A DNA stretch of 64,000 bases. Origin: Arthrobacter zhangbolii. Lineage in GTDB: Bacteria > Actinomycetota > Actinomycetes > Actinomycetales > Micrococcaceae. The stretch is taken from positions 1,426,001 to 1,490,000 of the forward strand of contig NZ_CP094984.1 of assembly GCF_022869865.1 (NCBI RefSeq), in the 5' to 3' direction. Shown here in pieces: positions 1 through 64,000 of the stretch. Position numbers and translations under genes: made by a program. The stretch's first letter is position 1. Each line of letters opens with the position of its first letter. The notes under the pieces were generated by a model. That model worked only from the letters and a program-made list of their open reading frames with translations, searched no databases and was not told where the DNA came from.

Positions 1-468
1 TCCAGCGGCCAGTACGAACTGGTGGAGCTGCAAAGCCAGAAAACCGAACTTACCCAGCGCAACGAGGCGCTGACGCAGGAAATCGAGAACCATCAGGCAC
101 CCCAGGTCTTGGCGGCAGCGGCCGGGGAACTCGGTATGGTCTCCTCGCCGTCCTTCGGCACCATTGATCTGCAGACGCTCACCGTCACCGGAACCCCCGA
201 ACCGGCCAAGGACGGCGATCCGGCACCCGCGCAGATCGGCGCGCCCAGCGTCCTGACCCAGCCGATCACCCCGGCGCCTTCCGTGAATCCGGAACCGGCG
301 CCGGATACTGTGAGGGCAGCCGAGGCAAAGGAAGAGGCAGCCGCGCAGGAGGCCGCTGCCGCCGCAGCGGCAGCGGAGGACGGGCCGGAACCGGCACCCG
401 AGACCGTTGTGGAAGCGGACCTGAACGGCGGAACCATTCCTGCTCCGGTCCAGAGAAGCGGAAACTGA
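1..468 (+). CDS. FtsL-like septum protein, C-terminal part
   Basis: The reading frame is open from the first base, so the N-terminus lies outside the window. The visible part begins with a heptad-like charged stretch (QSQKTELTQRNEALTQEIEN) typical of the periplasmic coiled coil of FtsL/DivIC proteins. It is followed by a GMV...F segment and then a long Ala/Pro/Glu-rich tail of about 90 residues. It stops 45 nt before ftsI, the position that the small FtsL-like protein occupies between rsmH and ftsI in actinobacterial dcw clusters. FtsL normally forms a membrane complex with FtsQ and FtsB/DivIC at the septum. The membrane segment itself is not visible, so the family call rests on the coiled coil and the position. 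Confidence 0.7.
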   Translation, partial: SSGQYELVELQSQKTELTQRNEALTQEIENHQAPQVLAAAAGELGMVSSPSFGTIDLQTLTVTGTPEPAKDGDPAPAQIGAPSVLTQPITPAPSVNPEPAPDTVRAAEAKEEAAAQEAAAAAAAAEDGPEPAPETVVEADLNGGTIPAPVQRSGN

Positions 469-513
469 AACAGGCCGGCAGGCATCAACTTTAGGTATTA
501 ACGAGGACACGTT

Positions 514-2301
514 GTGGCACAGACATCCGGCCCGAACAACCACAGGGTGGCCCTCGTTGCCAAGCGGCTGCGGATAGGACTGGTCGCGGCCCTCGTTCTC
601 CTGACCGTCCTGGGGCTCCGGCTTTTCCATGTCCAGGCCCTGGATCCGGCCGGCATGGCCGAAGACGCCGTCGCCAACCGGCTCACCACCGTTAGTGTCC
701 CGGCCCTCCGCGGAAGCATCCTCGACGCCAACGGCAACTATCTGGCCCGCAGTGTGGAACGCTTCGACATTGTGGTGGATCAGCGGCTGTCACAGCCCTA
801 CGCCGAGGACGAGGTTTTCCAGCGCCGGGACTCCGAAGGCGTGCTGCAGGACATTACCTTTGACCAGGGTTTCGAGGAGCTCGCGGCGATCCTGGGCCAG
901 GACACCGGGACCCTGCGTTCCTCGGTACTGGGGGAGAAGGGATTCAACTTCGTTGCCAAGACCGTCACCCCGGAAATCAAGGAGAAGGTCCTGGCAGTCA
1001 AATTCCCCGGCATCTACGCGGACCGGACCACGCTGCGCACCTATCCCTCCGGTGCGGTTGCCGGGTCCATCGTGGGTTTCCTGGGCACTGAAGGCGCCCA
1101 GGAAGGCCTTGAACTGACGCAGGATGAGATCCTCGCGGGTAAAGCCGGCAGCAAAACCTATGAAATCGGCGGGGACGGCATCCGGATTCCGTACGCCACC
1201 AACGAGGATGAGCCCGTGCAGGACGGGCAGTCCATCAAGCTCAGCATTGACCAGGACCTGCAGTGGTTCTCACAGCAGACCATCTCCGCCCAGGTGGAGG
1301 AATACAACGCCGAGTGGGGCAACATCGTTGTGATGGAGGCGGAAACGGGCAGGGTGGTTGCCCTCGCCGAGTCCACCACCGTGGACCCCAACAACCCGGG
1401 TGCCACGCCCGCCGAGTCCCGCAAGGCGCGGACCGTGACGGATTCCTTCGAACCGGGATCCACCACCAAGGTCATTACCATGGCTGCCGCAATCGAAGAG
1501 GGCCTGATCACCCCGGAATCACAGTTCGCCATCGGCCCGAACTACACCGTGGACGGTCAGACATTCAAAGACGCCGCACCGCACGGCGACCTCCGGATGA
1601 CGGCCTCAGGGGTGCTGGCGAAGTCCCTGAACACCGGAACCGTGATGATCGGGCAGCAGCTCACGCCGCGCGAACGCTACGACTGGCTGCGGAAGTTCGG
1701 CATCGGCCAGCCCCTGAACGTGGGGCTGAACGGGGAAACCTCGGGCATACTCTCCGATCCCGACGAATGGGACACCCGGCAGCAGTACACAGTGCTCTTC
1801 GGCCAGGGGCTGACACAGACAGCCCTGCACACTGCCAGTGTCTACCAGACCATTGCCAACGACGGCGTGCGGATTCCGCCCAGCATCATCGACTCCGTGA
1901 TCGATGAGGATGGTACCGAGAAGCCGGTTGAAAAACCTGAGGCAACCCGCGTTGTGTCCAAGGAGACAGCCGGGGAGGTCCGGCGCATGCTGGAGACCGT
2001 CACGGTGGACGGTTCCGGCGCCACGGGCGCCCTGGAGCAGTACAGGGTGGGGTCCAAAACGGGTACTGCCGAGGCTCCCGGTCCCAACGGCGGCTACAGC
2101 GGCTCCACGCTCTCCTATGCTGGTATTGCGCCTTTGGAGGATCCCAAGTACGTGGTTGTGGTGACCCTTCAGCGGCCGCAGGGCGACCTTTACTACATTA
2201 TTCCGGGGCAGTCCTTCCAGAAGGTCATGGAGCAGGCGCTCGTCAGCAGCAACGTACCGCCCTCCACGGGAAAGCCGGAGACCTACCCCATTGAGTACTA
2301 A
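514..2301 (+). CDS. ftsI: Septal transpeptidase, class B penicillin-binding protein (FtsI/PBP3)
   Basis: This enzyme cross-links peptidoglycan at the division septum, working with FtsW. It has a short cytoplasmic N-terminus, one membrane helix at about residues 22-42 (LVAALVLLTVLGLRLF), a PBP dimerisation domain and a C-terminal transpeptidase domain. All three penicillin-binding motifs are present: S316-T-T-K319 (catalytic serine), S371-L-N373 and K515-T-G517. The length of 595 aa is normal. The start is GTG, preceded by GAGG about 8 nt upstream. No PASTA repeats are visible after the transpeptidase domain. It is the first complete gene of the dcw cluster and is followed at once by murE. Confidence 0.95.
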   Translation: MAQTSGPNNHRVALVAKRLRIGLVAALVLLTVLGLRLFHVQALDPAGMAEDAVANRLTTVSVPALRGSILDANGNYLARSVERFDIVVDQRLSQPYAEDEVFQRRDSEGVLQDITFDQGFEELAAILGQDTGTLRSSVLGEKGFNFVAKTVTPEIKEKVLAVKFPGIYADRTTLRTYPSGAVAGSIVGFLGTEGAQEGLELTQDEILAGKAGSKTYEIGGDGIRIPYATNEDEPVQDGQSIKLSIDQDLQWFSQQTISAQVEEYNAEWGNIVVMEAETGRVVALAESTTVDPNNPGATPAESRKARTVTDSFEPGSTTKVITMAAAIEEGLITPESQFAIGPNYTVDGQTFKDAAPHGDLRMTASGVLAKSLNTGTVMIGQQLTPRERYDWLRKFGIGQPLNVGLNGETSGILSDPDEWDTRQQYTVLFGQGLTQTALHTASVYQTIANDGVRIPPSIIDSVIDEDGTEKPVEKPEATRVVSKETAGEVRRMLETVTVDGSGATGALEQYRVGSKTGTAEAPGPNGGYSGSTLSYAGIAPLEDPKYVVVVTLQRPQGDLYYIIPGQSFQKVMEQALVSSNVPPSTGKPETYPIEY

Positions 2302-2317
2302 ATCGGAGAGCAACGAA

Positions 2318-3949
2318 GTGCCAACAAGTGAAAACCAGCTGGCTGGATCAGGGCTGCGTCCTGCAGCGGTCCAGCCCGTCACCGTGCGTGCCGCCGTAGA
2401 CCGCCTGCCGGCGGCTCTTCGTGACGTCGCGGCAGCCCCCGGCACCGGGGACGGGGCCTGGGCCACCGAGCTGACGGGACTGACCATCAATTCCCGCGAG
2501 GTGCGCCCCGGGGACCTCTACGTGGGAGTGGCAGGTGCACGCCATCACGGTGCCCGCTTCGCGCAGGCAGCGGAAGCAGCCGGAGCAGCTGCGGTGCTGA
2601 CCGATGCTGCCGGGCTCGCCGAAATGGGCAGCCCCGGCATCCCGGTCTTCGTGGCAGGGGATGTCCGACGGCTGGTTGGCCCGCTTGCCGCCGCCGTCTT
2701 TGACAGCGTTCCCGCCCAAGGCCGCCGCCCCGCCCTGTTCGGCATCACCGGCACGAACGGCAAAACCACCACGTCCTACTTCCTGAACTCGCTCCTGCAG
2801 GCCCTCGGGCGCACCACCGGCCTTATCGGCACCATCGAGATCCAGGCCGGCGCCGAATCCATTCCCAGCGTCCTGACCACCCCGGAATCCCCGCAGGTGC
2901 ACGGGCTGCTTGCCCTGATGCGCGAACGCGGACTCGACGCCGCCACCATGGAGGTTTCATCCCACGCGATTGCCTACCGCCGGGTGGACGGTGTGCGCTT
3001 CGATGTCGCCGGGTTTACCAACCTGACCCAGGACCATTTGGACCTGCACGGGTCGATGGAGGAGTACTTCGCTGCCAAAGCCGCACTGTTCCAGCCGGAC
3101 CGCTCGCGGCAGGCCGTCATCACCGTGGATGACGAATGGGGTGCGCGGATGGCAGCCTCGGCAGGTGTTCCCGTGCTGACCCTGGCCACCGACGGCGCCG
3201 ATCACGGCGCGGACTGGAACGTCACCGATGTGGAACCGCGCGGCCTCGGCCACTCCTTCGTGCTGCGCGGACCGGCGGGGGAGAAGCTGCGCGTCTCCAC
3301 CGCCCTGCCCGGCGGATTCAACGTTTCGAACGCCGCGCTGGCGACCGTTATGGTGCGGGCAGCAGGGGTCCCGGCCGCGGACCTGCAGGAGGCCCTGGCA
3401 GCGCATGATCCGTTCACCGTTGAGGTCCCGGGCCGGATGCAGCTGATCGGTGAGGCTCCGGCTGCCATTGTCGACTTCGCGCACAACCCGGATGCGCTGA
3501 CCCGCACCTTGGCGTCCGTCCGCCGTCCGGACGCTGACGCCCGGGTCATTGTGGTGTTTGGTGCCACAGGTGAGCGGGACCAGACCAAACGCCCGCTGAT
3601 GGGTGCCATCGCAGCGCGGCTCGCCGACGTCGTTATAGTCACCGACGATGACCCGCACGGAGAAGACGCGGGAGCCATCCGGGCAGATGTGCGCCGCGGG
3701 GCGGACGCTGCCGCGACGGACGAGGGGCTCGACTGCGTGATTGAAGAGGTGGCCCCCCGGGCAGCGGCCATCGACCGCGCCGTTGAACTCGCCCGGCCGC
3801 AGGACACCGTGCTTGTTGCCGGCCGCGGACACGAGGTGTGGCAGGAGGTCATGGGCGAGAACCTGGCCCTCGATGACCGGGTGGAACTGCGCCATGCTTT
3901 GACAAGATACGGATTCAGTGCCCTGACAAGCGACGGGGTAGAGTCCTAA
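2318..3949 (+). CDS. murE: UDP-MurNAc-tripeptide synthetase MurE, probably L-lysine adding
   Basis: MurE adds the third amino acid to UDP-MurNAc-L-Ala-D-Glu in the cytoplasm, using ATP. The ATP loop G145-TNGKT150 and the Mur ligase central and C-terminal domains are clear. The diaminopimelate-recognition motif DNPR is replaced by D444-D-P-H447, which argues against diaminopimelate and fits the L-Lys type walls of Micrococcaceae; the substrate is inferred, not shown. I chose the GTG at 2318 because GGAGAG lies 7 nt upstream. A TTG at 2291, overlapping the ftsI stop, would add nine residues and has no better ribosome site. Length is 543 aa with this start. Confidence 0.9.
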   Translation: MPTSENQLAGSGLRPAAVQPVTVRAAVDRLPAALRDVAAAPGTGDGAWATELTGLTINSREVRPGDLYVGVAGARHHGARFAQAAEAAGAAAVLTDAAGLAEMGSPGIPVFVAGDVRRLVGPLAAAVFDSVPAQGRRPALFGITGTNGKTTTSYFLNSLLQALGRTTGLIGTIEIQAGAESIPSVLTTPESPQVHGLLALMRERGLDAATMEVSSHAIAYRRVDGVRFDVAGFTNLTQDHLDLHGSMEEYFAAKAALFQPDRSRQAVITVDDEWGARMAASAGVPVLTLATDGADHGADWNVTDVEPRGLGHSFVLRGPAGEKLRVSTALPGGFNVSNAALATVMVRAAGVPAADLQEALAAHDPFTVEVPGRMQLIGEAPAAIVDFAHNPDALTRTLASVRRPDADARVIVVFGATGERDQTKRPLMGAIAARLADVVIVTDDDPHGEDAGAIRADVRRGADAAATDEGLDCVIEEVAPRAAAIDRAVELARPQDTVLVAGRGHEVWQEVMGENLALDDRVELRHALTRYGFSALTSDGVES

Positions 3950-3955
3950 ATCGTT

Positions 3956-5458
3956 ATGATTGAACTTAATGCAGCCGAAATAGCGGCTATTACAGGCGGC
4001 GAGCTCATTGGGCCCGCTGCGCAGGGCACCGGTTTTGCCGTGACTTCCGCCACAACGGATTCGCGTGAAGCCACGCAGGGTTCGCTTTTCATAGCCAAGC
4101 CCGGAGAGAATTCCGACGGCCACCTCTTTGTGGGGGCAGCCTTCGACCAGGGAGCGCAGCTCGCCCTGGTGGAACGGCCGGTTACGGACGACGCCGGCAA
4201 CCTCTTCCCGGCAGTCATGGTGCCTGACGTTGTCCTCGCCATGGGCGCCATGGCAGCGGAGATCATCCGCCGCCTGCGTGAAAACGGCGAGTTGACCGTC
4301 ATCGGCATCACCGGATCGGCAGGCAAGACCACCACGAAGGACCTGCTGGCCGGCGTACTGGCCTCCGCAGGCCCCACGGTGGCCCCCGTGGGTTCCTACA
4401 ACGGTGAAGTGGGACTGCCGCTGACCGTCTTCACCGCCGATTACGACACCCGGTATCTCGTGATGGAAATGGGTGCCACCGGCATCGGGCACATTCGCTA
4501 CCTGGCGGACATCGTCAAGCCCGACATCGGGGTTGTGCTGTTCGTGGGCTCGGCACACGCCGGCGAGTTTGGCGGCGTGGAGAACATCGCCGTCGCCAAG
4601 GGTGAACTGGTCGAGGCCCTGCCCGCCACCGGCACCGCCATCCTCAACGCCGACGACGTCCGGGTGGCAGCCATGGCCTCCCGCACCCAGGCGCCGGTGC
4701 TGTACTTCACCTCATCGCCGGAGGAAGCGCACGGCACCAAGAACGCCGTCCGTGCGGTGGACACCGGCACCGACGCCGAGGGACGGCCGGTTTTCACCCT
4801 GCTCCTGCCCGACGGCGGCCGGTACGGCATCCGCTCGGGCCTGATCGGCGCACACCACACGGCCAACCTGCTGGCTGCGGCGGCTGCCGCCTATGCCGCG
4901 GGCATCCCCGGAGAGCAGATTGCCGCCGGGCTCAACGGGCGTGCCGCTGCCAGCCGCTGGCGGATGGAACGCACCGACCGGGCCGACGGCGTCACCGTCA
5001 TTAATGACGCCTACAACGCCAACCCCGAATCCATGCGCGCAGCCCTGCGCACCCTGGCCGAACTCGGACGGGAACGCCGTACCTGGGCGGTGCTGGGCGA
5101 AATGCTGGAGCTGGGTGACGATTCCGTCACCGAGCACGATGCCATCGGGCGGTATGCCGTTCGGCTGAACATCTCCAAACTCATTGTTGTTGGCACCGGC
5201 GCCCGTGCCATGCACACCGGCGCCGTGATGGAGGGTTCCTGGGGGGATGAGTCCACCTTTGTGGAAACGGCCGAAGACGCTGAACGCATCCTCGAGGAAT
5301 CCCTGGCCCCCGGCGATATTGTCCTGTTCAAATCCTCCAACGGGGCCGCACTGCGCTTCCTCGGCGATCGGATAGCCTTGACCTCTGCACCACTGACTTC
5401 CACCGATTCGGCTGTCCCGCCGGTCCGTACCGACGGGACCGGAGGCGACACAAAGTGA
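3956..5458 (+). CDS. murF: UDP-MurNAc-tripeptide:D-alanyl-D-alanine ligase MurF
   Basis: MurF completes the cytoplasmic pentapeptide precursor by adding D-Ala-D-Ala. The three Mur-ligase domains are recognisable: an N-terminal substrate-binding domain with a TDSR motif near residue 40, the ATP loop G120-SAGKTT126 in the central domain, and the NDAYNANP motif of the MurF C-terminal domain. The protein is 500 aa, slightly longer than many homologues because of a threonine/glycine-rich tail. Its ATG lies six nt after the murE stop and its TGA overlaps the GTG of mraY, so it is almost certainly cotranscribed and translationally coupled. Confidence 0.95.
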
Positions 5459-6558
5459 TTTCCCTGCTTGTCGGGTCATCGCTGGCCCTGGTCTTCGCCT
5501 TTGCCGGCACGCCCCTTTTCATCCGGTTCCTGGTGCGCAAGGGATACGGCCAGTTCGTTCGCGATGACGGCCCCACCTCGCACCACACCAAACGCGGCAC
5601 CCCCACCATGGGCGGCGCCGTCATTGTGGCCTCGGTGGTGGCTGCGTATTTCATTACCCACCTGATCAGCGGCATGCTCGGCTTCGGCTCGTACAGCCCG
5701 ACGGCGTCCGGCCTGCTGGTCCTGCTGCTTACGGTGGGCATGGGCATGGTCGGTTTTATTGACGACTACACCAAGATTTCCAAGCAGCGAAGCCTCGGCC
5801 TCAACGCCACCGCGAAGATCATCCTGCAGGCCGCCGTCGGCATAGCCTTCGCCGTTCTCGCCCTGCAGTTCCCCAACGAACAGGGCCGCACCCCGGCGTC
5901 CACGGCCATCTCCTTTGTCCGCGATACGGGTGTTGACCTGGCCTTTGCCGGCACCATTATTGGTGCGATCCTGTTCGTCCTCTGGTCACTGCTTATCACC
6001 ACAGGCACCACCAACGGCGTGAACCTGGCCGACGGCCTGGACGGCCTCGCCGCCGGTGCATCGGTGCTGGTGTTCGGGGCCTACTTCCTCATCGGCATCT
6101 GGCAGTACAACCAAAGCTGCGGTTCCCCGACGGCCGGTGCCGTCTGTTACGAGGTCCGCGACCCCATGGACCTTGCCCTGCTCGCAGGTGCCATGGCCGG
6201 CGCCCTGATCGGCTTCCTGTGGTGGAATACCGCTCCGGCGAAGATCTTCATGGGGGACACCGGCTCGCTGGCCATCGGCGGTGCTATTGCCGCTTTCGCC
6301 ATCCTGTCCCGGACGGAACTGCTGCTGGTGATCCTGGCGGGCCTGTTCGTGATCATCACCCTTTCGGTCATCATCCAGGTGGGGTACTTCAAGATCAGCG
6401 GCGGCAAGCGCGTGTTCAAGATGGCTCCGCTGCAGCACCACTTTGAACTCAAAGGCTGGGCTGAAGTGACCGTGGTGGTCCGGTTCTGGATCATTGCCGG
6501 CCTGTGCGTCGCAGTGGCCCTGGGCATCTTCTACGCAGAATGGGTGGTAGGACATTGA
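5455..6558 (+). CDS. mraY: Phospho-MurNAc-pentapeptide transferase MraY
   Basis: MraY is the integral membrane enzyme that moves phospho-MurNAc-pentapeptide onto undecaprenyl phosphate to make lipid I. About ten hydrophobic segments are visible. Family motifs include the GTPTMGG loop near the N-terminus, the aspartate pair in GFIDDYTKI, the [10 protein letters not shown] loop and the HHFE histidine motif near residues 329-332. The length of 367 aa is typical. The GTG start overlaps the stop of murF (GTGA), and the stop overlaps the likely TTG start of murD. Confidence 0.95.
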
Positions 6559-8135
6559 GCGCGCCCCTTTCCGAACTGACAACCTGGGATGCCGACTGGA
6601 GCGGACTGCGCGTAGTGGTCACAGGCATCGGCCTCTCCGGTTTTTCCGCAGCGGACACCCTCATTGAGCTTGGCGCCCGCGTCGTCGTGGTGGACGCGCG
6701 CGACACGGAGGAGAACCGTGCCAAGGCGGACACCCTGCGCATTGTGGGAGCGGTTGACGTGCTGCTCGGCGCGGACGCCGTTGCCGGCCTGCCACAGGTC
6801 GAAGGCGAAGCAGCCGAGCTCGTGGTCACCTCACCGGGCTTCCGGCCAACGCACCCTGTGCTGCTGGCAGCCGAAGCCGCGGATATCCCCGTCTGGGGCG
6901 ACGTCGAGCTGGCCTGGCGGGTGCGTATCCGTGAAGGCCGCAAGACTGCCCAGTGGCTGGCCATTACCGGAACCAACGGCAAGACCACCACCGTCTCCAT
7001 GACCGAGAGCATGCTCCGCGCTGCGGGGCTGCGCGCCATCGCCGCCGGCAACGTGGGTACCCCCATCCTGGATGCCATCCGGGATCCGGAAGGCTACGAC
7101 GCCATCGCAGTGGAGCTCTCCAGCTTCCAGCTGCACTGGACGCATTCCATCTCACCGCTGGCCAGCGTGTGCCTGAACCTGGCCGAAGACCACGTGGACT
7201 GGCATGGCTCCTACGCTGCCTACCGGGACGCGAAGGCAAAAATCTACGAAAATACGCAGGTTGCCTGCATCTACAACGCCGAGCAGCACGAGACCGAGTC
7301 CATGGTCGAAGAGGCGGACGTTGTGGAGGGCTGCCGGGCCGTCGGATTCACCACGGGCGTGCCGGCCGTGAGCATGGTCGGTGTGGTTGAAGGACTGCTG
7401 GTGGACCGTGCGTTCATTGAGCAGCGCAAGGACTCCGCAGCCGAGCTCGCGTCCATGGCTGACCTGGGTGAGTACGCGCCGCGGCACATGGTGGCCAACG
7501 CCCTGGCCGCCGCCGCACTGGTACGGGCCTATGGCGTTGAGCCTGTAGCCGTCCGCGACGGACTGCGCGCCTACTCGCCCGGCGACCACCGGATCCAGCC
7601 GGTGGCCCGGTTGGAAGACATCCTGTGGGTCAATGACTCCAAGGCCACCAACCCGCATGCTGCCGCTGCCTCACTGGCCGCCTTCAGCAGTGTGGTGTGG
7701 ATTGCCGGCGGACTGTCCAAGGGCGTCGGATATGACGATCTGGTGTCCGCCCACCGGGGCCGCCTCAAGGCAGTGGTCCTGATCGGTGTGCAGACCGAGG
7801 ACCTGCGGGCATCACTGGCAAGACACGCCCCCGATGTCCCGGTGATAGAGGCACTCCCGGCGCAGACTGGTGAGCAGGAAGAACCCGTGACCAGCGCCGA
7901 GGAAGTCATGGCCCGTGCCGTGGCGGCAGCCGCCGCCGTGGCGGAAGCCGGGGACACGGTCCTGATGGCGCCGGCAGCGGCGTCCATGGACCAGTTCACC
8001 TCCTACGCCCACCGCGGCGAGGCTTTTATCGAAGCCGTGGCAGGGTACGTGGGCGAACGGCAGGCGCAGGAACCGGAAGAGGGACCGGAACAGGCACAGG
8101 AACCGGGACAGGCACAGACCCCGAAGGAGCCCTAG
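6555..8135 (+). CDS. murD: UDP-MurNAc-L-alanine:D-glutamate ligase MurD
   Basis: MurD adds D-glutamate to UDP-MurNAc-L-Ala. The Rossmann-like N-terminal domain starts with the glycine motif VVTGIGLSG, the ATP loop is G139-TNGKTTT, and later motifs ([14 protein letters not shown]) are intact. I place the start at TTG 6555, which overlaps the mraY stop (TTGA) and has a GGTAGG purine stretch just upstream. An ATG at 6540 or a GTG at 6504 would give slightly longer proteins, so the start is uncertain. The C-terminus carries an unusual tail rich in Gln, Glu and Pro of about 30 residues, not part of the catalytic fold. Confidence 0.9.
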
Positions 8136-8136
8136 A

Positions 8137-9468
8137 GTGGTCACCACGCCCACCGGCAGCAAACGCAAACCGGCACTGCGCCGGAGCCCTGCGGACATCG
8201 CCGGAACAGGCAAGGGCGCGGTGACCGGACCCGACACAGCGGGCAACGGACGGTCGCCCGGCAAGGACAGTACCTCCGGCACCGGTACCAAACGCGTGCC
8301 CCGGAGGGAGCGTTTCCTGGTCTTCCTGGAAGGCAGCGGCCGAAGCGCCACCGGTTCCAGCTACTACACCATCCTCGGTGCCACCCTGGCCCTGACGGTC
8401 ATCGGCCTGATGATGGTGCTCTCGGCGTCGTCGGTGGAATCCATCGCCGCTGCCGCGGGAAGCGACGCCGGTGCCGCAACCACCTTTGACCTGTTCCTGA
8501 AGCAGTCCATGTTCGCTGCCGCCGGCGTCGTGGCGATGCTGGGCCTGTCGCGGCTCGGGCCGCGGCAATACCGCTGGTTCGCCTGGCCGCTGTATTTCGT
8601 GGGCGTTATCCTTCTGGGCCTCGTGCTGGTCATCGGCAAGGAAGTCAACGGCAACAAAAACTGGATCGAGATCGGACCGGTTACCGGCCAGCCCTCGGAA
8701 GCAGTCAAGCTGGCGATGGCCATCTGGTTCGCCGCGGTGCTCTCCCGCAAGGGAGCGCTGGTCACGGAATGGAAGCACGCCCTGATTCCGGTTGTGCCCG
8801 GCGGCGGCCTCCTGATCATCCTGGTCATGGCGGGAAGCGACCTTGGCACCGTGATCATCATGGGAATGATCATGCTGGCGGCGTTGTTTTTCGCCGGATC
8901 ACCCATGCGTTTCCTGGGCGCCCTTTTCGCTGTGGCGTCTGCAGGTGCCCTGCTGATGTCGGTGGTCAGCAGCAACCGTTCCAACCGCATCAGCGCCTGG
9001 CTGAAACTCGACTGCAGCACCGGTCTCTGCGACCAGTCCAACGCCGGCATGTATGCCTTGGCCTCCGGCGGCTGGCTGGGCGTGGGAATAGGCCAGAGCC
9101 GGCAGAAATGGAACTGGATACCGGAAGCGCATAACGACTTTATCTTCGCGATCATCGGCGAGGAGTTCGGCCTGGTGGGCACCCTGGTGGTGGTCAGCCT
9201 GTTCGCGGTGCTCGCCGTGGCTACAGTGCGCGTCACCATGCGCCATACCGACCCGTTCATCCGCATTGTCTGCGGCAGCATCCTGGTATGGATTGTGGGC
9301 CAGGCATTCGTGAACATTGCCATGGTCACGGGCCTGCTGCCCGTCATCGGCGTCCCCCTGCCCTTTATTTCCTACGGCGGCTCCTCGCTGACCTTCACCC
9401 TCGCCGCTGTCGGCGTCCTGCTTTCCTTTGCCCGAAAAATCCCCGAAAGTGAACCAACAGCTCCATGA
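8137..9468 (+). CDS. ftsW: Septal peptidoglycan polymerase FtsW (SEDS family)
   Basis: FtsW is the SEDS glycosyltransferase that polymerises lipid II at the septum with FtsI. A basic, disordered cytoplasmic extension of about 75 residues precedes about ten membrane segments. SEDS signatures include [13 protein letters not shown] and the FISYGGSS motif near residue 411. The GTG start has AAGGAG seven nt upstream, starting inside the end of murD. The stop overlaps the ATG of murG (ATGA). Length is 443 aa. Confidence 0.95.
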
Positions 9469-10574
9469 CGCAGCATCCCTTGTCCGTAGTCCTGGCCGGA
9501 GGCGGCACAGCCGGGCACATCAGCCCGTTGCTGGCCATTGCCGATGCCCTCAGGGCAGAACGTCCAGACACCCGCATCACCGTGGTGGGAACGGCATCCG
9601 GCATGGAAACCCGACTGGTACCGGCGGCCGGCTACGAGCTGGCGACCATCGACCGTGTCCCCATGCCGCGCCGTCCCAGCGGTGACCTGGTCAAGCTTCC
9701 GGTACGGCTGGTCCGCGCGGTCCAGCAGGCCGGCGCCATCCTGGACCAGTCCGCGGCCGACGTCGTTGTGGGTGTGGGCGGGTATGTCTCCACCCCCGTG
9801 TACCTTGCGGCCCGCCGGCGTTCGATCCCTGTGATCGTTCATGAAGCCAATGCGCGCCCGGGCCTCGCCAACCGGGTGGGCGCCCGGTTCGCAGCCGTCA
9901 CCGGCGTGGCCTTCGCACAGACCCAGCTGCCCGGCGCCGTCCACGTAGGGATGCCGATGCGCCGGGAAATCTCCGGGCTGGACCGAAGTGCGGCCCGGGC
10001 CGCAGCCCGGCAGGCACTTGGCCTGGCCGCGGAGACGCCCACCCTGGTGGTGACCGGCGGCTCCTCCGGCGCAGCCAGCATCAACCGGGCCGTGGAGGCC
10101 GCTCTTCCGGCACTGGCGGCAGCCGGCATCCAGACGCTGCACATCACCGGCCGGGGCAAATCCCTGACCGACTCCGCGGGGCAGCGGCTTGCCGCACCCG
10201 GCTACACCCAGGTGGAATACGTGGACGGCATGGAAACCGCCTACGCCGGCGCGGACCTGCTGCTGGCCCGCGCCGGAGCCGGTACGGTCTGCGAAATCAG
10301 TGCCGTGGGTCTGCCGGCCGTACTGGTTCCGCTGCCGCACGGCAACGGCGAACAGGCCCTGAACGCCGAATCCCTGGTAGCCGCCGGGGGAGCGCTCACT
10401 GTTGCGGATTCACTCTTCACAGCCGACTGGATTTCCGGCAGGCTGATACCTTTGCTGGCTGACCCTGCGGCGCTGGACGCAATGTCCAAAGCCTCCGCCT
10501 CCCTCGGTATCCGTGACGCGGACCGCCGCATGGCTGCCTTCATCCTCGAAACGAGCGGCAGGTCCAAGGCATGA
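9465..10574 (+). CDS. murG: Lipid II synthase, GlcNAc transferase MurG
   Basis: MurG transfers GlcNAc from UDP-GlcNAc to lipid I on the inner face of the membrane, giving lipid II. It is a GT-B glycosyltransferase: the N-terminal glycine loop G12-GGTAGH18 and the C-terminal donor-binding region [16 protein letters not shown] followed by PLPHGNGEQ are intact. The length of 369 aa is normal. Both ends overlap neighbours by ATGA (ftsW before, murC after), which indicates translational coupling. Confidence 0.95.
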
Positions 10575-12013
10575 TCAGCAGACTGAATCCGTCCGAACTG
10601 GGCCGGGTGCACTTCATCGGACTGGGCGGCGCCGGCATGTCCGCCGTGGCCCGGGTACTGCTTGCGCAGGGAATTCCCGTGTCCGGTTCCGACGCGAAGG
10701 ATTCCCCCGGGCTGCGTGCCCTCGGCGCCCTTGGCGCCAGGACCTTCGTGGGCCACGACGCCGCGCATGTGGCCGAGGCCGATACCGTGGTGGTTTCCAC
10801 CGCCATCCGTGAGCAGAACCCTGAGCTGGCCGAGGCCCGGCGCCTCGGGCTGCGGGTCATCCACCGCTCCGTGGCGCTTTCGGCCGCCATGGGCGATAAG
10901 GACCTGGTTGCGGTGGCCGGCACACACGGCAAAACCACCACTACCGCCATGGTCACCGTGATGCTGCGCGAAGCCGGCCTGGACCCGTCCTTTGCCATCG
11001 GCGGAGACGTCGCCGCCCTTGGCGTTAATGCCGCCTCCGGATCCGGTCCCGTGTTCGTGGCCGAAGCCGATGAGTCCGACGGTTCCTTCCTCAACTACAC
11101 GCCGCAGATCATCGTGGTGACGAACGTTGAGGCGGACCACCTGGACCACTACGGAACCGAGGACGCCGTTTTTGCGGCGTTCGATGCGTTTACCTCCCTC
11201 CTGCCCTCCGACGGCCTGCTCGTCGCCTGTGCCGACGACGCCGGGGCAGCCGCCCTCCTCCGGCGCAACGAAGGGGTGCGGGCTGCGACCTACGGGTACG
11301 CGGAGAACGCGGATATCCGAATTTCGGACACCAGTCCGCAGGGATCCGGCTCCTCCAGCACCCTGACTTACACTGCGGACGGCCAGGCCTCCCAGGTCCG
11401 GCTTGATCTTCAGGTGCCGGGGGCCCACAACATCCTCAACGCTGCGGCAGCCTTTGCCGTGGCCCTGGAACTCGGGGTTGACCCGAACGTTGCCGCGGCG
11501 GGCCTGGGCACGTTTTCCGGTGCCGCGCGGCGCTTCGAGTCCCGCGGAGCGTCCAGGGGAGTGCGGGTCTACGATGACTACGCCCATCACCCGACGGAAG
11601 TGAATGCCGCCCTGAAGGCAGCCCGAACCGTCGCGGACGGGCACCGCGTCCACGTGCTCTTCCAGCCGCACCTGTTCAGCCGCACACGGAACTTTGCCGC
11701 CGAATTCGCGCAGGCACTGGATCTGGCGGACACTGCCACCGTGCTGGACATTTATCCTGCCCGCGAGGACCCGATTGAAGGGGTCACCAGCGAGCTGATC
11801 ACCTCCCGGCTCAGTGTCCCGGGCGGGTACGTGGAGGATCCACAAGCCGCCGTGGAACGGGTGGCCGACGGCGCCCGGGACGGCGACGTCATCCTCACCG
11901 TGGGTGCAGGGGACGTCACCCGCCTCGGCGCCGATCTGGTGGCCCGCCTGGCCGCCCGCAACGGCGGGGATGCCGCGGACGCCACGGCAGGGAAAACCCC
12001 TGATGGCCGGTAG
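10571..12013 (+). CDS. murC: UDP-MurNAc:L-alanine ligase MurC
   Basis: MurC carries out the first amino acid addition in cytoplasmic peptidoglycan synthesis. The N-terminal Rossmann motif [11 protein letters not shown] and the ATP loop G117-THGKTTT are present, and the DDYAHHPTE motif of MurC appears in the C-terminal half. The length is 480 aa. The start overlaps murG (ATGA) and the end overlaps the ftsQ start by 11 nt. Placement of murC next to ftsQ and ftsZ is the usual actinobacterial order. Confidence 0.95.
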
Positions 12014-13151
12014 GAAGCGCCGCACGAAGGACGAGGAAACCATTACGGCCACCAAGGCGCTGCCCGGCGCCGGGGACGGGGCGGACCCGTCGGGTCCGGC
12101 CGCCCGCGGACCGTCCGCGCGGACACCGGCGTCTGCCGGTACACGGGCGGGATCAGCCGGCATGAAGTCGGGCGGGCGTACGCTCGCGGCCAAGGCCTCC
12201 GCCGCCAGGTCCGCCAAAACCTCACGTCCGGAAGCAGCAGGCAGAGCTGCCGGCCAGCGTGAACCCGCTGCTGCACGCACGGCTGCCGGGACCACCTCCG
12301 GGACCACTTCGGGGAACCCTGCCGGAAAGGCTTCAGGGAACCCGGCCGGGAACCGGGCAACGGGTTCCGCTCCGGACCCGGCCCGTACCCGGGGCCGGAC
12401 TCCAACCCCGGAAGCGGGCCGGAAGCCGCCCGCAACCGTCCTGACCTTCCCGGAGCCGCCCCGGCGCAAACGCAGGCGTAATGCCTGGATTGCCGCCGTG
12501 TCCGCCCTGCTGCTGACCGGACTGTTCTTCGCGTTCCTGTTTTTCTCCCCTGCCCTGGCACTGAAAACCGTGGTGGTGGAGGGAACCCAGCTGCTGCCGC
12601 GCGAACAGGCAGAAGCAGCGCTGGAGCCGCTCAAAGGCCGGACCCTGCCCTCCATCTCGGATGCAGACGTGGAGAGCCTGCTGGCGGACCGGCCGGAAAT
12701 CGAATCGCTGAAGGTGGCCGCGCAGCCGCCCTCCACGCTGCTGGTCACAGTCACCGAGCGGATGCCCGTTGCCGTCCTGCAGGACGGCGCCCAGCACGTT
12801 CTCATTGATGAAGAGGGCCGCCGGCTGGCGGTTGCCGCTGACCGGGCCGCCGTCCCCCTGCCCCTGATTGCGGGCGGAACCGAGGCGGTCAACGCAGAGG
12901 TATTCCCCAGCATCACCTCGGTGCTGGCGGCACTGCCGGCGGAGGTCCTGGGCCGGTTGGAGAGTGCCTCGGCGCAAACCGTGGATTCCGTTGAACTGAA
13001 ACTCAACAGCGGGCAAACGGTATTCTGGGGGAGCGCCGACGCCAGCGCGGCCAAAGCCCGGGTGCTGGAAGCGCTGTTGAAAATGGCGCCCACCGATCCG
13101 CCGGTTGAGGTCTATGACGTCAGCGCGCCGGACAGGCCGGTGACCAGGTGA
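12003..13151 (+). CDS. ftsQ: Cell division protein FtsQ (POTRA domain)
   Basis: FtsQ is a single-pass membrane protein that links early and late divisome proteins. The first 150 or so residues are a basic, low-complexity cytoplasmic region with short Gly/Thr/Asn/Pro repeats such as GTTSGTTSGNPAG. One membrane helix lies at about residues 160-182. It is followed by a POTRA domain (VVVEGTQLLPREQAEAAL) and the FtsQ beta domain. I chose ATG 12003, which overlaps the end of murC, because reading further upstream would run inside murC with no ribosome site. Length is 382 aa. The long disordered N-terminus is typical of actinobacterial FtsQ. Confidence 0.88.
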   Translation: MAGRKRRTKDEETITATKALPGAGDGADPSGPAARGPSARTPASAGTRAGSAGMKSGGRTLAAKASAARSAKTSRPEAAGRAAGQREPAAARTAAGTTSGTTSGNPAGKASGNPAGNRATGSAPDPARTRGRTPTPEAGRKPPATVLTFPEPPRRKRRRNAWIAAVSALLLTGLFFAFLFFSPALALKTVVVEGTQLLPREQAEAALEPLKGRTLPSISDADVESLLADRPEIESLKVAAQPPSTLLVTVTERMPVAVLQDGAQHVLIDEEGRRLAVAADRAAVPLPLIAGGTEAVNAEVFPSITSVLAALPAEVLGRLESASAQTVDSVELKLNSGQTVFWGSADASAAKARVLEALLKMAPTDPPVEVYDVSAPDRPVTR

Positions 13152-13246
13152 GCGCTACGCGGGAGTGGCGAAAGTTTCCTCCGACACGCGGGCCCGGTAA
13201 TTGCACATGCACCGCCGGCCCCATAGCGTCTCAAGTACAGGGTTAC

Positions 13247-13282
13247 TTGACATAACTCTAACCTTCAAGTTGAAGGTAAGAG
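13247..13282 (+). promoter_or_regulatory. Near-perfect palindrome and TTGACA upstream of ftsZ
   Basis: The 315-nt gap between ftsQ and ftsZ (13152-13466) holds a 27-nt inverted repeat at 13256-13282. Its arms are CTCTAACCTTCAA and TTGAAGGTAAGAG, 12 of 13 pairs matching around one central base. A consensus -35 hexamer TTGACA lies immediately before it (13247-13252), but no good -10 sits at 17 nt. The rest of the gap is GC-rich with a smaller GC hairpin near 13361-13389 and no plausible gene. The repeat is either an operator for a dimeric regulator or an RNA hairpin in the ftsZ leader; the sequence alone cannot decide. Confidence 0.6.
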
Positions 13283-13466
13283 TTTGTCGGTTCAAGGTTT
13301 TCGGCCGGACGGACCGCGCGAAACCCACAGGCATTGTGCCGGTGGAGGAGCGCGGCTGTTGGCGGCCGGGGCCGGCTCCGGCCGGCCCGAAGAGACACGC
13401 AGCTGCAGCACCCAGGCAGCCGCAGAAAAACATAAGTTGCAGAGATTCGAACAAGGGACACAGGAC

Positions 13467-14663
13467 GTGGCAGCACCGCAGAATTACTTGGCCGTCATCA
13501 AGGTCGTCGGCATCGGCGGCGGTGGCGTGAACGCCGTAAACCGAATGATTGATGTTGGCCTCCGCGGCGTGGAGTTCATCGCCATCAATACCGATGCGCA
13601 GGCTCTGCTGATGAGTGACGCCGACGTCAAGCTCGACGTCGGACGCGAACTCACCCGCGGTCTGGGCGCCGGTGCGGATCCCGAAGTCGGCCGGAAGGCT
13701 GCCGAGGATCATGCAGAGGAAATCGAAGAGGTCCTGCGCGGCGCGGACATGGTCTTCGTTACCGCCGGCGAAGGTGGCGGCACCGGCACCGGCGGCGCTC
13801 CCGTCGTCGCCCGTATTGCCCGTTCGCTCGGTGCGCTGACCATCGGCGTCGTCACCCGGCCGTTCACGTTCGAAGGACGCCGGCGCTCCAACCAGGCCGA
13901 ATCGGGCATCGACACCCTGCGCGATGAGGTCGATACCCTCATCGTCATCCCGAACGACCGCCTGCTCTCCATCAGCGACCGCAACGTGTCCATGCTGGAC
14001 GCATTCCGCTCCGCCGACCAGGTGCTGCTGTCCGGTGTCCAGGGCATCACCGACCTGATCACCACCCCGGGCCTGATCAACCTCGACTTCGCGGACGTCA
14101 AGTCCGTGATGCAGGGTGCCGGTTCGGCCCTTATGGGCATCGGCTCCGCACGCGGTGAGGACCGCGCGGTCAAGGCAGCCGAGCTGGCCATAGCGTCACC
14201 GCTGCTCGAAGCCTCCATCGACGGCGCCCACGGCGTGCTGCTCTCCATCCAGGGTGGCTCCGACCTTGGCCTGTTCGAAATCAACGAAGCAGCCCGCCTG
14301 GTCCAGGAAGTGGCCCACCCCGAAGCCAACATCATCTTCGGTGCCGTCATTGACGACGCCCTGGGTGACGAAGCACGCGTTACGGTTATCGCAGCCGGCT
14401 TCGATCAGGTGGACGTGACTTCCCAGCCCGCTTCGCATAAGCCCGCAGAGCCGGCCACCCCGCCGTCTGCGGCACCTGCCGGCGGAAGCTTCGCAGCTGC
14501 CGCTCCGGCATCCGCCGGGCTCTCCGCCTGGTCGCAGCGGTCGCACCAGCACAGTGATGTCCCCGCCGACGCCGGCTTCGACATCGACCTGCCCGCCGTA
14601 GTGGAATCGGATCTGTCCACGGGCCGCCCGGATGATCTGGATGTTCCGGACTTCCTGAAGTAG
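13467..14663 (+). CDS. ftsZ: Cell division GTPase FtsZ
   Basis: FtsZ is the tubulin-like GTPase that forms the Z-ring. The N-terminal nucleotide-binding segment [16 protein letters not shown] and the tubulin signature G103-GGTGTG109 are intact, as is the T7-loop region. A linker of about 70 residues rich in Ala and Pro leads to the conserved C-terminal peptide [10 protein letters not shown], which binds SepF and other partners. The start is the GTG at 13467 with AGGGA about 9 nt upstream. The reading frame continues upstream, but that extension does not resemble FtsZ. Length is 398 aa. Confidence 0.95.
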
Positions 14664-14695
14664 TCGAACTGAGCACTGCAGCGGGGTTGCCCCGG

Positions 14696-15397
14696 ATGTT
14701 CTGGTGGCACCGGCAGGTTGAAGAAAACCTGTGGGTGGGATTCACCGACGCTTCCGCGGGCAACCTCGCTTTGCATGTGGGGGATGACCCGGAGGCCGTC
14801 CTGCGGCGCCGGGCGGATCTCGAAGCAGCAATGGGTGTGGCGCCGGCGAGCCTGCGGTTTATGAACCAGGTGCATTCCGCCACAGTCCTCCACGCGCAGG
14901 AGGCAGGCGAAGCCGCGCCGACCGCCGACGGGCTGATCAGCACGGACGGCCTGGCACCCCTGGCGGTTATGGTTGCCGACTGCGTCCCCGTCCTGCTGGC
15001 AGGGCGGACGACGGCGGGCACGGCCGTAACCGCAGCTGTCCACGCCGGGCGCCGCGGCCTGCTCGACGGTATCCTGCCGGAGTCCGTGGAGCGCATGCGC
15101 GCCGCCGGTGCCGGGAGCATCCGCGCCTGGATCGGCCCGTGCATCTGCGGATCCTGCTACGAAGTCCCCGCAGCCATGCGGGCAGACGCGGCGGCAGTGC
15201 TGCCCGCAGCCGCCGCGAGCACCCGTGAGGGCACCCCTGCCCTGGACCTTCCTGCCGGAGCGCAGGTACAGCTGGAGGATCTGGGCGTAGACGTGGAACG
15301 CATCGAGGGGTGTACCCGGGAGAACGCCGAGCTGTACTCCCACCGGCGGGACCCGGGCACCGGACGTATTGCCGGCGTGATCTGGCGCCGGCCCTAA
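14696..15397 (+). CDS. pgeF: PgeF/YfiH multicopper-like purine nucleosidase family protein
   Basis: This belongs to the YfiH/PgeF/LACC1 family, cytoplasmic enzymes linked to peptidoglycan precursor editing and to purine nucleoside phosphorolysis. The zinc-binding residues are present in the usual places: HSATVL, ADCVPVLL, HAGRRGL and the cysteine-rich CICGSCYEV. It sits directly after ftsZ, the standard location in Actinobacteria and Firmicutes. ATG 14696 is preferred, with GGGG 9 nt upstream; a TTG at 14687 is an alternative. Length is 233 aa. The exact substrate in this organism is not known from sequence. Confidence 0.88.
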   Translation: MFWWHRQVEENLWVGFTDASAGNLALHVGDDPEAVLRRRADLEAAMGVAPASLRFMNQVHSATVLHAQEAGEAAPTADGLISTDGLAPLAVMVADCVPVLLAGRTTAGTAVTAAVHAGRRGLLDGILPESVERMRAAGAGSIRAWIGPCICGSCYEVPAAMRADAAAVLPAAAASTREGTPALDLPAGAQVQLEDLGVDVERIEGCTRENAELYSHRRDPGTGRIAGVIWRRP

Positions 15398-15455
15398 AAC
15401 CCTCCGGCGCACGGTGCCGGGACAGGCCGGCCGGCGGAGCGAGAATGGAAAGACC

Positions 15456-16214
15456 ATGACAATGACCCCTGAGCAGTCCTCCCGCGCCCGGGAGCTGGCA
15501 CACCGGCTCCGGAGCGTACGCAACCGGATTGCCGCGGCCACCGCGCCGGACGGGCAGAATGAGCCGCACCTGATTGTGGTCACCAAGTACTTCCCCGCCT
15601 CCGACGTCCGGATCCTGAGAGATCTGGGAGTCCGGGATGTCGGCGAGAACAAGGACCAGGAAGCAGCAGCCAAGGCGGCGGAACTGGCGGATCCGGAGCT
15701 GAACTGGCACTTCATTGGCCAGCTGCAGTCCAACAAGGCCAAGTCTGTGGTGCGCTACGCCGCCTCGGTTCATTCGGTGGACCGGCTGTCCCTGGTCTCC
15801 GCGCTGGGCAAGGCGATGGGCGCCGAGCAGCGCCGCCGGGCGGACGGCGGAGTGCCGCAGCGCCCCGACCTCTCCTGCTTCATCCAGGTGGACCTGCGCC
15901 CCGGCCCGGCACGGGAAGCGGATCCGGGACGCGGGGGAGCGGCCCCGGAGGACGTTGCCGGCCTGGCGGATGCCGTTGCGGGCACCACGGGACTGAGGCT
16001 GGCCGGGCTGATGGCCGTGGCCCCGCTGGGGGAGGATCCGGATGCCGCCTTTGGCCGTCTGAACAGCCTGTCCCTGCAGCTGCAGCAGAATCACCCGCAG
16101 GCACGCAGCATTTCCGCGGGCATGAGCGGGGACCTCGAAGCGGCACTCGCCAACGGGGCGACACACCTGAGAATCGGCTCCGATGTTCTGGGCGCGCGCC
16201 CGCCGGTACGGTAG
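15456..16214 (+). CDS. yggS: PLP homeostasis protein, YggS family
   Basis: YggS-type proteins carry pyridoxal 5'-phosphate on a TIM-barrel resembling alanine racemase and help keep the cellular PLP pool balanced. The PLP lysine is K44 in VTKYFP, and the family motifs VGENKDQEA and WHFIGQLQSNK are clear, with SAGMSGDLEAA near the C-terminus. The start is ATG 15456 with GGAAAG just upstream. Length is 252 aa, about 20 longer than average because of an insertion rich in Arg, Pro and Gly around residues 130-170. It lies between pgeF and sepF as in other actinobacterial clusters. Confidence 0.92.
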   Translation: MTMTPEQSSRARELAHRLRSVRNRIAAATAPDGQNEPHLIVVTKYFPASDVRILRDLGVRDVGENKDQEAAAKAAELADPELNWHFIGQLQSNKAKSVVRYAASVHSVDRLSLVSALGKAMGAEQRRRADGGVPQRPDLSCFIQVDLRPGPAREADPGRGGAAPEDVAGLADAVAGTTGLRLAGLMAVAPLGEDPDAAFGRLNSLSLQLQQNHPQARSISAGMSGDLEAALANGATHLRIGSDVLGARPPVR

Positions 16215-16302
16215 CGTCGAAGTACGAACACCACACAGCCGCCGTACGGCACAGCAGAAACCCCACGGGCAACTACGGCGTTGAAGGATTAGAGGAGCAA
16301 CC

Positions 16303-16833
16303 ATGGCTGGCGCAATGCGCAAGACAATGATCTACCTTGGGCTCGCCGACGGTGACGAGCACTACGAGTCGGAACAGCGAAACCTGAGGGAAGCTCCCGC
16401 CAGGGAAGAAGAGTTTGCCCCGGTCCAGGAAGCCGAGGAAGTGGCGCCGGAGCCGGCCCCCGCCCCGGTTGTCCGCAATGCAGTGGAGGAGTACCGCGCA
16501 CCCGTGACACCCATCAAGCGTGCCCCCTCATCCCGTGAGGACGTTGCCGGCCTGCGGCAGATCACCACCGTCCACCCGCGCTCCTACAATGATGCCAAGA
16601 TCATCGGAGAGAGCTTCCGTGACGGCATCCCCGTGATCATGAACGTCACCGACATGGGGGAAGCCGATGCCAAGCGGCTCGTCGACTTCTCTGCGGGCCT
16701 GGTCTTTGGCCTGCGCGGTAGCATCGAACGTGTGACCAACAAGGTTTTCCTGCTTTCGCCGTCGTACGTCGAGGTCCTGGGCGATGACAAGAAGGTCAGC
16801 GAATCCTCTTCCACATTCTTCAACCAGAGCTAG
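16303..16833 (+). CDS. sepF: Cell division protein SepF
   Basis: SepF ties FtsZ filaments to the membrane and is the main FtsZ anchor in bacteria without FtsA, such as this group; no ftsA is present in the cluster. It has the N-terminal amphipathic membrane-binding segment ([11 protein letters not shown]), an acidic Pro/Glu-rich linker, and the C-terminal SepF domain with [15 protein letters not shown] and [15 protein letters not shown]. The ATG has GAGGAG about 6 nt upstream. Length is 176 aa. Confidence 0.95.
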
Positions 16834-16890
16834 CCCGCTCCCGCACCGACGGGATGCCTGGGCGGCCGACCAAGAAATGAAACCCTGCGC

Positions 16891-17181
16891 GTGAATATCA
16901 TTCTTCCCCTGGTGTACCTGGTGCTGGTCCTGTTCCAGCTCGCGCTGATCCTGCGGATCGTGTACGACGCCGTGCAAATGTTTGCGCGGCAGTGGCGTCC
17001 CAAGGGCCCCGCCCTGGTGGTGGCCACCGGTGTTTACGGTGCAACCGACCCGCCGCTGAAGCTCCTGCGCAGGGTCATTCCGCCGCTGCGGCTGGGCGGG
17101 ATTTCGCTGGACCTGGCCTTCCTGGTGCTCTTTATCCTTGTCTCAATCCTGACCCAGGTGGTAGTGGGCATAGCCGTCTGA
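16891..17181 (+). CDS. YggT family membrane protein
   Basis: This 96-aa protein has two hydrophobic helices flanking a basic loop that contains the family motif TDPPLKLLRRVIPP. YggT proteins are found next to sepF and divIVA across Gram-positive bacteria and are thought to act in division or envelope stress, but their biochemical role is not settled. The GTG start at 16891 has only a weak purine stretch upstream. The gap to sepF is 57 nt, so cotranscription is likely. Confidence 0.9.
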   Translation: MNIILPLVYLVLVLFQLALILRIVYDAVQMFARQWRPKGPALVVATGVYGATDPPLKLLRRVIPPLRLGGISLDLAFLVLFILVSILTQVVVGIAV

Positions 17182-17289
17182 CCTTGGACGATGCCCGGGG
17201 CCGGTTAGTTTTCAGCCCCCAAAAGATATACTGTGAAAATTGATACAACCCCAGATTTTGTATGTCCGTAATTCTCTACGTAGAACCGC

Positions 17290-17318
17290 CTGCCTGACAC
17301 GCAGGCGAATCTTATAAT
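17290..17318 (+). promoter_or_regulatory. Candidate divIVA promoter
   Basis: A perfect TATAAT lies at 17313-17318, 18 nt before the divIVA ATG; the -35 side (CTGCCT at 17290, or CTGACA at 17294 with a short spacer) is weak. A second AT-rich hexamer, TATACT at 17227-17232, is also possible. This suggests divIVA can be transcribed separately from the sepF-yggT unit. Confidence 0.45.
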
Positions 17319-17336
17319 CCAGTATGAGGTGACCAG

Positions 17337-18005
17337 ATGGCTCTGACGCCAGAAGATGTTGTCAACAAGCGGTTCCAGCCGACCAAGTTCCGGGAAGGCT
17401 ATGACCAGGACGAAGTCGATGACTTCCTCGACGAGATCGTGGTGGAGCTGCGCCGGCTGAACGCCGAAAACGAAGACCTCCGCCGCCAGCTGGCCGAGGC
17501 CGTTGCCGGCGGTTCGTCCAGCTCGGTTCCCGCGCCGGTCGCTGCAGCCTCCAAGACCGAGCAGGTCGCCGAAGAGCCCAAGCCCGAACCCAAGGTCGAA
17601 GCTCCGAAGGCTGAAGAGAAGCCGGCACCGGTCGAGACCAAGCCCGAGCCCGCCCCGGCTCCCGCCGCCGCTCCTGCCGCTGCCAACAACACCGAGACCG
17701 CCGCCGGCATCCTGGCCATGGCCCAGAAGATGCACGACGACTACGTCAGCGCCGGTGTTGAGCAGCGCGACAAGATCATCGCCGAAGCGCAGATCGAGGC
17801 CAGCGGCCTCGTCACGGACGCCCAGGAGAAGAGCCGCAAGATCCTCAGCACCCTCGAGCAGCAGAAGGCCGTGCTTGAGCGCAAGGTTGAGCAGCTGCGC
17901 GGCTTCGAGCGCGATTACCGCTCCCGCCTGAAGGCTTACATCGAAGGCCAGCTGCGTGATCTGGATGCACGCGGTTCGGTTGCTTCGGAAACCGCCGACG
18001 CATAA
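17337..18005 (+). CDS. divIVA: Polar growth and division protein DivIVA/Wag31
   Basis: DivIVA binds negatively curved membrane at poles and septa and directs wall synthesis in Actinobacteria. The N-terminal lipid-binding domain is intact (MALTPEDVVNKRFQPTKF, then GYDQDEVDDFLDEIV). A Pro/Ala/Glu/Lys-rich linker covers about residues 60-118. A second coiled coil follows to the C-terminus (about residues 125-215). The start ATG is preceded by GAGGTGA. Length is 222 aa. It ends the division cluster and is followed by a strong hairpin. Confidence 0.93.
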   Translation: MALTPEDVVNKRFQPTKFREGYDQDEVDDFLDEIVVELRRLNAENEDLRRQLAEAVAGGSSSSVPAPVAAASKTEQVAEEPKPEPKVEAPKAEEKPAPVETKPEPAPAPAAAPAAANNTETAAGILAMAQKMHDDYVSAGVEQRDKIIAEAQIEASGLVTDAQEKSRKILSTLEQQKAVLERKVEQLRGFERDYRSRLKAYIEGQLRDLDARGSVASETADA

Positions 18006-18062
18006 TTCCTGCCAGTCCCGGTCCCGTGGGGATCGGTTAAACTGAAGGCAACGGCAGAACCT

Positions 18063-18106
18063 GACACGGGCCGGCGGCCGGGTAACCCCGGCCGCCGGCC
18101 CGTGTC
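18063..18106 (+). terminator. 20-bp GC hairpin after divIVA
   Basis: Arms 18063-18082 and 18087-18106 are perfectly complementary over 20 bp around the loop TAAC. The downstream sequence (GTTTCC) has no real T-run, so it would act as a GC-rich actinobacterial-type terminator for the dcw cluster. Because lspA starts only 38 nt later, it could instead be part of the lspA leader. Confidence 0.6.
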
Positions 18107-18144
18107 GTTTCCGATGTCCCTCATCCTTAAACAACGAAAGCATC

Positions 18145-18837
18145 ATGACAACATCCTCACCGGAGACCCCCGGCCAAACAGGACTTGGGCACAGCACCGG
18201 CCGGAAGCGTCGGGCAGGGCTGCTGATGCTGCTCCTCGCGGCTGCCGCGCTGGCGTTTGACCAGCTCACCAAGCTGTGGGTTGTGCGCACCATGACCGAA
18301 GGGCAGATCACCGATGTGGCCGCCCCGCTGCTGCGCTGGCACTTCATCCGCAATCCTGGCGCCGCGTTCTCCATCGGCACCGACTACACCTGGGTCTTTA
18401 CCATCATCATGGTGCTGGTCTCCGCCTTCCTCATCTACCTGATGTTCCGGGTCCGGTCGCTGGGCTGGGCGACGGCGCTGGGCCTGGTGCTCGGCGGTGC
18501 CATGGGCAACCTGATGGACCGTCTCTTCCGCGAACCCTCGTTCGGGCAGGGCCATGTGGTGGACTTCATCGCCTTCCCCAACTTCGCGATCTTCAATATC
18601 GCCGATTCCTGCGTGGTCAGCGGTGTCATTCTCGTGTGCCTGCTGACCCTGCGGGGGATCGACCTGGATGGCACGCGCAGCGCGGACAGCGCCGGGATCC
18701 GTGCCGGAAAAACAGGTGCCGCTGCCAGGCACGGCGCCGAGGAACCCCGCAGTGGCGAACCCGGTGCTGCGGCGCCCGGCTCCGACGCGGGGGAGCGCAG
18801 CGGGAGCAGGCTCAGCGAGCGGGAGGATGAGCGGTGA
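18145..18837 (+). CDS. lspA: Lipoprotein signal peptidase (signal peptidase II)
   Basis: LspA cleaves the signal peptides of diacylglyceryl-modified prolipoproteins in the membrane. Four hydrophobic segments are present, with the catalytic aspartates D125 in GNLMDRLF and D154 in NIADSC. A basic N-terminal stretch of about 25 residues and a hydrophilic C-terminal tail of about 55 residues make this protein longer (230 aa) than the usual 160-200. The ATG is preceded by ACGAAAG. The stop overlaps the rluD start (GTGA), so the two are coupled. Confidence 0.95.
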
Positions 18838-19769
18838 ACGAGCTGCATGCAGTTTTTAGCGTTCCGGAAGAAGCCGATGGAAAGCGCGCGGACGCGGTGG
18901 TCGCGTCCCTGCTCGAAGTATCCCGTTCAGTGGCAGCGACCTGGTGCACCGACGGCTACTTCAGCTCCGGCGGCCGGGTACTCTCCAAATCGGACAAGCT
19001 GAAGGCCGGCCAGGAAATCACCGCCGACGTGCCGGAACAGCGCGACCCGCTCGCCGTCGTCGTCGAGCCCGTGGAGGACTTGAAGATCCTGGGCGATGAC
19101 GAGCACTTCGTGGTGATTGACAAGCCGGTAGGCGTGGCAGCCCACCCCTCGCCGGGATGGGTCGGCCCCACAGTGGTGGGTGCCCTGGCAGCCGCCGGCT
19201 ACCGGATTTCCACCTCCGGTGCGCCCGAGCGCCAGGGCATCGTCCACCGGCTCGACGTCGGCACCTCCGGCGTGATGGTGGTGGCCAAGACCGAGCACGC
19301 CTACACGCTGCTGAAACAGGCCTTCAAGGACCGCACCGTGGACAAGATGTACCACGCCGTGGTCCAGGGGCTGCCGGATCCGCTGAAGGGCACCATTGAC
19401 GCGCCCATCGGCCGGCACCCGGGTTATGACTGGCGCTTCGCCGTTGTCGAAGGAGGACGGCCCTCAGTCACCCATTACGAGGTCCTGGAAGCCTTTGGCA
19501 AGGCCTCCCTCGTGGAGGTGCACCTGGAAACCGGACGCACGCATCAGATCCGCGTCCATTTCTCCGCACTGCGACACCCTTGTGCCGGCGACCTGACCTA
19601 CGGGGCTGACGCCAAACTTGCCGCCGAGCTGGGCCTGACCCGACAGTGGCTGCACGCCCGGAAGCTGGGCTTCACCCATCCGGGTTCCGGTGAATACGTG
19701 GAGTTTGTCAGCGAGTACCCGCAGGATCTGCAGTATGCCGTGGACGCACTGCGCAGCGGGCTGATCTAG
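18834..19769 (+). CDS. rluD: 23S rRNA pseudouridine synthase, RluD/RluA family
   Basis: This enzyme isomerises uridines in RNA. An N-terminal S4 RNA-binding domain (about residues 15-75) precedes the RluA-type catalytic domain. The catalytic aspartate is D141 in [15 protein letters not shown], and the [11 protein letters not shown] motif is present. The length of 311 aa matches RluD-type enzymes. It overlaps lspA by GTGA, a pairing common in bacteria. The exact target positions in 23S rRNA are inferred from the family. Confidence 0.92.
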
Positions 19770-19792
19770 CCGGAAGTGACATCCGGCGCAGC

Positions 19793-19822
19793 GGCGCGGC
19801 GGGGGTAAATCCCCCGCGCGCC
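19793..19822 (+). terminator. GC hairpin between rluD and dnaE
   Basis: GGCGCG-G-CGGGGG and CCCCCGCGCGCC pair over 12 bp with one bulged G around the loop TAAAT. It lies 24 nt after the rluD stop and just before the dnaE -10 hexamer, and would terminate lspA-rluD transcription. There is no T-run. Confidence 0.5.
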
Positions 19823-19828
19823 GGGGCC

Positions 19829-19834
19829 TAGAAT
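19829..19834 (+). promoter_or_regulatory. dnaE -10 hexamer TAGAAT, leaderless geometry
   Basis: TAGAAT ends 6 nt before the GTG of dnaE and no Shine-Dalgarno sequence is present, so transcription probably starts at the start codon. The -35 position falls in the preceding hairpin and has no consensus. Confidence 0.55.
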
Positions 19835-19840
19835 GTACTG

Positions 19841-22800
19841 GTGGCTTCAGCAACTAGTACGTCGAAATCGTTTGTCCATCTTCACAACCACACTGAATAC
19901 TCGATGCTGGACGGTGCCGCGAGGCTGACCGACCTGTTCAGCCACGCCGACGAACTGGGTATGAATGCCCTGGCGACCACCGACCACGGATTCGTGTTCG
20001 GCGCCTTTGATTTCTGGAACAAGGCCCGCAGCGCAGGCATCAAACCCATTGTGGGTGTGGAGGCCTATCTCACCCCCGGCACCGCCCGGGCGGACAAAAC
20101 CCGTGTGAAGTGGGGCGACGGCGGCCGCAACGACGTTTCCGGCGCCGGTGCCTACACCCACATGACCATGTGGGCCGAAAGCACCGAAGGCATGCACAAC
20201 CTGTTCCGCATGTCCTCCCTCGCCTCCCTCGAGGGCTACCTCTACAAGCCCCGCATGGACCGGGACCTGCTGCAGACCTACGGCAAGGGCCTCATTGCCA
20301 CCACCGGCTGCCCCTCCGGCGAAGTGCAGACCAAGCTGCGCCTGGGACTCTACAAGGAAGCCGTGCAGGCAGCCTCGGACTTCCGGGACATCTTCGGCAA
20401 GGAGAACTTCTTCTGCGAGCTGATGGACCACGGCCTGGACATTGAACGCAACGTCCAGGCGGACCTGATCAAGCTGGCGCGGGAACTGCAGCTGCCCCTG
20501 GTGGCCACCAATGACCTGCACTACACCCACGCCGAGGATGCCTCCGCCCACGCGGCCCTGCTCTGCGTCCAGTCCGGCTCGTCGCTGGCTGACCCCAAGC
20601 GCTTCAAGTTCGACGCCGACGAGTTCTACCTGAAGTCCCCGGATGAAATGCGGGCCATCTTCCGCGACCACCCGGACGCCTGCGACAACACCCTGCTTAT
20701 TGCCGAGCGGTGCGACGTCGAATTCAACACCAAAGCCTCCTACATGCCCCGTTTCCCCTGCCCGCCCGGGGAAAACGAGGAATCCTGGTTCATCAAGGAA
20801 GTGGAAACCGGGCTGCACTACCGGTTCCCGAAGGGCATTCCGGACGATGTCCGCAAGCAGGCCGAATACGAAATCGGCATCATCACCCAGATGGGCTTCC
20901 CGGGCTACTTCCTGGTGGTGGCCGACTTCATCAACTGGGCCAAGAACAACGGCATCCGGGTGGGCCCCGGCCGCGGCTCCGGCGCCGGTTCCATGGTGGC
21001 CTACGCCATGCGCATCACCGACCTGAACCCGCTGAACCACGGGCTGATCTTCGAACGCTTCCTGAACCCGGACCGTGTGTCCATGCCTGACTTCGACGTC
21101 GACTTCGATGATCGGCGCCGCTCCGAAGTGATCCACTACGTCACCGAGAAGTACGGCGCGGACCGCGTCTCCATGATCGTCACCTACGGCACCATCAAGG
21201 CCAAGCAGGCCCTGAAGGACTCCTCCCGCGTGATGGGCTACCCGTTCTCCGTGGGCGAGCGGCTCACCAAGGCCATGCCGCCGGACGTGATGGGCAAGGG
21301 CCTGTCCCTGCAGGACGTGCACAACAAGGAAGCCAAGCGGTACGGCGAAGCCGACGAGCTGCGCGAGCTGCTCAAGACCGATCCGGATTCCCAGCGGGTC
21401 TTTGACACCGCACTGGGCCTGGAGGGGCTGAAGCGCCAGTGGGGCGTGCACGCCGCGGGCGTCATCATGTCCTCGGACCCGCTGATCGACATTATCCCGA
21501 TCATGAAGCGCGAGCAGGACGGGCAGGTAATCACCCAGTTCGATTACCCCACCTGCGAAGGCCTGGGCCTGATCAAGATGGACTTCCTCGGCCTGAGGAA
21601 CCTGACGATCATTTCCGACGCCATTGAGAACATAAAGCTCAACCAGGACATTGACCTGGACCTGGAGCAGCTTGAACTCGATGACAAGGGCTCCTACGAC
21701 CTGCTGGCAAGCGGTGACACCCTGGGCGTGTTCCAGCTCGACGGCGGGCCCATGCGGTCCCTGCTCAAGCTCATGCGCCCGGATAACTTCGAAGACATCT
21801 CCGCTGTCATCGCGCTGTACCGGCCCGGTCCCATGGGCGCCAACTCGCACACCAACTACGCCCTGCGCAAGACCGGCGTCCAGGAAATCACCCCGATCCA
21901 TCCCGAGCTGGAAGAGCCGCTGCGGGAAATCCTGGACACCACCTACGGCCTGATTGTGTATCAGGAGCAGGTCATGGCCATCGCCCAGAAGGTCGCCGGC
22001 TTCACGCTCGGCCAGGCAGATATCCTCCGCCGCGCCATGGGCAAAAAGAAGAAGTCCGAACTGGACAAGCAGTACGCCGGCTTCCACCAGGGCATGGTGG
22101 ACCGCGGCTACTCGGAGGCGGCCATCAAGGCCCTCTGGGACATCCTGCTTCCCTTCTCCGACTACGCCTTCAACAAAGCCCACTCCGCTGCCTACGGCCT
22201 GGTCTCCTACTGGACCGCCTACCTCAAGGCGCACTACCCGTCCGAGTACATGGCTGCCCTGCTCACCTCCGTCGGTGACGACAAGGACAAGCTCGCCCTG
22301 TACCTGAACGAGTGCCGCAAAATGGGCATCACGGTGCTGCCGCCGGACGTCAACGAGTCCTCGGTGAACTTCACCCCTGTGGGCAAGGACATCCGCTTCG
22401 GCATGGGCGCCATCCGCAACGTGGGCACCAACGTGGTCCAGGCCATGGTGGCCGCCCGTGAGGAGAAGGGTGCCTACACCAACTTCAAGGACTTCCTGAT
22501 GAAGGTCCCGGCGGTGGTCTGCAACAAGCGCACCATCGAATCCCTCATCAAGGCCGGCGCCTTCGACTCCATGGGCCATGCCCGCCGGCCGCTGGCGATG
22601 ATCCATGAAGAGGCCATCGACTCGGTGGTGGTGCTCAAGCGCAACGAGGCCGTGGGACAGTTTGACCTCTTCGCCGCGATCAGCGACCAGGAGCCGGAAG
22701 ACTCGATCAGCATCGATATTCCGGACCTGCCCGAATGGGAGAAGAAGGACAAACTCTCCTTTGAACGGGACATGCTCGGGCTCTACGTTTCGGACCATCC

Positions 22801-23380
22801 GCTGCAGGGCCTGGAAGGCATCCTGAGCCAGCACGCGGACTCCACCATCACGAACATCGTGGGGGAGGAAGGCCCGCCCGACGGCGCCATCGTCACCATC
22901 GCCGGCATGATCACCTCGCTGCAGCGGCGCATCGCCAAGAACAGCGGCAACGCCTATGCCCGCTGCGAGATTGAGGACCTTGCCGGGTCCATGGAAGTGA
23001 TGTTCTTCGGGCAGGTGTACGGCCCGATTGCGGCGGTGCTGGCCGAGGACCTGATTGTGGTGGTTCGTGGCCGGCTGCAGCGCCGCGACGACGGCGCCGT
23101 CACCCTCAACGCCCAGGAACTGACCGTTCCGGACCTCAGCGAAGGCCATTCCGGCCCCGTGGTGATTTCCATGGCGACCTATAAAGCCACCGAAACAGTG
23201 GTGTCGCAGCTGGGCGACGTGCTGCGCACGCACCCGGGCACATCGGAGGTGCAAATCCGGCTCAACGGCTCCCGCACCGTGGAAGTGATGAAGCTGGGAG
23301 TCGACATGCGCGTGAACCCCACGCCGTCGCTGTTCGGTGACCTGAAGGTGCTGCTCGGCCCGGCCTGCCTGGACAGCTAG
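19841..23380 (+). CDS. dnaE: DNA polymerase III alpha subunit
   Basis: This is the replicative DNA polymerase catalytic subunit (DnaE1 type by length, 1179 aa). An N-terminal PHP domain begins with [13 protein letters not shown]. The polymerase active site includes D419 and D421 in [11 protein letters not shown], preceded by the [10 protein letters not shown] loop. Tandem helix-hairpin-helix and OB-fold regions follow ([13 protein letters not shown] near residue 1020). The GTG start has no ribosome site but has a -10 hexamer 6 nt upstream, suggesting a leaderless mRNA. The gene stands alone between two hairpin or promoter regions. Confidence 0.96.
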
Positions 23381-23453
23381 CAGGCGCCCGACGAACAGGA
23401 GGGACGGCCCGTAGTGCGGCGACGCGCAGCGGTGCCGGGCCGGCGGGGCTGGG

Positions 23454-23459
23454 TAGAAT
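23454..23459 (+). promoter_or_regulatory. hisD -10 hexamer TAGAAT, leaderless geometry
   Basis: TAGAAT lies 7 nt before the GTG start of hisD. The intervening AAAAGGC contains an AAGG purine run, but it is too close to the start for normal ribosome binding, so a leaderless transcript is likely. Confidence 0.55.
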
Positions 23460-23466
23460 AAAAGGC

Positions 23467-24816
23467 GTGATCTCTTCCAGCCCCGAAGCAGCCTTTGATT
23501 CATTCCGCACCATTGACCTGCGCGGGAAGCACCTGAGCCCCGCAGAGCTCAAGGGTGCCATGCCGCGCGCCGAAACCACGTTCGACGCCGCCTCCGACGC
23601 GGTTGCCGCCATCATCACCGATGTCCGCACGCGTGGATTTGCGGCCCTGACGGACCTGGCGCAGCGCTTCGACGGCGTGGAGCAGCATTCGGTGCGGGTT
23701 CCGGACGAAGCACTGGACACCGCACTGGAGCAGCTGGACCCCGCGGTCCGTTCCGCCCTGGAAACCGCGATTGACCGGACCCGGACCTTCGCCAAAGCCC
23801 AGTGCCCTGCGGATGCGGAGGTCGAAATCCGCCCCGGTGCCGTCCTCACGCACAAATGGGTTCCGGTGTCCCGGGTGGGGCTCTACGTGCCCGGCGGTCT
23901 GGCCGTCTACCCGTCTTCGGTGATCATGAACGTTGTCCCGGCGCAGGCGGCAGGCGTCCAATCCCTGGCCCTGGCATCCCCGCCGCAGAAGGAATTCGGC
24001 GGACTGCCCCACCCCACCATCCTGGCCGCCGCCAAACTCCTGGGCATCACCGAGGTCTACGCAGTGGGCGGGGCGCAGGCCATCGCCGCCTTCGCCTACG
24101 GGGTTCCCGCCGATGCGAACAACGGCGAACTTCTTCCCGTGGACGTAGTGACCGGCCCGGGCAACGTGTTTGTCGCGACCGCCAAGCGCCTGGTCAAGGG
24201 CGTGGTGGGTATTGACTCCGAAGCCGGACCCACCGAGATTATGGTCCTGGCGGATGACACAGCCAACCCCCGGCTGGTGGCAGCTGACCTCATCAGCCAG
24301 GCCGAGCACGATCCCAACGCCGGCTCGGTCCTGGTGACCGCCTCCGAGGAACTTGCCGGGAAGGTCCGGGCCGAACTCGCCCGCCAGGCCGGCACCACAA
24401 AGCACGGCGACCGGGTGCGGACCGCCCTGTCCGGTGCGCAGTCCGGTGTGATCCTGGTGGATGGCCTGGAACAGGGGATCGCGGTCTGTGATGCCTATGC
24501 AGCTGAACACCTCGAGATCCAGACTGCCGACGCCGAGGCGGTGGCAGCGCGGATCCGCAGCGCGGGTGCCATCTTCGTTGGGGATTACAGCCCCGTCAGC
24601 CTTGGGGACTACTGCGCCGGTTCCAACCACGTGCTGCCCACCGGCGGCACTGCAGCGTTCTCCTCCGGCCTGAACGTCACCACCTTTATGCGGGCCATCC
24701 AGGTGATCAACTACAACCGTGAGGCACTGCAGGAGGTAAGCGCGGACATTGTGGCCCTCTCGGTCGCCGAAGATCTGCCCGCCCACGGCGACGCGGTCAC
24801 CGTCCGGTTCAGCTAA
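23467..24816 (+). CDS. hisD: Histidinol dehydrogenase
   Basis: HisD oxidises L-histidinol to L-histidine in two NAD-dependent steps and binds zinc. Diagnostic segments are present: VGLYVPGG, the [14 protein letters not shown] stretch, [17 protein letters not shown] and the AEHLEI motif that contributes catalytic and zinc residues. The length of 449 aa is typical. The rest of the his operon is not next to it on either side (dnaE before, nrdR after). The promoter appears to be its own. Confidence 0.96.
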
Positions 24817-24835
24817 GCCGCTCTTTCTCTCCCAC

Positions 24836-24873
24836 CCGCCACATGTAGTGGAACCAACCACTACATGTGGTGG
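24836..24873 (+). promoter_or_regulatory. Two NrdR-like boxes upstream of nrdR
   Basis: Two 16-nt elements at 24836-24851 and 24858-24873 match the NrdR box pattern (C-w-A-n-A-T-n-T-w-G core). The cores start at 24839 and 24861, 22 bp apart, two helical turns. Together they form the visible inverted repeat CCACATGTAGTGG / CCACTACATGTGG. They sit upstream of the nrdR promoter, consistent with autoregulation by NrdR. Confidence 0.7.
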
Positions 24874-24879
24874 TCCCAC

Positions 24880-24909
24880 TTGGTGCCGAAGGTGCGTGCG
24901 CCCTATAGT
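24880..24909 (+). promoter_or_regulatory. nrdR promoter
   Basis: TATAGT at 24904-24909 is a good -10. TTGGTG at 24880-24885 with an 18-nt spacer is a moderate -35. It leaves a leader of about 30 nt containing GAAAGGACGGG before the nrdR ATG. Confidence 0.55.
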
Positions 24910-24945
24910 GAGAGCACCATAAGGCCCATCGCGAAAGGACGGGAC

Positions 24946-25446
24946 ATGTACTGTCCGTTTTGCCGCAACGCTGATTCCCGCGTCGTGGACAGCCGCCTGG
25001 CGGATGACGGTTCGGCAATCCGCCGCCGCCGGCAGTGCCCCCAGTGCGGACGCCGGTTCTCCACGGTGGAAACCACCAGCCTCAGCGTGATCAAGCGCTC
25101 CGGCGTGGGGGAGCCCTTCAGCCGCAGCAAGGTCATTAACGGCGTACGCAAGGCCTGCCAGGGCCGGCCGGTCAGTGAAGATGATCTGGCCATGCTGGCG
25201 CAGGAAGTCGAGGAATCCATCCGCGCCAGCGGCGTGGCGGAGATTGATGCCCACGAAGTAGGCCTGGCCATCCTGACGCCGCTGCAGAAGCTGGACCAGG
25301 TGGCCTACCTGCGCTTCGCCAGCGTCTACCAGTCCTTCGAATCCCTGGAGGATTTCGAGACCGCCATCGAGAAGCTGCGGACCGAGGGCCGGGACAGTGC
25401 GGGCAGGGCGCCCTCCGGCGCCCAGCGTCCGCTTACGGCGCAGTAG
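24946..25446 (+). CDS. nrdR: Ribonucleotide reductase repressor NrdR
   Basis: NrdR represses ribonucleotide reductase genes when its ATP-cone senses dATP. The N-terminal zinc ribbon has C3, C6, C31 and C34 (CPFC...CPQC), followed by the ATP-cone domain ([16 protein letters not shown]). The start is ATG 24946, preceded by GAAAGGACGGG; the longer open frame upstream runs through the operator and is not coding. Length is 166 aa. No nrd genes are in the window, so its other targets are elsewhere. Confidence 0.95.
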
Positions 25447-25486
25447 CCCGCTTACGTCCCGGTCCAATCACGGCGCAGTAGCCCGC
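25435..25486 (+). repeat. 17-bp direct repeat at the nrdR stop codon
   Basis: ACGGCGCAGTAGCCCGC occurs at 25435-25451 and again at 25470-25486, 35 bp apart. The first copy contains the nrdR stop codon; the second is downstream of it. This looks like a small partial tandem duplication. Confidence 0.7.
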
Positions 25487-25497
25487 ACAAACACGAA

Positions 25498-25533
25498 AAA
25501 GGCGGCGGAAGGGAAATCCCTTCCGCCGCCTTT
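25498..25533. terminator. Bidirectional terminator between nrdR and ppgK
   Basis: A perfect 16-bp stem (AAAGGCGGCGGAAGGG / CCCTTCCGCCGCCTTT) with loop AAAT lies between the two converging genes. Read on the minus strand it continues into TTTTTCG, a good Rho-independent terminator for ppgK; on the plus strand it ends nrdR with a shorter T-run. Confidence 0.85.
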
Positions 25534-25578
25534 CTGCCGTCCGCCCGCCTGCACTGGGCGCGGCGGGAGGCTGCGGGC

Positions 25579-26382
25579 CTACTTGATGTACTTGAAATGC
25601 AGGGCTGCCTGCAGGGCCGCGCCCACTATGCCTGCGTTGTTCTTCAGGTTGGCCGTGACCATGGGGGTCCGCAGATCCAGCATGGGCAGGAAGTCCTCGC
25701 TGCGCTTGGAGATGCCTCCGCCGATCACGAACAGGTCGGGGGAGAAGAGGAACTCCACGTGGGAGAAGTAGCGCTGCAGCCGCTGGGCATACTCCTCCCA
25801 GCCGATGCCGTCACGCTCCCGTGCCGAGGCGGACGCCTTGGACTCCGCGTCGTGGCCGTCAATCTCCAGGTGGCCCAGCTCGGCGTTGGGAACCAGGACA
25901 CCCTGGTGGATCAGCGCCGAGCCGATGCCGGTGCCGAGGGTGATGACCAGCACCGTGCCCTCCACGCCGCGCCCGGCGCCGTAGCGTGCCTCGGCCAGCC
26001 CGGCGGCGTCGGCGTCGTTCATGACCTGCACATCCCGGCCCAGCGCCTTGGTGAGCAGGGCGTCGACGTCGGTGTCCACCCAGCTGTTGTCCACGTTGGC
26101 CGCGGAACGGGCAACGCCGTGCTGGATGATGGCAGGGAAGGTGACGCCCACGGGCACATCGGGACCCGGGCCCTCGGGGCGGGAGGACAGCTCCGCCACG
26201 ATCTGCCCGACGACGCCGGCTACGGCTTCAGGGGTGGCCGGCTGCGGGGTGGGAATACGGAACCGGTCGCCAATCAGCTTGCCCTTGGACAGGTCGACGA
26301 CGCCGCCCTTGATGCCGGTGCCGCCGATATCAATTCCAATGACGGCGTCGACGTGCTTGTCGGACTTATGCTTCTTGGCCAT
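25579..26382 (-). CDS. ppgK: Polyphosphate glucokinase
   Basis: This ROK-family kinase phosphorylates glucose using inorganic polyphosphate and, in many homologues, ATP. The N-terminal phosphate motif GIDIGGTGIKGG, the DADAAGLAEARYGAG segment and the LGTGIGSALI motif are clear. The VGVTFPAII segment corresponds to the polyphosphate glucokinase signature region. The ATG is preceded by GGAG, so unlike several neighbours this mRNA has a normal leader. Length is 267 aa. It is on the minus strand, 39 nt after map, and may be cotranscribed with it. Confidence 0.92.
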   Translation of the reverse strand: MAKKHKSDKHVDAVIGIDIGGTGIKGGVVDLSKGKLIGDRFRIPTPQPATPEAVAGVVGQIVAELSSRPEGPGPDVPVGVTFPAIIQHGVARSAANVDNSWVDTDVDALLTKALGRDVQVMNDADAAGLAEARYGAGRGVEGTVLVITLGTGIGSALIHQGVLVPNAELGHLEIDGHDAESKASASARERDGIGWEEYAQRLQRYFSHVEFLFSPDLFVIGGGISKRSEDFLPMLDLRTPMVTANLKNNAGIVGAALQAALHFKYIK

Positions 26383-26421
26383 GGTTCTCCAGTAGTAGTT
26401 CTGAGCTCGGGCTTACGCGGA

Positions 26422-27300
26422 TTAGGGAAGGGTCAGAACTTCGGCACCGGTATCAGTGACGAGCAGGGTGTGCTCGAACTGCGCGGTCCGTTTGCGGTCC
26501 TTGGTCAGGACGGTCCAGTTGTCATCCCACATGTCCCACTCAATGGTTCCCAGAGTGAGCATAGGTTCAATCGTAAACACCATTCCCGGTTCAATCAGCC
26601 TGCTGTACGCCGGTGCGGCGTCGTAATGCGGGATGATCAGGCCGGTATGGAACGCCTCGCCCACGCCGTGGCCGGTGAAGTCCCGGACCACGCCGTAGCC
26701 GAAGCGCTTGGCGTAAGACTCGATGGTACGGCCGATGACGTTGATTTCACGTCCCGGCGCGACGGCCTTGATTGCCCGGCGCAGGGACTCCTGGGTGCGT
26801 TCCACCAGCAGACGGGAATCCTCGTCCACGTCGCCCACAAGGAAGGTCCAGTTGGTATCGCCGTGCACGCCGTTGATATAGGCAGTGATGTCGATGTTGA
26901 TGATGTCGCCGTCGGCGAGCACCGTGCTGTCCGGGATGCCGTGGCAGATGACCTCATTGATGGAGGAGCACAGGGACTTGGGGAAGCCCCGGTAACCCAG
27001 CGTGGAGGGGTAGGCATGGTGGTCCAGCAGGAACTCGTGGCCCACCCGGTCCAGCTCATCGGTGGTGACGCCCGGAGCAATGTGCCTGCCCACCTCGACG
27101 ATGGCCTGGGCGGCGATCCGGCTGGCAATCCGGATCTTTTCGATGGTCTCCGCAGACTTAACCTCGGACCCGGTGAACGGTGCCGGTGCCTCCCGGTCCA
27201 CATATTCGGGGCGGGGGATCGACGCCGGTACCCGCAGCCGGGGGCTCACAATCCCGGGCGAGAGGTGTCCAACAGGTGCAGTGGCAAGATTCTGGGGCAT
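26422..27300 (-). CDS. map: Methionine aminopeptidase, type I
   Basis: Map removes the initiator methionine from nascent proteins and uses two metal ions. Metal-ligand regions are visible: [27 protein letters not shown] and TIEPM. A 40-residue N-terminal extension precedes the catalytic fold, as in actinobacterial MapB-type enzymes. I chose ATG 27300 ([11 protein letters not shown]) because a TAAGAT -10 hexamer lies exactly 7 nt upstream; the open frame that continues upstream passes through the promoter. Length is 292 aa. Confidence 0.92.
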
Positions 27301-27307
27301 ACCATCG

Positions 27308-27313
27308 ATCTTA
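27308..27313 (-). promoter_or_regulatory. map -10 hexamer TAAGAT, leaderless geometry
   Basis: On the minus strand TAAGAT is followed by CGATGGT and then the map ATG, a 7-nt spacing without a separate ribosome site. Confidence 0.5.
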
Positions 27314-27402
27314 TCGCCAGCGTGCCCGGACAGGGGACGGGGAAGTACCAAACGCACCGGCGGCCGGTACCGCCGGTGCGCACAGTCAACAGGAGGACAC
27401 CA

Positions 27403-27564
27403 ATGGCCGATTACTGGTTCAACGTAGTGACGCATGAGGTCGAGGAAGGTCCGCAGTCCGACTGGACGAAGCTGCTCGGACCCTACCCCACGCGTGAAGA
27501 AGCCGAACTGGCACTGCAGAAGGTCCAGGCCAGGAACAAGGCCTGGGACGCGGAGGAAGACTGA
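27403..27564 (+). CDS. Small SPOR-like domain protein (53 aa)
   Basis: This short gene encodes a 53-residue acidic protein starting [16 protein letters not shown] and containing [16 protein letters not shown], which resembles the second half of a SPOR fold (GPYPTREEA is the typical turn before the last helix). It has a near-perfect ribosome site, AGGAGGAC, 5-6 nt before the ATG. It lies divergent from map and ends exactly where panB ends on the other strand. Similar small proteins occur in related Micrococcaceae, but no function is established. There is no signal peptide, so it is probably cytoplasmic. Confidence 0.8.
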
Positions 27565-28431
27565 CTAGAAGCTGTGCTCCGGGCCGGGGAAGGAGCCGCT
27601 GCGGACCTCGTCCGCGTATTCCTTCGCCGCCCGGGACAGCTCGGTGCGCAGGTCCGCGAACGCCTTGACGAAGCGCGGCTGCCGTCCGCCGCGCAGTCCG
27701 GCCATGTCCTGCCACACCAGCACCTGCCCGGTGGTGGCGTTGCCCGCACCGATCCCGATGGTGGGCACCCGCACCGCGGCGTCGACCTCGGCTGCGATGT
27801 CCGCAGGCACCATTTCCATCAGCACGCAGAACGCACCCGCCTCGGCAAGCGCTACGGCATCCGCCACCACTTCCGCACCGGCTTCGCCGCGGCCCTGGAC
27901 CTTGTAGCCGCCCAGCGCGTGTTCGGCCTGGGGCGTGAAGCCCACATGCGCCATCACCGGGATGCCGGCGGCCGTCATGGCCCGGACATGGTCCACGTAG
28001 TGACGCCCGCCTTCCATCTTGACGGCGTGGACCAGACCTTCCTTCATCAGCCGCACGGAGGATTCGATGGCCTGGGCGGGGGAGACCTCGTAGGAGCCGA
28101 AAGGCAGGTCACAGACCACCAGTGCGTGGCTTGCCCCGGCGGTCACCGAGCGGGCAAAAACGATCATTTCGTCCATGGTGATGGGCAGGGTAGTCGCGTG
28201 CCCCATGACATTGTTGGCCGCGGAGTCGCCCACCAGCAGCACCTCAATGCCGGCTTCATCGAAAATGCCGGCCGCGTACTGGTCATAGGCGGTCAGCATC
28301 GCGAATCTGCCGCCGTTGTCCTTGAGCTGCTGCAGGTGCGAGATACGGATTTTCTTCAGCGCCGGGGCCGCTGAGGCGGCGGGCGTCCCGGGGGCGGCGG
28401 CGTACGGGGAAGGCTGTTCGGCACTGGTCAT
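27565..28431 (-). CDS. panB: 3-methyl-2-oxobutanoate hydroxymethyltransferase
   Basis: PanB makes ketopantoate from 2-oxoisovalerate and methylene-tetrahydrofolate, the first committed step of pantothenate synthesis. Family signatures are clear: FAMLTAYDQYAAGIFDEAG, LVGDSAANNVMGH, KMEGGRHYVD and the GIGAGNATTGQVLVW region. The length of 288 aa is normal, with a short Ala/Pro-rich N-terminal extension. The ATG has TAGGCT 6 nt upstream and no ribosome site. Its stop codon abuts the stop of the opposing small gene without any gap. Confidence 0.95.
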   Translation of the reverse strand: MTSAEQPSPYAAAPGTPAASAAPALKKIRISHLQQLKDNGGRFAMLTAYDQYAAGIFDEAGIEVLLVGDSAANNVMGHATTLPITMDEMIVFARSVTAGASHALVVCDLPFGSYEVSPAQAIESSVRLMKEGLVHAVKMEGGRHYVDHVRAMTAAGIPVMAHVGFTPQAEHALGGYKVQGRGEAGAEVVADAVALAEAGAFCVLMEMVPADIAAEVDAAVRVPTIGIGAGNATTGQVLVWQDMAGLRGGRQPRFVKAFADLRTELSRAAKEYADEVRSGSFPGPEHSF

Positions 28432-28437
28432 GTATCG

Positions 28438-28443
28438 AGCCTA
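28438..28443 (-). promoter_or_regulatory. panB -10 hexamer TAGGCT, leaderless geometry
   Basis: On the minus strand TAGGCT is followed by CGATAC and the panB ATG, a 6-nt spacing. No purine-rich ribosome site is present. Confidence 0.55.
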
Positions 28444-28596
28444 CTAAAGAACGGGGACGGGGAACCCGCCGTCCCGCCGTCGGCGGTGCCGTAACGCAAC
28501 GGCTCGAAGAACGCGCTGAGGTGGAAATGGCGCGTACGTAGGTAGAGTGAAGAAGGCTTCACAAGTCTCAAAACGGGAACAGGAAAGAAGGTAAGG

Positions 28597-29937
28597 ATGA
28601 ACCGCCAGCAGGAATTCGTTCTGCGCACCATCGAGGAGCGCGATGTCCGGTTTGTGCGGTTGTGGTTCACCGACGTCGTGGGCTCACTGAAGTCGGTGGC
28701 ACTGGCCCCGGCGGAAGTGGAAGGCGCGTTCGAGGAGGGGCTGGGATTCGACGGCTCGTCCATTGAAGGCCTGGCGCGGATTTTCGAGTCCGACATGCTG
28801 GCCCAGCCTGATCCGTCCACGTTCCAGATCCTGCCCTGGCGCGGCGACGAAGAGCAGACCTCCCGGATGTTCTGCGACATCCTTACCCCGGACGGCCAGC
28901 CCTCCGCCGCGGACCCGCGCAACGTGCTCAAGCGCCAGCTGGCCAAGGCCGCGGACATGGGCTTCACCTGCTACACCCATCCGGAGATCGAGTTCTACCT
29001 GCTGAAGTCGGACCAGCTGGGGGATGACGGCGAGCCGGTTCCGGTGGACCAGGCCGGATACTTCGACCACGTTCCCGGCGGCGTTGCCCAGGATTTCCGC
29101 CGCACCGCCGTGTCCATGCTGGAAGCAGTGGGCATTTCCGTGGAGTTCAGCCACCACGAGGCCGGTCCGGGCCAGAACGAGATCGACCTGCGCTACGCCG
29201 ACGCCCTGCAGACCGCGGATAACATCATGACCTTCCGCACCGTCGTCAAGGAAGTTGCCCTGATGACGGACTGCTACGCCAGCTTTATGCCGAAGCCGTT
29301 CTCGCACCACCCCGGCTCCGGCATGCACACCCACTTCTCCCTGTTCGAGGGCGACAGCAACGCGTTCTTCGAGGCCGGCGCCGAATTCCAGCTGTCCAAG
29401 ACCGCCCGGCAGTTCATGGCCGGCATCCTGCGCCACGCCCCGGAGTTCACCGCCGTCACCAACCAGTTCGTGAACTCCTACAAGCGGCTCTGGGGCGGCG
29501 GCGAAGCACCGAGCTACCTCTCCTGGGGCCACAACAACCGCTCGGCTCTGCTCCGGGTTCCGCTGTACAAGCCGAACAAGGGACAGTCCGCGCGCATTGA
29601 ATACCGCGGCATCGACTCGGCGGCCAACCCCTACCTGTCCTACGCGGTGCTGCTAGGCGCCGGCCTGAAGGGCATTGAAGAGGGCTATGACCTGCCGCCC
29701 GGTGCCGAGGACGATATTGAAAGCCTGAGCGCCGCCGAACGCCGCGCCATGGGGCACGACCCGCTGCCCGCATCCCTGCATGACGCCGTGCGGGTCATGG
29801 AGGACTCCGAGCTGGTCGCCGAAATCCTCGGCGAGCAGGTGTTCGAGAACTTCCTGCGCAACAAGCGCGCGGACTGGAACGAGTACCGCCAGCACGTGAC
29901 CCGGTTCGAGCTGCAGAAGAACCTGGGCATTCTCTAA
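28597..29937 (+). CDS. glnA2: Glutamine synthetase, GlnA2 type
   Basis: This is a type I glutamine synthetase of 446 aa, shorter than the 474-aa enzyme encoded at 47-48.5 kb. Catalytic segments are intact: GFDGSSIEG, the EIEFYLL metal-binding stretch, NEIDLRYADAL, PGSGMHTHFS and the AAGM-like TNQFVNSYKRL region. It lies directly before glnE, the arrangement of glnA2 in mycobacteria and other Actinobacteria. A tyrosine (Y364, in GYDLPP) aligns roughly with the adenylylation loop, but the loop differs from that of GlnA1. GGTAAGG precedes the ATG; a possible -10, TAGAGT, is at 28543-28548. Confidence 0.92.
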   Translation: MNRQQEFVLRTIEERDVRFVRLWFTDVVGSLKSVALAPAEVEGAFEEGLGFDGSSIEGLARIFESDMLAQPDPSTFQILPWRGDEEQTSRMFCDILTPDGQPSAADPRNVLKRQLAKAADMGFTCYTHPEIEFYLLKSDQLGDDGEPVPVDQAGYFDHVPGGVAQDFRRTAVSMLEAVGISVEFSHHEAGPGQNEIDLRYADALQTADNIMTFRTVVKEVALMTDCYASFMPKPFSHHPGSGMHTHFSLFEGDSNAFFEAGAEFQLSKTARQFMAGILRHAPEFTAVTNQFVNSYKRLWGGGEAPSYLSWGHNNRSALLRVPLYKPNKGQSARIEYRGIDSAANPYLSYAVLLGAGLKGIEEGYDLPPGAEDDIESLSAAERRAMGHDPLPASLHDAVRVMEDSELVAEILGEQVFENFLRNKRADWNEYRQHVTRFELQKNLGIL

Positions 29938-29953
29938 CGGAGGGCCGGTACCC

Positions 29954-32900
29954 ATGAGCCTGACCCGGCGGATGATTGCCACAGGTTTCCAGGATCTTGA
30001 GAAGAGCGCACGCTTCCTGGCGGCCTCCGAACTGGAACGGGTGGATGAGGACGCCCTTTTTGGCGGGTTCAACAATTCCGCGGATCCGGACCTGGCCCTG
30101 CAGTCACTGGTGCGGCTGATCGGCCGGATCCCGGAGGTCGTGGAGCTGGTCAACGCCGCGGATGAGCGGAATGAGGCACTGTTCCGGCTGCTGGGAGCTT
30201 CGGAGGCGCTGGCGGAATTCCTGATGCGCCACCCCGAAAACATGGATCTGCTCCACCGTCCGCTGCGCGCGGAACCGGGCAGCACCGGGGCGGGCGAGCT
30301 GCGCGCCTCACTGCTGGACGCCGTCCGGGCCGGCAGCGGTCCGGCACCGGTGGCGCGGCTGACGGGCACCGAGGCGTATGTTGCCCTGCGTGCCCGCTAC
30401 CGGCGCCACCTGCTGGATCTTGCGGTCCGGGATCTGGGCGCCGCCTCGCCCACGGATTATCTCCCTTCCGCAGGCCGGGAACTTGCCGACCTGGCCGGCG
30501 CCGCGCTGGAAGCTGCCCTGGCCGTCTCGCGCGCGGAACTGGCGGCCAGCTACCCGGCAGAGGAAATCTCGGCAGTAAAGCTCGCCGTCATTGGCATGGG
30601 CAAGGCCGGCGCCCGGGAACTGAACTACATCTCCGACGTGGACGTCATCTACGTTATTGAAGCCTCAGGACTGCCGGAGCAGCGGGCCTCCACCATCGGT
30701 ACGGCCCTCGCGGCGGGGATTTCGCGGGCCATCAACACCGCCGCACCGGAGCCGCCGCTGTGGGAAGTGGATACCAACCTCCGGCCGGAGGGCAAGGACG
30801 GTCCGCTGGTCCGCACCCTGGACTCACACATGAACTACTACCAGCGGTGGGCACACAGCTGGGAGTTCCAGGCACTGCTGAAGGCACGGGCCATGGCCGG
30901 GGACCCGGAACTGGGGCGGCGCTACGAGGAGGCAGTGGCGCCCCTGATCTGGACCAGCTCGGAACGTGACGGTTTCGTGGAATCGGTGCAGGCCATGCGC
31001 CGTCGGGTCACCGAGAACATTCCGGCCAGCGAAGAGGCCCGCCAGCTCAAACTGGGCAGCGGCGGACTGCGGGACGTGGAGTTCACGGTGCAGCTGCTGC
31101 AGTTGGTCCACGGCCGCATTGATGAGTCCCTGCGCGTACGCGGCACCACGGCTGCCATCGCCGCACTCAGCGACGCCGGGTATATCGGGCGCGCCGATGC
31201 CCGGGAGCTGGACGAGTCCTACCGGTACCTGCGGGTGCTCGAACACCGCATTCAGATGGTGCACATGCGCCGTACCCACCTGATGCCGGAAAACGACGCT
31301 GCGCTGCGGGCCCTGGCCAAGGCCAGCGCCGGTGCACTGGCGCCCGGACGCCCCGGCGCCGACCGGCTGCGGGAGCAGTGGCAGCGGACCAAGCGGCTGG
31401 TGCGCGGACTCCATGAAAGCATTTTCTACCGCCCGCTGCTCAGCACGGCCGCCAACCTCAGTGCGGATGAGGTCCGGCTCAGCCCGGAGGCCGCCCAGGC
31501 CCGGCTCGCGGCCCTGGGCTACGCGGACCCGCGCGGTGCCATGCGCCACATAGAGGCCCTGACGGTGGGCGTCAGCCGGCGGGCCGCACTGCAGCGTCAG
31601 CTGCTGCCGGTGCTGCTGGCATGGCTTGCCGACGGCGTGGACCCCGACGCCGGCCTGCTCGGCTTCCGACGGCTCAGCGAGTCCCTGGGGGATACCCACT
31701 GGTACCTGGGGATGCTCCGCGATTCCTCGGCCGCGGGGGAGCGGCTGTGCTCCATTCTTTCCTCCAGCCGGTTCATCACCGACCTGCTGGAGGTTTCCCC
31801 TGAATCCACTGCCTGGCTCGGCTCCGACAAGGAACTGGTTCCGGTTCCCTTCGAAGCGCAGTGGCAGGAAATCCAGTCCAAGATGTCCCGCCATCCGCGC
31901 GCCGGAGAAGCAATGCGGCTGATCCGGCTGATCCGGCGCCGGGAGATGCTGCGCATCGCCATCGCTGACAGTGCCGGCCTGCTCAGCCAGCAGGAGGTCG
32001 GCCGTGCGCTGGCCGACGCGGACCGCGCCGCGGTGCTTGGCGCCCTGCATGTGGCAGAGGGCGAAGTATTTGCCGGCAGCGAAAAACTCACCGAACTGCT
32101 GGTGGTGGCCATGGGCAGGCAGGGCGGCCGGGAAATCGGCTACGGTTCGGACGCCGACGTGATGTACGTTCACCGTCCGCTGCCGGGTGCGGATGCGGCA
32201 GCCGCCCAGGCCCAGGCGGAGAAGATCGTAGCCCAGATATCCACGTTCCTGCAGCAGCCCTGCACCCCGGCGGTCCTTGCCGAACGCACTCTGGTTCTTG
32301 ACGCGGGGCTGCGGCCTGAAGGCAGGCAGGGGCCGCTGGTGCGCAGCCTCGAGTCCTACCGGGGCTACTACGAGCGGTGGTCCCTGATCTGGGAGGCTCA
32401 GGCGCTGCTGCGGGCGCGTCCCATGGCCGGCAGCGATGCCCTGGCCAAGGATTTTATGGCCCTCATCGATCCGGTGCGCTACCCACAGGACGTCTCGCCA
32501 AAGGACATCCGGGAAGTCCGGCGGATCAAGGCCCGGGTGGAAGCCGAACGCCTGCCCCGTGGTGCGGATCCGTCCCGCCAGCTCAAGCTGGGACGCGGAG
32601 GCCTCAGCGACGTCGAGTGGCTGGTCCAGCTGCTCCAGCTGCAGCACGCCCATGCCATCCCCGAACTTCGGACCACGGCGACCCTGCCGGCCCTGGACGC
32701 CATCGAGGCGGCGGGGCTGCTTCCGGCCGCCGATGTGTCCATCCTGCGCCACGCCTGGCTGCTGGCCAGCAGGATCCGAAGCGCAAATGTTATCCGCGGC
32801 GGACGCAACCCCGATGTGCTCCCTGCCTCGCGGCGGGAACTGGACGCCGTGGCCCGCTGGTGCGGCTACGGTGCAGGTCAGGGCGGGGTTTTGGAGGAGG

Positions 32901-32968
32901 ACTACCTGCGCGACACCCGGCATGCCCGGGCTGTTTTCGAACGGTATTTCTACGGCTACGGGACGTAG
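29954..32968 (+). CDS. glnE: Glutamine synthetase adenylyltransferase/deadenylase GlnE
   Basis: GlnE attaches AMP to and removes it from glutamine synthetase, tuning its activity to nitrogen supply. Two nucleotidyltransferase domains are visible, each with the acidic motif intact: GMGKAGARELNYISDVDVIY near residue 215 and GRQGGREIGYGSDADVMY near residue 720. Each is followed by a helical domain with an LRPEG motif. The length of 1004 aa is full. GGAGGG lies before the ATG and the gap to glnA2 is only 16 nt, so they form an operon. The likely target is GlnA1 at 47 kb, with GlnA2 a possible second one. Confidence 0.95.
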   Translation: MSLTRRMIATGFQDLEKSARFLAASELERVDEDALFGGFNNSADPDLALQSLVRLIGRIPEVVELVNAADERNEALFRLLGASEALAEFLMRHPENMDLLHRPLRAEPGSTGAGELRASLLDAVRAGSGPAPVARLTGTEAYVALRARYRRHLLDLAVRDLGAASPTDYLPSAGRELADLAGAALEAALAVSRAELAASYPAEEISAVKLAVIGMGKAGARELNYISDVDVIYVIEASGLPEQRASTIGTALAAGISRAINTAAPEPPLWEVDTNLRPEGKDGPLVRTLDSHMNYYQRWAHSWEFQALLKARAMAGDPELGRRYEEAVAPLIWTSSERDGFVESVQAMRRRVTENIPASEEARQLKLGSGGLRDVEFTVQLLQLVHGRIDESLRVRGTTAAIAALSDAGYIGRADARELDESYRYLRVLEHRIQMVHMRRTHLMPENDAALRALAKASAGALAPGRPGADRLREQWQRTKRLVRGLHESIFYRPLLSTAANLSADEVRLSPEAAQARLAALGYADPRGAMRHIEALTVGVSRRAALQRQLLPVLLAWLADGVDPDAGLLGFRRLSESLGDTHWYLGMLRDSSAAGERLCSILSSSRFITDLLEVSPESTAWLGSDKELVPVPFEAQWQEIQSKMSRHPRAGEAMRLIRLIRRREMLRIAIADSAGLLSQQEVGRALADADRAAVLGALHVAEGEVFAGSEKLTELLVVAMGRQGGREIGYGSDADVMYVHRPLPGADAAAAQAQAEKIVAQISTFLQQPCTPAVLAERTLVLDAGLRPEGRQGPLVRSLESYRGYYERWSLIWEAQALLRARPMAGSDALAKDFMALIDPVRYPQDVSPKDIREVRRIKARVEAERLPRGADPSRQLKLGRGGLSDVEWLVQLLQLQHAHAIPELRTTATLPALDAIEAAGLLPAADVSILRHAWLLASRIRSANVIRGGRNPDVLPASRRELDAVARWCGYGAGQGGVLEEDYLRDTRHARAVFERYFYGYGT

Positions 32969-33078
32969 CTCACGTTTCCACGGGCCCCTCCGGTTCGTTG
33001 CATTGCCACTGCTCTAGGTAGTCTCTATGGGGGCATTTGCGGCGCCAGCCGCAGTGAAAGAGCTAGGAGACGTTTATT

Positions 33079-34539
33079 TTGCTTAGTGGCAAACGGGCTA
33101 CAAAGGGGTTGGCCAGACTGGCCGCACCGCTGACCGCCTTCCTCGCAACCCTGGCTTTGCTGCTTGGGGTACCTGCGGCCGGGGCTTTCGCGGCGGACGG
33201 CGTGGAGGGTGAAACCTTCGTTATCGGAACCGACACCACGTTCGCGCCTTTCGAGTTCCGTGAAAACGGCGAACTCGTCGGCATCGACATGGACCTGATC
33301 AACGCCATCGCGGAGGAGGAGGGTTTCGATGTTGAAATCCAGTCCCTTGGCTTTGATGCGGCGCTGCAGTCCCTGCAGTCCAACCAGGTGGACGGTGTTA
33401 TTGCCGGGATGTCCATCACGGACGAGCGGCGGCAGGTGTTCGACTTCTCGGACCCGTACTTCGAGTCCGGCATCCAGATGGCCGTCGCCGAGAACAATGA
33501 TGACGTCAAGTCCTACGAAGACCTGCGCGGCAAGCGTGTAGCCGTCAAGACCGGTACCGAAGGCCAGACCTTCGCGGAGTCCATTAAGGACGAGTACGGC
33601 TTCGAAGTGGTTGCCTTCGCCCAGTCCGCCCAGATGTACGACGACGTCAAGGCCGGCGGTTCGGTGGCGGTCTTCGATGACTACCCCGTGCTCGCCTACG
33701 GTGTGAAGTCCGGCAACGGGCTGAAGACGGTCACCGACAAGGAAGCCGGCAGCTCCTACGGATTCGCCGTGAACAAGGGCACCAACCCTGAGCTTCTCGC
33801 CGCTTTCAACGAGGGTTTGACCGAGCTGAAGGACAACGGGCAGTACCAGGAAATCCTGGACACCTACCTTGAAGCCGGCGCCACGGACTCCAGCTTCTGG
33901 GCCCTGGTGACCGATAACGCCCCGGCGTTCGCCAAGGGCCTGGGCCTGACGCTGCTGGCCACCGCGCTCTCGCTGTTCTTCGCCCTGATCCTGGGCGTGT
34001 TCTTCGGGTTCCTGAAGGTCAGCAGCATCAAGGTACTCCGCGGCCTTGCCACCATTTACGTGAGCATCTTCCGCGGCACCCCGGTGCTGGTGCAGGCCTT
34101 CTTCTTCTACTTCGGCCTGCCGCAGATTATTGGCCAGCCCGTGGACGTGCTGACCGCCGGCGTGCTGACCCTGAGCCTGAATGCCGGCGCCTACATGACC
34201 GAAATTGTCCGCGGCGGCATCCAGTCCGTGGACCCCGGGCAGATGGAAGCGGCACGGAGCCTGGGCCTTGGCTACGGCAAGACCATGCAGAAGGTCATCA
34301 TTCCGCAGGCCATCAAGATCATGACGCCGTCCTTCATCAACCAGTTCGTCATCACGCTCAAGGACACGTCCCTGCTGGCCGTCATCGGCTTCGCGGAGCT
34401 GACCTACCAGGGCCAGCAGGTCTACGCCGTGAACTTCCGCACCGCGGAGGTGCTGATCATTGTGGCCGCCCTGTACTTCATCGTCATTACGCTGCTGACC
34501 AAGCTGGCGGACGTCCTGGATAAGAGGTTCAACAAGTGA
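33079..34539 (+). CDS. Glutamine-type ABC transporter: fused binding protein and permease
   Basis: This 486-aa protein joins a substrate-binding domain and a membrane permease in one chain. A signal peptide or membrane anchor (about residues 8-35) is followed by an amino-acid binding domain ([19 protein letters not shown], residues 45-275). A polar amino acid permease domain then runs from about residue 280, with [20 protein letters not shown] and the [14 protein letters not shown] coupling motif. The same architecture is known from GlnP of lactic acid bacteria. The TTG start is supported by AGGAGA 9 nt upstream. It is coupled to the ATPase gene behind it. Glutamine or glutamate is the likely substrate, inferred from family and from the glnA2-glnE neighbourhood. 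Confidence 0.88.
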
Positions 34540-35264
34540 GCAAGATCCAAACCATCGGACTGCGGAAGTCCTACGGGTCCAACGAGGTCCTCAAGGGCCT
34601 GGACGTCAGCGTTGCCGAAGGGGAAGTGGTCTGCGTTATCGGTCCGTCCGGTTCCGGCAAGTCCACCTTCCTGCGGTGCCTGAACAAGCTGGAGGACATC
34701 AGCGGAGGAACGGTCAAGGTCAACGGTATTGACCTCACCGATCCGAAGGTGAACCTCAACGAGGTGCGCCAGCACATCGGTATGGTCTTCCAGCACTTCA
34801 ACCTCTTCCCGCACATGACCGTGCTGGAGAACATCATGCTGGCGCCGGTGCAGCTCAAGAAGGCGTCAAAGGAAGAGGTCCGCAAGACCGCGCTGGCACT
34901 GCTGGACCGGGTTGGCCTGGCCGATAAGGCGCACGCACGCCCGGCCCAGCTCTCCGGCGGCCAGAAGCAGCGTGTGGCCATTGCCCGTGCCCTGGCCATG
35001 AAGCCTGACGTCATGCTCTTTGATGAAGCGACGTCGGCGCTGGACCCCGAGATGGTGGGCGAAGTGCTGCAGGTCATCCGCGACCTGGCGGAGCAGGGCA
35101 TGACCATGGTGGTGGTTACGCATGAGATGGGCTTCGCCCGTGAAGTGGCCGACCGTGTGATCTTTATGGCGGATGGTTACATTGTGGAGGAAAACTCCCC
35201 GGAGCAGCTGTTCGGTGCCCCGCAGGCTCCGCGCCTGCAGGACTTCCTGGCCAAGGTCCTCTAG
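34536..35264 (+). CDS. Glutamine-type ABC transporter ATPase
   Basis: This cytoplasmic ATPase powers the fused binding-protein/permease encoded just upstream. Walker A (GPSGSGKST), the Q-loop, the ABC signature (LSGGQKQR) and Walker B (VMLFDEAT) are all intact, and it has the 242-aa length of the GlnQ/HisP/ArtP group. The GTG start overlaps the permease stop. NUDIX follows 54 nt later under its own promoter, so this gene probably ends the operon. Confidence 0.93.
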
Positions 35265-35306
35265 ACCCGAAAGAGCCTCCCACCGGTGGCCGCCCCCGGA
35301 TTTCGC

Positions 35307-35312
35307 TATGCT
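35307..35312 (+). promoter_or_regulatory. NUDIX gene -10 hexamer TATGCT, leaderless geometry
   Basis: TATGCT is followed by CAGGGC and the ATG at 35319, a 6-nt spacing. The AGGG directly before the ATG is too close to serve as a normal ribosome site. Confidence 0.5.
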
Positions 35313-35318
35313 CAGGGC

Positions 35319-35996
35319 ATGAGCGAACTTACCGGTACGGCGGCCACCGTTGTGCTTCTCCGGGACTCCGACGCCGGTCCCGAGGTGCTGCTGTTGGAGC
35401 GGCCGACGGCCGGATCCTTTGGCGGGGCCTGGGTGTTTCCCGGCGGCCGGGTGGATCCCGAAGACCGCCGGGACACGCCCTCCGAAGCAGAGGCGGCCCG
35501 GCTGGCAGGGGTTCGGGAAACCGCTGAAGAAACCGGACTGACCCTGCTTCCCGGTGCGCTGGTGCCGCTGTCCTGCTGGATCCCGCCGGAGAACATCCCG
35601 CGCCGCTACCAGACGTGGTTCTTTGCCGCTGCCGCTCCCGCGGGCACGATCCGGCTCAATCCGGGGGAACTGCTCAACTACCTCTGGCTGACCCCGGAGA
35701 ATGCCCTGGAGCGCCACCGCAACGGCCTGATGCAGCTGGTGACACCCACGTGGGTCACCCTGTACACCCTGTGCGGCGGGCCCAATGGTGCCGGGGCCGC
35801 CCTTGCCCAAATCGCGGACACCGTACCGGAGACCTTCCGGACCCGGCGGCTGGACGGATATGAACCGGCCACCGTGTTCGCCTGGGAGGGCGACGCGGAG
35901 TACGACGGCGCGGTATCCGGCGGCCCGGCACTTTCCCTCTCCCGCCACCGCCTCGTGATGGACGGGACGCACTGGCACTACGAGCGAACCCCCTGA
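35319..35996 (+). CDS. NUDIX hydrolase, NUDT7/NUDT19-like
   Basis: The protein (225 aa) has a Nudix fold beginning TAATVVLLRD. The Nudix box is recognisable as VFPGGRVD...VRETAEETGL, but about ten extra residues separate the GG from the REtaEE helix. This insertion is typical of the NUDT19/NUDT7 (acyl-CoA diphosphatase-like) branch rather than of MutT. The PGALVPLSCWIPPE and RRYQTWFF segments also occur in this branch. A substrate such as CoA esters is a family-level guess. The upstream start candidate lies before the promoter hexamer and is rejected. Confidence 0.82.
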   Translation: MSELTGTAATVVLLRDSDAGPEVLLLERPTAGSFGGAWVFPGGRVDPEDRRDTPSEAEAARLAGVRETAEETGLTLLPGALVPLSCWIPPENIPRRYQTWFFAAAAPAGTIRLNPGELLNYLWLTPENALERHRNGLMQLVTPTWVTLYTLCGGPNGAGAALAQIADTVPETFRTRRLDGYEPATVFAWEGDAEYDGAVSGGPALSLSRHRLVMDGTHWHYERTP

Positions 35997-36162
35997 GCCA
36001 GCGGACGGGGATGTCCGGCACCACGCCCACGCGCCGGCCCGGCTTGGTGTATCCACCACATAATGCGGGTCTGCAAGTTGTAGGCTGGCGGTCACCCTTC
36101 CGGATGACGCCCCGGCAGCTTCCAGTCCTGCTGCCGCGGCACCGGCCAGACTAAGGACGCCC

Positions 36163-37434
36163 ATGCTCGAGGAACAGGTACGCGACAGGCTCAACTGGGC
36201 AGGTAATTATGAGTATGCGGCCCGGCGGATTGTGGTGCCGGCGTCGCTTGCCGAACTGCAGCAGACGGTGGCCGGTGCCCGGCAGGTCGGCGTCCTTGGC
36301 TCGCGGCACTCCTTCAACGGCATTGCCGATAGTGCCGGGACCCTGGTGTCGCTGGAGGCGCTGCCCCCGGGGATCGATCTCGACACGGATGCGCGCACCG
36401 TCACCGTCGGCGCCGCCGTCCGCTACGGGATACTTGCAGAGCACCTGCAGCGACGCGGTTTTGCCCTCCACAACCTGGCATCCCTGCCCCATATCTCGGT
36501 GGGCGGGGCCATCGCGACCGCCACCCACGGCTCCGGTAACGGCAACGGGAACCTCGCCACCGCCGTCGTCGGCCTGGAACTTGTCACTGCCGATGGCGAG
36601 GTTCGGACCGTACGAAAGGGCGACAGCGATTTCGAGGGTCTGGTGGTGGGCCTCGGTGCCCTCGGCGTGGTGCACCGTGTGACCCTGCGCGTTGAGCCGG
36701 CCTTCAACGTGCGCCAGGACGTCTTCACCGGGGTGGCGTGGGACGCGGTGCTGGCCGACTTCGACGCCGCCATGTCCGCTGCCTACAGTGTCAGTCTGTT
36801 CACTGACTGGACCGAAGGCAGCATTGGGCAGGCATGGCTCAAGAGCCGCATGGATGATGCACGGGGTGTGCCGGAGGTGTTCTACGGTGGGACCCCGGCG
36901 GACCGTGCGCTGCACCCGGTGCCGGGCGTGGCTGCGGATCACTGTACCCGGCAGCTCGGCGTTCCCGGCCCGTGGTCGGACCGGCTGGCGCACTTCCGCC
37001 TCGCCTTCACGCCCAGCAACGGCGACGAGCTGCAGTCGGAGTATCTCGTAGGACGTAAACACGCGGTTGCAGCGATTCAGGCGGTCCGCGCACTTGCGCC
37101 GAAGATCACGCCCCTGCTGCTGGTGTCCGAGGTGCGCTCGATGGCAGCCGACGGGCTATGGCTCAGCAGCAACTACCACCGGGACGGAATTGGCCTGCAC
37201 TTCACCTGGAAGCCGCAGCAGGCGGCGGTCGAGGCCGTCCTGCCGGACATCGAGGCCGCCCTGGCTCCGTTCTCGGCGCGACCCCACTGGGGGAAACTGT
37301 TTACAACGGGCGCCGCTGCGCTTGCACCGCTCTACCCCCGGTTCGACGATTTCAAGGCCCTGGCCGGACGCATGGACCCCGAGGGGAAGTTCCGCAATCC
37401 CTTCCTGGACCGGACGGTCTTCGGGACGGCCTGA
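36163..37434 (+). CDS. FAD-dependent alditol/xylitol oxidase-like protein
   Basis: This 423-aa protein has an N-terminal FAD-binding (VAO-type) domain and a C-terminal ALO-type domain. H49 in VLGSRHSFNGIAD corresponds to the histidine that carries covalent FAD in alditol oxidases. The HNLASLPHISVGGAIATATHGSG loop region and the C-terminal RMDPEGKFRNPF motif fit the alditol/xylitol oxidase group. Such enzymes oxidise sugar alcohols and release hydrogen peroxide. The substrate cannot be told from sequence. There is no signal peptide. It stands alone, 166 nt after the NUDIX gene. Confidence 0.82.
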   Translation: MLEEQVRDRLNWAGNYEYAARRIVVPASLAELQQTVAGARQVGVLGSRHSFNGIADSAGTLVSLEALPPGIDLDTDARTVTVGAAVRYGILAEHLQRRGFALHNLASLPHISVGGAIATATHGSGNGNGNLATAVVGLELVTADGEVRTVRKGDSDFEGLVVGLGALGVVHRVTLRVEPAFNVRQDVFTGVAWDAVLADFDAAMSAAYSVSLFTDWTEGSIGQAWLKSRMDDARGVPEVFYGGTPADRALHPVPGVAADHCTRQLGVPGPWSDRLAHFRLAFTPSNGDELQSEYLVGRKHAVAAIQAVRALAPKITPLLLVSEVRSMAADGLWLSSNYHRDGIGLHFTWKPQQAAVEAVLPDIEAALAPFSARPHWGKLFTTGAAALAPLYPRFDDFKALAGRMDPEGKFRNPFLDRTVFGTA

Positions 37435-37457
37435 CGCTTCTCCGGGGAGCCGGCGGC

Positions 37458-37463
37458 TAGAGT
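37458..37463 (+). promoter_or_regulatory. -10 hexamer TAGAGT of the SdpI-like gene, leaderless geometry
   Basis: TAGAGT is followed by ACTGCAC and the ATG at 37471, a 7-nt spacing with no ribosome site. Confidence 0.5.
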
Positions 37464-37470
37464 ACTGCAC

Positions 37471-37836
37471 ATGGGGATCACCGGGGTACTTTTGATAATC
37501 TGCGGCGCGGGGCTTTCCTGGGCGGCTGAAGCCACGGCGAGCGGCCGGATGGGCATCAACTCGCTGGTGGGTATCCGGGTGGGATACGTAACGGTGTCGG
37601 AGCCCGCCTGGCGCGCCGGGCACCGAGCTGCCCGCCCGCTGACTCATGCCGCTGCCGGCGTATTTGCCGCACTGGGAATTTTTGCGCTGGTTTTCTGTGG
37701 TGCTGAAAGCACTTCGGGCGCGGCCATCATCAGCGGTTCCCTGCTGGTTCTGGGCCTCATACTGGCGGCTGCGGTGAAGGCAAACCGGGCTGCCCGTGCG
37801 GTGGTCCTGGCTGCTTCGCCACACGGCCGGGCCTAG
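37471..37836 (+). CDS. SdpI-like integral membrane protein
   Basis: This 121-aa protein has three hydrophobic segments and the SdpI-family loop GINSLVGIRVGYV...AWRAGHRAA between the first two. In Bacillus, SdpI gives immunity to the SdpC toxin, but most family members have no assigned role and no sdp toxin gene is visible here. It lies alone between an oxidase gene and the convergent siderophore operon. Confidence 0.75.
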   Translation: MGITGVLLIICGAGLSWAAEATASGRMGINSLVGIRVGYVTVSEPAWRAGHRAARPLTHAAAGVFAALGIFALVFCGAESTSGAAIISGSLLVLGLILAAAVKANRAARAVVLAASPHGRA

Positions 37837-37928
37837 AGCGCACGGGAACGCTGCCGGGGAATGCAGCCGGGGTAACGGGTTCACGGCGACCCGGCGGCCG
37901 GCCAGCGCCGCACACATCAGCCGATGGG

Positions 37929-39239
37929 TCAGTTGCCGTCCTCCAGGACCTCCGCCAACCCGCGGATCAGCCAGGGAGACCACCAGGCCCAGTCGTGCCC
38001 TCCGGTGATGGATCGGAAACCGACGTCCGCTCCCGCCTCCCCAAGGACCTGCGCGAGGTGGGCGGCCGGCTCATGCACGGTGGACTCATATCGTCCGGCC
38101 TGCATGCGGATCCGGACCCGGTCTTTGACCGGCATCAGGTAGGCCGCAAGGTCATACCGCCACAACGACGGCGACTGGGCGAGCGCCTTGCCTATCAGGT
38201 CCGGGTAGCGGGCCACCTGCCACAGGGCCGCCAGTCCGCCGTAGCTGGCCCCTGAAACCACTGTGTCTTCGGCCCGCGGGCTCACCGGCAGCCTGCCGCG
38301 CAGGACCGGCAGGAGATCCCGCCCCAGGAAATCGACTGTGCCAACCGGCCCGGACAGTTCCCGGGACCGGGTTTCCACGTCTGCCGAATCGATCAGTGCC
38401 ACACATACTGGCGGGAGCGCTCCGCAACGGATCGCAGAGTCAAGGGTCGCCTGCAGGTTCTGGTACCTGGCCCAGACCTGCCCGTCATGCAGCAGGACCA
38501 GCGGAAGGCCTTGGACGCTGCCGCCCGTGGCCGGCGGCGCATACAGCCAGACTTTCCGCATCCGTCCCGCAAGGGTATCCGGAACCCACAGCTCCTGAAG
38601 CCGTGGAACTGGCCCGGTATGGCCCGGCGTCGGTGCAGCAAGCCACGGTGCCGCGGGTGCCCCGGGTAACCGGAGCACCGACGTCGGTGTGCCGTCCATT
38701 GCCGCTCCAACGTGGGGATTCCGCGAATCCCTGCCCCCGGCGTTGGCAGCTATCCGGACGGTGCGGCGGTCTGCGGCGGTCCGCCAGGGTACCGGCAGAC
38801 CGGCCGGTGAGGACGTGATGCGGTAGCTCGCTTCCCAATCCTGCGGCATCCGCAGGGTCAAGGCCCATAGCCCGGCTCTGGTGGCGGCACTGCCGGATAG
38901 AGGAGTGAACTCCGTTGCTGCCGGGTTCCGGTGGTCCACCAGGGCATTGGCCGAGAGAATCACTGCCTCAGGGGGTGCACCGGGCCCATCCTCGCGATAC
39001 AGGAATGTGGCGGCACGGAACTCCGGACAGCCCTGCGGGTCCGCTTCCACCAAGGGAAGTACCAACGTGTCCCAACGTGCAAGGAAATCCGCCTGTCCTG
39101 CAGCGCCCAACCGGCTCCACAAACGCTCGAAGTGTCCCTGCAGGACCTGAATCGGTGCCGGCTCAGGCGGAACGGGGACACGTGGATCGGGAAAACTGCT
39201 GGCTGCCGACTCGGTTGTATGCCTCGGTTCCCCACTCAT
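37929..39239 (-). CDS. fes: Enterochelin esterase-like ferric-siderophore hydrolase
   Basis: This 436-aa protein resembles Fes/IroD: an N-terminal domain of about 190 residues, then an alpha/beta-hydrolase esterase domain. The serine nucleophile is in GASYGG (VVSGASYGGLAALW), the PSLW motif follows, and the catalytic histidine is in TGGHDWAWW near the C-terminus. There is no signal peptide, consistent with release of iron from the siderophore inside the cell. Its ATG overlaps the ATPase stop (ATGA) as the last gene of the uptake operon. A catecholate trilactone substrate is inferred. Confidence 0.88.
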   Translation of the reverse strand: MSGEPRHTTESAASSFPDPRVPVPPEPAPIQVLQGHFERLWSRLGAAGQADFLARWDTLVLPLVEADPQGCPEFRAATFLYREDGPGAPPEAVILSANALVDHRNPAATEFTPLSGSAATRAGLWALTLRMPQDWEASYRITSSPAGLPVPWRTAADRRTVRIAANAGGRDSRNPHVGAAMDGTPTSVLRLPGAPAAPWLAAPTPGHTGPVPRLQELWVPDTLAGRMRKVWLYAPPATGGSVQGLPLVLLHDGQVWARYQNLQATLDSAIRCGALPPVCVALIDSADVETRSRELSGPVGTVDFLGRDLLPVLRGRLPVSPRAEDTVVSGASYGGLAALWQVARYPDLIGKALAQSPSLWRYDLAAYLMPVKDRVRIRMQAGRYESTVHEPAAHLAQVLGEAGADVGFRSITGGHDWAWWSPWLIRGLAEVLEDGN

Positions 39240-40039
39240 CGCACCGCATCTTCAGGCTCGAGAGGCACCACCAGCGGCCCTCCGGTGGCCGGATCCGGGA
39301 TGATCACGGCATCGATTCCGTAGATTTCCTTCATCAGTTTCGGCGTGGCGATCTGCTCCGGAGGGCCCTGCGCCAGCACGCGGCCGTCCTTCATGGCAAT
39401 GATGTGGTCCGCAAACCGGAAGGCCAGGCTCAGTTCGTGAAGCACGGTGACCAGGGTGTAGTCGCCACTGCGGTGCAGATTCCGGCACAGGCGCAGTACG
39501 TCCAGCTGATGGGAAATGTCCAGGAACGTGGTGGGTTCATCCAGAAGCAGCACGGGGGTGTCCTGTGCCAGCACCAGGGCAAGCCAGACCCGTTGCCGTT
39601 GACCGCCGGAAAGCTCGCCTACGGTCCGGCCGGCCAGGTCCGTCACTCCGGTGGCAGCCATGGCCGCATCAACCGCCTGCCGGTCGGCGTCGGACCAAGG
39701 GCGCAACAGGCCCTGATGCGGGAACCGTCCCCGGGCCACCAGATCCGCTACGGTGATGCCGTCCGGCGCCGTGGACGACTGCGGCAGAAGCGCCAGCCGC
39801 CGGGCCACCTCCCGGGTGGGGTAGCCGGCGATGTCCTGTCCGTGCAGGAAGACCTGTCCGGCAACCGGCTTGAGGAGCCGTGAGAGGGCACGCAGCAGCG
39901 TGGACTTGCCGCATGCATTCGGCCCGATAATGGCAGTAAATGAACCGGGCGGAATGTTCACGTTCAGATACTCGGAGATGGTCCGGCCCTCGTAGCCCAG
40001 GGTGAGACCAGCGCCGGAGAGAACATGTTGAGCGGGCAT
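39236..40039 (-). CDS. Siderophore ABC transporter ATPase (FecE/FepC type)
   Basis: This cytoplasmic ATPase drives ferric-siderophore import. Walker A is GPNACGKST, the signature LSGGQRQR and Walker B VLLLDEPT. I use ATG 40039 (MPAQHVLSG) because AAGAGG lies about 6 nt upstream; an ATG at 40066 would add nine residues without a ribosome site. Length is 267 aa. It follows the second permease gene by 29 nt and overlaps the esterase gene. Confidence 0.92.
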   Translation of the reverse strand: MPAQHVLSGAGLTLGYEGRTISEYLNVNIPPGSFTAIIGPNACGKSTLLRALSRLLKPVAGQVFLHGQDIAGYPTREVARRLALLPQSSTAPDGITVADLVARGRFPHQGLLRPWSDADRQAVDAAMAATGVTDLAGRTVGELSGGQRQRVWLALVLAQDTPVLLLDEPTTFLDISHQLDVLRLCRNLHRSGDYTLVTVLHELSLAFRFADHIIAMKDGRVLAQGPPEQIATPKLMKEIYGIDAVIIPDPATGGPLVVPLEPEDAVR

Positions 40040-40068
40040 AGCGCCTCTTTCGGTGGGAGTTCGCATAG

Positions 40069-41118
40069 TCAGACCTGCCTGCTGCGGGTCAGGAGCCAGA
40101 GCAGGTAGACGCCGCCCACCAGACCGGTCATCAGGCCGATTGGCAGCGCTGCGCGGACTGGCAGCTGCTGCGACAGCAGATCAGCGCCGGTCACGAGCAC
40201 TGCACCCATCAGGGCCCCTGTGCCAATCGGAATGGCGGGGGAGCGGGTCAGCCTTGCGGCAAGCTGCGGTGCGGCCAGCGCCACAAAAGCAAGGGGGCCG
40301 ACGGCGGCCGTCGCCACGGCGGTCAGGCCGACGGCCGCAGCCATCGACGTAATCCGCGTCTGTTCCACACGGACGCCCAAGGCGCGGGCAGCGTCGTCAC
40401 CCATTTCCATCAGGGTGAGCGACCGTCCCAGGACGAGCAGGACCGGCAGCAGCAGGACCAATGCGCACAGGACCGGTACGGCGTGTTCCCAGGTCCGGGC
40501 GGCAAGGGATCCGGACAGCCACAGGTGTGCCTGGGCCGCAAGGTCCGCATCCCCCTTGGCCAGAAGGACCGAGTTCAGCGCCGAGAGCACGGCGCCTACA
40601 CCTATGCCGATCAGGACCAGCCGGTACCCGCCGGTTAGTCCGCCCTGCAGGGACAATAAGTAGACCAGTGCCGCAGCGAGCAGGCCACCTCCCACTGCCC
40701 ACAGTGCAGTGGCGGCAGCGCCGGCGTCGAACAGGATGATCTGGGCCACCGCACCGGTAGCCGCGCCGGTGGTGAAGCCGATGATGTCCGGTGATCCCAG
40801 GGCGTTGCGGGATACGGATTGGAAAACGGCACCGGCTGCGCCAAGACAGGCGCCCACAGCCAGGGCCGTCACCGCCCGGGGCAAGCGGATACGGTGCACC
40901 ACCGCGGTGGTCCGCGGCTCCTCACTGAGGCCAAAAACTGCAGCAAGCACATCACTGAACGGCAGTGAAATGCTCCCGGTCTGCATGGCCGCGACACCCA
41001 GCATGGTGGCCGTGAAGGCCAGCAGCGTGCCGACGGCTGCCGTGCGGCTGCGGCCCAATGCCCTGCGCTGCCAACGGCGGCTTTTCACCGCCAGTGCCGT
41101 GCTTTTGGTTCCCCTCAC
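40069..41118 (-). CDS. Siderophore ABC transporter permease (FecCD family), second subunit
   Basis: An integral membrane protein of 349 aa with about nine or ten hydrophobic segments. It has the FecCD motifs LPRAVTALAVGACLGAAG and GxxxGAxxxA-type helices, ending LLTRSRQV. It pairs with the permease encoded just upstream to form the channel. Its start overlaps the stop of the other permease gene (ATGA). Confidence 0.92.
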   Translation of the reverse strand: MRGTKSTALAVKSRRWQRRALGRSRTAAVGTLLAFTATMLGVAAMQTGSISLPFSDVLAAVFGLSEEPRTTAVVHRIRLPRAVTALAVGACLGAAGAVFQSVSRNALGSPDIIGFTTGAATGAVAQIILFDAGAAATALWAVGGGLLAAALVYLLSLQGGLTGGYRLVLIGIGVGAVLSALNSVLLAKGDADLAAQAHLWLSGSLAARTWEHAVPVLCALVLLLPVLLVLGRSLTLMEMGDDAARALGVRVEQTRITSMAAAVGLTAVATAAVGPLAFVALAAPQLAARLTRSPAIPIGTGALMGAVLVTGADLLSQQLPVRAALPIGLMTGLVGGVYLLWLLTRSRQV

Positions 41119-42122
41119 AGCCTCGCCAGCTTCCGCCGCCGGGCGAGGGCGATAAAGAACGGTGCGCCCACCAGTGCGCTCATCACACCGGCACCGATTT
41201 CGTCCGGGGCGGCCACGAGCCGGCCCAGCACATCCGCACAGAGCAGCAGGACCGCCCCCAGCAGCATGGAAAAGGGCAGGAGTCGGCGATGGGCGGGTCC
41301 CACGATCAGCCGGGCGGTGTGGGGTGCAGCCAGACCCAGGAAGCCGATAGGTCCCGCTGCGGCTGTGGCGGCGCCGGCGAGTAAGAGGATGGCAGCGGTC
41401 CCGATGATCCAGGTGGTGCGCACGCGCACGCCCAGGCTCCGGCCCAGGTCTGCACCCAGGGACAGGGAGTCCAAGCTGCGGGCGGCCGGCAGTGCCATGG
41501 CCGCTGCGGCAGCGCCCGCGCCCAGAACCCAGGGCAGCACGTCATACCCGCGGCCCTGCAGCGAACCGGTGGCCCAGTTGGCATAGGAACTGTAGGTTTC
41601 CTCGCTGCCAGACAGCAGGAGGATCGATGTAGCGGCGCCGAGCATAACCGACAGTCCCGCACCGGCTAGGACCAGGCGGACGGGGTTGGTGCCGGCGTCG
41701 TGCGCCCTGCCCAGCAGGTAGACCACGAGGGAGGTGGCAGCCGCTCCGGTGAAACCGAAGAACATGTACTCCTGGGGGCTGGTAGCCGAGAACATAGTCA
41801 GACCGGTTGCGACGGCGAATGCCGCGCCCGCGTTGACTCCCAGAATGCCCGGTTCGGCCAGCGGGTTCCTCGTTAGTGCCTGCATCAGTGCCCCTGCCAA
41901 GCCGAGGGCAGCACCCACTGCGACGGCCAGCAGGGTGCGCGGGAGGCGCAGTTCCCGCACCAGCAGGTGGGTGTTTTGGCTCGGATCAAAGCGGGCCATG
42001 GCTGCCCAGGTATCGGGGAGCGGAATAGGGCGGCTCCCCATGGTCAGGCTGGCGAAAGTGAGGAACAGGAGCAGGACCAGTCCTACGGCCCAGCCCTGCC
42101 CCTGACGGTGTTTGTGCTGCAT
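41115..42122 (-). CDS. Siderophore ABC transporter permease (FecCD family), first subunit
   Basis: This 335-aa membrane protein shows the FecCD motif LRLPRTLLAVAVGAALGLAG followed by MQALTRNPLAEPGILG, which is the most conserved part of the family. About nine helices are visible. It starts 12 nt after the binding-protein gene and overlaps the next permease gene by 4 nt. Confidence 0.93.
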   Translation of the reverse strand: MQHKHRQGQGWAVGLVLLLFLTFASLTMGSRPIPLPDTWAAMARFDPSQNTHLLVRELRLPRTLLAVAVGAALGLAGALMQALTRNPLAEPGILGVNAGAAFAVATGLTMFSATSPQEYMFFGFTGAAATSLVVYLLGRAHDAGTNPVRLVLAGAGLSVMLGAATSILLLSGSEETYSSYANWATGSLQGRGYDVLPWVLGAGAAAAAMALPAARSLDSLSLGADLGRSLGVRVRTTWIIGTAAILLLAGAATAAAGPIGFLGLAAPHTARLIVGPAHRRLLPFSMLLGAVLLLCADVLGRLVAAPDEIGAGVMSALVGAPFFIALARRRKLARL

Positions 42123-42134
42123 GGTTGTGGTGGT

Positions 42135-43214
42135 TTACTTACCGAAAGTCTCCCCGAACCAGTCCACGATTTCAGTAGAGCTGTAGTAGTCCAGGCGGAA
42201 TGAGGCCAAGCCCAGGGGATACACCTTGTTGTTAACGACTGCGGGGACGTTGGCCAGTGTGGGATCGGCCGTGAATGCGTCAACCTTCTTCTCGTCTGCG
42301 CTGATGAGGAAGGTGTAGCTGCCGGTCACGGACTCGGCCAGGCCCTCATAGGAGCTGAAAGAGAAATCCTCGCGCTTCTGGACCGAGGTGTCGTACTGTT
42401 CATCGGGTTCGGCGATGCGGAAGCCCAGTGTCTGCAGCAGCTGGGCGTGCGGGCCGGTGGTTTTCCCAACCGGGGACGGCCTGCCAGGGTTGTAGCTGAC
42501 AATCGAGGCGGTGGCGCCCTCTTCAATGCGTAGGGTTTCAGCAGTTTCAGCCACCTTCGCATCGAACTCTTCGACGACGTCCGCTGCATCCTGTTCGTGT
42601 CCCGTTGCTTCGCCCAGCTCTTCGGCCAGGTCCTGCCAGGATTGGTCACCGTAGTTCACCACAACGGTGGGGGCAATGCCGCTGAGGGTCTCATATTGGT
42701 CCAGCACGGAGTCATTGCCGGACGTCGAGACAACAATCAGGTCCGGTTCCTGGGCAATAACCGCTTCAAGGTCAAATTCACCAACCGGGTACAGGGGCTC
42801 CACGTTGCGCTGGACGGCGACGTCGGCCCATTGGGTAAAGAAGCCGTTTTCATCCGCGGTGCCGCCCTTGGCGGGGGTAAAGGCCGTCGCCGTTACCGGG
42901 GCGTCGATGGCCAACAGCGTGCCGGTGACGGACAGGGTGGTGGAAACGATCCTCTCCGGCATCGCATCGATGGTTGTTTCGCCCGCCTCGTGGGTGACGG
43001 TGCGAGGCCACTCACCCGAGGCGCCGGTGCCCTCCAGCGGGGTCTCCGATTCGGCAGCGGTGGTGCAGGCAGCCAGGGAAAGGGAAAGAGCAGCCGAAGC
43101 GGCAAGGGCAATGCCCCTAGTGAATGTTCGCCGCGGGATGGACCCGGAGGAGTTATGGTTGCGGCGTTTCGCAAGCGGGGTGGGAAGACCTGTTTTGGGC
43201 AGGGCGAAGCTCAA
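42135..43214 (-). CDS. Siderophore-binding lipoprotein (FepB/FecB type)
   Basis: This 359-aa protein delivers ferric siderophore to the permease. The N-terminus carries a twin-arginine motif (R28-R-T-F-T) and a hydrophobic stretch ending in the lipobox SLAAC with C50 as the lipidated residue, so it is probably a Tat-exported lipoprotein. Two periplasmic-binding lobes follow (PERIVSTTLSVTGTLLAI and EPDLIVVSTSG). The start is TTG 43214 with AGGAG about 6 nt upstream. It is the first gene of the five-gene operon, behind an IdeR/DtxR-like box. Confidence 0.9.
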   Translation of the reverse strand: MSFALPKTGLPTPLAKRRNHNSSGSIPRRTFTRGIALAASAALSLSLAACTTAAESETPLEGTGASGEWPRTVTHEAGETTIDAMPERIVSTTLSVTGTLLAIDAPVTATAFTPAKGGTADENGFFTQWADVAVQRNVEPLYPVGEFDLEAVIAQEPDLIVVSTSGNDSVLDQYETLSGIAPTVVVNYGDQSWQDLAEELGEATGHEQDAADVVEEFDAKVAETAETLRIEEGATASIVSYNPGRPSPVGKTTGPHAQLLQTLGFRIAEPDEQYDTSVQKREDFSFSSYEGLAESVTGSYTFLISADEKKVDAFTADPTLANVPAVVNNKVYPLGLASFRLDYYSSTEIVDWFGETFGK

Positions 43215-43359
43215 AATGACTCCTAGGTGGGCTGCCCGTCCGGGGCGCTACGCTGCTCGCGGTGAAAGCAGCCGTTCCGTGAGGAGCTGGCGTTTCCGTG
43301 CTGGTGCGGTCCGGATGCTAGGCAGAAGTGGCTGGAGTTGCGGGAGTGCTCGCCGCAAC

Positions 43360-43378
43360 AACAGTTAGCGTAACCTAA
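43360..43378 (-). promoter_or_regulatory. IdeR/DtxR-type iron box upstream of the siderophore operon
   Basis: On the minus strand the 19-mer TTAGGTTACGCTAACTGTT matches the IdeR/DtxR consensus TTAGGTTAGSCTAACCTAA at 15 of 19 positions, with the left half and centre nearly perfect. It lies 146 nt before the binding-protein start, in a 201-nt AT-richer gap. It predicts repression by iron. Confidence 0.72.
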
Positions 43379-43415
43379 GTGCGCCCTAATTACGCAACAT
43401 TACTGTGTCCTAATG

Positions 43416-44372
43416 CTAAGCGTTCTGCCGTACACCCTTTATCGATGCTCCTCGTCCGGAGATTCGCTTCGCACAGGTGCGCCGCGCACGGCCGAGTACC
43501 GCCAGGATCCGGTTCCGGGCAGCCCGGCCCTCCGGAACCGGAAGCAGCGGATACACGTGGACGCCGCCCTCCGCTATATGCAGGTTTACCCGGCACCCGC
43601 CCGCCAGCATTGCCTTCTCGAGGCGCAGGATGTCCGGGTACGGCAGATCGCTGGTGCCGGAAAACAGCTCAGTGGCCGGCAGCCCGGAGAAGCTGCCGTT
43701 CAGCGGACTAACCCGGGGATCATTCAGAGGGTCGCCGGCGGCCCACGCCTCCGCGGACACCCGAAGCCCGGTTCGGCTCAGCCAGGGATCACGCGCTTCC
43801 ACTTCCGCAAGTTCCGGGTTCTGCATGGCCAGGTCCACCCAGGGAGAGAGCAGCACCAGCCGGCCCGGCGGCGGGAGGGACAGGCCGGCCAGTTGTTGCG
43901 CAAAGGCCAGGGCCAGTCCGCCCCCGGAGGAATCACCCATAAAGGCCACCGCACCCGGCGGGCACTCTGACAGGATTTTGCGGTACACGGCAGTAAGGAA
44001 CGGCGTCGCATCCCGGTGGTTAAACTTCGGCGCCAAACCGTACAGCGGCACCTCCACGCGGTACCCAGCGGCGGCAAGACGGGCGATAAAACGCCAGTGC
44101 CAGCCGGTGATCGGGCTGGTGTAGGCCCCGCCGTGCAGATACATCACCAGCGGTGCGGGGGAGGGCCGCGGGGTCCGCGGAAACACGGACCAGCAGGTGA
44201 AACCGTTGACCGTGCGTTCCTGAACTCCGTACCTGCCCCGCAGCCGACGCGGAGGAGGCGCCGGGTGCTTATCTGCGGCGAGCCGCTGCCGCGCACGCCG
44301 CACCGTTGCGGTCAGGGGTTTCCGGGTCAGCCGCAGGTAGGGGACCAGAAGCCGCATGGGCACACTCGCCAA
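43416..44372 (-). CDS. Alpha/beta hydrolase fold-3 esterase/lipase
   Basis: This 318-aa protein belongs to the hormone-sensitive-lipase-like group. The oxyanion motif HGGAY, the nucleophile motif GDSSGGG, an aspartate in SGTSDLPYPD and a histidine in EGGVHVYP make a full catalytic triad. The start is TTG 44372 with GGAGGG about 7 nt upstream. No signal peptide is seen. The substrate is unknown; ester or carbamate hydrolysis is all the family supports. It lies upstream of the siderophore operon on the same strand but the operon has its own promoter. Confidence 0.85.
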   Translation of the reverse strand: MASVPMRLLVPYLRLTRKPLTATVRRARQRLAADKHPAPPPRRLRGRYGVQERTVNGFTCWSVFPRTPRPSPAPLVMYLHGGAYTSPITGWHWRFIARLAAAGYRVEVPLYGLAPKFNHRDATPFLTAVYRKILSECPPGAVAFMGDSSGGGLALAFAQQLAGLSLPPPGRLVLLSPWVDLAMQNPELAEVEARDPWLSRTGLRVSAEAWAAGDPLNDPRVSPLNGSFSGLPATELFSGTSDLPYPDILRLEKAMLAGGCRVNLHIAEGGVHVYPLLPVPEGRAARNRILAVLGRARRTCAKRISGRGASIKGVRQNA

Positions 44373-44501
44373 TTGGACACCCTCCCTCGCAACGGAAAAC
44401 CTGACCGAAGACTATGCGGGTATTCCGGTGATCTGCGCGCGGCACACCGGGGCACCTCCGCACCCGTTGACAGGGCTGGCCGGACCCCGGAACCTGTTGG
44501 C

Positions 44502-45053
44502 ATGCGCAAGGTAACCTCAGCACTTTTCAGTTCGGTTGACGGCGTCGTGGAATCACCGAACCTTTGGCAGTTCGACCACTTCGACGAGGAGATGGGCCCG
44601 GCCATGGAAGCGGCGCTCTCCGGCATGGATACGGTGCTGATGGGCCGCTCCACCTACGAGCAGTGGGCCGGTTACTGGCCGGACCCGGCGCACGACGACG
44701 AGTTCGGACTGTTCATCAATCCCGTCCGCAAATACGTGGCTTCCCGCACCCTTGAGGGACCTCTGGAATGGGAGAACTCTTCCCTGATCGACGGGGATCT
44801 GGAGGATTTTGTCGCAGACCTCCGCACCACCGAAGGCGGCACCATCGGGGTCCAGGGCAGCATCTCGGTTGTCCGGCAACTGCTTTTTGCCGGCCTGCTG
44901 GATGAGCTCACCCTAATGGTGCATCCCGTGGTCGCCGGCAGCGGGCAGCGGCTCTTCCGGCCCGAAGACCCCACCACCCGGCTGGAGCTGAAAAACTCCC
45001 AGGTCACGTCCTCCGGCAATGCCCTGCTTACCTACGGCCTGCGTTCGGACTGA
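44502..45053 (+). CDS. Dihydrofolate reductase-like (RibD C-terminal domain) protein
   Basis: This 183-aa protein starts MRKVTSALFSSVDGVVE and contains DTVLMGRSTYEQWAGYW, IGVQGSISVVRQLL and LMVHPVVAGSGQRLF, the usual signature of single-domain RibD-C/DHFR-like reductases. These bind NADPH, but most members, including this type, have no proven substrate and are not the housekeeping DHFR. A consensus TTGACA at 44467-44472 could be its -35, with no clear -10. Its end overlaps the end of the opposing hydrolase gene by 26 nt. Confidence 0.85.
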   Translation: MRKVTSALFSSVDGVVESPNLWQFDHFDEEMGPAMEAALSGMDTVLMGRSTYEQWAGYWPDPAHDDEFGLFINPVRKYVASRTLEGPLEWENSSLIDGDLEDFVADLRTTEGGTIGVQGSISVVRQLLFAGLLDELTLMVHPVVAGSGQRLFRPEDPTTRLELKNSQVTSSGNALLTYGLRSD

Positions 45054-45708
45054 GGAGCACGAATTCAGCCGCCGGGTCCGCCAGCGCTGCACCGATCACC
45101 TCTGCCGGACGCTTCTGCCCCCGGACTTCAAAGGAATGGTTCCCGCCGTCGACGTACTGAATACGCGCATTCGTCCCGATCCGGCCGGCTATTGGTTCCA
45201 GTTCACCCGGCAGTGCAAACGGATCGCGGGTGCCCTGCAGGAACAGCATGGGCACGGTGATTCCGTACAGGTGTGCATCCCGCAGCTTTTCCGGTTTGCC
45301 CGGGGGATGCAGCGGATAGCCCAGGTACACCAGTCCGGCCGCCGGCATGCCCTCGGCAACGGCCATGGAAGCCATCCGACCGCCGAACGATTTCCCACAG
45401 GCCCATACCGGCGTATCCCCGCTGCGGGTCAGCGCAGCCTCCATGGCTGTTCTCCACGCCTCAACAGCAACCGGTGCCTTGTCCGGGAATTTCCGGCCGG
45501 CCTCCCGGTAGGGAAAGTTGAACCGCAGGGTCGCCAGGCCGGCATGGTTCAAGGCCTCCGAAAACCCGGTCAGGAACGGATGCTCCATGCCGGTGCCGGC
45601 TCCGTGCGCCACCACGACGACGGCGGCCGGCTCGGCGGGGCGTGAAAACTCTGCGGAGACCGTTGCCTCACCGACGCGAAGGGACAGCTGTTCGGACGTA
45701 ACGGGCAT
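45028..45708 (-). CDS. Alpha/beta hydrolase, Tex30/dienelactone-hydrolase-like
   Basis: The protein (226 aa from ATG 45708) has the motifs of the KANL3/Tex30 hydrolase group: [13 protein letters not shown], nucleophile in [11 protein letters not shown], an aspartate in QGTRDPF and a histidine in GGNHSF. The function is unknown. ATG 45720 (MFEH) would add four residues. The shorter start has TATGTT exactly 7 nt upstream and no ribosome site, so a leaderless mRNA is possible; the choice is not certain. The gene converges on the reductase gene. Confidence 0.78.
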
Positions 45709-45744
45709 GTGTTCAAACATACTGCAGTATCGGGGTGCCGCTCC

Positions 45745-45773
45745 TTGAGGGCATCCGCTGATCGCCTTAGACT
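45745..45773 (+). promoter_or_regulatory. Promoter TTGAGG-17-TAGACT
   Basis: TTGAGG (45745-45750) and TAGACT (45768-45773) are separated by exactly 17 nt. Transcription would start near 45780, giving a 200-nt leader before the 58-aa gene. This is one of the best two-element promoters in the window. Confidence 0.65.
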
Positions 45774-45779
45774 GGGAAG

Positions 45780-45979
45780 TGGACAGGATCTGAAGGCCAG
45801 GCATGTAAATCACCTGATGCCGGCGCGAGTTTGAAGCGCAGTCTCTCCTGATCCCCGCGGTCCGCCTCGGGCGACGAACCGAATGATCACTCCGGCACTG
45901 AAGCCATACCACCTTGGAACCCACCGACTTTCGGTGTGCCCGGAGTTCCTCCATGCCTCTTGAAGGGAGCATCAGCTAT
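45780..45979 (+). promoter_or_regulatory. Long folded 5' leader of unknown class
   Basis: The leader can fold into several stems: GGCAT/ATGCC near 45803-45823, GCGC/GCGC near 45823-45840, and a long arm ACTCCGGCA / TGCCCGGAGT (one bulge) that encloses the perfect hairpin CACCGA-CTT-TCGGTG. It also contains an ATG-TAA start-stop pair, a 5-codon ORF, and a 26-codon ORF (45883-45963) whose stop overlaps the ribosome site of the next gene. I could not match it to any riboswitch consensus I know (c-di-AMP, glycine, SAM, cobalamin, TPP, FMN, Mg, Mn, fluoride). Confidence 0.5.
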
Positions 45980-46156
45980 ATGTTGAAGCACGTCGCTGTA
46001 ACGCGTACCAGAACCACCAACTCACGATTGACCGCACAGATCGCTGCTATCGCTGCAGGATGTGCGCTGGTTGCCGGGGGAGTATCGGCAGCCGAAATCG
46101 CGATGCTGAACGCAGCACCGGCCCCGAGCCCGGTTGTCGCCGAAGCCAACGCCTAG
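45980..46156 (+). CDS. Small membrane or secreted peptide (58 aa), unknown
   Basis: This small gene encodes a 58-residue peptide: a basic N-terminus (MLKHVAVTRTRTTNSRLTAQ), a hydrophobic segment (IAAIAAGCALVAGGVSAAEI) and a short Ala/Pro tail. It looks like either a single membrane helix or a signal peptide with a very short mature part. I do not recognise the family. AAGGGAG lies about 10 nt before the ATG. It has its own promoter, a 200-nt leader and a dedicated terminator, which argues that it is a real transcription unit rather than chance. An ATG at 45953 in the same frame is a possible alternative start. Confidence 0.6.
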   Translation: MLKHVAVTRTRTTNSRLTAQIAAIAAGCALVAGGVSAAEIAMLNAAPAPSPVVAEANA

Positions 46157-46174
46157 CAGCGAAAAGAAAGTCTC

Positions 46175-46211
46175 CGCCGTCGTTCCCGTTCGAGGGAATG
46201 GCGGCGTTTTT
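46175..46211 (+). terminator. Rho-independent terminator after the 58-aa gene
   Basis: CGCCGTCGTTCCC and GGGAATGGCGGCG pair at 11 of 13 positions around GTTCGA and are followed by TTTTT (46207-46211). It begins 18 nt after the stop codon. Confidence 0.85.
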
Positions 46212-46291
46212 GCGTCCGGGGCGGGTTGGGCGGGAGCTGTACCGCCTCCATAGAATGGAGAACCCATCATTTCAATTTCCGCAGGAGCACC

Positions 46292-46945
46292 GTGCCCAGA
46301 GGCAAACACCATCCGCCGCGTCCCAAGCCCGCCAACAGCGAGGGCATGCTTATTGCCAATGACCTGAAGAAGGAACGCGGCTGGACCGACGGGCAGATCA
46401 AGACCTTCCTGCCGGAACCGGACAAAACCGCCCGTAATCCGTTCTCCCGCAAGGCCGCGCCCATGAAGCTGTATTCCCTCGAGCGGGTGGAAGCCATCGA
46501 GGCGACGCCGGAGTACCGCAGGGCCCGCGAAGCTTCCCGGAACCGGCAGCTGGCGGCCCGCGAACGTGCCCTGGTGAAGAAGAAGGCGGCCGTCGCCGTC
46601 GCCGAATCCCTGGACCTGCGAATTACTCCCGAGCCGTGGGACACCGTCCTGCAGAAGGCGATAGCCCACTTCAACGGCCGGCTGCGCGGCAAACAGTCAC
46701 CGGCCGGCCTCTCGACCGCACCGTCGCGGCTGAACCGGCTCACCGTGAACTACCTCCGCCACCAGCAGACCTCCTACGAAGAGGAACTGAAGGAGTTTAA
46801 AGGCGTGGTGGGCGTCGGCGAGGCCTATCTGGTGGTCCGAAACCGGATCCTGGACCTGATTGCAGACACCTACCCGCAGCTGAAAGCCGAATGTGAACGG
46901 CAGAAGTTCGATGCGCCGGAGCTGCCCGACGGCGTGACACTGTAG
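46292..46945 (+). CDS. Conserved hypothetical protein (217 aa)
   Basis: I cannot name this protein. It is basic and mostly helical. The N-terminal part has a segment LKKERGWTDGQIKTFLPEPD followed by NPFSRKAAPMKLYSLERVEAIE. This pattern (a short helix pair, then an LYxxxRVExxE helix) occurs at the N-terminus of several actinobacterial hypothetical proteins and resembles a winged-helix or Xis-like DNA-binding unit. A charged helix (residues 70-105) and a C-terminal helical domain follow, with no catalytic motif. The start is GTG 46292 with AGGAG just upstream; TAGAAT at 46251-46256 is a possible -10. No signal peptide or membrane helix is seen. Confidence 0.75.
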   Translation: MPRGKHHPPRPKPANSEGMLIANDLKKERGWTDGQIKTFLPEPDKTARNPFSRKAAPMKLYSLERVEAIEATPEYRRAREASRNRQLAARERALVKKKAAVAVAESLDLRITPEPWDTVLQKAIAHFNGRLRGKQSPAGLSTAPSRLNRLTVNYLRHQQTSYEEELKEFKGVVGVGEAYLVVRNRILDLIADTYPQLKAECERQKFDAPELPDGVTL

Positions 46946-46975
46946 GTGCCGGACTCGCCAACGCATCCGGACGGC

Positions 46976-47014
46976 GGCAGGGCCGCACCTTCAGAAAGAA
47001 GATGCGGCCCTGCC
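46976..47014. terminator. Bidirectional hairpin between the hypothetical gene and glnA1
   Basis: GGCAGGGCCGCA (46976-46987) and TGCGGCCCTGCC (47003-47014) form a perfect 12-bp stem with a 15-nt loop between two convergent genes. No T-run follows on either side. Confidence 0.65.
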
Positions 47015-47040
47015 GGTGAGGTCCTGGAAGCCGTAAGGGC

Positions 47041-48465
47041 CTAGACGCCGTAGTAAAGCTCGAACTCGAACGGGTTCGGGCGCATGGCCAGCGGCAGGAT
47101 TTCGAACTCGCGCTTGTACGCGATCCAGCTGTCGATCATGTCCTGGGTGAACACGCCGCCTGCCTGGAGGAACTCGTTGTCGTTTTCCAGGGCAACGAGA
47201 GCCTCTTCGAGGGAGCCCGGAGCCTTCTGGATGTGCTGTGCCTCTTCGGGCGGCAGCTCGTAAAGGTCCTTGTCGATCGGGTCGGCAGGCTCAATGCGGT
47301 TCTTGATGCCGTCCAGGCCGGCCATCAGCTGGGCGGAGAACGCCAGGTACGGGTTGGAGGAGGGATCCGGCGCACGGAATTCGAGGCGCTTGGCCTTCGG
47401 GTTGGAACCGGTGATCGGAATGCGGATGGCAGCCGAGCGGTTGCCCTGCGAGTAGACCATGTTCACCGGAGCCTCGAAGCCCTTGACCAGGCGGCGGTAG
47501 GAGTTCACCGTCGGGTTGGTGAAGGCCAGCACGGCGGAGGCGTGCTTGAGCAGGCCGCCAATGTACCAGCGGGCCAGGTCCGAAAGGCCGGCGTAACCCT
47601 TCTCGTCATAGAACAGCGGCTCGCCCCCGTTCCACAGCGACTGGTGGCAGTGCATGCCCGAACCGTTGTCACCGAAGATCGGTTTCGGCATAAAGGTGGC
47701 GGACTTGCCCCAGGCGTCGGCAACGTTCTTCACGATGTACTTGAACTTCTGCAGGTCATCCGCAGCGTGGGTCAGGGTGGTGAACTTGTAGTTGATCTCG
47801 GCCTGGCCGGCGCCGCCGACCTCGTGGTGGGCGCGCTCAACTTCGAGGCCCACATTGTCCAGCTCAACGCTGATGGCGTCGCGCAGGTCAGCCTGCTTGT
47901 CCACCGGCGCCACGGGGAAGTAGCCGCCCTTGTACGGGGTCTTGTTGCCCAGGTTGCCGCCCTCTTCCTCGCGGCCGCTGTTCCACGGGGCTTCGATCGA
48001 GTCCACCTTGTAGAAGCTTCCCTTGGGGGAGGACTCGTACTGGACGTTGTCGAAGATGTAGAACTCGGCCTCGGAGCCGAAGAAGGCCGTGTCGGCGATG
48101 CCTGTGGAGGCCAGGTAGGCCTCGGCACGCTCGGCCACGCCGCGGGGATCGCGGTGGTACGGCTCGCCGGTGCGGGGGTTCACGATGGAGAAGTTAAGCG
48201 CCAGCGTCTTCTCCATGCGGAAGGGATCGATGAACGCCGTGGTGACGTCCGGGATCAGCTGCATGTCGGACTCGGCGATGCCCTGGAAGCCGCGGATGGA
48301 TGAGCCGTCGAACAGCTGACCGTTGACGAAGAAATCGGCATCGACGGTTTTGGCCGGCACGTTGAAGTGCTGCTGCACTCCGGGAACGTCGGTGAATCGG
48401 ATGTCGACGAACTTCACTTGCTCGTCAGCGATGAACTTGAGGACCTCGTCCGCGTTCTTGAACAT
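47041..48465 (-). CDS. glnA: Glutamine synthetase type I (GlnA1)
   Basis: This is the main nitrogen-assimilating glutamine synthetase, a dodecamer that makes glutamine from glutamate, ammonia and ATP. It is 474 aa, the standard GlnA1 length. Catalytic motifs are intact ([48 protein letters not shown]). Y402 in [11 protein letters not shown] is the conserved adenylylation tyrosine, the expected target of GlnE at 30 kb. The start is ATG 48465 with AGGAG 10 nt upstream; the longer frame runs through the leader. A four-site GlnR operator lies 114 nt upstream. Confidence 0.96.
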
Positions 48466-48516
48466 CGTTTCTGTGCTCCTATACAACTGTTTGGGTGGAA
48501 GACCTCGGGCTGCCCC

Positions 48517-48536
48517 GACCCGGCTGGAGCCGGGTC
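48517..48536 (-). other. 8-bp hairpin in the glnA1 leader
   Basis: GACCCGGC and GCCGGGTC form a perfect stem with a 4-nt loop about 50 nt before the glnA1 start. It lies inside the predicted untranslated leader, downstream of the -10. It may stabilise or attenuate the mRNA; its role is unknown. Confidence 0.4.
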
Positions 48537-48562
48537 TCGCGTCCGTCCGGCGCGACACCTTG

Positions 48563-48616
48563 ACCCTAACCGGGCCCGGTTTCCCGGCGGTGACACGCGT
48601 GTTTCCGGCACGTTAC
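48563..48616 (-). promoter_or_regulatory. GlnR operator (four half-sites) and -10 of glnA1
   Basis: On the minus strand 48616-48579 reads GTAAC-n6-GAAAC-n6-GTCAC-n6-GAAAC. This is an exact match in sequence and spacing to the GlnR cis-element (gTnAC-n6-GaAAC, repeated) known from Streptomyces and mycobacteria. Ten nt further on is TAGGGT (48568-48563), a possible -10, so the operator overlaps the -35 position as expected for activation by GlnR. Confidence 0.82.
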
Positions 48617-48701
48617 GCAGTCGATGGTCTCTCTCCTACCCTATCCGCAACCACTAAGGCTGGTGATAATGGGGGGTTTATTTCCCTTCTGCAGGTCCGG
48701 G

Positions 48702-48707
48702 TAGTCT
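48702..48707 (+). promoter_or_regulatory. -10 hexamer TAGTCT of the RDD gene, leaderless geometry
   Basis: TAGTCT is followed by TTAAGG and the GTG at 48714, a 6-nt spacing. The AAGG directly before the GTG is too close for a normal ribosome site. Confidence 0.5.
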
Positions 48708-48713
48708 TTAAGG

Positions 48714-49154
48714 GTGGTCGATAGAAGCGATTTAGGTTCCTGGCTGGAAGGCCCTCCCTCCGATGAGAGCACCTGGCCCGGCAAGCGCCTCGGCCGGCCC
48801 AAAACGGGCCCCGGTTCGATAGCGCGGGTTGGCCCGCGCCTGGGCGCGCTGCTCATCGACTGGGCCGTTGCCTCGCTGATTGCCTACTGGCTGTTCGGCG
48901 GCGATGACTTTGCGATCCTGGCCGTCTTCGCGGCCGAGCAGATCGTGATGATCGGAATCCTTGGCTGCAGCATCGGGCATCGCGTCTTCAGCCTGCAGGT
49001 ACAGAAAATGAACGGGCTGCCGGCCGGTATTCCCGCTGCCATTGTGCGCGCAGTGCTGTTGTGCCTGGTGATTCCGCCTGTTGTGTTCGACGCCGACCAG
49101 CGCGGCCTGCACGACCGCGCCATGGGCACGGTCCTGGTGAAGGTTAAATACTAG
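48714..49154 (+). CDS. RDD family membrane protein
   Basis: This 146-aa protein has a hydrophilic N-terminus of about 40 residues, then the RDD domain: PRLGALLIDWAVAS in the first helix and DQRGLHDRAMGTVLV in the last. Three hydrophobic segments are visible. RDD proteins are thought to take part in transport or membrane stress, but this one is undefined. It is divergent from glnA1 across a 248-nt gap and its promoter looks leaderless. A 7-bp hairpin (49166-49183) follows the stop. Confidence 0.88.
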   Translation: MVDRSDLGSWLEGPPSDESTWPGKRLGRPKTGPGSIARVGPRLGALLIDWAVASLIAYWLFGGDDFAILAVFAAEQIVMIGILGCSIGHRVFSLQVQKMNGLPAGIPAAIVRAVLLCLVIPPVVFDADQRGLHDRAMGTVLVKVKY

Positions 49155-49191
49155 GGTTTGCTTTCCCTGCCCTTTCGGGCAGGCTCGGGGC

Positions 49192-50296
49192 ATGAAGCTG
49201 CTTATTCTTGGCGGTACCGCCTGGCTGGGATACCACACTGCGCAGGCGGCTGCCGCCGGGGGACACCTGGTGACGTGCGCTGCGCGCGGCACATCGGACC
49301 CCGCCGTCGGGCATCAGGTTCCATCAAACGGACCGGGATGCCGACGACGGCCTGGCGGGGCTGGCCACCGAACACTGGGATGCGGTGATCGATGTGTCCC
49401 GCCAGCCCGGACAGGTCCAGCGGGCCGTCCGGGATCTGTCCGCGGTGAGTGGTTTCTACCTGTTTGTCTCCACCGGCAACGTCTATGCCGGACAAAGCGG
49501 GCACGGGCAGGATGAAGACGCTCCGCTGCTGGCACCGCTGGCATCCGACGTCATGGAAACCATGGAGAGCTACGGCCCGGCGAAGGTGGCCTGCGAGCAG
49601 GCGGTAACCTCCGGGTTCGGCGTATCGAACCGGGCGATCGTGCGGTCCGGGCTGATTGGAGGCCCCGGCGACACATCCGGCCGCAGCGGATACTGGCCGC
49701 TGCGCTTCGCGCATCCCGCCGACGCCGGCGGCAGGGTCCTGGTACCCGACGCCGGCACACAGCCCACGCAGCTCATCGACGTCCGCGACCTCGCCCAATG
49801 GCTGGTGCAGCTGGCCCGTGAACAAAAGCCGGGGGTCTTCAACGCCGGTGGGGGACAGATGCCCCTCGGGCGCCATCTTGAAACGGCCGCCGCCGTTGCA
49901 CAGGAGGCCGCAGCAGGGAACGAGGCGGCGGCGTCCGTGCCGGCGCAGCAGGCATGGCTCCTTGGACAGGGGGTTCATGAATGGTCCGGACCCCGCTCGC
50001 TGCCGCTATGGCTGGCTGACCCGCAGTGGCACGGGATGAATGCGCGGTCGAACCTGCGCGCGGCGCAGGCGGGTCTTAGCCTGCGCCCCCTGGCCGAAAC
50101 CCTGGCCGACACACTCGCCTGGGAGGAAGCGGCCGGCGTCGACCGCCCCCGCGGTGCCGGCCTCACCCGCGAGGAAGAGCAGGAGCTGCTGGGCCGGCTC
50201 GATGAGGCAGCCGCGCTGGCTGACACAAAGGGAAAAACAAAGCAGGGCAAAACAAAAGGGCCCCTCGAAAGGAGCCCTTCTGCAGAAAACGGCTAA
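49192..50296 (+). pseudogene. NAD-dependent epimerase/reductase with a frameshift
   Basis: The gene starts MKLLILGGTAWLGYHTAQAA, a typical Rossmann NAD-binding motif, and stays in frame to about residue 36. From about 49300 the homologous sequence continues in the +1 frame (RFHQTDRDADDGLAG, then AVIDVSRQPGQVQRA through to 50296). One extra C in the run ACCCCG at 49298-49303 explains the shift; without it the protein would be 367 aa, a normal length for this SDR family. Either a real inactivating mutation or a homopolymer sequencing error is possible. Its natural substrate is unknown. Confidence 0.75.
50248..50279 (-). terminator. Terminator for the DUF4191 gene, lying inside the opposing gene
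   Basis: On the minus strand AAGGGC-TCCT-TTCG-AGGGGCCCTT forms a hairpin followed by TTTTGTTTT. It begins 14 nt after the DUF4191 stop and lies within the last 50 nt of the opposing epimerase frame. Confidence 0.75.
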
Positions 50297-51045
50297 CGTC
50301 CGCGGGTGGCCTTGCGGTCCGGACGGGCGCGGTACGGGTCAATGCCCTTGGGGATCGGCAGCCGGGTACCCAGTGCGGACAGGCGCTTATTGACCGCGGC
50401 AACTTCCTGCTTGGTCAGTTCCTTGGGGAGTTTCTTTGCCGTGGTGGCTACCTTCGCCAGCGGAACCTGGCCCTCGCCGCGGCCGGTCTGGATGATGTGG
50501 ACCGGAACCTTGGGGGCAATGCGGTTCATCCGGCGGCGTTCGCCGTCGGCCAGTGCCCGGGCACGTGCGGGGGCTCCTTCGGTCACCAGGATGATGCCGG
50601 GACGCCCGATGGCGCGGAACACGGCTTCCTGGGTGCGCGGATTCACGGCAACCGGCTGTTCCTCCAGGATCCAGCCGCGGCGCAGCACGCTCAGGGCGGC
50701 GCCGGATGCCCCGGGCTGGCCTTCGATCTGCGAGAAAGCGGCCCGCTCAGCACGGCGGGAGAGGATGAACATGGCTGCCAGCAGGCCGATCGGGATGGCA
50801 ACGATCAGCATGGTGATCCAGTTGTCAATCAGCAGGCCGATCAGCAGCCCCACGGCAATGATGCCGAAGAACGCGCCCACCATCAGCCAGACGACGTTCG
50901 GATCATTCCGCCGCGTCATCCTGAAGACTTCGGCGATCTGCTTTAGGCGCCCTTGCTTTTTGGGCTTCTTTTCCCCCTTCGGCTTGCGGGAGAAGAGACC
51001 CTTGCGGGCGCTCTGGGGTGCGTCGGGATCAGTGCTTTTGGCCAT
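50293..51045 (-). CDS. DUF4191 membrane protein
   Basis: This 250-aa protein has a lysine-rich cytoplasmic N-terminus (RKPKGEKKPKKQGR), two adjacent membrane helices at about residues 52-97 (VVWLMVGAFFGIIAVGLLIG and MLIVAIPIGLLAAMFIL), and a soluble C-terminal domain. This is the DUF4191 layout found next to lipA/lipB and glnA in many Actinobacteria. The function is unknown. TAGAAT at 51055-51060 on the minus strand lies 9 nt before the ATG, so the mRNA leader is at most a few nt. The gene ends overlapping the epimerase frame by 4 nt. Confidence 0.88.
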   Translation of the reverse strand: MAKSTDPDAPQSARKGLFSRKPKGEKKPKKQGRLKQIAEVFRMTRRNDPNVVWLMVGAFFGIIAVGLLIGLLIDNWITMLIVAIPIGLLAAMFILSRRAERAAFSQIEGQPGASGAALSVLRRGWILEEQPVAVNPRTQEAVFRAIGRPGIILVTEGAPARARALADGERRRMNRIAPKVPVHIIQTGRGEGQVPLAKVATTAKKLPKELTKQEVAAVNKRLSALGTRLPIPKGIDPYRARPDRKATRGR

Positions 51046-51121
51046 AGTGAGTCAATTCTACGTGATGCGGGCGTGCGGTGAGGAAGGCGCTCCGGTTGTG
51101 ACGGCGCCCGTTCGCGTGCGG

Positions 51122-51161
51122 GACTGAGGGACTGAGGGACTGGGGGACTGGGGGACTGCGG
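51122..51161. repeat. Five tandem copies of an 8-bp unit
   Basis: GACTG(A/G/C)GG is repeated five times head to tail in the 176-nt gap between lipA and the DUF4191 gene. The copies are GACTGAGG twice, GACTGGGG twice and GACTGCGG once, with a degenerate sixth unit after. It looks like a slippage-prone microsatellite. Nothing else is recognisable in the gap apart from the DUF4191 promoter. Confidence 0.85.
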
Positions 51162-51221
51162 GCATGGGCCATGCCGGGACGCCCGGTCCGTTCAGGGGCT
51201 GCCGGCTGCTGCCGGAAGGGA

Positions 51222-52226
51222 TCAGCCGCGGGCGAGGATGGACGAGGCTTCCTGCAGCGTACTGCCGGAATCCTCGATGTGCGCCAACTGCGGAGGCAGT
51301 TCCCGGCCCTTACGGCGCATGGCGGTGGCCCACAGACGGCCGGCACGGTAGGAGGAACGGACCAGGGGCCCGCTCATCACACCCAGGAAACCCAGTTCCT
51401 CGGCCTCGGTGCTGATGTCCACGAACTCCTGCGGCTTGACCCACCGGTCAACCGGCAGGTGCCGTTCGCTGGGCCGCAGGTACTGCGTGATGGTGAGCAA
51501 GTCGCAGCCGGCGTCGCGCAGGTCCTTCAGTGCACCGGACACCTCTTCACGTGTCTCACCCATACCGAGGATCAGGTTGGACTTGGTGACCATGCCCATG
51601 TTCTGTCCCTGGGTGATGACATCAAGTGAGCGCTCGTACCGGAAGGCAGGCCGGATCCGCTTAAACAGGCGGGGAACCGTTTCCACGTTGTGCGCGAAAA
51701 CCTCGGGCTGCGCTTCGCAGATGTCGATAATGTGCTCAACCTTCCCGGAAAAATCGGGAATGAGGATTTCGACGCCGGTGCCGGGGTTCAGCTCATGGAT
51801 CTTCCTGATGGTCTCGGCGTAGAGCCAGACACCCTCATCCTCAAGGTCGTCGCGGGCCACGCCGGTGACGGTGGCGTAGCGCAGGTTCATCTGCTGGACC
51901 GAACGGGCCACCTTGGTGGGTTCCAGCCGGTCAAGCGGGGACGGCTTGCCGGTGTCGATCTGGCAGAAGTCGCACCGCCGCGTGCACTCCGAGCCGCCAA
52001 TCAGGAACGTGGCTTCGCGGTCTTCCCAGCATTCAAAGATGTTGGGGCAGCCGGCCTCTTCGCAGACCGTGTGCAGGCCTTCTTTCTTCACCTGCTTTTT
52101 CAGCTCCACGAACTCAGGCCCCATGTTCACTTTGGCCTTGATCCACTCAGGCTTGCGTTCCACGGGAACGGCTGCATTGCGCTGTTCGATGCGCAGCAGG
52201 CGTCGTCCTTCAGGGGCGAGGGTCAC
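51222..52226 (-). CDS. lipA: Lipoyl synthase
   Basis: LipA inserts two sulfurs into octanoyl groups on lipoyl domains using radical SAM chemistry. Both iron-sulfur motifs are present: the auxiliary cluster [12 protein letters not shown] and the radical SAM motif CTRRCDFC, and the C-terminal RSSYRAG motif is intact. Length is 334 aa. The GTG start has AAGGAG about 7 nt upstream and overlaps the lipB stop by 4 nt, so the two genes are coupled. Confidence 0.96.
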
Positions 52227-52951
52227 AGCAGGGCTCCTTTCGGCCGGCTGGCGGCAGGGATGGCGCCGGAGCCGGGGGTGATTTTCACGGTGGTGGTGCC
52301 GGTCAGGTCTGCTTCCCGGGCGGTGAGCTCTTCCTCCACCCGGGCGACGACGTCGGCCGGCGTAACCGTCCGGCCGGTCTCTGCGCTGATGGAGGTGGTG
52401 CCGGCGTCGGTAATCCCGCAGGCGATGATCTGGCTGTAGGGGGCGAGGTCGTTGCTGCAGTTCAGTGAGAAGCCGTGCATGGTGACTCCGTGGTCCACCC
52501 GGATGCCCACGGCGGCTATCTTCCGGTCCGGGACGCCGAACGGCTGCCCGTCCCCTGGGAGCCAGACGCCGGAGCGCCCCTCGATGCGGGTTCCGGCCAG
52601 CCCGTAGTCGCGCAGTACAGCGATCACTGCAGCCTCCAGTGCGTCTACATAAGCCCTGATGTGGGCCGGATCAGCCAGCTTGAGGATGGGGTAGCCCACC
52701 AGCTGTCCCGGCCCGTGCCACGTGAGCTTTCCGCCGCGGTCGACATTGACCACGGGTGTCCCGTCGAAGGGACGCTCATGCGGCTCGGTGCGGCGTCCTG
52801 CCGTGTACACCGGATGATGCTCCAGGAGCAGGACTCTGTTGGGTGCATTGTCCTCAAGAACTGCCCGGTGAAGCTGCCGCTGGAGGTCCCAGCCTGCCAA
52901 ATAATCCACGTAGTGCGGAGCCAGGCCTACGCGGGTGAACTCCAAAGCCAT
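52223..52951 (-). CDS. lipB: Octanoyl-[acyl carrier protein]:protein octanoyltransferase
   Basis: LipB moves octanoate from ACP to lipoyl domains, the step before LipA. The motif [18 protein letters not shown], the lysine in [12 protein letters not shown] and the catalytic cysteine in FSLNCSNDL are present. Length is 242 aa. TAGGCT on the minus strand ends 6 nt before the ATG and no ribosome site is present, so the lipB-lipA mRNA is probably leaderless. It is divergent from the kinase gene. Confidence 0.95.
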
Positions 52952-52957
52952 GGGGCT

Positions 52958-52963
52958 AGCCTA
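52958..52963 (-). promoter_or_regulatory. lipB -10 hexamer TAGGCT, leaderless geometry
   Basis: On the minus strand TAGGCT is followed by AGCCCC and the lipB ATG, a 6-nt spacing. The same hexamer and spacing occur before panB. Confidence 0.55.
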
Positions 52964-53074
52964 ATCCCCCTGCGACGTAATGTGGACCACACTCTGACAG
53001 GCCGTCCGGCGGGGTGCCGACTACCTTGTGGATAACCGGTCCTGCAGGACAATGGCGTTCCAGACTGGGGTGCC

Positions 53075-55045
53075 ATGGAGAACAGAGCGGAAACCGCAGC
53101 AGAGGGCACCGGGGCAGGGAACATCGGTATGGGGGACACCGGTGCGGGGAACGCCGGAGCGGGTGACGCCGGAGTGCGAAACACCGCAGCCCGGGGTACG
53201 GAACAGGACGCCCGGGAGGCGGCCGGACCGGCACCGGTGTTGCCGGGCTATACCGCAGTCCGGTTGCTGGGGGTGGGCGGCAGCGGGGCAGTCTGGCTGG
53301 TTCGCAATGACGCCGGAGAGCCGTTTGCGCTCAAGGTTGTCCGGGGCGCAGGAGACCGGCCGCCGAATGCCTTTGAGCTTCGGAGGGAAGCGAACGTCCT
53401 GGCGCGTCTGGAGCACCCGAACCTGCTGCAGCTGCACGCAGTTGCGGAAACGGACCGGGGGGCCGGGTTGCTCAGCACCTATGCGCCGGGAGGCAGCGTC
53501 GCGGCACTCGTGGCCGCCCGGGGCCCGGTGGCTCCCGGCGAGGCAGTGAGCATACTTGTTGGCCTGGCCGCTGCGCTTGGCTACCTGCACGCACGGGGAG
53601 CAGCCCACGGAGACATTTCACCGGGCAACATCCTTTTCGCCGCCGACGGCAAACCGCTGCTGGGGGATTTCGGGCAGGCACGGCTGTTGGGGGCACCGGG
53701 GGAGGAACGGCTCGGCACCCCCGGCTATGAGCCGCCGGAGAACACCGGAAACCGGGGCGCAAGGCTGGGCACCGCGGGGGATATTTTTGCGCTCTCGGCC
53801 GTGGGCTGGTTCCTCCTCACCGGAAAGGCTCCGCCGCCGTTCCGGGAACGCCCGCCGCTGTCCATCCTGGTGCCCGGTGTGGGGAGGCTGCTGCCGGCCC
53901 TGCTGGAAGCGGGACTCCACGAGGAACCGGACGAGCGGCCGTCCGCAGACGAATTTGCCGCAGCGGCCTACCGCAGCACGCCGGCCCTGCCTGTGGATCT
54001 GGCGGCATCAGTGCACCCGGAGGTCCTGCCGGAACTGCTGACCCGGCGGACCCGCTCGGCAACCGGGCAGGAAAGACGCAGGTTCGGCCTGAGACGGGCC
54101 GGCACGAACAGGCGCGCCGGCAGCCGCGGGGCGGACCGGGGCGGTACGGGTATCCGCCGGCGCAGGGCCGGGAGGTCAGGATGGGATGCCGGGAGGAGGG
54201 GGAGGAACGCGGGAGCACCCGCCCGGGACCGGAGGCGGACTGCCGCCGAGCCGGGCGGGTCGGGAGCTGAACGGTTCGGCAGGCGGAGCCGGAACCGGCC
54301 GGGAACGGCGGGCGATGGACGCAGCCCTGCGGGTACTGAGGGGGACAGGCGGCCACGGCGGCGGCGCCGCGGTGGCCGCAGTACGCTGTGGCCCGCCGCC
54401 GCCACCGCGCTGGTGCTTGCGGTACTGGTGCTCGCCGGCGTCGCCCTTGCTGCTCCCGAGGTGCTCCGCCCGGCGGCTGGCGAACCGCCTGCCGGTTCCG
54501 GGCAGCTGACGCCACCGCCCGGAGAGGCTCCCGGAACGGGCGGCCCGGTGAAACAGGCCCAGCCGGTGGAAACCCTGCTGGCGGAGGCTTCCGTTCCGGA
54601 CCCGGCACAGGCCCTGCCCGCGCTCGCAGAACTGCGGGCTCGGGCGTTCGCCACAGCCGATCCCGAGCTGCTGCACCTCGTTAATGCCCCGGGGTCCCAG
54701 GCCCTGCGGGAGGACCAGCAGCAGATCAGCCGGCTTGCACGTGACGGCCATACCCTCCGCGGACTGGACATGCAGGCGGCGGTCCTGGCCACGGCGGACG
54801 GCGGGGACAGGCAACGGGCGGCAGCAGGGGACGCCCCCGGGGAGACGGCCGGGCTCACTGTACGGCTGGAGGTCTCCGCCTACGAACAGGTGGACGCGGA
54901 AGGCAGTGTGGTGCATCAGGCCGACGGGCAGCAGCAACAGGTACAGCTGGTGTTGCTGCGCAGCGACGGAGCATGGAAAATCAGCCGGATTCTCGCAGCC
55001 GGCGAAGGCATGGTCCTACACGGGGAAGCCGGTACCGAAAGATAG
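53075..55045 (+). CDS. Transmembrane serine/threonine protein kinase (non-RD)
   Basis: This 656-aa protein has a Hanks-type kinase domain at about residues 57-300, an Arg/Gly-rich basic linker (about 330-435), one membrane helix at about 437-460 and an extracellular domain. The glycine loop (LGVGGSGAVW), the ATP lysine in FALKV and the DFGQA motif are intact. The catalytic loop reads HGDISPGN, so the HRD arginine is glycine: a non-RD kinase that still has the catalytic Asp and Asn. The first 40 residues contain GAG/GMG/GDAG repeats. There are no PASTA domains, so it is not PknB. The sensed signal and targets are unknown. Confidence 0.85.
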   Translation: MENRAETAAEGTGAGNIGMGDTGAGNAGAGDAGVRNTAARGTEQDAREAAGPAPVLPGYTAVRLLGVGGSGAVWLVRNDAGEPFALKVVRGAGDRPPNAFELRREANVLARLEHPNLLQLHAVAETDRGAGLLSTYAPGGSVAALVAARGPVAPGEAVSILVGLAAALGYLHARGAAHGDISPGNILFAADGKPLLGDFGQARLLGAPGEERLGTPGYEPPENTGNRGARLGTAGDIFALSAVGWFLLTGKAPPPFRERPPLSILVPGVGRLLPALLEAGLHEEPDERPSADEFAAAAYRSTPALPVDLAASVHPEVLPELLTRRTRSATGQERRRFGLRRAGTNRRAGSRGADRGGTGIRRRRAGRSGWDAGRRGRNAGAPARDRRRTAAEPGGSGAERFGRRSRNRPGTAGDGRSPAGTEGDRRPRRRRRGGRSTLWPAAATALVLAVLVLAGVALAAPEVLRPAAGEPPAGSGQLTPPPGEAPGTGGPVKQAQPVETLLAEASVPDPAQALPALAELRARAFATADPELLHLVNAPGSQALREDQQQISRLARDGHTLRGLDMQAAVLATADGGDRQRAAAGDAPGETAGLTVRLEVSAYEQVDAEGSVVHQADGQQQQVQLVLLRSDGAWKISRILAAGEGMVLHGEAGTER

Positions 55046-55048
55046 GAT
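55043..55048 (+). promoter_or_regulatory. Tricorn gene -10 hexamer TAGGAT, built on the kinase stop codon
   Basis: TAGGAT includes the TAG stop of the kinase gene and ends 6 nt before the ATG at 55055; CGTTCC between them is no ribosome site. A leaderless start is likely. Confidence 0.5.
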
Positions 55049-55054
55049 CGTTCC

Positions 55055-58000
55055 ATGAGTCCAACTGCTTACCTTCGTTACCCCGATCTGCACGGCGACC
55101 TTGTCACCTTCGTGGCTGAAGACGACGTGTGGATGGCACCTGTATCCGGCGGCCGGGCCTGGCGTATCTCCTCGATGCAACTGCCGGCACGCAGCCCCAA
55201 GTTTTCACCGGACGGCACCCGGCTGGCCTGGCAGGTGGTCCAGGGCGGTGCTCCGGAGATTGTCACGGCAGATGTCCAGGGCGGGGATTTCCGTCAGCTG
55301 ACCTTCTGGGGCAGCCAGAGCACGCGGCTCAAGGGCTTCAACTCAGCCGGAGACGTTATCGCCACCAGTTCCGTGGAACAGGAAGACAACCGGCTCCGGT
55401 GGGCCTACACCGTCCCGCTCGACGGCACCGCCCCGGTCAAACTGCCCTACGGGCCGGTGGAAACCATCGCCGAAGGCCCCGCAGTCGGCGACGAACGGCC
55501 AATGGTGATCGGCAGCATGCTGACCCGCGAACAGGCCTGGTGGAAGCGCTACCGGGGCGGCACTGCCGGAAAGCTGTGGATCGACGCGGACGGCAACGGC
55601 GAATTCGTCCGGCTCGTCCCCGAGCTTGACGGCAACCTGTCCGACCCCATGTGGATTGACGGAAGAGTCGTTTTCCTCTCCGACCATGAGGGTTACGGAA
55701 ACCTGTATTCCGTCACCCCCCAGGGCACCGATCTGCGCCGCCACACTGATTTTGAAGGCTTCTACGTCCGGCACGCCTCGTCGGACGGCACCCGGATTGT
55801 CTTTGAATCCGCAGGACGCATCTGGCTTTTGGCATCACTGGACGCTGATGCGCAGCCGCTGGAGATTTCGCTCGGCTCCGCCGGTACCGCGCGGCGGCCC
55901 CGACCGCTCAACGTTGCCAGGCACCTGGCCGCAGCCGTCCCGGACGCCACCGGCACCGCGAGCGTGGTGGAAACGCACGGCACCCTGCACTGGCTGACAC
56001 ACCGCGACGGCCCCTCCCGCGTCATCGAGGCAGACTCCGCCGTGCGTGCCCGCCTGGGCCGTCCGCTGGGAGAGACCCACGCCGTCTTCGTCTCGGACAG
56101 CCAGGGCGAGGAAGCGATCTACATCAGGAAAGTCTTTGCCGATGTGGACACCGCTTCCGGCGGCTCCGCCCGGGACGGCGGGCTGCCCGCCGGCAGCCCG
56201 GCAAACGAGCCGGCTGCGGACACCGGGCTGGTCCTTCCCAGCCCCGTCTCTGCCTCCAGCACCACCACCCACGGATCCCGGGGACCGCAGGACCGCGCTG
56301 CAGTACCCGCAGCTCAGACCGAAGCGCAGGACACCGCTGCCGGAGCATCTCCGGCTGTTCCCGCCACGGAAAGCGGCACCGTACGCATCGGATTCGACCG
56401 GCCCACCCGCGTGAGCGAACTGGTTCCGAGCCCGGACGGACAGCGCGTAGGGGTGGCCACGGAATACGGGGAAGTGTTCATCCTTGAAACCTCCACCGCG
56501 GAACTGAGCCCGGTTGCCGCATCCGAATTCGGTGCAGTGGACCAGCTGGCGTTCTCACCGGACTCGCAGTGGCTTGCCTGGGCGGAACCGACCACGGGGG
56601 AGGGCAGGACCAGGATCCGCCTGCGCTCCGCCGTCGACGCCTCCGCACCGGTCATCGACGTTACGGATGGCCGTTTCGCCGATCACGATCCCTCCTTCAC
56701 CCGGGACGGCCGCTACCTGGCATTCCTCTCGGAGCGCAGCTTCGACCCCGTCTATGACACGCACCGCTTCGATCTGAGCTTCCCTTCCTCCACCAAGCCC
56801 TTCCTGGTGGCGCTGGCGGCGGGCACGCCGTCACCATTCGGCCCGTCGGTCTCCGGCGGTTCGGTTCCCGTGGCCGCAGAAGCAGCGGATGGCGGAACGC
56901 CGAAGAAAACAGTCCCTGACGTGCAGGTGGATGCCGAGCGGATCGGCGACCGCATCATCGCCGTTCCCGTGCCGCAGGGCCGCTACACCAAACTCCGGGC
57001 CGCCGATTCGGCCCTGCTCTGGCAGGCAAATGACATCTACGGCGTCACCGGCGATGGCCGGGCCACAGCGACCGACCGGGATCCGGCCGCCCGGCTGGAG
57101 CGGTTCGACCTGCTGACCAAGGATCTGTCCGTCCTGGTGCCGGCCCTGGAGGGCTACGAGGTCAGCGGCGACGGCAGCAAGGTGGTAGTGCGCCACGAGG
57201 GCAGTGTCCGGGTGGTTCCCGCCGCTTCCCGGGTGGAGGAGGATTCCGTAGAAAACATCCGTGTGGACCTGGACCGCATCCGCGTACGCATTGATCCGGT
57301 CAAGGTTTGGGGCCAGGCCTTCGACGAGGCCTGGCGGTTGCAGCGCGACTTCTTCTGGGCCCCGGACATGGGCGGCCTGGACTGGGAAGGCGTGCATGCC
57401 CGCTACCGGCCCCTGGTAGACAACCTCGGCAGCCACGATGACCTCGTGGACCTGCTCTGGGAGATGCACGGAGAGCTCGGTACCTCCCACGCGTATGTCA
57501 CCCCGGTTCCGGTCACGGAGCAGGGTGCCGGCGGACAGGGTTTCCTGGGTGCGGATCTGCGGCCGGGAGCCGGCGGTTGGGAAGTGGTTCGGATCCTGGG
57601 CGCCGAATCTTCGGACCCGCAGGCCACCTCGCCACTCAGCGCCCCGGGGGCCGACGTTCACCCCGGTGACGTCATTGCCGCCATCGATGGTGTACCCGTC
57701 CCGCCCCGCGAAGGTCCTGCGGCACTTCTGACCGGTGCAGCCGGGCGAACGGTGGAGCTGACCATAGTCTCTGCCGACGACGCCGGAGCCCCCTCCCAGC
57801 GCCGCATCGCCGTCGTGCCTCTGCGCAGCGAGGAACGGCTCCGCTACCAGAACTGGGTGCACGCCAACCGGCGGATTGTGCGGGAGGCCTCCAACGGAGC
57901 GTTCGGTTACCTGCACATACCCGACATGGTGGCCAATGGCTGGTCGCAGCTGCACCGCGACCTGGACCAGGAGGCATCCCGGCAGGCGCTGGTGGTGGAT

Positions 58001-58621
58001 GTCCGCAGGAACCGCGGCGGCCACACCTCCCAGCTCGTTGCCGAACTGATAGGCCGCAAGGTTACGGCCTGGGACATGCCCCGCGGCGGCCAGCCCAGCC
58101 CCTACCCGGCCCACGCGCCCCGCGGACCGGTGGTCATCCTGACTGACGAGTTCGCCGGCTCGGACGGTGACATCATCACGCAGGTCTCCAAACTGCGCGG
58201 TATCGGCCCGGTGATCGGCACCCGCACTTGGGGCGGCGTCGTCGGCATTGACGGTCGGTTCAATCTGGTGGACGGCACCACCGTCAACCAGCCGCGGTAC
58301 GCCTACTGGTTCACCGGCGGGGTGGGCTGGGGTGTTGAGAACCGCGGTGTCGAGCCGGACATTGAGGTGACGTTCCCTCCGCACGCCTACGTAGCCGGCG
58401 AGGATCCCCAGCTGGAACACGGTGTGGGCATCCTCCGGGAAATGCTCTCGGAACTGCCTACGGACGAGCCGCCCGCGCTCACGGGCTACCCGACTCTGCA
58501 GCCGGCACCGCTGCCTCCCCGCCCGCAGGATGGCCAGGCCGGGTCCCGGCAGGAGAACGGTGACCTGTCCATCCCGGCACCGGTTTCCGCCGGCACCGAC
58601 GCGAAGGACAACCGACACTAG
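55055..58621 (+). CDS. Tricorn-type protease (S41 family)
   Basis: Tricorn is a large cytoplasmic protease that trims peptides from proteasome-like degradation. This 1188-aa protein has two N-terminal beta-propeller regions (YLRYPDLHGDLVTF onward, and a second from about residue 450), a PDZ domain (about 825-920) and a C-terminal S41 catalytic domain. Catalytic residues match tricorn: S811-H812 in ELGTSHAYV and the nucleophile S1036 in DEFAGSDGD. An Ala/Thr/Pro-rich insertion of about 80 residues separates the propellers (about 365-445). Whether this host has a proteasome cannot be seen here. Confidence 0.92.
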   Translation: MSPTAYLRYPDLHGDLVTFVAEDDVWMAPVSGGRAWRISSMQLPARSPKFSPDGTRLAWQVVQGGAPEIVTADVQGGDFRQLTFWGSQSTRLKGFNSAGDVIATSSVEQEDNRLRWAYTVPLDGTAPVKLPYGPVETIAEGPAVGDERPMVIGSMLTREQAWWKRYRGGTAGKLWIDADGNGEFVRLVPELDGNLSDPMWIDGRVVFLSDHEGYGNLYSVTPQGTDLRRHTDFEGFYVRHASSDGTRIVFESAGRIWLLASLDADAQPLEISLGSAGTARRPRPLNVARHLAAAVPDATGTASVVETHGTLHWLTHRDGPSRVIEADSAVRARLGRPLGETHAVFVSDSQGEEAIYIRKVFADVDTASGGSARDGGLPAGSPANEPAADTGLVLPSPVSASSTTTHGSRGPQDRAAVPAAQTEAQDTAAGASPAVPATESGTVRIGFDRPTRVSELVPSPDGQRVGVATEYGEVFILETSTAELSPVAASEFGAVDQLAFSPDSQWLAWAEPTTGEGRTRIRLRSAVDASAPVIDVTDGRFADHDPSFTRDGRYLAFLSERSFDPVYDTHRFDLSFPSSTKPFLVALAAGTPSPFGPSVSGGSVPVAAEAADGGTPKKTVPDVQVDAERIGDRIIAVPVPQGRYTKLRAADSALLWQANDIYGVTGDGRATATDRDPAARLERFDLLTKDLSVLVPALEGYEVSGDGSKVVVRHEGSVRVVPAASRVEEDSVENIRVDLDRIRVRIDPVKVWGQAFDEAWRLQRDFFWAPDMGGLDWEGVHARYRPLVDNLGSHDDLVDLLWEMHGELGTSHAYVTPVPVTEQGAGGQGFLGADLRPGAGGWEVVRILGAESSDPQATSPLSAPGADVHPGDVIAAIDGVPVPPREGPAALLTGAAGRTVELTIVSADDAGAPSQRRIAVVPLRSEERLRYQNWVHANRRIVREASNGAFGYLHIPDMVANGWSQLHRDLDQEASRQALVVDVRRNRGGHTSQLVAELIGRKVTAWDMPRGGQPSPYPAHAPRGPVVILTDEFAGSDGDIITQVSKLRGIGPVIGTRTWGGVVGIDGRFNLVDGTTVNQPRYAYWFTGGVGWGVENRGVEPDIEVTFPPHAYVAGEDPQLEHGVGILREMLSELPTDEPPALTGYPTLQPAPLPPRPQDGQAGSRQENGDLSIPAPVSAGTDAKDNRH

Positions 58622-58653
58622 GGCCGAGGCCGCACACGCCCGTCAATAGTGAC

Positions 58654-58692
58654 GGCTGGAGCCGGACTGGGAACACCGGTCCGGCTCCAGCC
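58654..58692 (+). terminator. 14-bp hairpin after the tricorn gene
   Basis: GGCTGGAGCCGGAC and GTCCGGCTCCAGCC form a perfect stem with an 11-nt loop, 32 nt after the stop. There is no T-run, so it is a GC-type terminator candidate. Confidence 0.65.
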
Positions 58693-58758
58693 ACGTCTGC
58701 GCGTTACCGGGCGTTTCCATCGTTCCGGCACTCAGCCGGGGCAGGGGCTTCGCATGCG

Positions 58759-58787
58759 TTGTCGGTGCAACCGGGCAGGAGTAATCT
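58759..58787 (+). promoter_or_regulatory. crcB promoter TTGTCG-17-TAATCT
   Basis: TTGTCG (58759-58764) and TAATCT (58782-58787) are separated by 17 nt. Transcription would start at about 58794, directly at the ATG of the following small ORF. Confidence 0.6.
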
Positions 58788-58794
58788 CACAAAG

Positions 58795-58881
58795 ATGGGC
58801 ACTCACCCGGATTCCCCGCAAAATCATCAGCTCGCAGCACGTTGTGTTGCCGGCGGCGCAAACCCCTGGAGCTTGGAATGA
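58795..58881 (+). CDS. Predicted leaderless 28-codon leader peptide before crcB
   Basis: ATG 58795 lies 7 nt after the -10 hexamer TAATCT, the leaderless geometry seen elsewhere in this window. The frame (MGTHPDSPQNHQLAARCVAG, then GANPWSLE) is open for 28 codons and its TGA overlaps the crcB ATG at 58878 (ATGA). It has no family resemblance. Translation of this ORF would deliver ribosomes to crcB, whose own ribosome site (GGAG) is modest. It is a prediction from geometry only. Confidence 0.45.
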   Translation: MGTHPDSPQNHQLAARCVAGGANPWSLE

Positions 58882-59330
58882 ATGCCGGCACCCGCCCGGC
58901 ATACCTGCGCTGGGCGGCGATCGGGCTGGTCGCCGTCGGCGGCGCAGCGGGCGCTGCGAGCCGCGAAGGGCTCTCGCTGGCCATCCCGAATCTCGGTTCG
59001 GTGCCGGTGGCCATCCCGCTGATCAACGTGGTCGGCGCGTTTCTGCTCGGTTACCTGTACGAGGCGGTGACGCGGCTCGACAGTTCCCGCCCGACCGGCA
59101 AGAACCTGAAGCTGCTCCTGGGCACGGGCTTCTGCGGCGGCTTTACAACGTACAGTTCGCTGGCCACTGACACGGCCGTGCTCTTCCGTGACGGTCTGCC
59201 CTGGATAGCGATCGTTTATGCCCTCGGCACGGTGCTCATCGGTGCCTGTGCCACCTGGGCCGGTATCGCCGCCGGCGCCATCAATGCCCGCGGCTCCGGC
59301 CGCCGGCACGAACAGGAGGAGGGCTCATGA
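58878..59330 (+). CDS. crcB: Fluoride exporter CrcB/Fluc, first subunit
   Basis: CrcB (Fluc) proteins are fluoride channels that protect cytoplasmic enzymes. This subunit (150 aa) has four hydrophobic segments and the family motifs GGAAGAASR, NVVGAFLLGYL and GFCGGFTTYSS. The ATG at 58878 is preceded by GGAG; a longer frame upstream is out of place with the predicted leader peptide. The second crcB follows with a 4-nt overlap, so the two subunits are made together, as in heterodimeric Fluc pairs of Gram-positive bacteria. Confidence 0.93.
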   Translation: MNAGTRPAYLRWAAIGLVAVGGAAGAASREGLSLAIPNLGSVPVAIPLINVVGAFLLGYLYEAVTRLDSSRPTGKNLKLLLGTGFCGGFTTYSSLATDTAVLFRDGLPWIAIVYALGTVLIGACATWAGIAAGAINARGSGRRHEQEEGS

Positions 59331-59704
59331 CCCCGGGGATTTTCCTGCTGCTGGCATTGGCCGGCGGAGTAGGCGCCACGGTCCGGTTCATTGTGGACGG
59401 ATACATCCGTGCCCATATGAAAACCGAGTTTGCGTGGGCTACCACGATCATCAATGTCTCCGGTTCGCTCGTTCTCGGGCTGCTCACGGGACTCACCATC
59501 GAGCGCTTTGTGTCCACGGATCTGAGCATCGTGATCGGCACCGGGTTCCTCGGCGGCTACACCACCTTCAGCACCGCCAGCTACGAGACGGTGCAGCTGA
59601 TCAAGCAGGGCCGCTACGGGGCGTCCTTCATCAGCGGCATTGTCATGCTGGTACTGTCCGTCGCCGCCGCAGTGATCGGCCTCTGGATCGGCGCCTCGAT
59701 GTAG
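59327..59704 (+). CDS. crcB: Fluoride exporter CrcB/Fluc, second subunit
   Basis: This 125-aa protein has the same four-helix layout as its partner, with GGVGATVRF, NVSGSLVLGLL and GFLGGYTTFSTASYE motifs. Its start overlaps the first subunit (ATGA). In paired systems the two chains sit in opposite orientation in the membrane. The gene ends 39 nt before the convergent urea transporter gene. Confidence 0.93.
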   Translation: MTPGIFLLLALAGGVGATVRFIVDGYIRAHMKTEFAWATTIINVSGSLVLGLLTGLTIERFVSTDLSIVIGTGFLGGYTTFSTASYETVQLIKQGRYGASFISGIVMLVLSVAAAVIGLWIGASM

Positions 59705-59743
59705 ATTCCACGGGCCGTAGGTGCGCTCGGCCGCAAGGTCCGG

Positions 59744-60676
59744 TCAGGGACGCTTGGCAGCCGGAATGTAATGGGCGATCACCAGGAAAACCCAGGTGGT
59801 GAGGATATAAGGCCACGTGTAGGTGGGAGCGTTCAGATCGTGCATGATCACCGTTACCACGGCAGTCACCACCGTTCCGATCACGGCGAGCACCCACGAA
59901 ACAGCGCTGCTGCGGAGGAAGACGACGGCGAGGGCTATGGCGGTGAGGACACCCGAGTAGCCCGCCAGCCCGTTGGCCGTCTCGGTAAGGGCTTCACCCA
60001 TCGCCAGCGCGCACAGGCTTCCCACTACGCTGCCGAGCAGCCCGGCCAGTCCCACTTTCCAGCCCGCCACGAACAACCCCAGCAGGATGAGGGCGCCTGA
60101 CCAGACGTTGTTGATCAGCACCACTTCGGAGACGTTCGTCAGAAGAGAGCGGGCGAAGGCCAGCGGCTCAGAGTCAATGGTGGCCGACGGCGCCGAAGGC
60201 AGGTGCAGTGCCTCCGTGCTGACCAGGATGGCCGTCGCCACGATGCAGAACGGGGCTGTCGTGGACGGCAGGGAGAACACCCTCAGCGGTGTCTTGGTGA
60301 ACAGGGCAACCACCAGCCAGGTCACCGGGGCGCAAAGTATGCCGCCGACGAGCGGGATGGGATACGCCGCCCACTGGGTCCCGCCCATGATGGAGAAGGT
60401 GGCGGCTCCGACAAGGGCGCCGCAAAAGCCCTCCATACCGGATACGACCGACGGGGAATCGGCTTTGAGCAGGCGCCCTCCCACCATGTTTCCTGCGCAC
60501 CCAATCAGCACGAGGACTGCCATCCGCCAGTCAGCCACGGCAAAGGCGGCCAGGAATAACAGGGCAGTGTAGATATTGCTCTGGAAGAAGATCTGCGACA
60601 GTCCCTGTCCCCAGCCCCTCAGCCACTCCGTGCCCGAGATGGCCGGGCCCGGTGTCGCCGCCCCCGCGGTGCTCAC
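59744..60676 (-). CDS. Urea transporter (UT family)
   Basis: This 310-aa membrane protein has about ten hydrophobic segments in two repeats and the urea-transporter features GQGLSQIFFQSNIYTALLF, MEGFCGALVGAATF and the LPSTTAPFC loop in place of the usual LPxFT. The second repeat carries LAGYSGVLTAIAL. It would bring urea to the urease whose maturation genes lie upstream on the same strand. The GTG start overlaps the stop of the nickel transporter gene and has GAGG just upstream. Confidence 0.88.
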   Translation of the reverse strand: MSTAGAATPGPAISGTEWLRGWGQGLSQIFFQSNIYTALLFLAAFAVADWRMAVLVLIGCAGNMVGGRLLKADSPSVVSGMEGFCGALVGAATFSIMGGTQWAAYPIPLVGGILCAPVTWLVVALFTKTPLRVFSLPSTTAPFCIVATAILVSTEALHLPSAPSATIDSEPLAFARSLLTNVSEVVLINNVWSGALILLGLFVAGWKVGLAGLLGSVVGSLCALAMGEALTETANGLAGYSGVLTAIALAVVFLRSSAVSWVLAVIGTVVTAVVTVIMHDLNAPTYTWPYILTTWVFLVIAHYIPAAKRP

Positions 60677-61866
60677 GTCAGCCTCTTTCCGGTGGCGTCA
60701 TCGGGTGGCGTCTCCTTCCCGGGCAGCGGCTCTGCCCCGGGTTGTGGTCCGCCCGGCGCGGCAGCCCCGCTCCCGGAGCCGGCCGTCCCGTTCGCAAGCG
60801 CCCAGCGCTCCTCCACATGTCCGAACCGCCAGTAAGCGGTGGAGATCAGCCAGACAAGTATCAGCGTGGCCACCACAATGTAGCCCACGTTTTCCAGGTC
60901 GATGGCGGCGACCCATCCGGTGAGCGGATCGCGCAGGCCGAGCTTCTCGTTCAGCAGCCCGACCAGCTCAATGCCGCCAATCATGACGGCAATCATTACC
61001 GAAAGCCCGGTGATGGTGAGGTTGTAGTACAGCTTGCGCACCGCATTGACGCTGGCCCATCCGTAGGCTTTCACCATGACGGCGGAATCGAGCGTATCGA
61101 ACAAACTCATACCGGCTGCGAAGATCAGGGGCAGGCAGAGGATCGCGTACCAGGGCAGCCCCGTCGCTGCCCCTGTTCCGGCCAGCACCAGCAGGGCGAT
61201 CTCACTGGCGGTATCGAAGCCGAGCCCGAACAGAAAGCCGACGGCGTACATCTTTCCGGGCCGGTCGATTGACCGGAGCATTGGCCGGATGAGACGGCTG
61301 ATGAAGCCGCGGCCCTGCAGATGCCGCTCCAGTTCCAGCTCATCCAGGTCACCGTTGCGAGAGGCCCGCCAAACCTTGAGGATTCCCATGAACGCGACGG
61401 CGTTGATGAGCCCGATCAGGAGAAGGAAGACGCCGGAGACCACCGTCCCGAACACGCCGAGGCCGTTCCGCACACCGTTGCCGTCGTCGCTGAGGCCCAC
61501 CGCCCAACTCACTCCAAGTGCCAGCAGCGCCGCCATGAGGAAAACGATGGTGGAGTGCCCAAGCGAGAAGAACAGGCCGACGCCGGCGGCCGGTTTGCGC
61601 AGATCGACGAGCTTGCGGGTGGTGTTGTCGATAGCGGCAATGTGATCGGCATCGAAGGCGTGCCGCACACCCAGCACATAGGCCACCACGGCTATGCCGA
61701 CTCCGAATACAGAGGTGCCCAGCTGCAGGTGCAATGGCTCAACCAGGAAGAAAAACAGCCCGAAACCCACAATATGCAGCAGCGCAACCGGAATGAAGGC
61801 GAGCACCACCTGCGCCCGGTAGGAGCGCCCCGACTTCGCTGCCTGCTCCTGTATGTTGTTAGGCAC
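60673..61866 (-). CDS. Nickel/cobalt transporter, NiCoT (HoxN/NixA) family
   Basis: This permease of 397 aa supplies nickel, the urease cofactor. The signature RHAFDADHIAAIDN (HX4DH) in the second helix, LFFSLGHSTIVF and LGFDTASEI are all present. About eight membrane helices are visible, with a hydrophilic loop in the middle and a Pro/Gly-rich C-terminal tail. The start is GTG 61866 with AAGGGG about 8 nt upstream, 14 nt after ureD; the longer frame overlaps ureD. Its position between ureD and the urea transporter supports nickel over cobalt. Confidence 0.9.
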   Translation of the reverse strand: MPNNIQEQAAKSGRSYRAQVVLAFIPVALLHIVGFGLFFFLVEPLHLQLGTSVFGVGIAVVAYVLGVRHAFDADHIAAIDNTTRKLVDLRKPAAGVGLFFSLGHSTIVFLMAALLALGVSWAVGLSDDGNGVRNGLGVFGTVVSGVFLLLIGLINAVAFMGILKVWRASRNGDLDELELERHLQGRGFISRLIRPMLRSIDRPGKMYAVGFLFGLGFDTASEIALLVLAGTGAATGLPWYAILCLPLIFAAGMSLFDTLDSAVMVKAYGWASVNAVRKLYYNLTITGLSVMIAVMIGGIELVGLLNEKLGLRDPLTGWVAAIDLENVGYIVVATLILVWLISTAYWRFGHVEERWALANGTAGSGSGAAAPGGPQPGAEPLPGKETPPDDATGKRLT

Positions 61867-61880
61867 TGTCAGACCCCTTT

Positions 61881-62969
61881 CTAGCTTTTTCGAATGACGG
61901 GGGCCCGCAGCCCGGTCAGCAGTTCGTGAACGGCGGCGGCCGCGGCTGTCCCCGCAGCTGCCACGGCCACGGTGTCGTTTCCCACCAGGCGCATCCACAC
62001 GCCCGTATCGCCGGGTAGCGTGCTCACGCCGAAGATCAGGTCACCTCCGCGCTCTTCAACGGCCCGGTGCAGTGTGTCTGCGAGCAGGGCAACAGGGACG
62101 TCTGGTGTGACGACGTAGAGCATGGAAAGCACATCGTGTCCGGCAAGCACGCCGAGCCCGTTCACCCCGGATTCTGCACCGTCTCCACCCTTGCCGGGGA
62201 TGAGCCGCAACCGGTCCAGGGCGACCAGGCGGCCGTCCGGCCGCCGCACCTCCAGATCCGAGGCGTACACATCGTAGGCATGCCGTTCGCCGCGGGCGAG
62301 CCTGCCGGCGTACAGGGTCTCGCCGAGCAACAGCGTGGCCGACTCGTCCACCACCGCCGATGTCTGCTGGTAGAAGCGTGAATCGGCAAAGGGCACCACG
62401 GGCTCGGGCAGGTACTCCGCGTAGGCACCTTCTTCGACGGTGATGTTCACAATCGCGGAAGCGTAGTCGTGCTCCATGCGGTAGACCCTGGTCTGGGTCT
62501 GAGTGGTCACGTGCGCCGCGGTGCCCGGACCGAAGCGCAAATCGGTACGCAACCGGTCTCCGTGCAGGATGCCGCCGCCGGAGGACATCAGGTAGGTGTA
62601 CGCCATGTCCGGGCGCAACTCATTAAAGTACAGGGGATGCATGATCTGCAGCGGTGATTTTTGGTAGTGCTGTACCAGTTCGGTACGGCCCCGGTTGCGG
62701 TCGAATCCAAGTTGCAGGATGCCCACCTTGCCCGGGCTGCCAACCGGCAGGCCCCGCCAGACCCGGGACTGCTGCAGAACCTCGGGCGGCACCCGCTCCG
62801 GTTCATAGAATGCGGGCTCAAGGCGGTAGCCGCCAGTGCTCGGCACCCGGCCACCGGTCTGCTGAACCGCCCGCCGGGACAGGTCGCTCACGCCGGCAAG
62901 CCGGCCTGCTCCGGCACCGATCCCTGCGGGCTCCGCAGTGCTTTCAGGGTCTGTTGTCTTCAACCTCAT
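61881..62969 (-). CDS. ureD: Urease accessory protein UreD
   Basis: UreD (UreH) is the scaffold that recruits UreF and UreG to apo-urease during nickel insertion. Family segments include KVGILQLGFDRNRGRTELV, PLYFNELRPDMAYTYLMS, SSGGGILHGDRLRTDL and YAEYLPEPVVPFADSRF. The start is ATG 62969, which overlaps the ureG stop (ATGA); an earlier GTG at 62996 is less likely. Length is 362 aa, longer than many UreD proteins because of the N-terminal 50 residues. Confidence 0.93.
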   Translation of the reverse strand: MRLKTTDPESTAEPAGIGAGAGRLAGVSDLSRRAVQQTGGRVPSTGGYRLEPAFYEPERVPPEVLQQSRVWRGLPVGSPGKVGILQLGFDRNRGRTELVQHYQKSPLQIMHPLYFNELRPDMAYTYLMSSGGGILHGDRLRTDLRFGPGTAAHVTTQTQTRVYRMEHDYASAIVNITVEEGAYAEYLPEPVVPFADSRFYQQTSAVVDESATLLLGETLYAGRLARGERHAYDVYASDLEVRRPDGRLVALDRLRLIPGKGGDGAESGVNGLGVLAGHDVLSMLYVVTPDVPVALLADTLHRAVEERGGDLIFGVSTLPGDTGVWMRLVGNDTVAVAAAGTAAAAAVHELLTGLRAPVIRKS

Positions 62970-63598
62970 CCGATCAGCTCGGTTCTGGCGCCCCACTGGG
63001 ACATGATTTCCCGGTGAAGTTCGTCCACTCCGAGCCCCGTCAGCGAGTTCGTCAGTACTACCGGCCTGTCCTCGCGCACCCGGTGGGCATCGGACTCCAT
63101 TACGTCCAGATCGGTGCGGACATACTGGGCGATGTCGATTTTGTTGATGACCAGGATGTCGCTGTCCGTGATGCCTGGACCCCGCTTGCGGGGCATTTTC
63201 TCGCCCTCGGCGGTATCCAGCACGAAGACAAACACATCGGCCAGTGCCGGTGAGAAGGTCAGGGTCAGGTTGTCGCCGCCCGACTCATATATCAGTGTGT
63301 CGATCTCAGGAAACCGTTCCAGCATTTCCGCCCCGACGGCCAGGTTCATGGTCGGGTCATCGCGCACCGCCGTATGCGGGCAGGACCCGGTCTCAACGCC
63401 CATGACGCGCTCGGGGTCGAGAATGCCTGCCAGCTCCCTTCGGACGTGGTGGGCATCCTCCTGGGTGTAGATGTCATTGGTGATCACGCCGGGGGTGCGG
63501 CCGGCCTCGATCAGCAGCGGTACCAGCGCCTCCGTCAGTGCCGTTTTGCCGCTGCCAACGGGTCCGCCAATGCCGATTCTCAACACGTTCTCGCTCAT
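62966..63598 (-). CDS. ureG: Urease accessory GTPase UreG
   Basis: UreG is the SIMIBI GTPase that powers nickel delivery to urease. The P-loop GGPVGSGKTALTE, the metal-binding region ETGSCPHTAVRDDP with its CPH motif, and VINKIDIAQYV are all intact. The start ATG 63598 is preceded by AGAGG. Length is 210 aa. It overlaps ureD and follows ureF by 95 nt. Confidence 0.96.
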   Translation of the reverse strand: MSENVLRIGIGGPVGSGKTALTEALVPLLIEAGRTPGVITNDIYTQEDAHHVRRELAGILDPERVMGVETGSCPHTAVRDDPTMNLAVGAEMLERFPEIDTLIYESGGDNLTLTFSPALADVFVFVLDTAEGEKMPRKRGPGITDSDILVINKIDIAQYVRTDLDVMESDAHRVREDRPVVLTNSLTGLGVDELHREIMSQWGARTELIG

Positions 63599-63693
63599 GG
63601 TTTCCTCTGTTTCGGTGTGAATGCTGTTTTTTGTCTGCGGTAGCTGCACGAAGGTTCAGGCCCCATACCGTGCGGACATACCGTGTGCCTGCC

Positions 63694-64000
63694 TTAGCTG
63701 GCGAACAGGCGGGCCTCGGCCCGCTCATGCCTGGCCGACATCACATCGGACATGGGTGCGCAACCGCCCAGGTCGGCGAGATCGCGTCCCAAAGCGGCAT
63801 CCGTGACCTGTTCGATCACGCCGGCGGTTGCCAGCAGCACGGCCTGTGCCTGCCGGTGATCAGTCAGCCGCAAGCGCAGGGCTGCGCCGACAAAGCTGGC
63901 CGAAAAAGCGAACAGGTCCGCGGCCACTGCGTGCCTGGTGTCGACTCCGTTTGCCGCGTACACCACTGCTGCGGCAACCGGCTGGCAACCGGGCGTACTG
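63694..64000 (-). CDS. ureF: Urease accessory protein UreF, C-terminal part
   Basis: The frame is open to the window edge, so only the C-terminal 101 codons are visible. The stretch GCQPVAAAVVYAANGVDTRH, then AADLFAFSASFVGAALRLRL and TDHRQAQAVL, matches the conserved end of UreF, which acts with UreD and UreG in nickel loading. The structural genes (ureABC) and ureE presumably lie beyond the window. Confidence 0.88.
   Translation of the reverse strand, partial: STPGCQPVAAAVVYAANGVDTRHAVAADLFAFSASFVGAALRLRLTDHRQAQAVLLATAGVIEQVTDAALGRDLADLGGCAPMSDVMSARHERAEARLFAS

Follow-up and report, generated by a model that had tools for sequence, protein, structure and literature searches.

In the type I toxin-antitoxin system TisB/IstR, the tisB mRNA combines a long leader, a hidden ribosome site, and a short hydrophobic ORF. 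Type I toxins are usually patchy and multicopy in their distribution. TimP (ryfA) is a toxic small membrane protein of 38 amino acids found in Enterobacteria and paired with the sRNA TimR (PMC7667032). The timP ORF starts at position +145 of its own transcript, behind 144 nt of leader; conservation is higher in the signal part than in the tail, and ryfA, listed in Rfam as RF00126, was initially annotated as a noncoding RNA (PMC7667032).

Here we describe a locus of Arthrobacter zhangbolii, analyzed within a 64-kb stretch of DNA (the window), in which a long leader likewise precedes a small hydrophobic ORF. The small gene is genuine and self-contained and belongs to one Arthrobacter lineage. 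A peptide profile search detected its product in 28 of 29 Arthrobacter genomes, the exception being G014, and the peptide genes fall into three sequence groups, i.e., A (12 genomes, including that of the window), B (8 genomes), and C (8 genomes). The features of the unit, with P1 to P4 denoting the helices of the predicted leader fold, are as follows.

45745-46211, plus strand: whole unit, from promoter to terminator
45745-45773, plus strand: promoter, with -35 TTGAGG (45745-45750), 17-nt spacer, and -10 TAGACT (45768-45773)
45781-45973, plus strand: predicted structured leader, from the P1 5' arm through the end of the Shine-Dalgarno hairpin (match to leader model R1)
45781-45798, plus strand: predicted P1 helix, 5' arm GGACAGGATCTGAAGGCC (consensus fold)
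45836-45885, plus strand: most conserved leader block (identity compared with four-fold sites)
45838-45850, plus strand: predicted P1 helix, 3' arm GCAGTCTCTCCTG
45858-45881, plus strand: predicted P2 hairpin CGGTCCGCCTCGGGCGACGAACCG, near-invariant
45889-45946, plus strand: predicted P3 helix, ACTCCGGC ... CCGGAGT, with invariant basal pairs and a variable top
45953-45972, plus strand: predicted P4 hairpin ATGCCTCT-TGA-AGGGAGCAT over the Shine-Dalgarno GGGAG (45965-45969)
45980-46156, plus strand: 58-codon ORF, from the ATG at 45980 to the end of the stop codon at 46156
46175-46211, plus strand: intrinsic terminator, 13-bp stem (46175-46206) followed by T5

The order of promoter, leader of about 199 nt, 58-codon ORF, and terminator is kept in all 12 group-A genomes, the window genome included, in agreement with the original prediction of a self-contained unit. 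The promoter it had named, TTGAGG-17-TAGACT, is the sole sigma-70-like pair common to the 12 genomes in a 750-nt alignment around the ORF; the other conserved pair in this alignment lies at 46251, ahead of the downstream gene, and is present in 8 of the 12. A generic promoter scan of 45001-47200 at the stricter setting of 9/12 letters missed it, the score of the window copy being 8/12, and returned no other promoter; the copy in G020 passes that same scan. With the transcript start placed at 45781 from the position of the -10 hexamer, the leader (~45781-45979) and the coding part (174 nt) are about equal in length, and the expectation of a leader more than 3-fold longer than the coding part was wrong. 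An alternative in-frame ATG upstream, at 45953, is out of frame in several relatives. The anticipated T5 terminator is likewise present; its stem occurs in all 12 group-A genomes, with the T-run interrupted in one of them (G016), and the window shares 0.88 to 0.94 identity with the 11 others across the terminator region (46172-46206). An attenuator had been suggested as one possible role of the leader. Attenuation, with the ORF as a leader peptide, was rejected as unlikely because the terminator comes after the ORF and a separate promoter-like site (46251) precedes the next gene in 8 of the 12 genomes; in groups B and C, the downstream genes are different ones.

Identities at codon positions 1, 2, and 3 are 0.93, 0.95, and 0.79 over all group-A pairs, the pattern expected of a translated gene under purifying selection; the predicted hydrophobic ORF is real. 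Its 58-amino-acid product comprises a basic N-region, a hydrophobic core extending to ALVAGGVSA, and a 21-residue acidic tail. The core includes a 16-residue segment with a mean hydropathy of 2.03, which places the peptide within the size (<60 amino acids) and hydrophobicity range of type I toxins. All 20 peptides examined, of the 28 known, have the same design, i.e., a basic N-region (charge +2 to +6), a 16-residue segment that is itself uncharged (mean hydropathy 1.86 to 2.29), and an acidic tail, with VSA, VTA, or ASA preceding A/V-E; the variants of VSA belong to group C (ASA in one member, VTA in another). Groups A, B, and C have in common the core LVAGGVSA[AV]E and a basic N-region ahead of it. 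The residue pattern, with its basic n-region, hydrophobic h-region, and small residues at -3 and -1, is that of a Sec-type signal. Beyond the putative signal-peptidase site, the tail is exactly 21 residues long in the 14 group-A and group-B peptides examined, its sequence drifting, and 18 to 24 residues long in the 6 group-C peptides examined. As a control, a comparable basic-then-hydrophobic pattern was found in 2 of 115 ATG-started window frames of 45 to 75 codons, a count that possibly includes this ORF. AlphaFold, given the peptide alone without an alignment, modeled one helix (residues 2 to 32) with a break at GGVS (mean pLDDT, 79.6; pTM, 0.42), a model that we take as weak support.

The peptide matches no described family and represents an undescribed one. 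Neither Pfam nor NCBIfam returned a family above cut-off. As candidate identities, the SCO2400 family (score, 20.9 bits; cut-off, 55) and dsrB, DUF3040, and CwsA (each weak or below cut-off) were discarded, as were PHROGs, where matches were weak, and the PDB, where they were KDPG aldolases at chance level. PADLOC had no match for the peptide, and the gene is not named among the titles listed by open-access literature searches, which is weak evidence of absence.

A profile built from 20 of the 28 peptides found one strong copy per genome in the 28, all further matches being weak (best E value, 0.008). At the DNA level, 13 of the 29 genus genomes matched, 12 of them being the group-A genomes with the whole unit; the thirteenth, G023, matched only in an unrelated gene and in a portion of its peptide copy, which is more distant. 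No convincing homologue of the peptide was found outside the genus in 395 sampled genomes of the family (best E value, 1.9e-4). Six of the outside matches (E values of 1.9e-4 to 0.01) were inspected and set aside, all lying in unrelated frames and looking like chance; one is what we take to be a twin-arginine-like signal sharing ALVAGGVSAAE. Searches of plasmid and viral collections found no relative of the unit. At the level of sequence, the unit has a conserved promoter, a selected ORF, a conserved leader, a terminator, and a single-copy distribution.

The gene lies near glnA in groups A and B and elsewhere in group C. In the window, a glutamine-type ABC transporter comes first and is separated from the ORF by other genes spanning about 10 kb; a gene of 217 residues and then glnA follow the ORF. 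In the 11 other group-A genomes the gene following glnA lies, as in the window, about 2.5 to 4.5 kb from the ORF. In group B, the transporter is directly upstream of the ORF in all eight stretches and glnA follows in seven, the eighth ending too early. The eight group-C ORFs are all flanked by an aldo/keto-reductase-like gene on one side and a small membrane-protein-like gene on the other, both named by sequence likeness only, and no peptide copy was found at the glnA locus of five group-C genomes examined or of G014. We dropped a functional tie to glnA because group C is located elsewhere and these five group-C glnA loci are without the gene.

Some further observations concern the neighborhood itself. 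The roughly 10 kb between transporter and peptide gene in the window (35261-45980) contain a FecCD-like permease gene and esterase-like genes, named by likeness. G014 is the sole genome of the genus in which no peptide gene was detectable, and its transporter and glnA are some 440 nt apart (L125). The 217-residue gene (46292-46945 in the window) appears to be cut short in G018 by a stop at codon 194 and to be split into two separate matching pieces in G023 (L031, L105/L106 relatives).

Within group A, the leader is predicted to fold into P1, P2, P3, and P4. The P1 arms are conserved while the interior diverges and varies in length, so that the modeled span ranges from 184 to 218 nt. The inner hairpins of P3 also vary between genomes; this is the region in which the original prediction had placed a 9-bp arm around a 6-bp hairpin, and both exist, the inner hairpin not being conserved. 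All eight pairs of P4 never vary in group A, and the GGGAG that it would cover is predicted to be mostly paired in the 12 genomes (unpaired probability, 0.04 to 0.32). The Shine-Dalgarno is partly paired elsewhere too (unpaired probability, 0.12 to 0.58 in group B and 0.16 to 0.49 in group C), a comparison that spans the three groups of this gene rather than ordinary genes. Forcing P1 to P4 on the window leader costs 1.0 kcal/mol. Both the fold and the Shine-Dalgarno occlusion are thus model predictions, by which the conserved folded leader probably hides the ribosome-binding site.

All analyses of the group-A leader are based on 12 sequences, several of them near-identical. Between the window and the 11 other group-A genomes, identity in the block 45836-45885 is 84 to 90%, compared with 57 to 67% at the four-fold sites of the downstream gene, 57 to 62% in the 5' part of the leader (45780-45835), and 64 to 74% in the 3' part (45886-45979). 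What exceeds chance in the leader is this sequence conservation, and it lies on helices in most tests. Pairing and conservation were compared using the minimum-energy fold of a reference leader, simple pairwise alignments with the two genomes that diverge most, and circular shifts of the fold. With five related clade members as references, paired positions were more conserved in 10 of 10 comparisons, which are not independent, and 0 to 4 of 184 to 197 shifts did as well. The corresponding figures were 4 to 11 of 217 for the G016 fold and 2, 67, and 85 of 192 for the window fold, for which the effect is weak in two of the three comparisons. A model-fitted alignment agrees, though such an alignment leans toward structure.

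Covariation was absent among the 11 distinct sequences, none of the 54 pairs having changed in both partners, a count of little power given that 42 of the 54 never vary. For the same reason, i.e., arms too conserved for covariation, the share of alignment cells able to pair (98.5%) hardly exceeds that in shuffles (98.3%). The folding energy of the window leader did not go beyond that of shuffles (z = 0.28, with the energy equaled or bettered by 114 of 200 shuffles; z = 1.01 in a second run), and the 12 group-A leaders showed no excess folding stability (z of -1.22 to 1.01).

The original prediction had matched the leader to no known riboswitch consensus, and the scan of the window bore this out: Rfam 15 at the gathering score gave no match in the entire 64 kb, and a permissive search gave only a chance-level match to BcKCsr2 outside the leader (46067-46212; 13.6 bits against a cut-off of 40; E value, 1.5). 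Leader model R1 had one match in each of 12 of the 29 genus genomes (E < 1e-18), always upstream of the peptide gene. It also gave three chance-level matches in these genomes (E values of 0.28 to 0.94). Over all searches with R1, the best of the weak matches (E value, 0.08) fell within a permease-like gene, on the minus strand at 41904-42006. With stricter filters, R1 found two matches in 149 genomes of the family, both in group A and none in another genus.

A leader common to all groups was therefore rejected, R1 finding group A and otherwise weak matches only. The leaders of the 16 other peptide-carrying genomes (groups B and C) are unrelated to that of group A and align poorly or within subgroups only, so that the conservation expected in relatives holds for the 12 group-A genomes and fails in groups B and C. 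They measure 153 to 229 nt in group B, but 55 nt in G008, and 66 to 71 nt in group C, and the Shine-Dalgarno is mostly stronger in both groups. The group-A leader is thus not needed for the peptide in general.

Two features of groups B and C merit separate mention. A second, unrelated group-B leader of 226 to 229 nt (L036, L037, and L040) has repeated CTGCACTGCAGC segments and folds better than shuffles (z of -1.8 to -3.6, 60 shuffles each). In group C, TGTGAKNNNNGTTATGCAA occurs about 98 to 121 nt upstream of the ATG (L043-L049; L161-L167), once per genome in seven of the eight genomes; there is no exact copy in G000, G007, or G015, the copy at the G015 peptide gene being one letter off. We consider it a candidate gene-specific operator or unusual -35 region.

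These data bear on the nature of the RNA. A ligand-sensing riboswitch or another known RNA class would account for the length, the several helices, the covered Shine-Dalgarno, and the near-invariant P2. Riboswitch classes are usually found ahead of several different genes and in several taxa, whereas this leader occurs upstream of one gene in one clade, without an Rfam family or covariation (low-powered as that count is), and we regard such an identity as highly improbable. Given the lack of an Rfam match, the restriction to 12 genomes, the absence of covariation, and the unrelated leaders of groups B and C, the leader is not a widespread riboswitch class or attenuator. Hence, of the RNA element originally proposed, the conserved structured leader stands and the assignment to a riboswitch class or attenuator falls.

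Alternatively, the gene could be constitutive, its long, stable leader only protecting the mRNA through its helices or persisting as a nonregulatory relic, with no switch involved. The ordinary folding energy in group A, the short leaders that suffice in group C and G008, and the lack of relatedness between the leaders of the groups all fit this account. It is at odds with a leader block more conserved than four-fold sites and with an invariant P4 that masks the ribosome site, a masking not needed for protection alone; on balance we think it unlikely.

The same covered ribosome site, together with the gene's own promoter, long leader, and small signal-bearing peptide with a hydrophobic part more conserved than the tail, could instead indicate a type I-like toxin mRNA, i.e., a membrane toxin silenced by its leader and an antisense or trans-acting sRNA, as in TimP/TimR or TisB/IstR. 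No conserved sigma-70-like promoter was found, however, on the minus strand of the 750-nt group-A alignment around the ORF, although an sRNA encoded in trans or a promoter of another type may have escaped this search. Neither PADLOC nor Rfam (ryfA RF00126, searched in the window) gave a match, and the occurrence of a single strong copy in each of 28 of 29 genomes contrasts with the usual pattern of toxins. We consider this account quite improbable.

Our preferred reading, to which we assign a probability of roughly 60%, is that a single Arthrobacter lineage carries an autonomous gene whose small product is membrane targeted or secreted and whose own 5' leader limits output at the step of translation. 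Transcription from the sigma-70-like promoter would give a monocistronic RNA of some 430 nt, and its leader would fold as P1-P2-P3-P4. With P4 masking the Shine-Dalgarno, initiation would require the opening of P4, either spontaneous or helped by an sRNA, a protein, or upstream refolding. The peptide would then be inserted N-in/C-out and possibly cleaved at the signal-peptidase-like site VSA/AE, with the 21-residue acidic tail beyond. Both the translational control and the Sec targeting are what we infer from these features. A bolder version, which we rate a long shot, is a genus-specific module in which the near-invariant ALVAGGVSA[AV]E core rather than the mature tail is active, as a proposed effector in the membrane or as a peptide signal that signal peptidase sets free; opening of an undescribed, clade-specific RNA leader would switch it on, and the RNA would have been replaced wholesale between groups with the peptide kept.

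Beyond the mechanism, the data add an undescribed, single-copy small-protein family (28 of 29 genomes of the genus) and offer a tractable case of a 5' leader that differs wholly between groups while the peptide is kept. They also illustrate that a conserved structured leader may resemble a riboswitch from one genome yet prove to be gene and clade specific.

Compared with the known systems, the Arthrobacter unit recalls tisB mRNA in its long leader, hidden ribosome site, and short hydrophobic ORF, and differs from mRNAs of this type in its single-copy distribution, its signal-peptidase-like site, and the lack of a detectable antisense RNA signal. With small signal-bearing or single-pass membrane proteins generally, the peptide shares the basic N-region, the one hydrophobic segment, and the short acidic tail; it differs in having no Pfam or NCBIfam family above cut-off and only weak PHROGs and PDB matches. 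TimP is the closest published parallel that we found. The unit departs from it in peptide length (58 versus 38 amino acids), in having no divergent or antisense promoter that we could find, and in giving no match to RF00126 in the window, a comparison of ryfA as an RNA family rather than of the TimP protein. It resembles TimP in encoding a small signal-bearing peptide behind a long leader of its own, with conservation stronger in the signal part than in the tail. Most likely, then, the locus combines a lineage-specific, translation-limiting 5' leader with a small signal-bearing protein that is as yet undescribed, in an arrangement like that of TimP/ryfA or the mRNAs of type I toxins.
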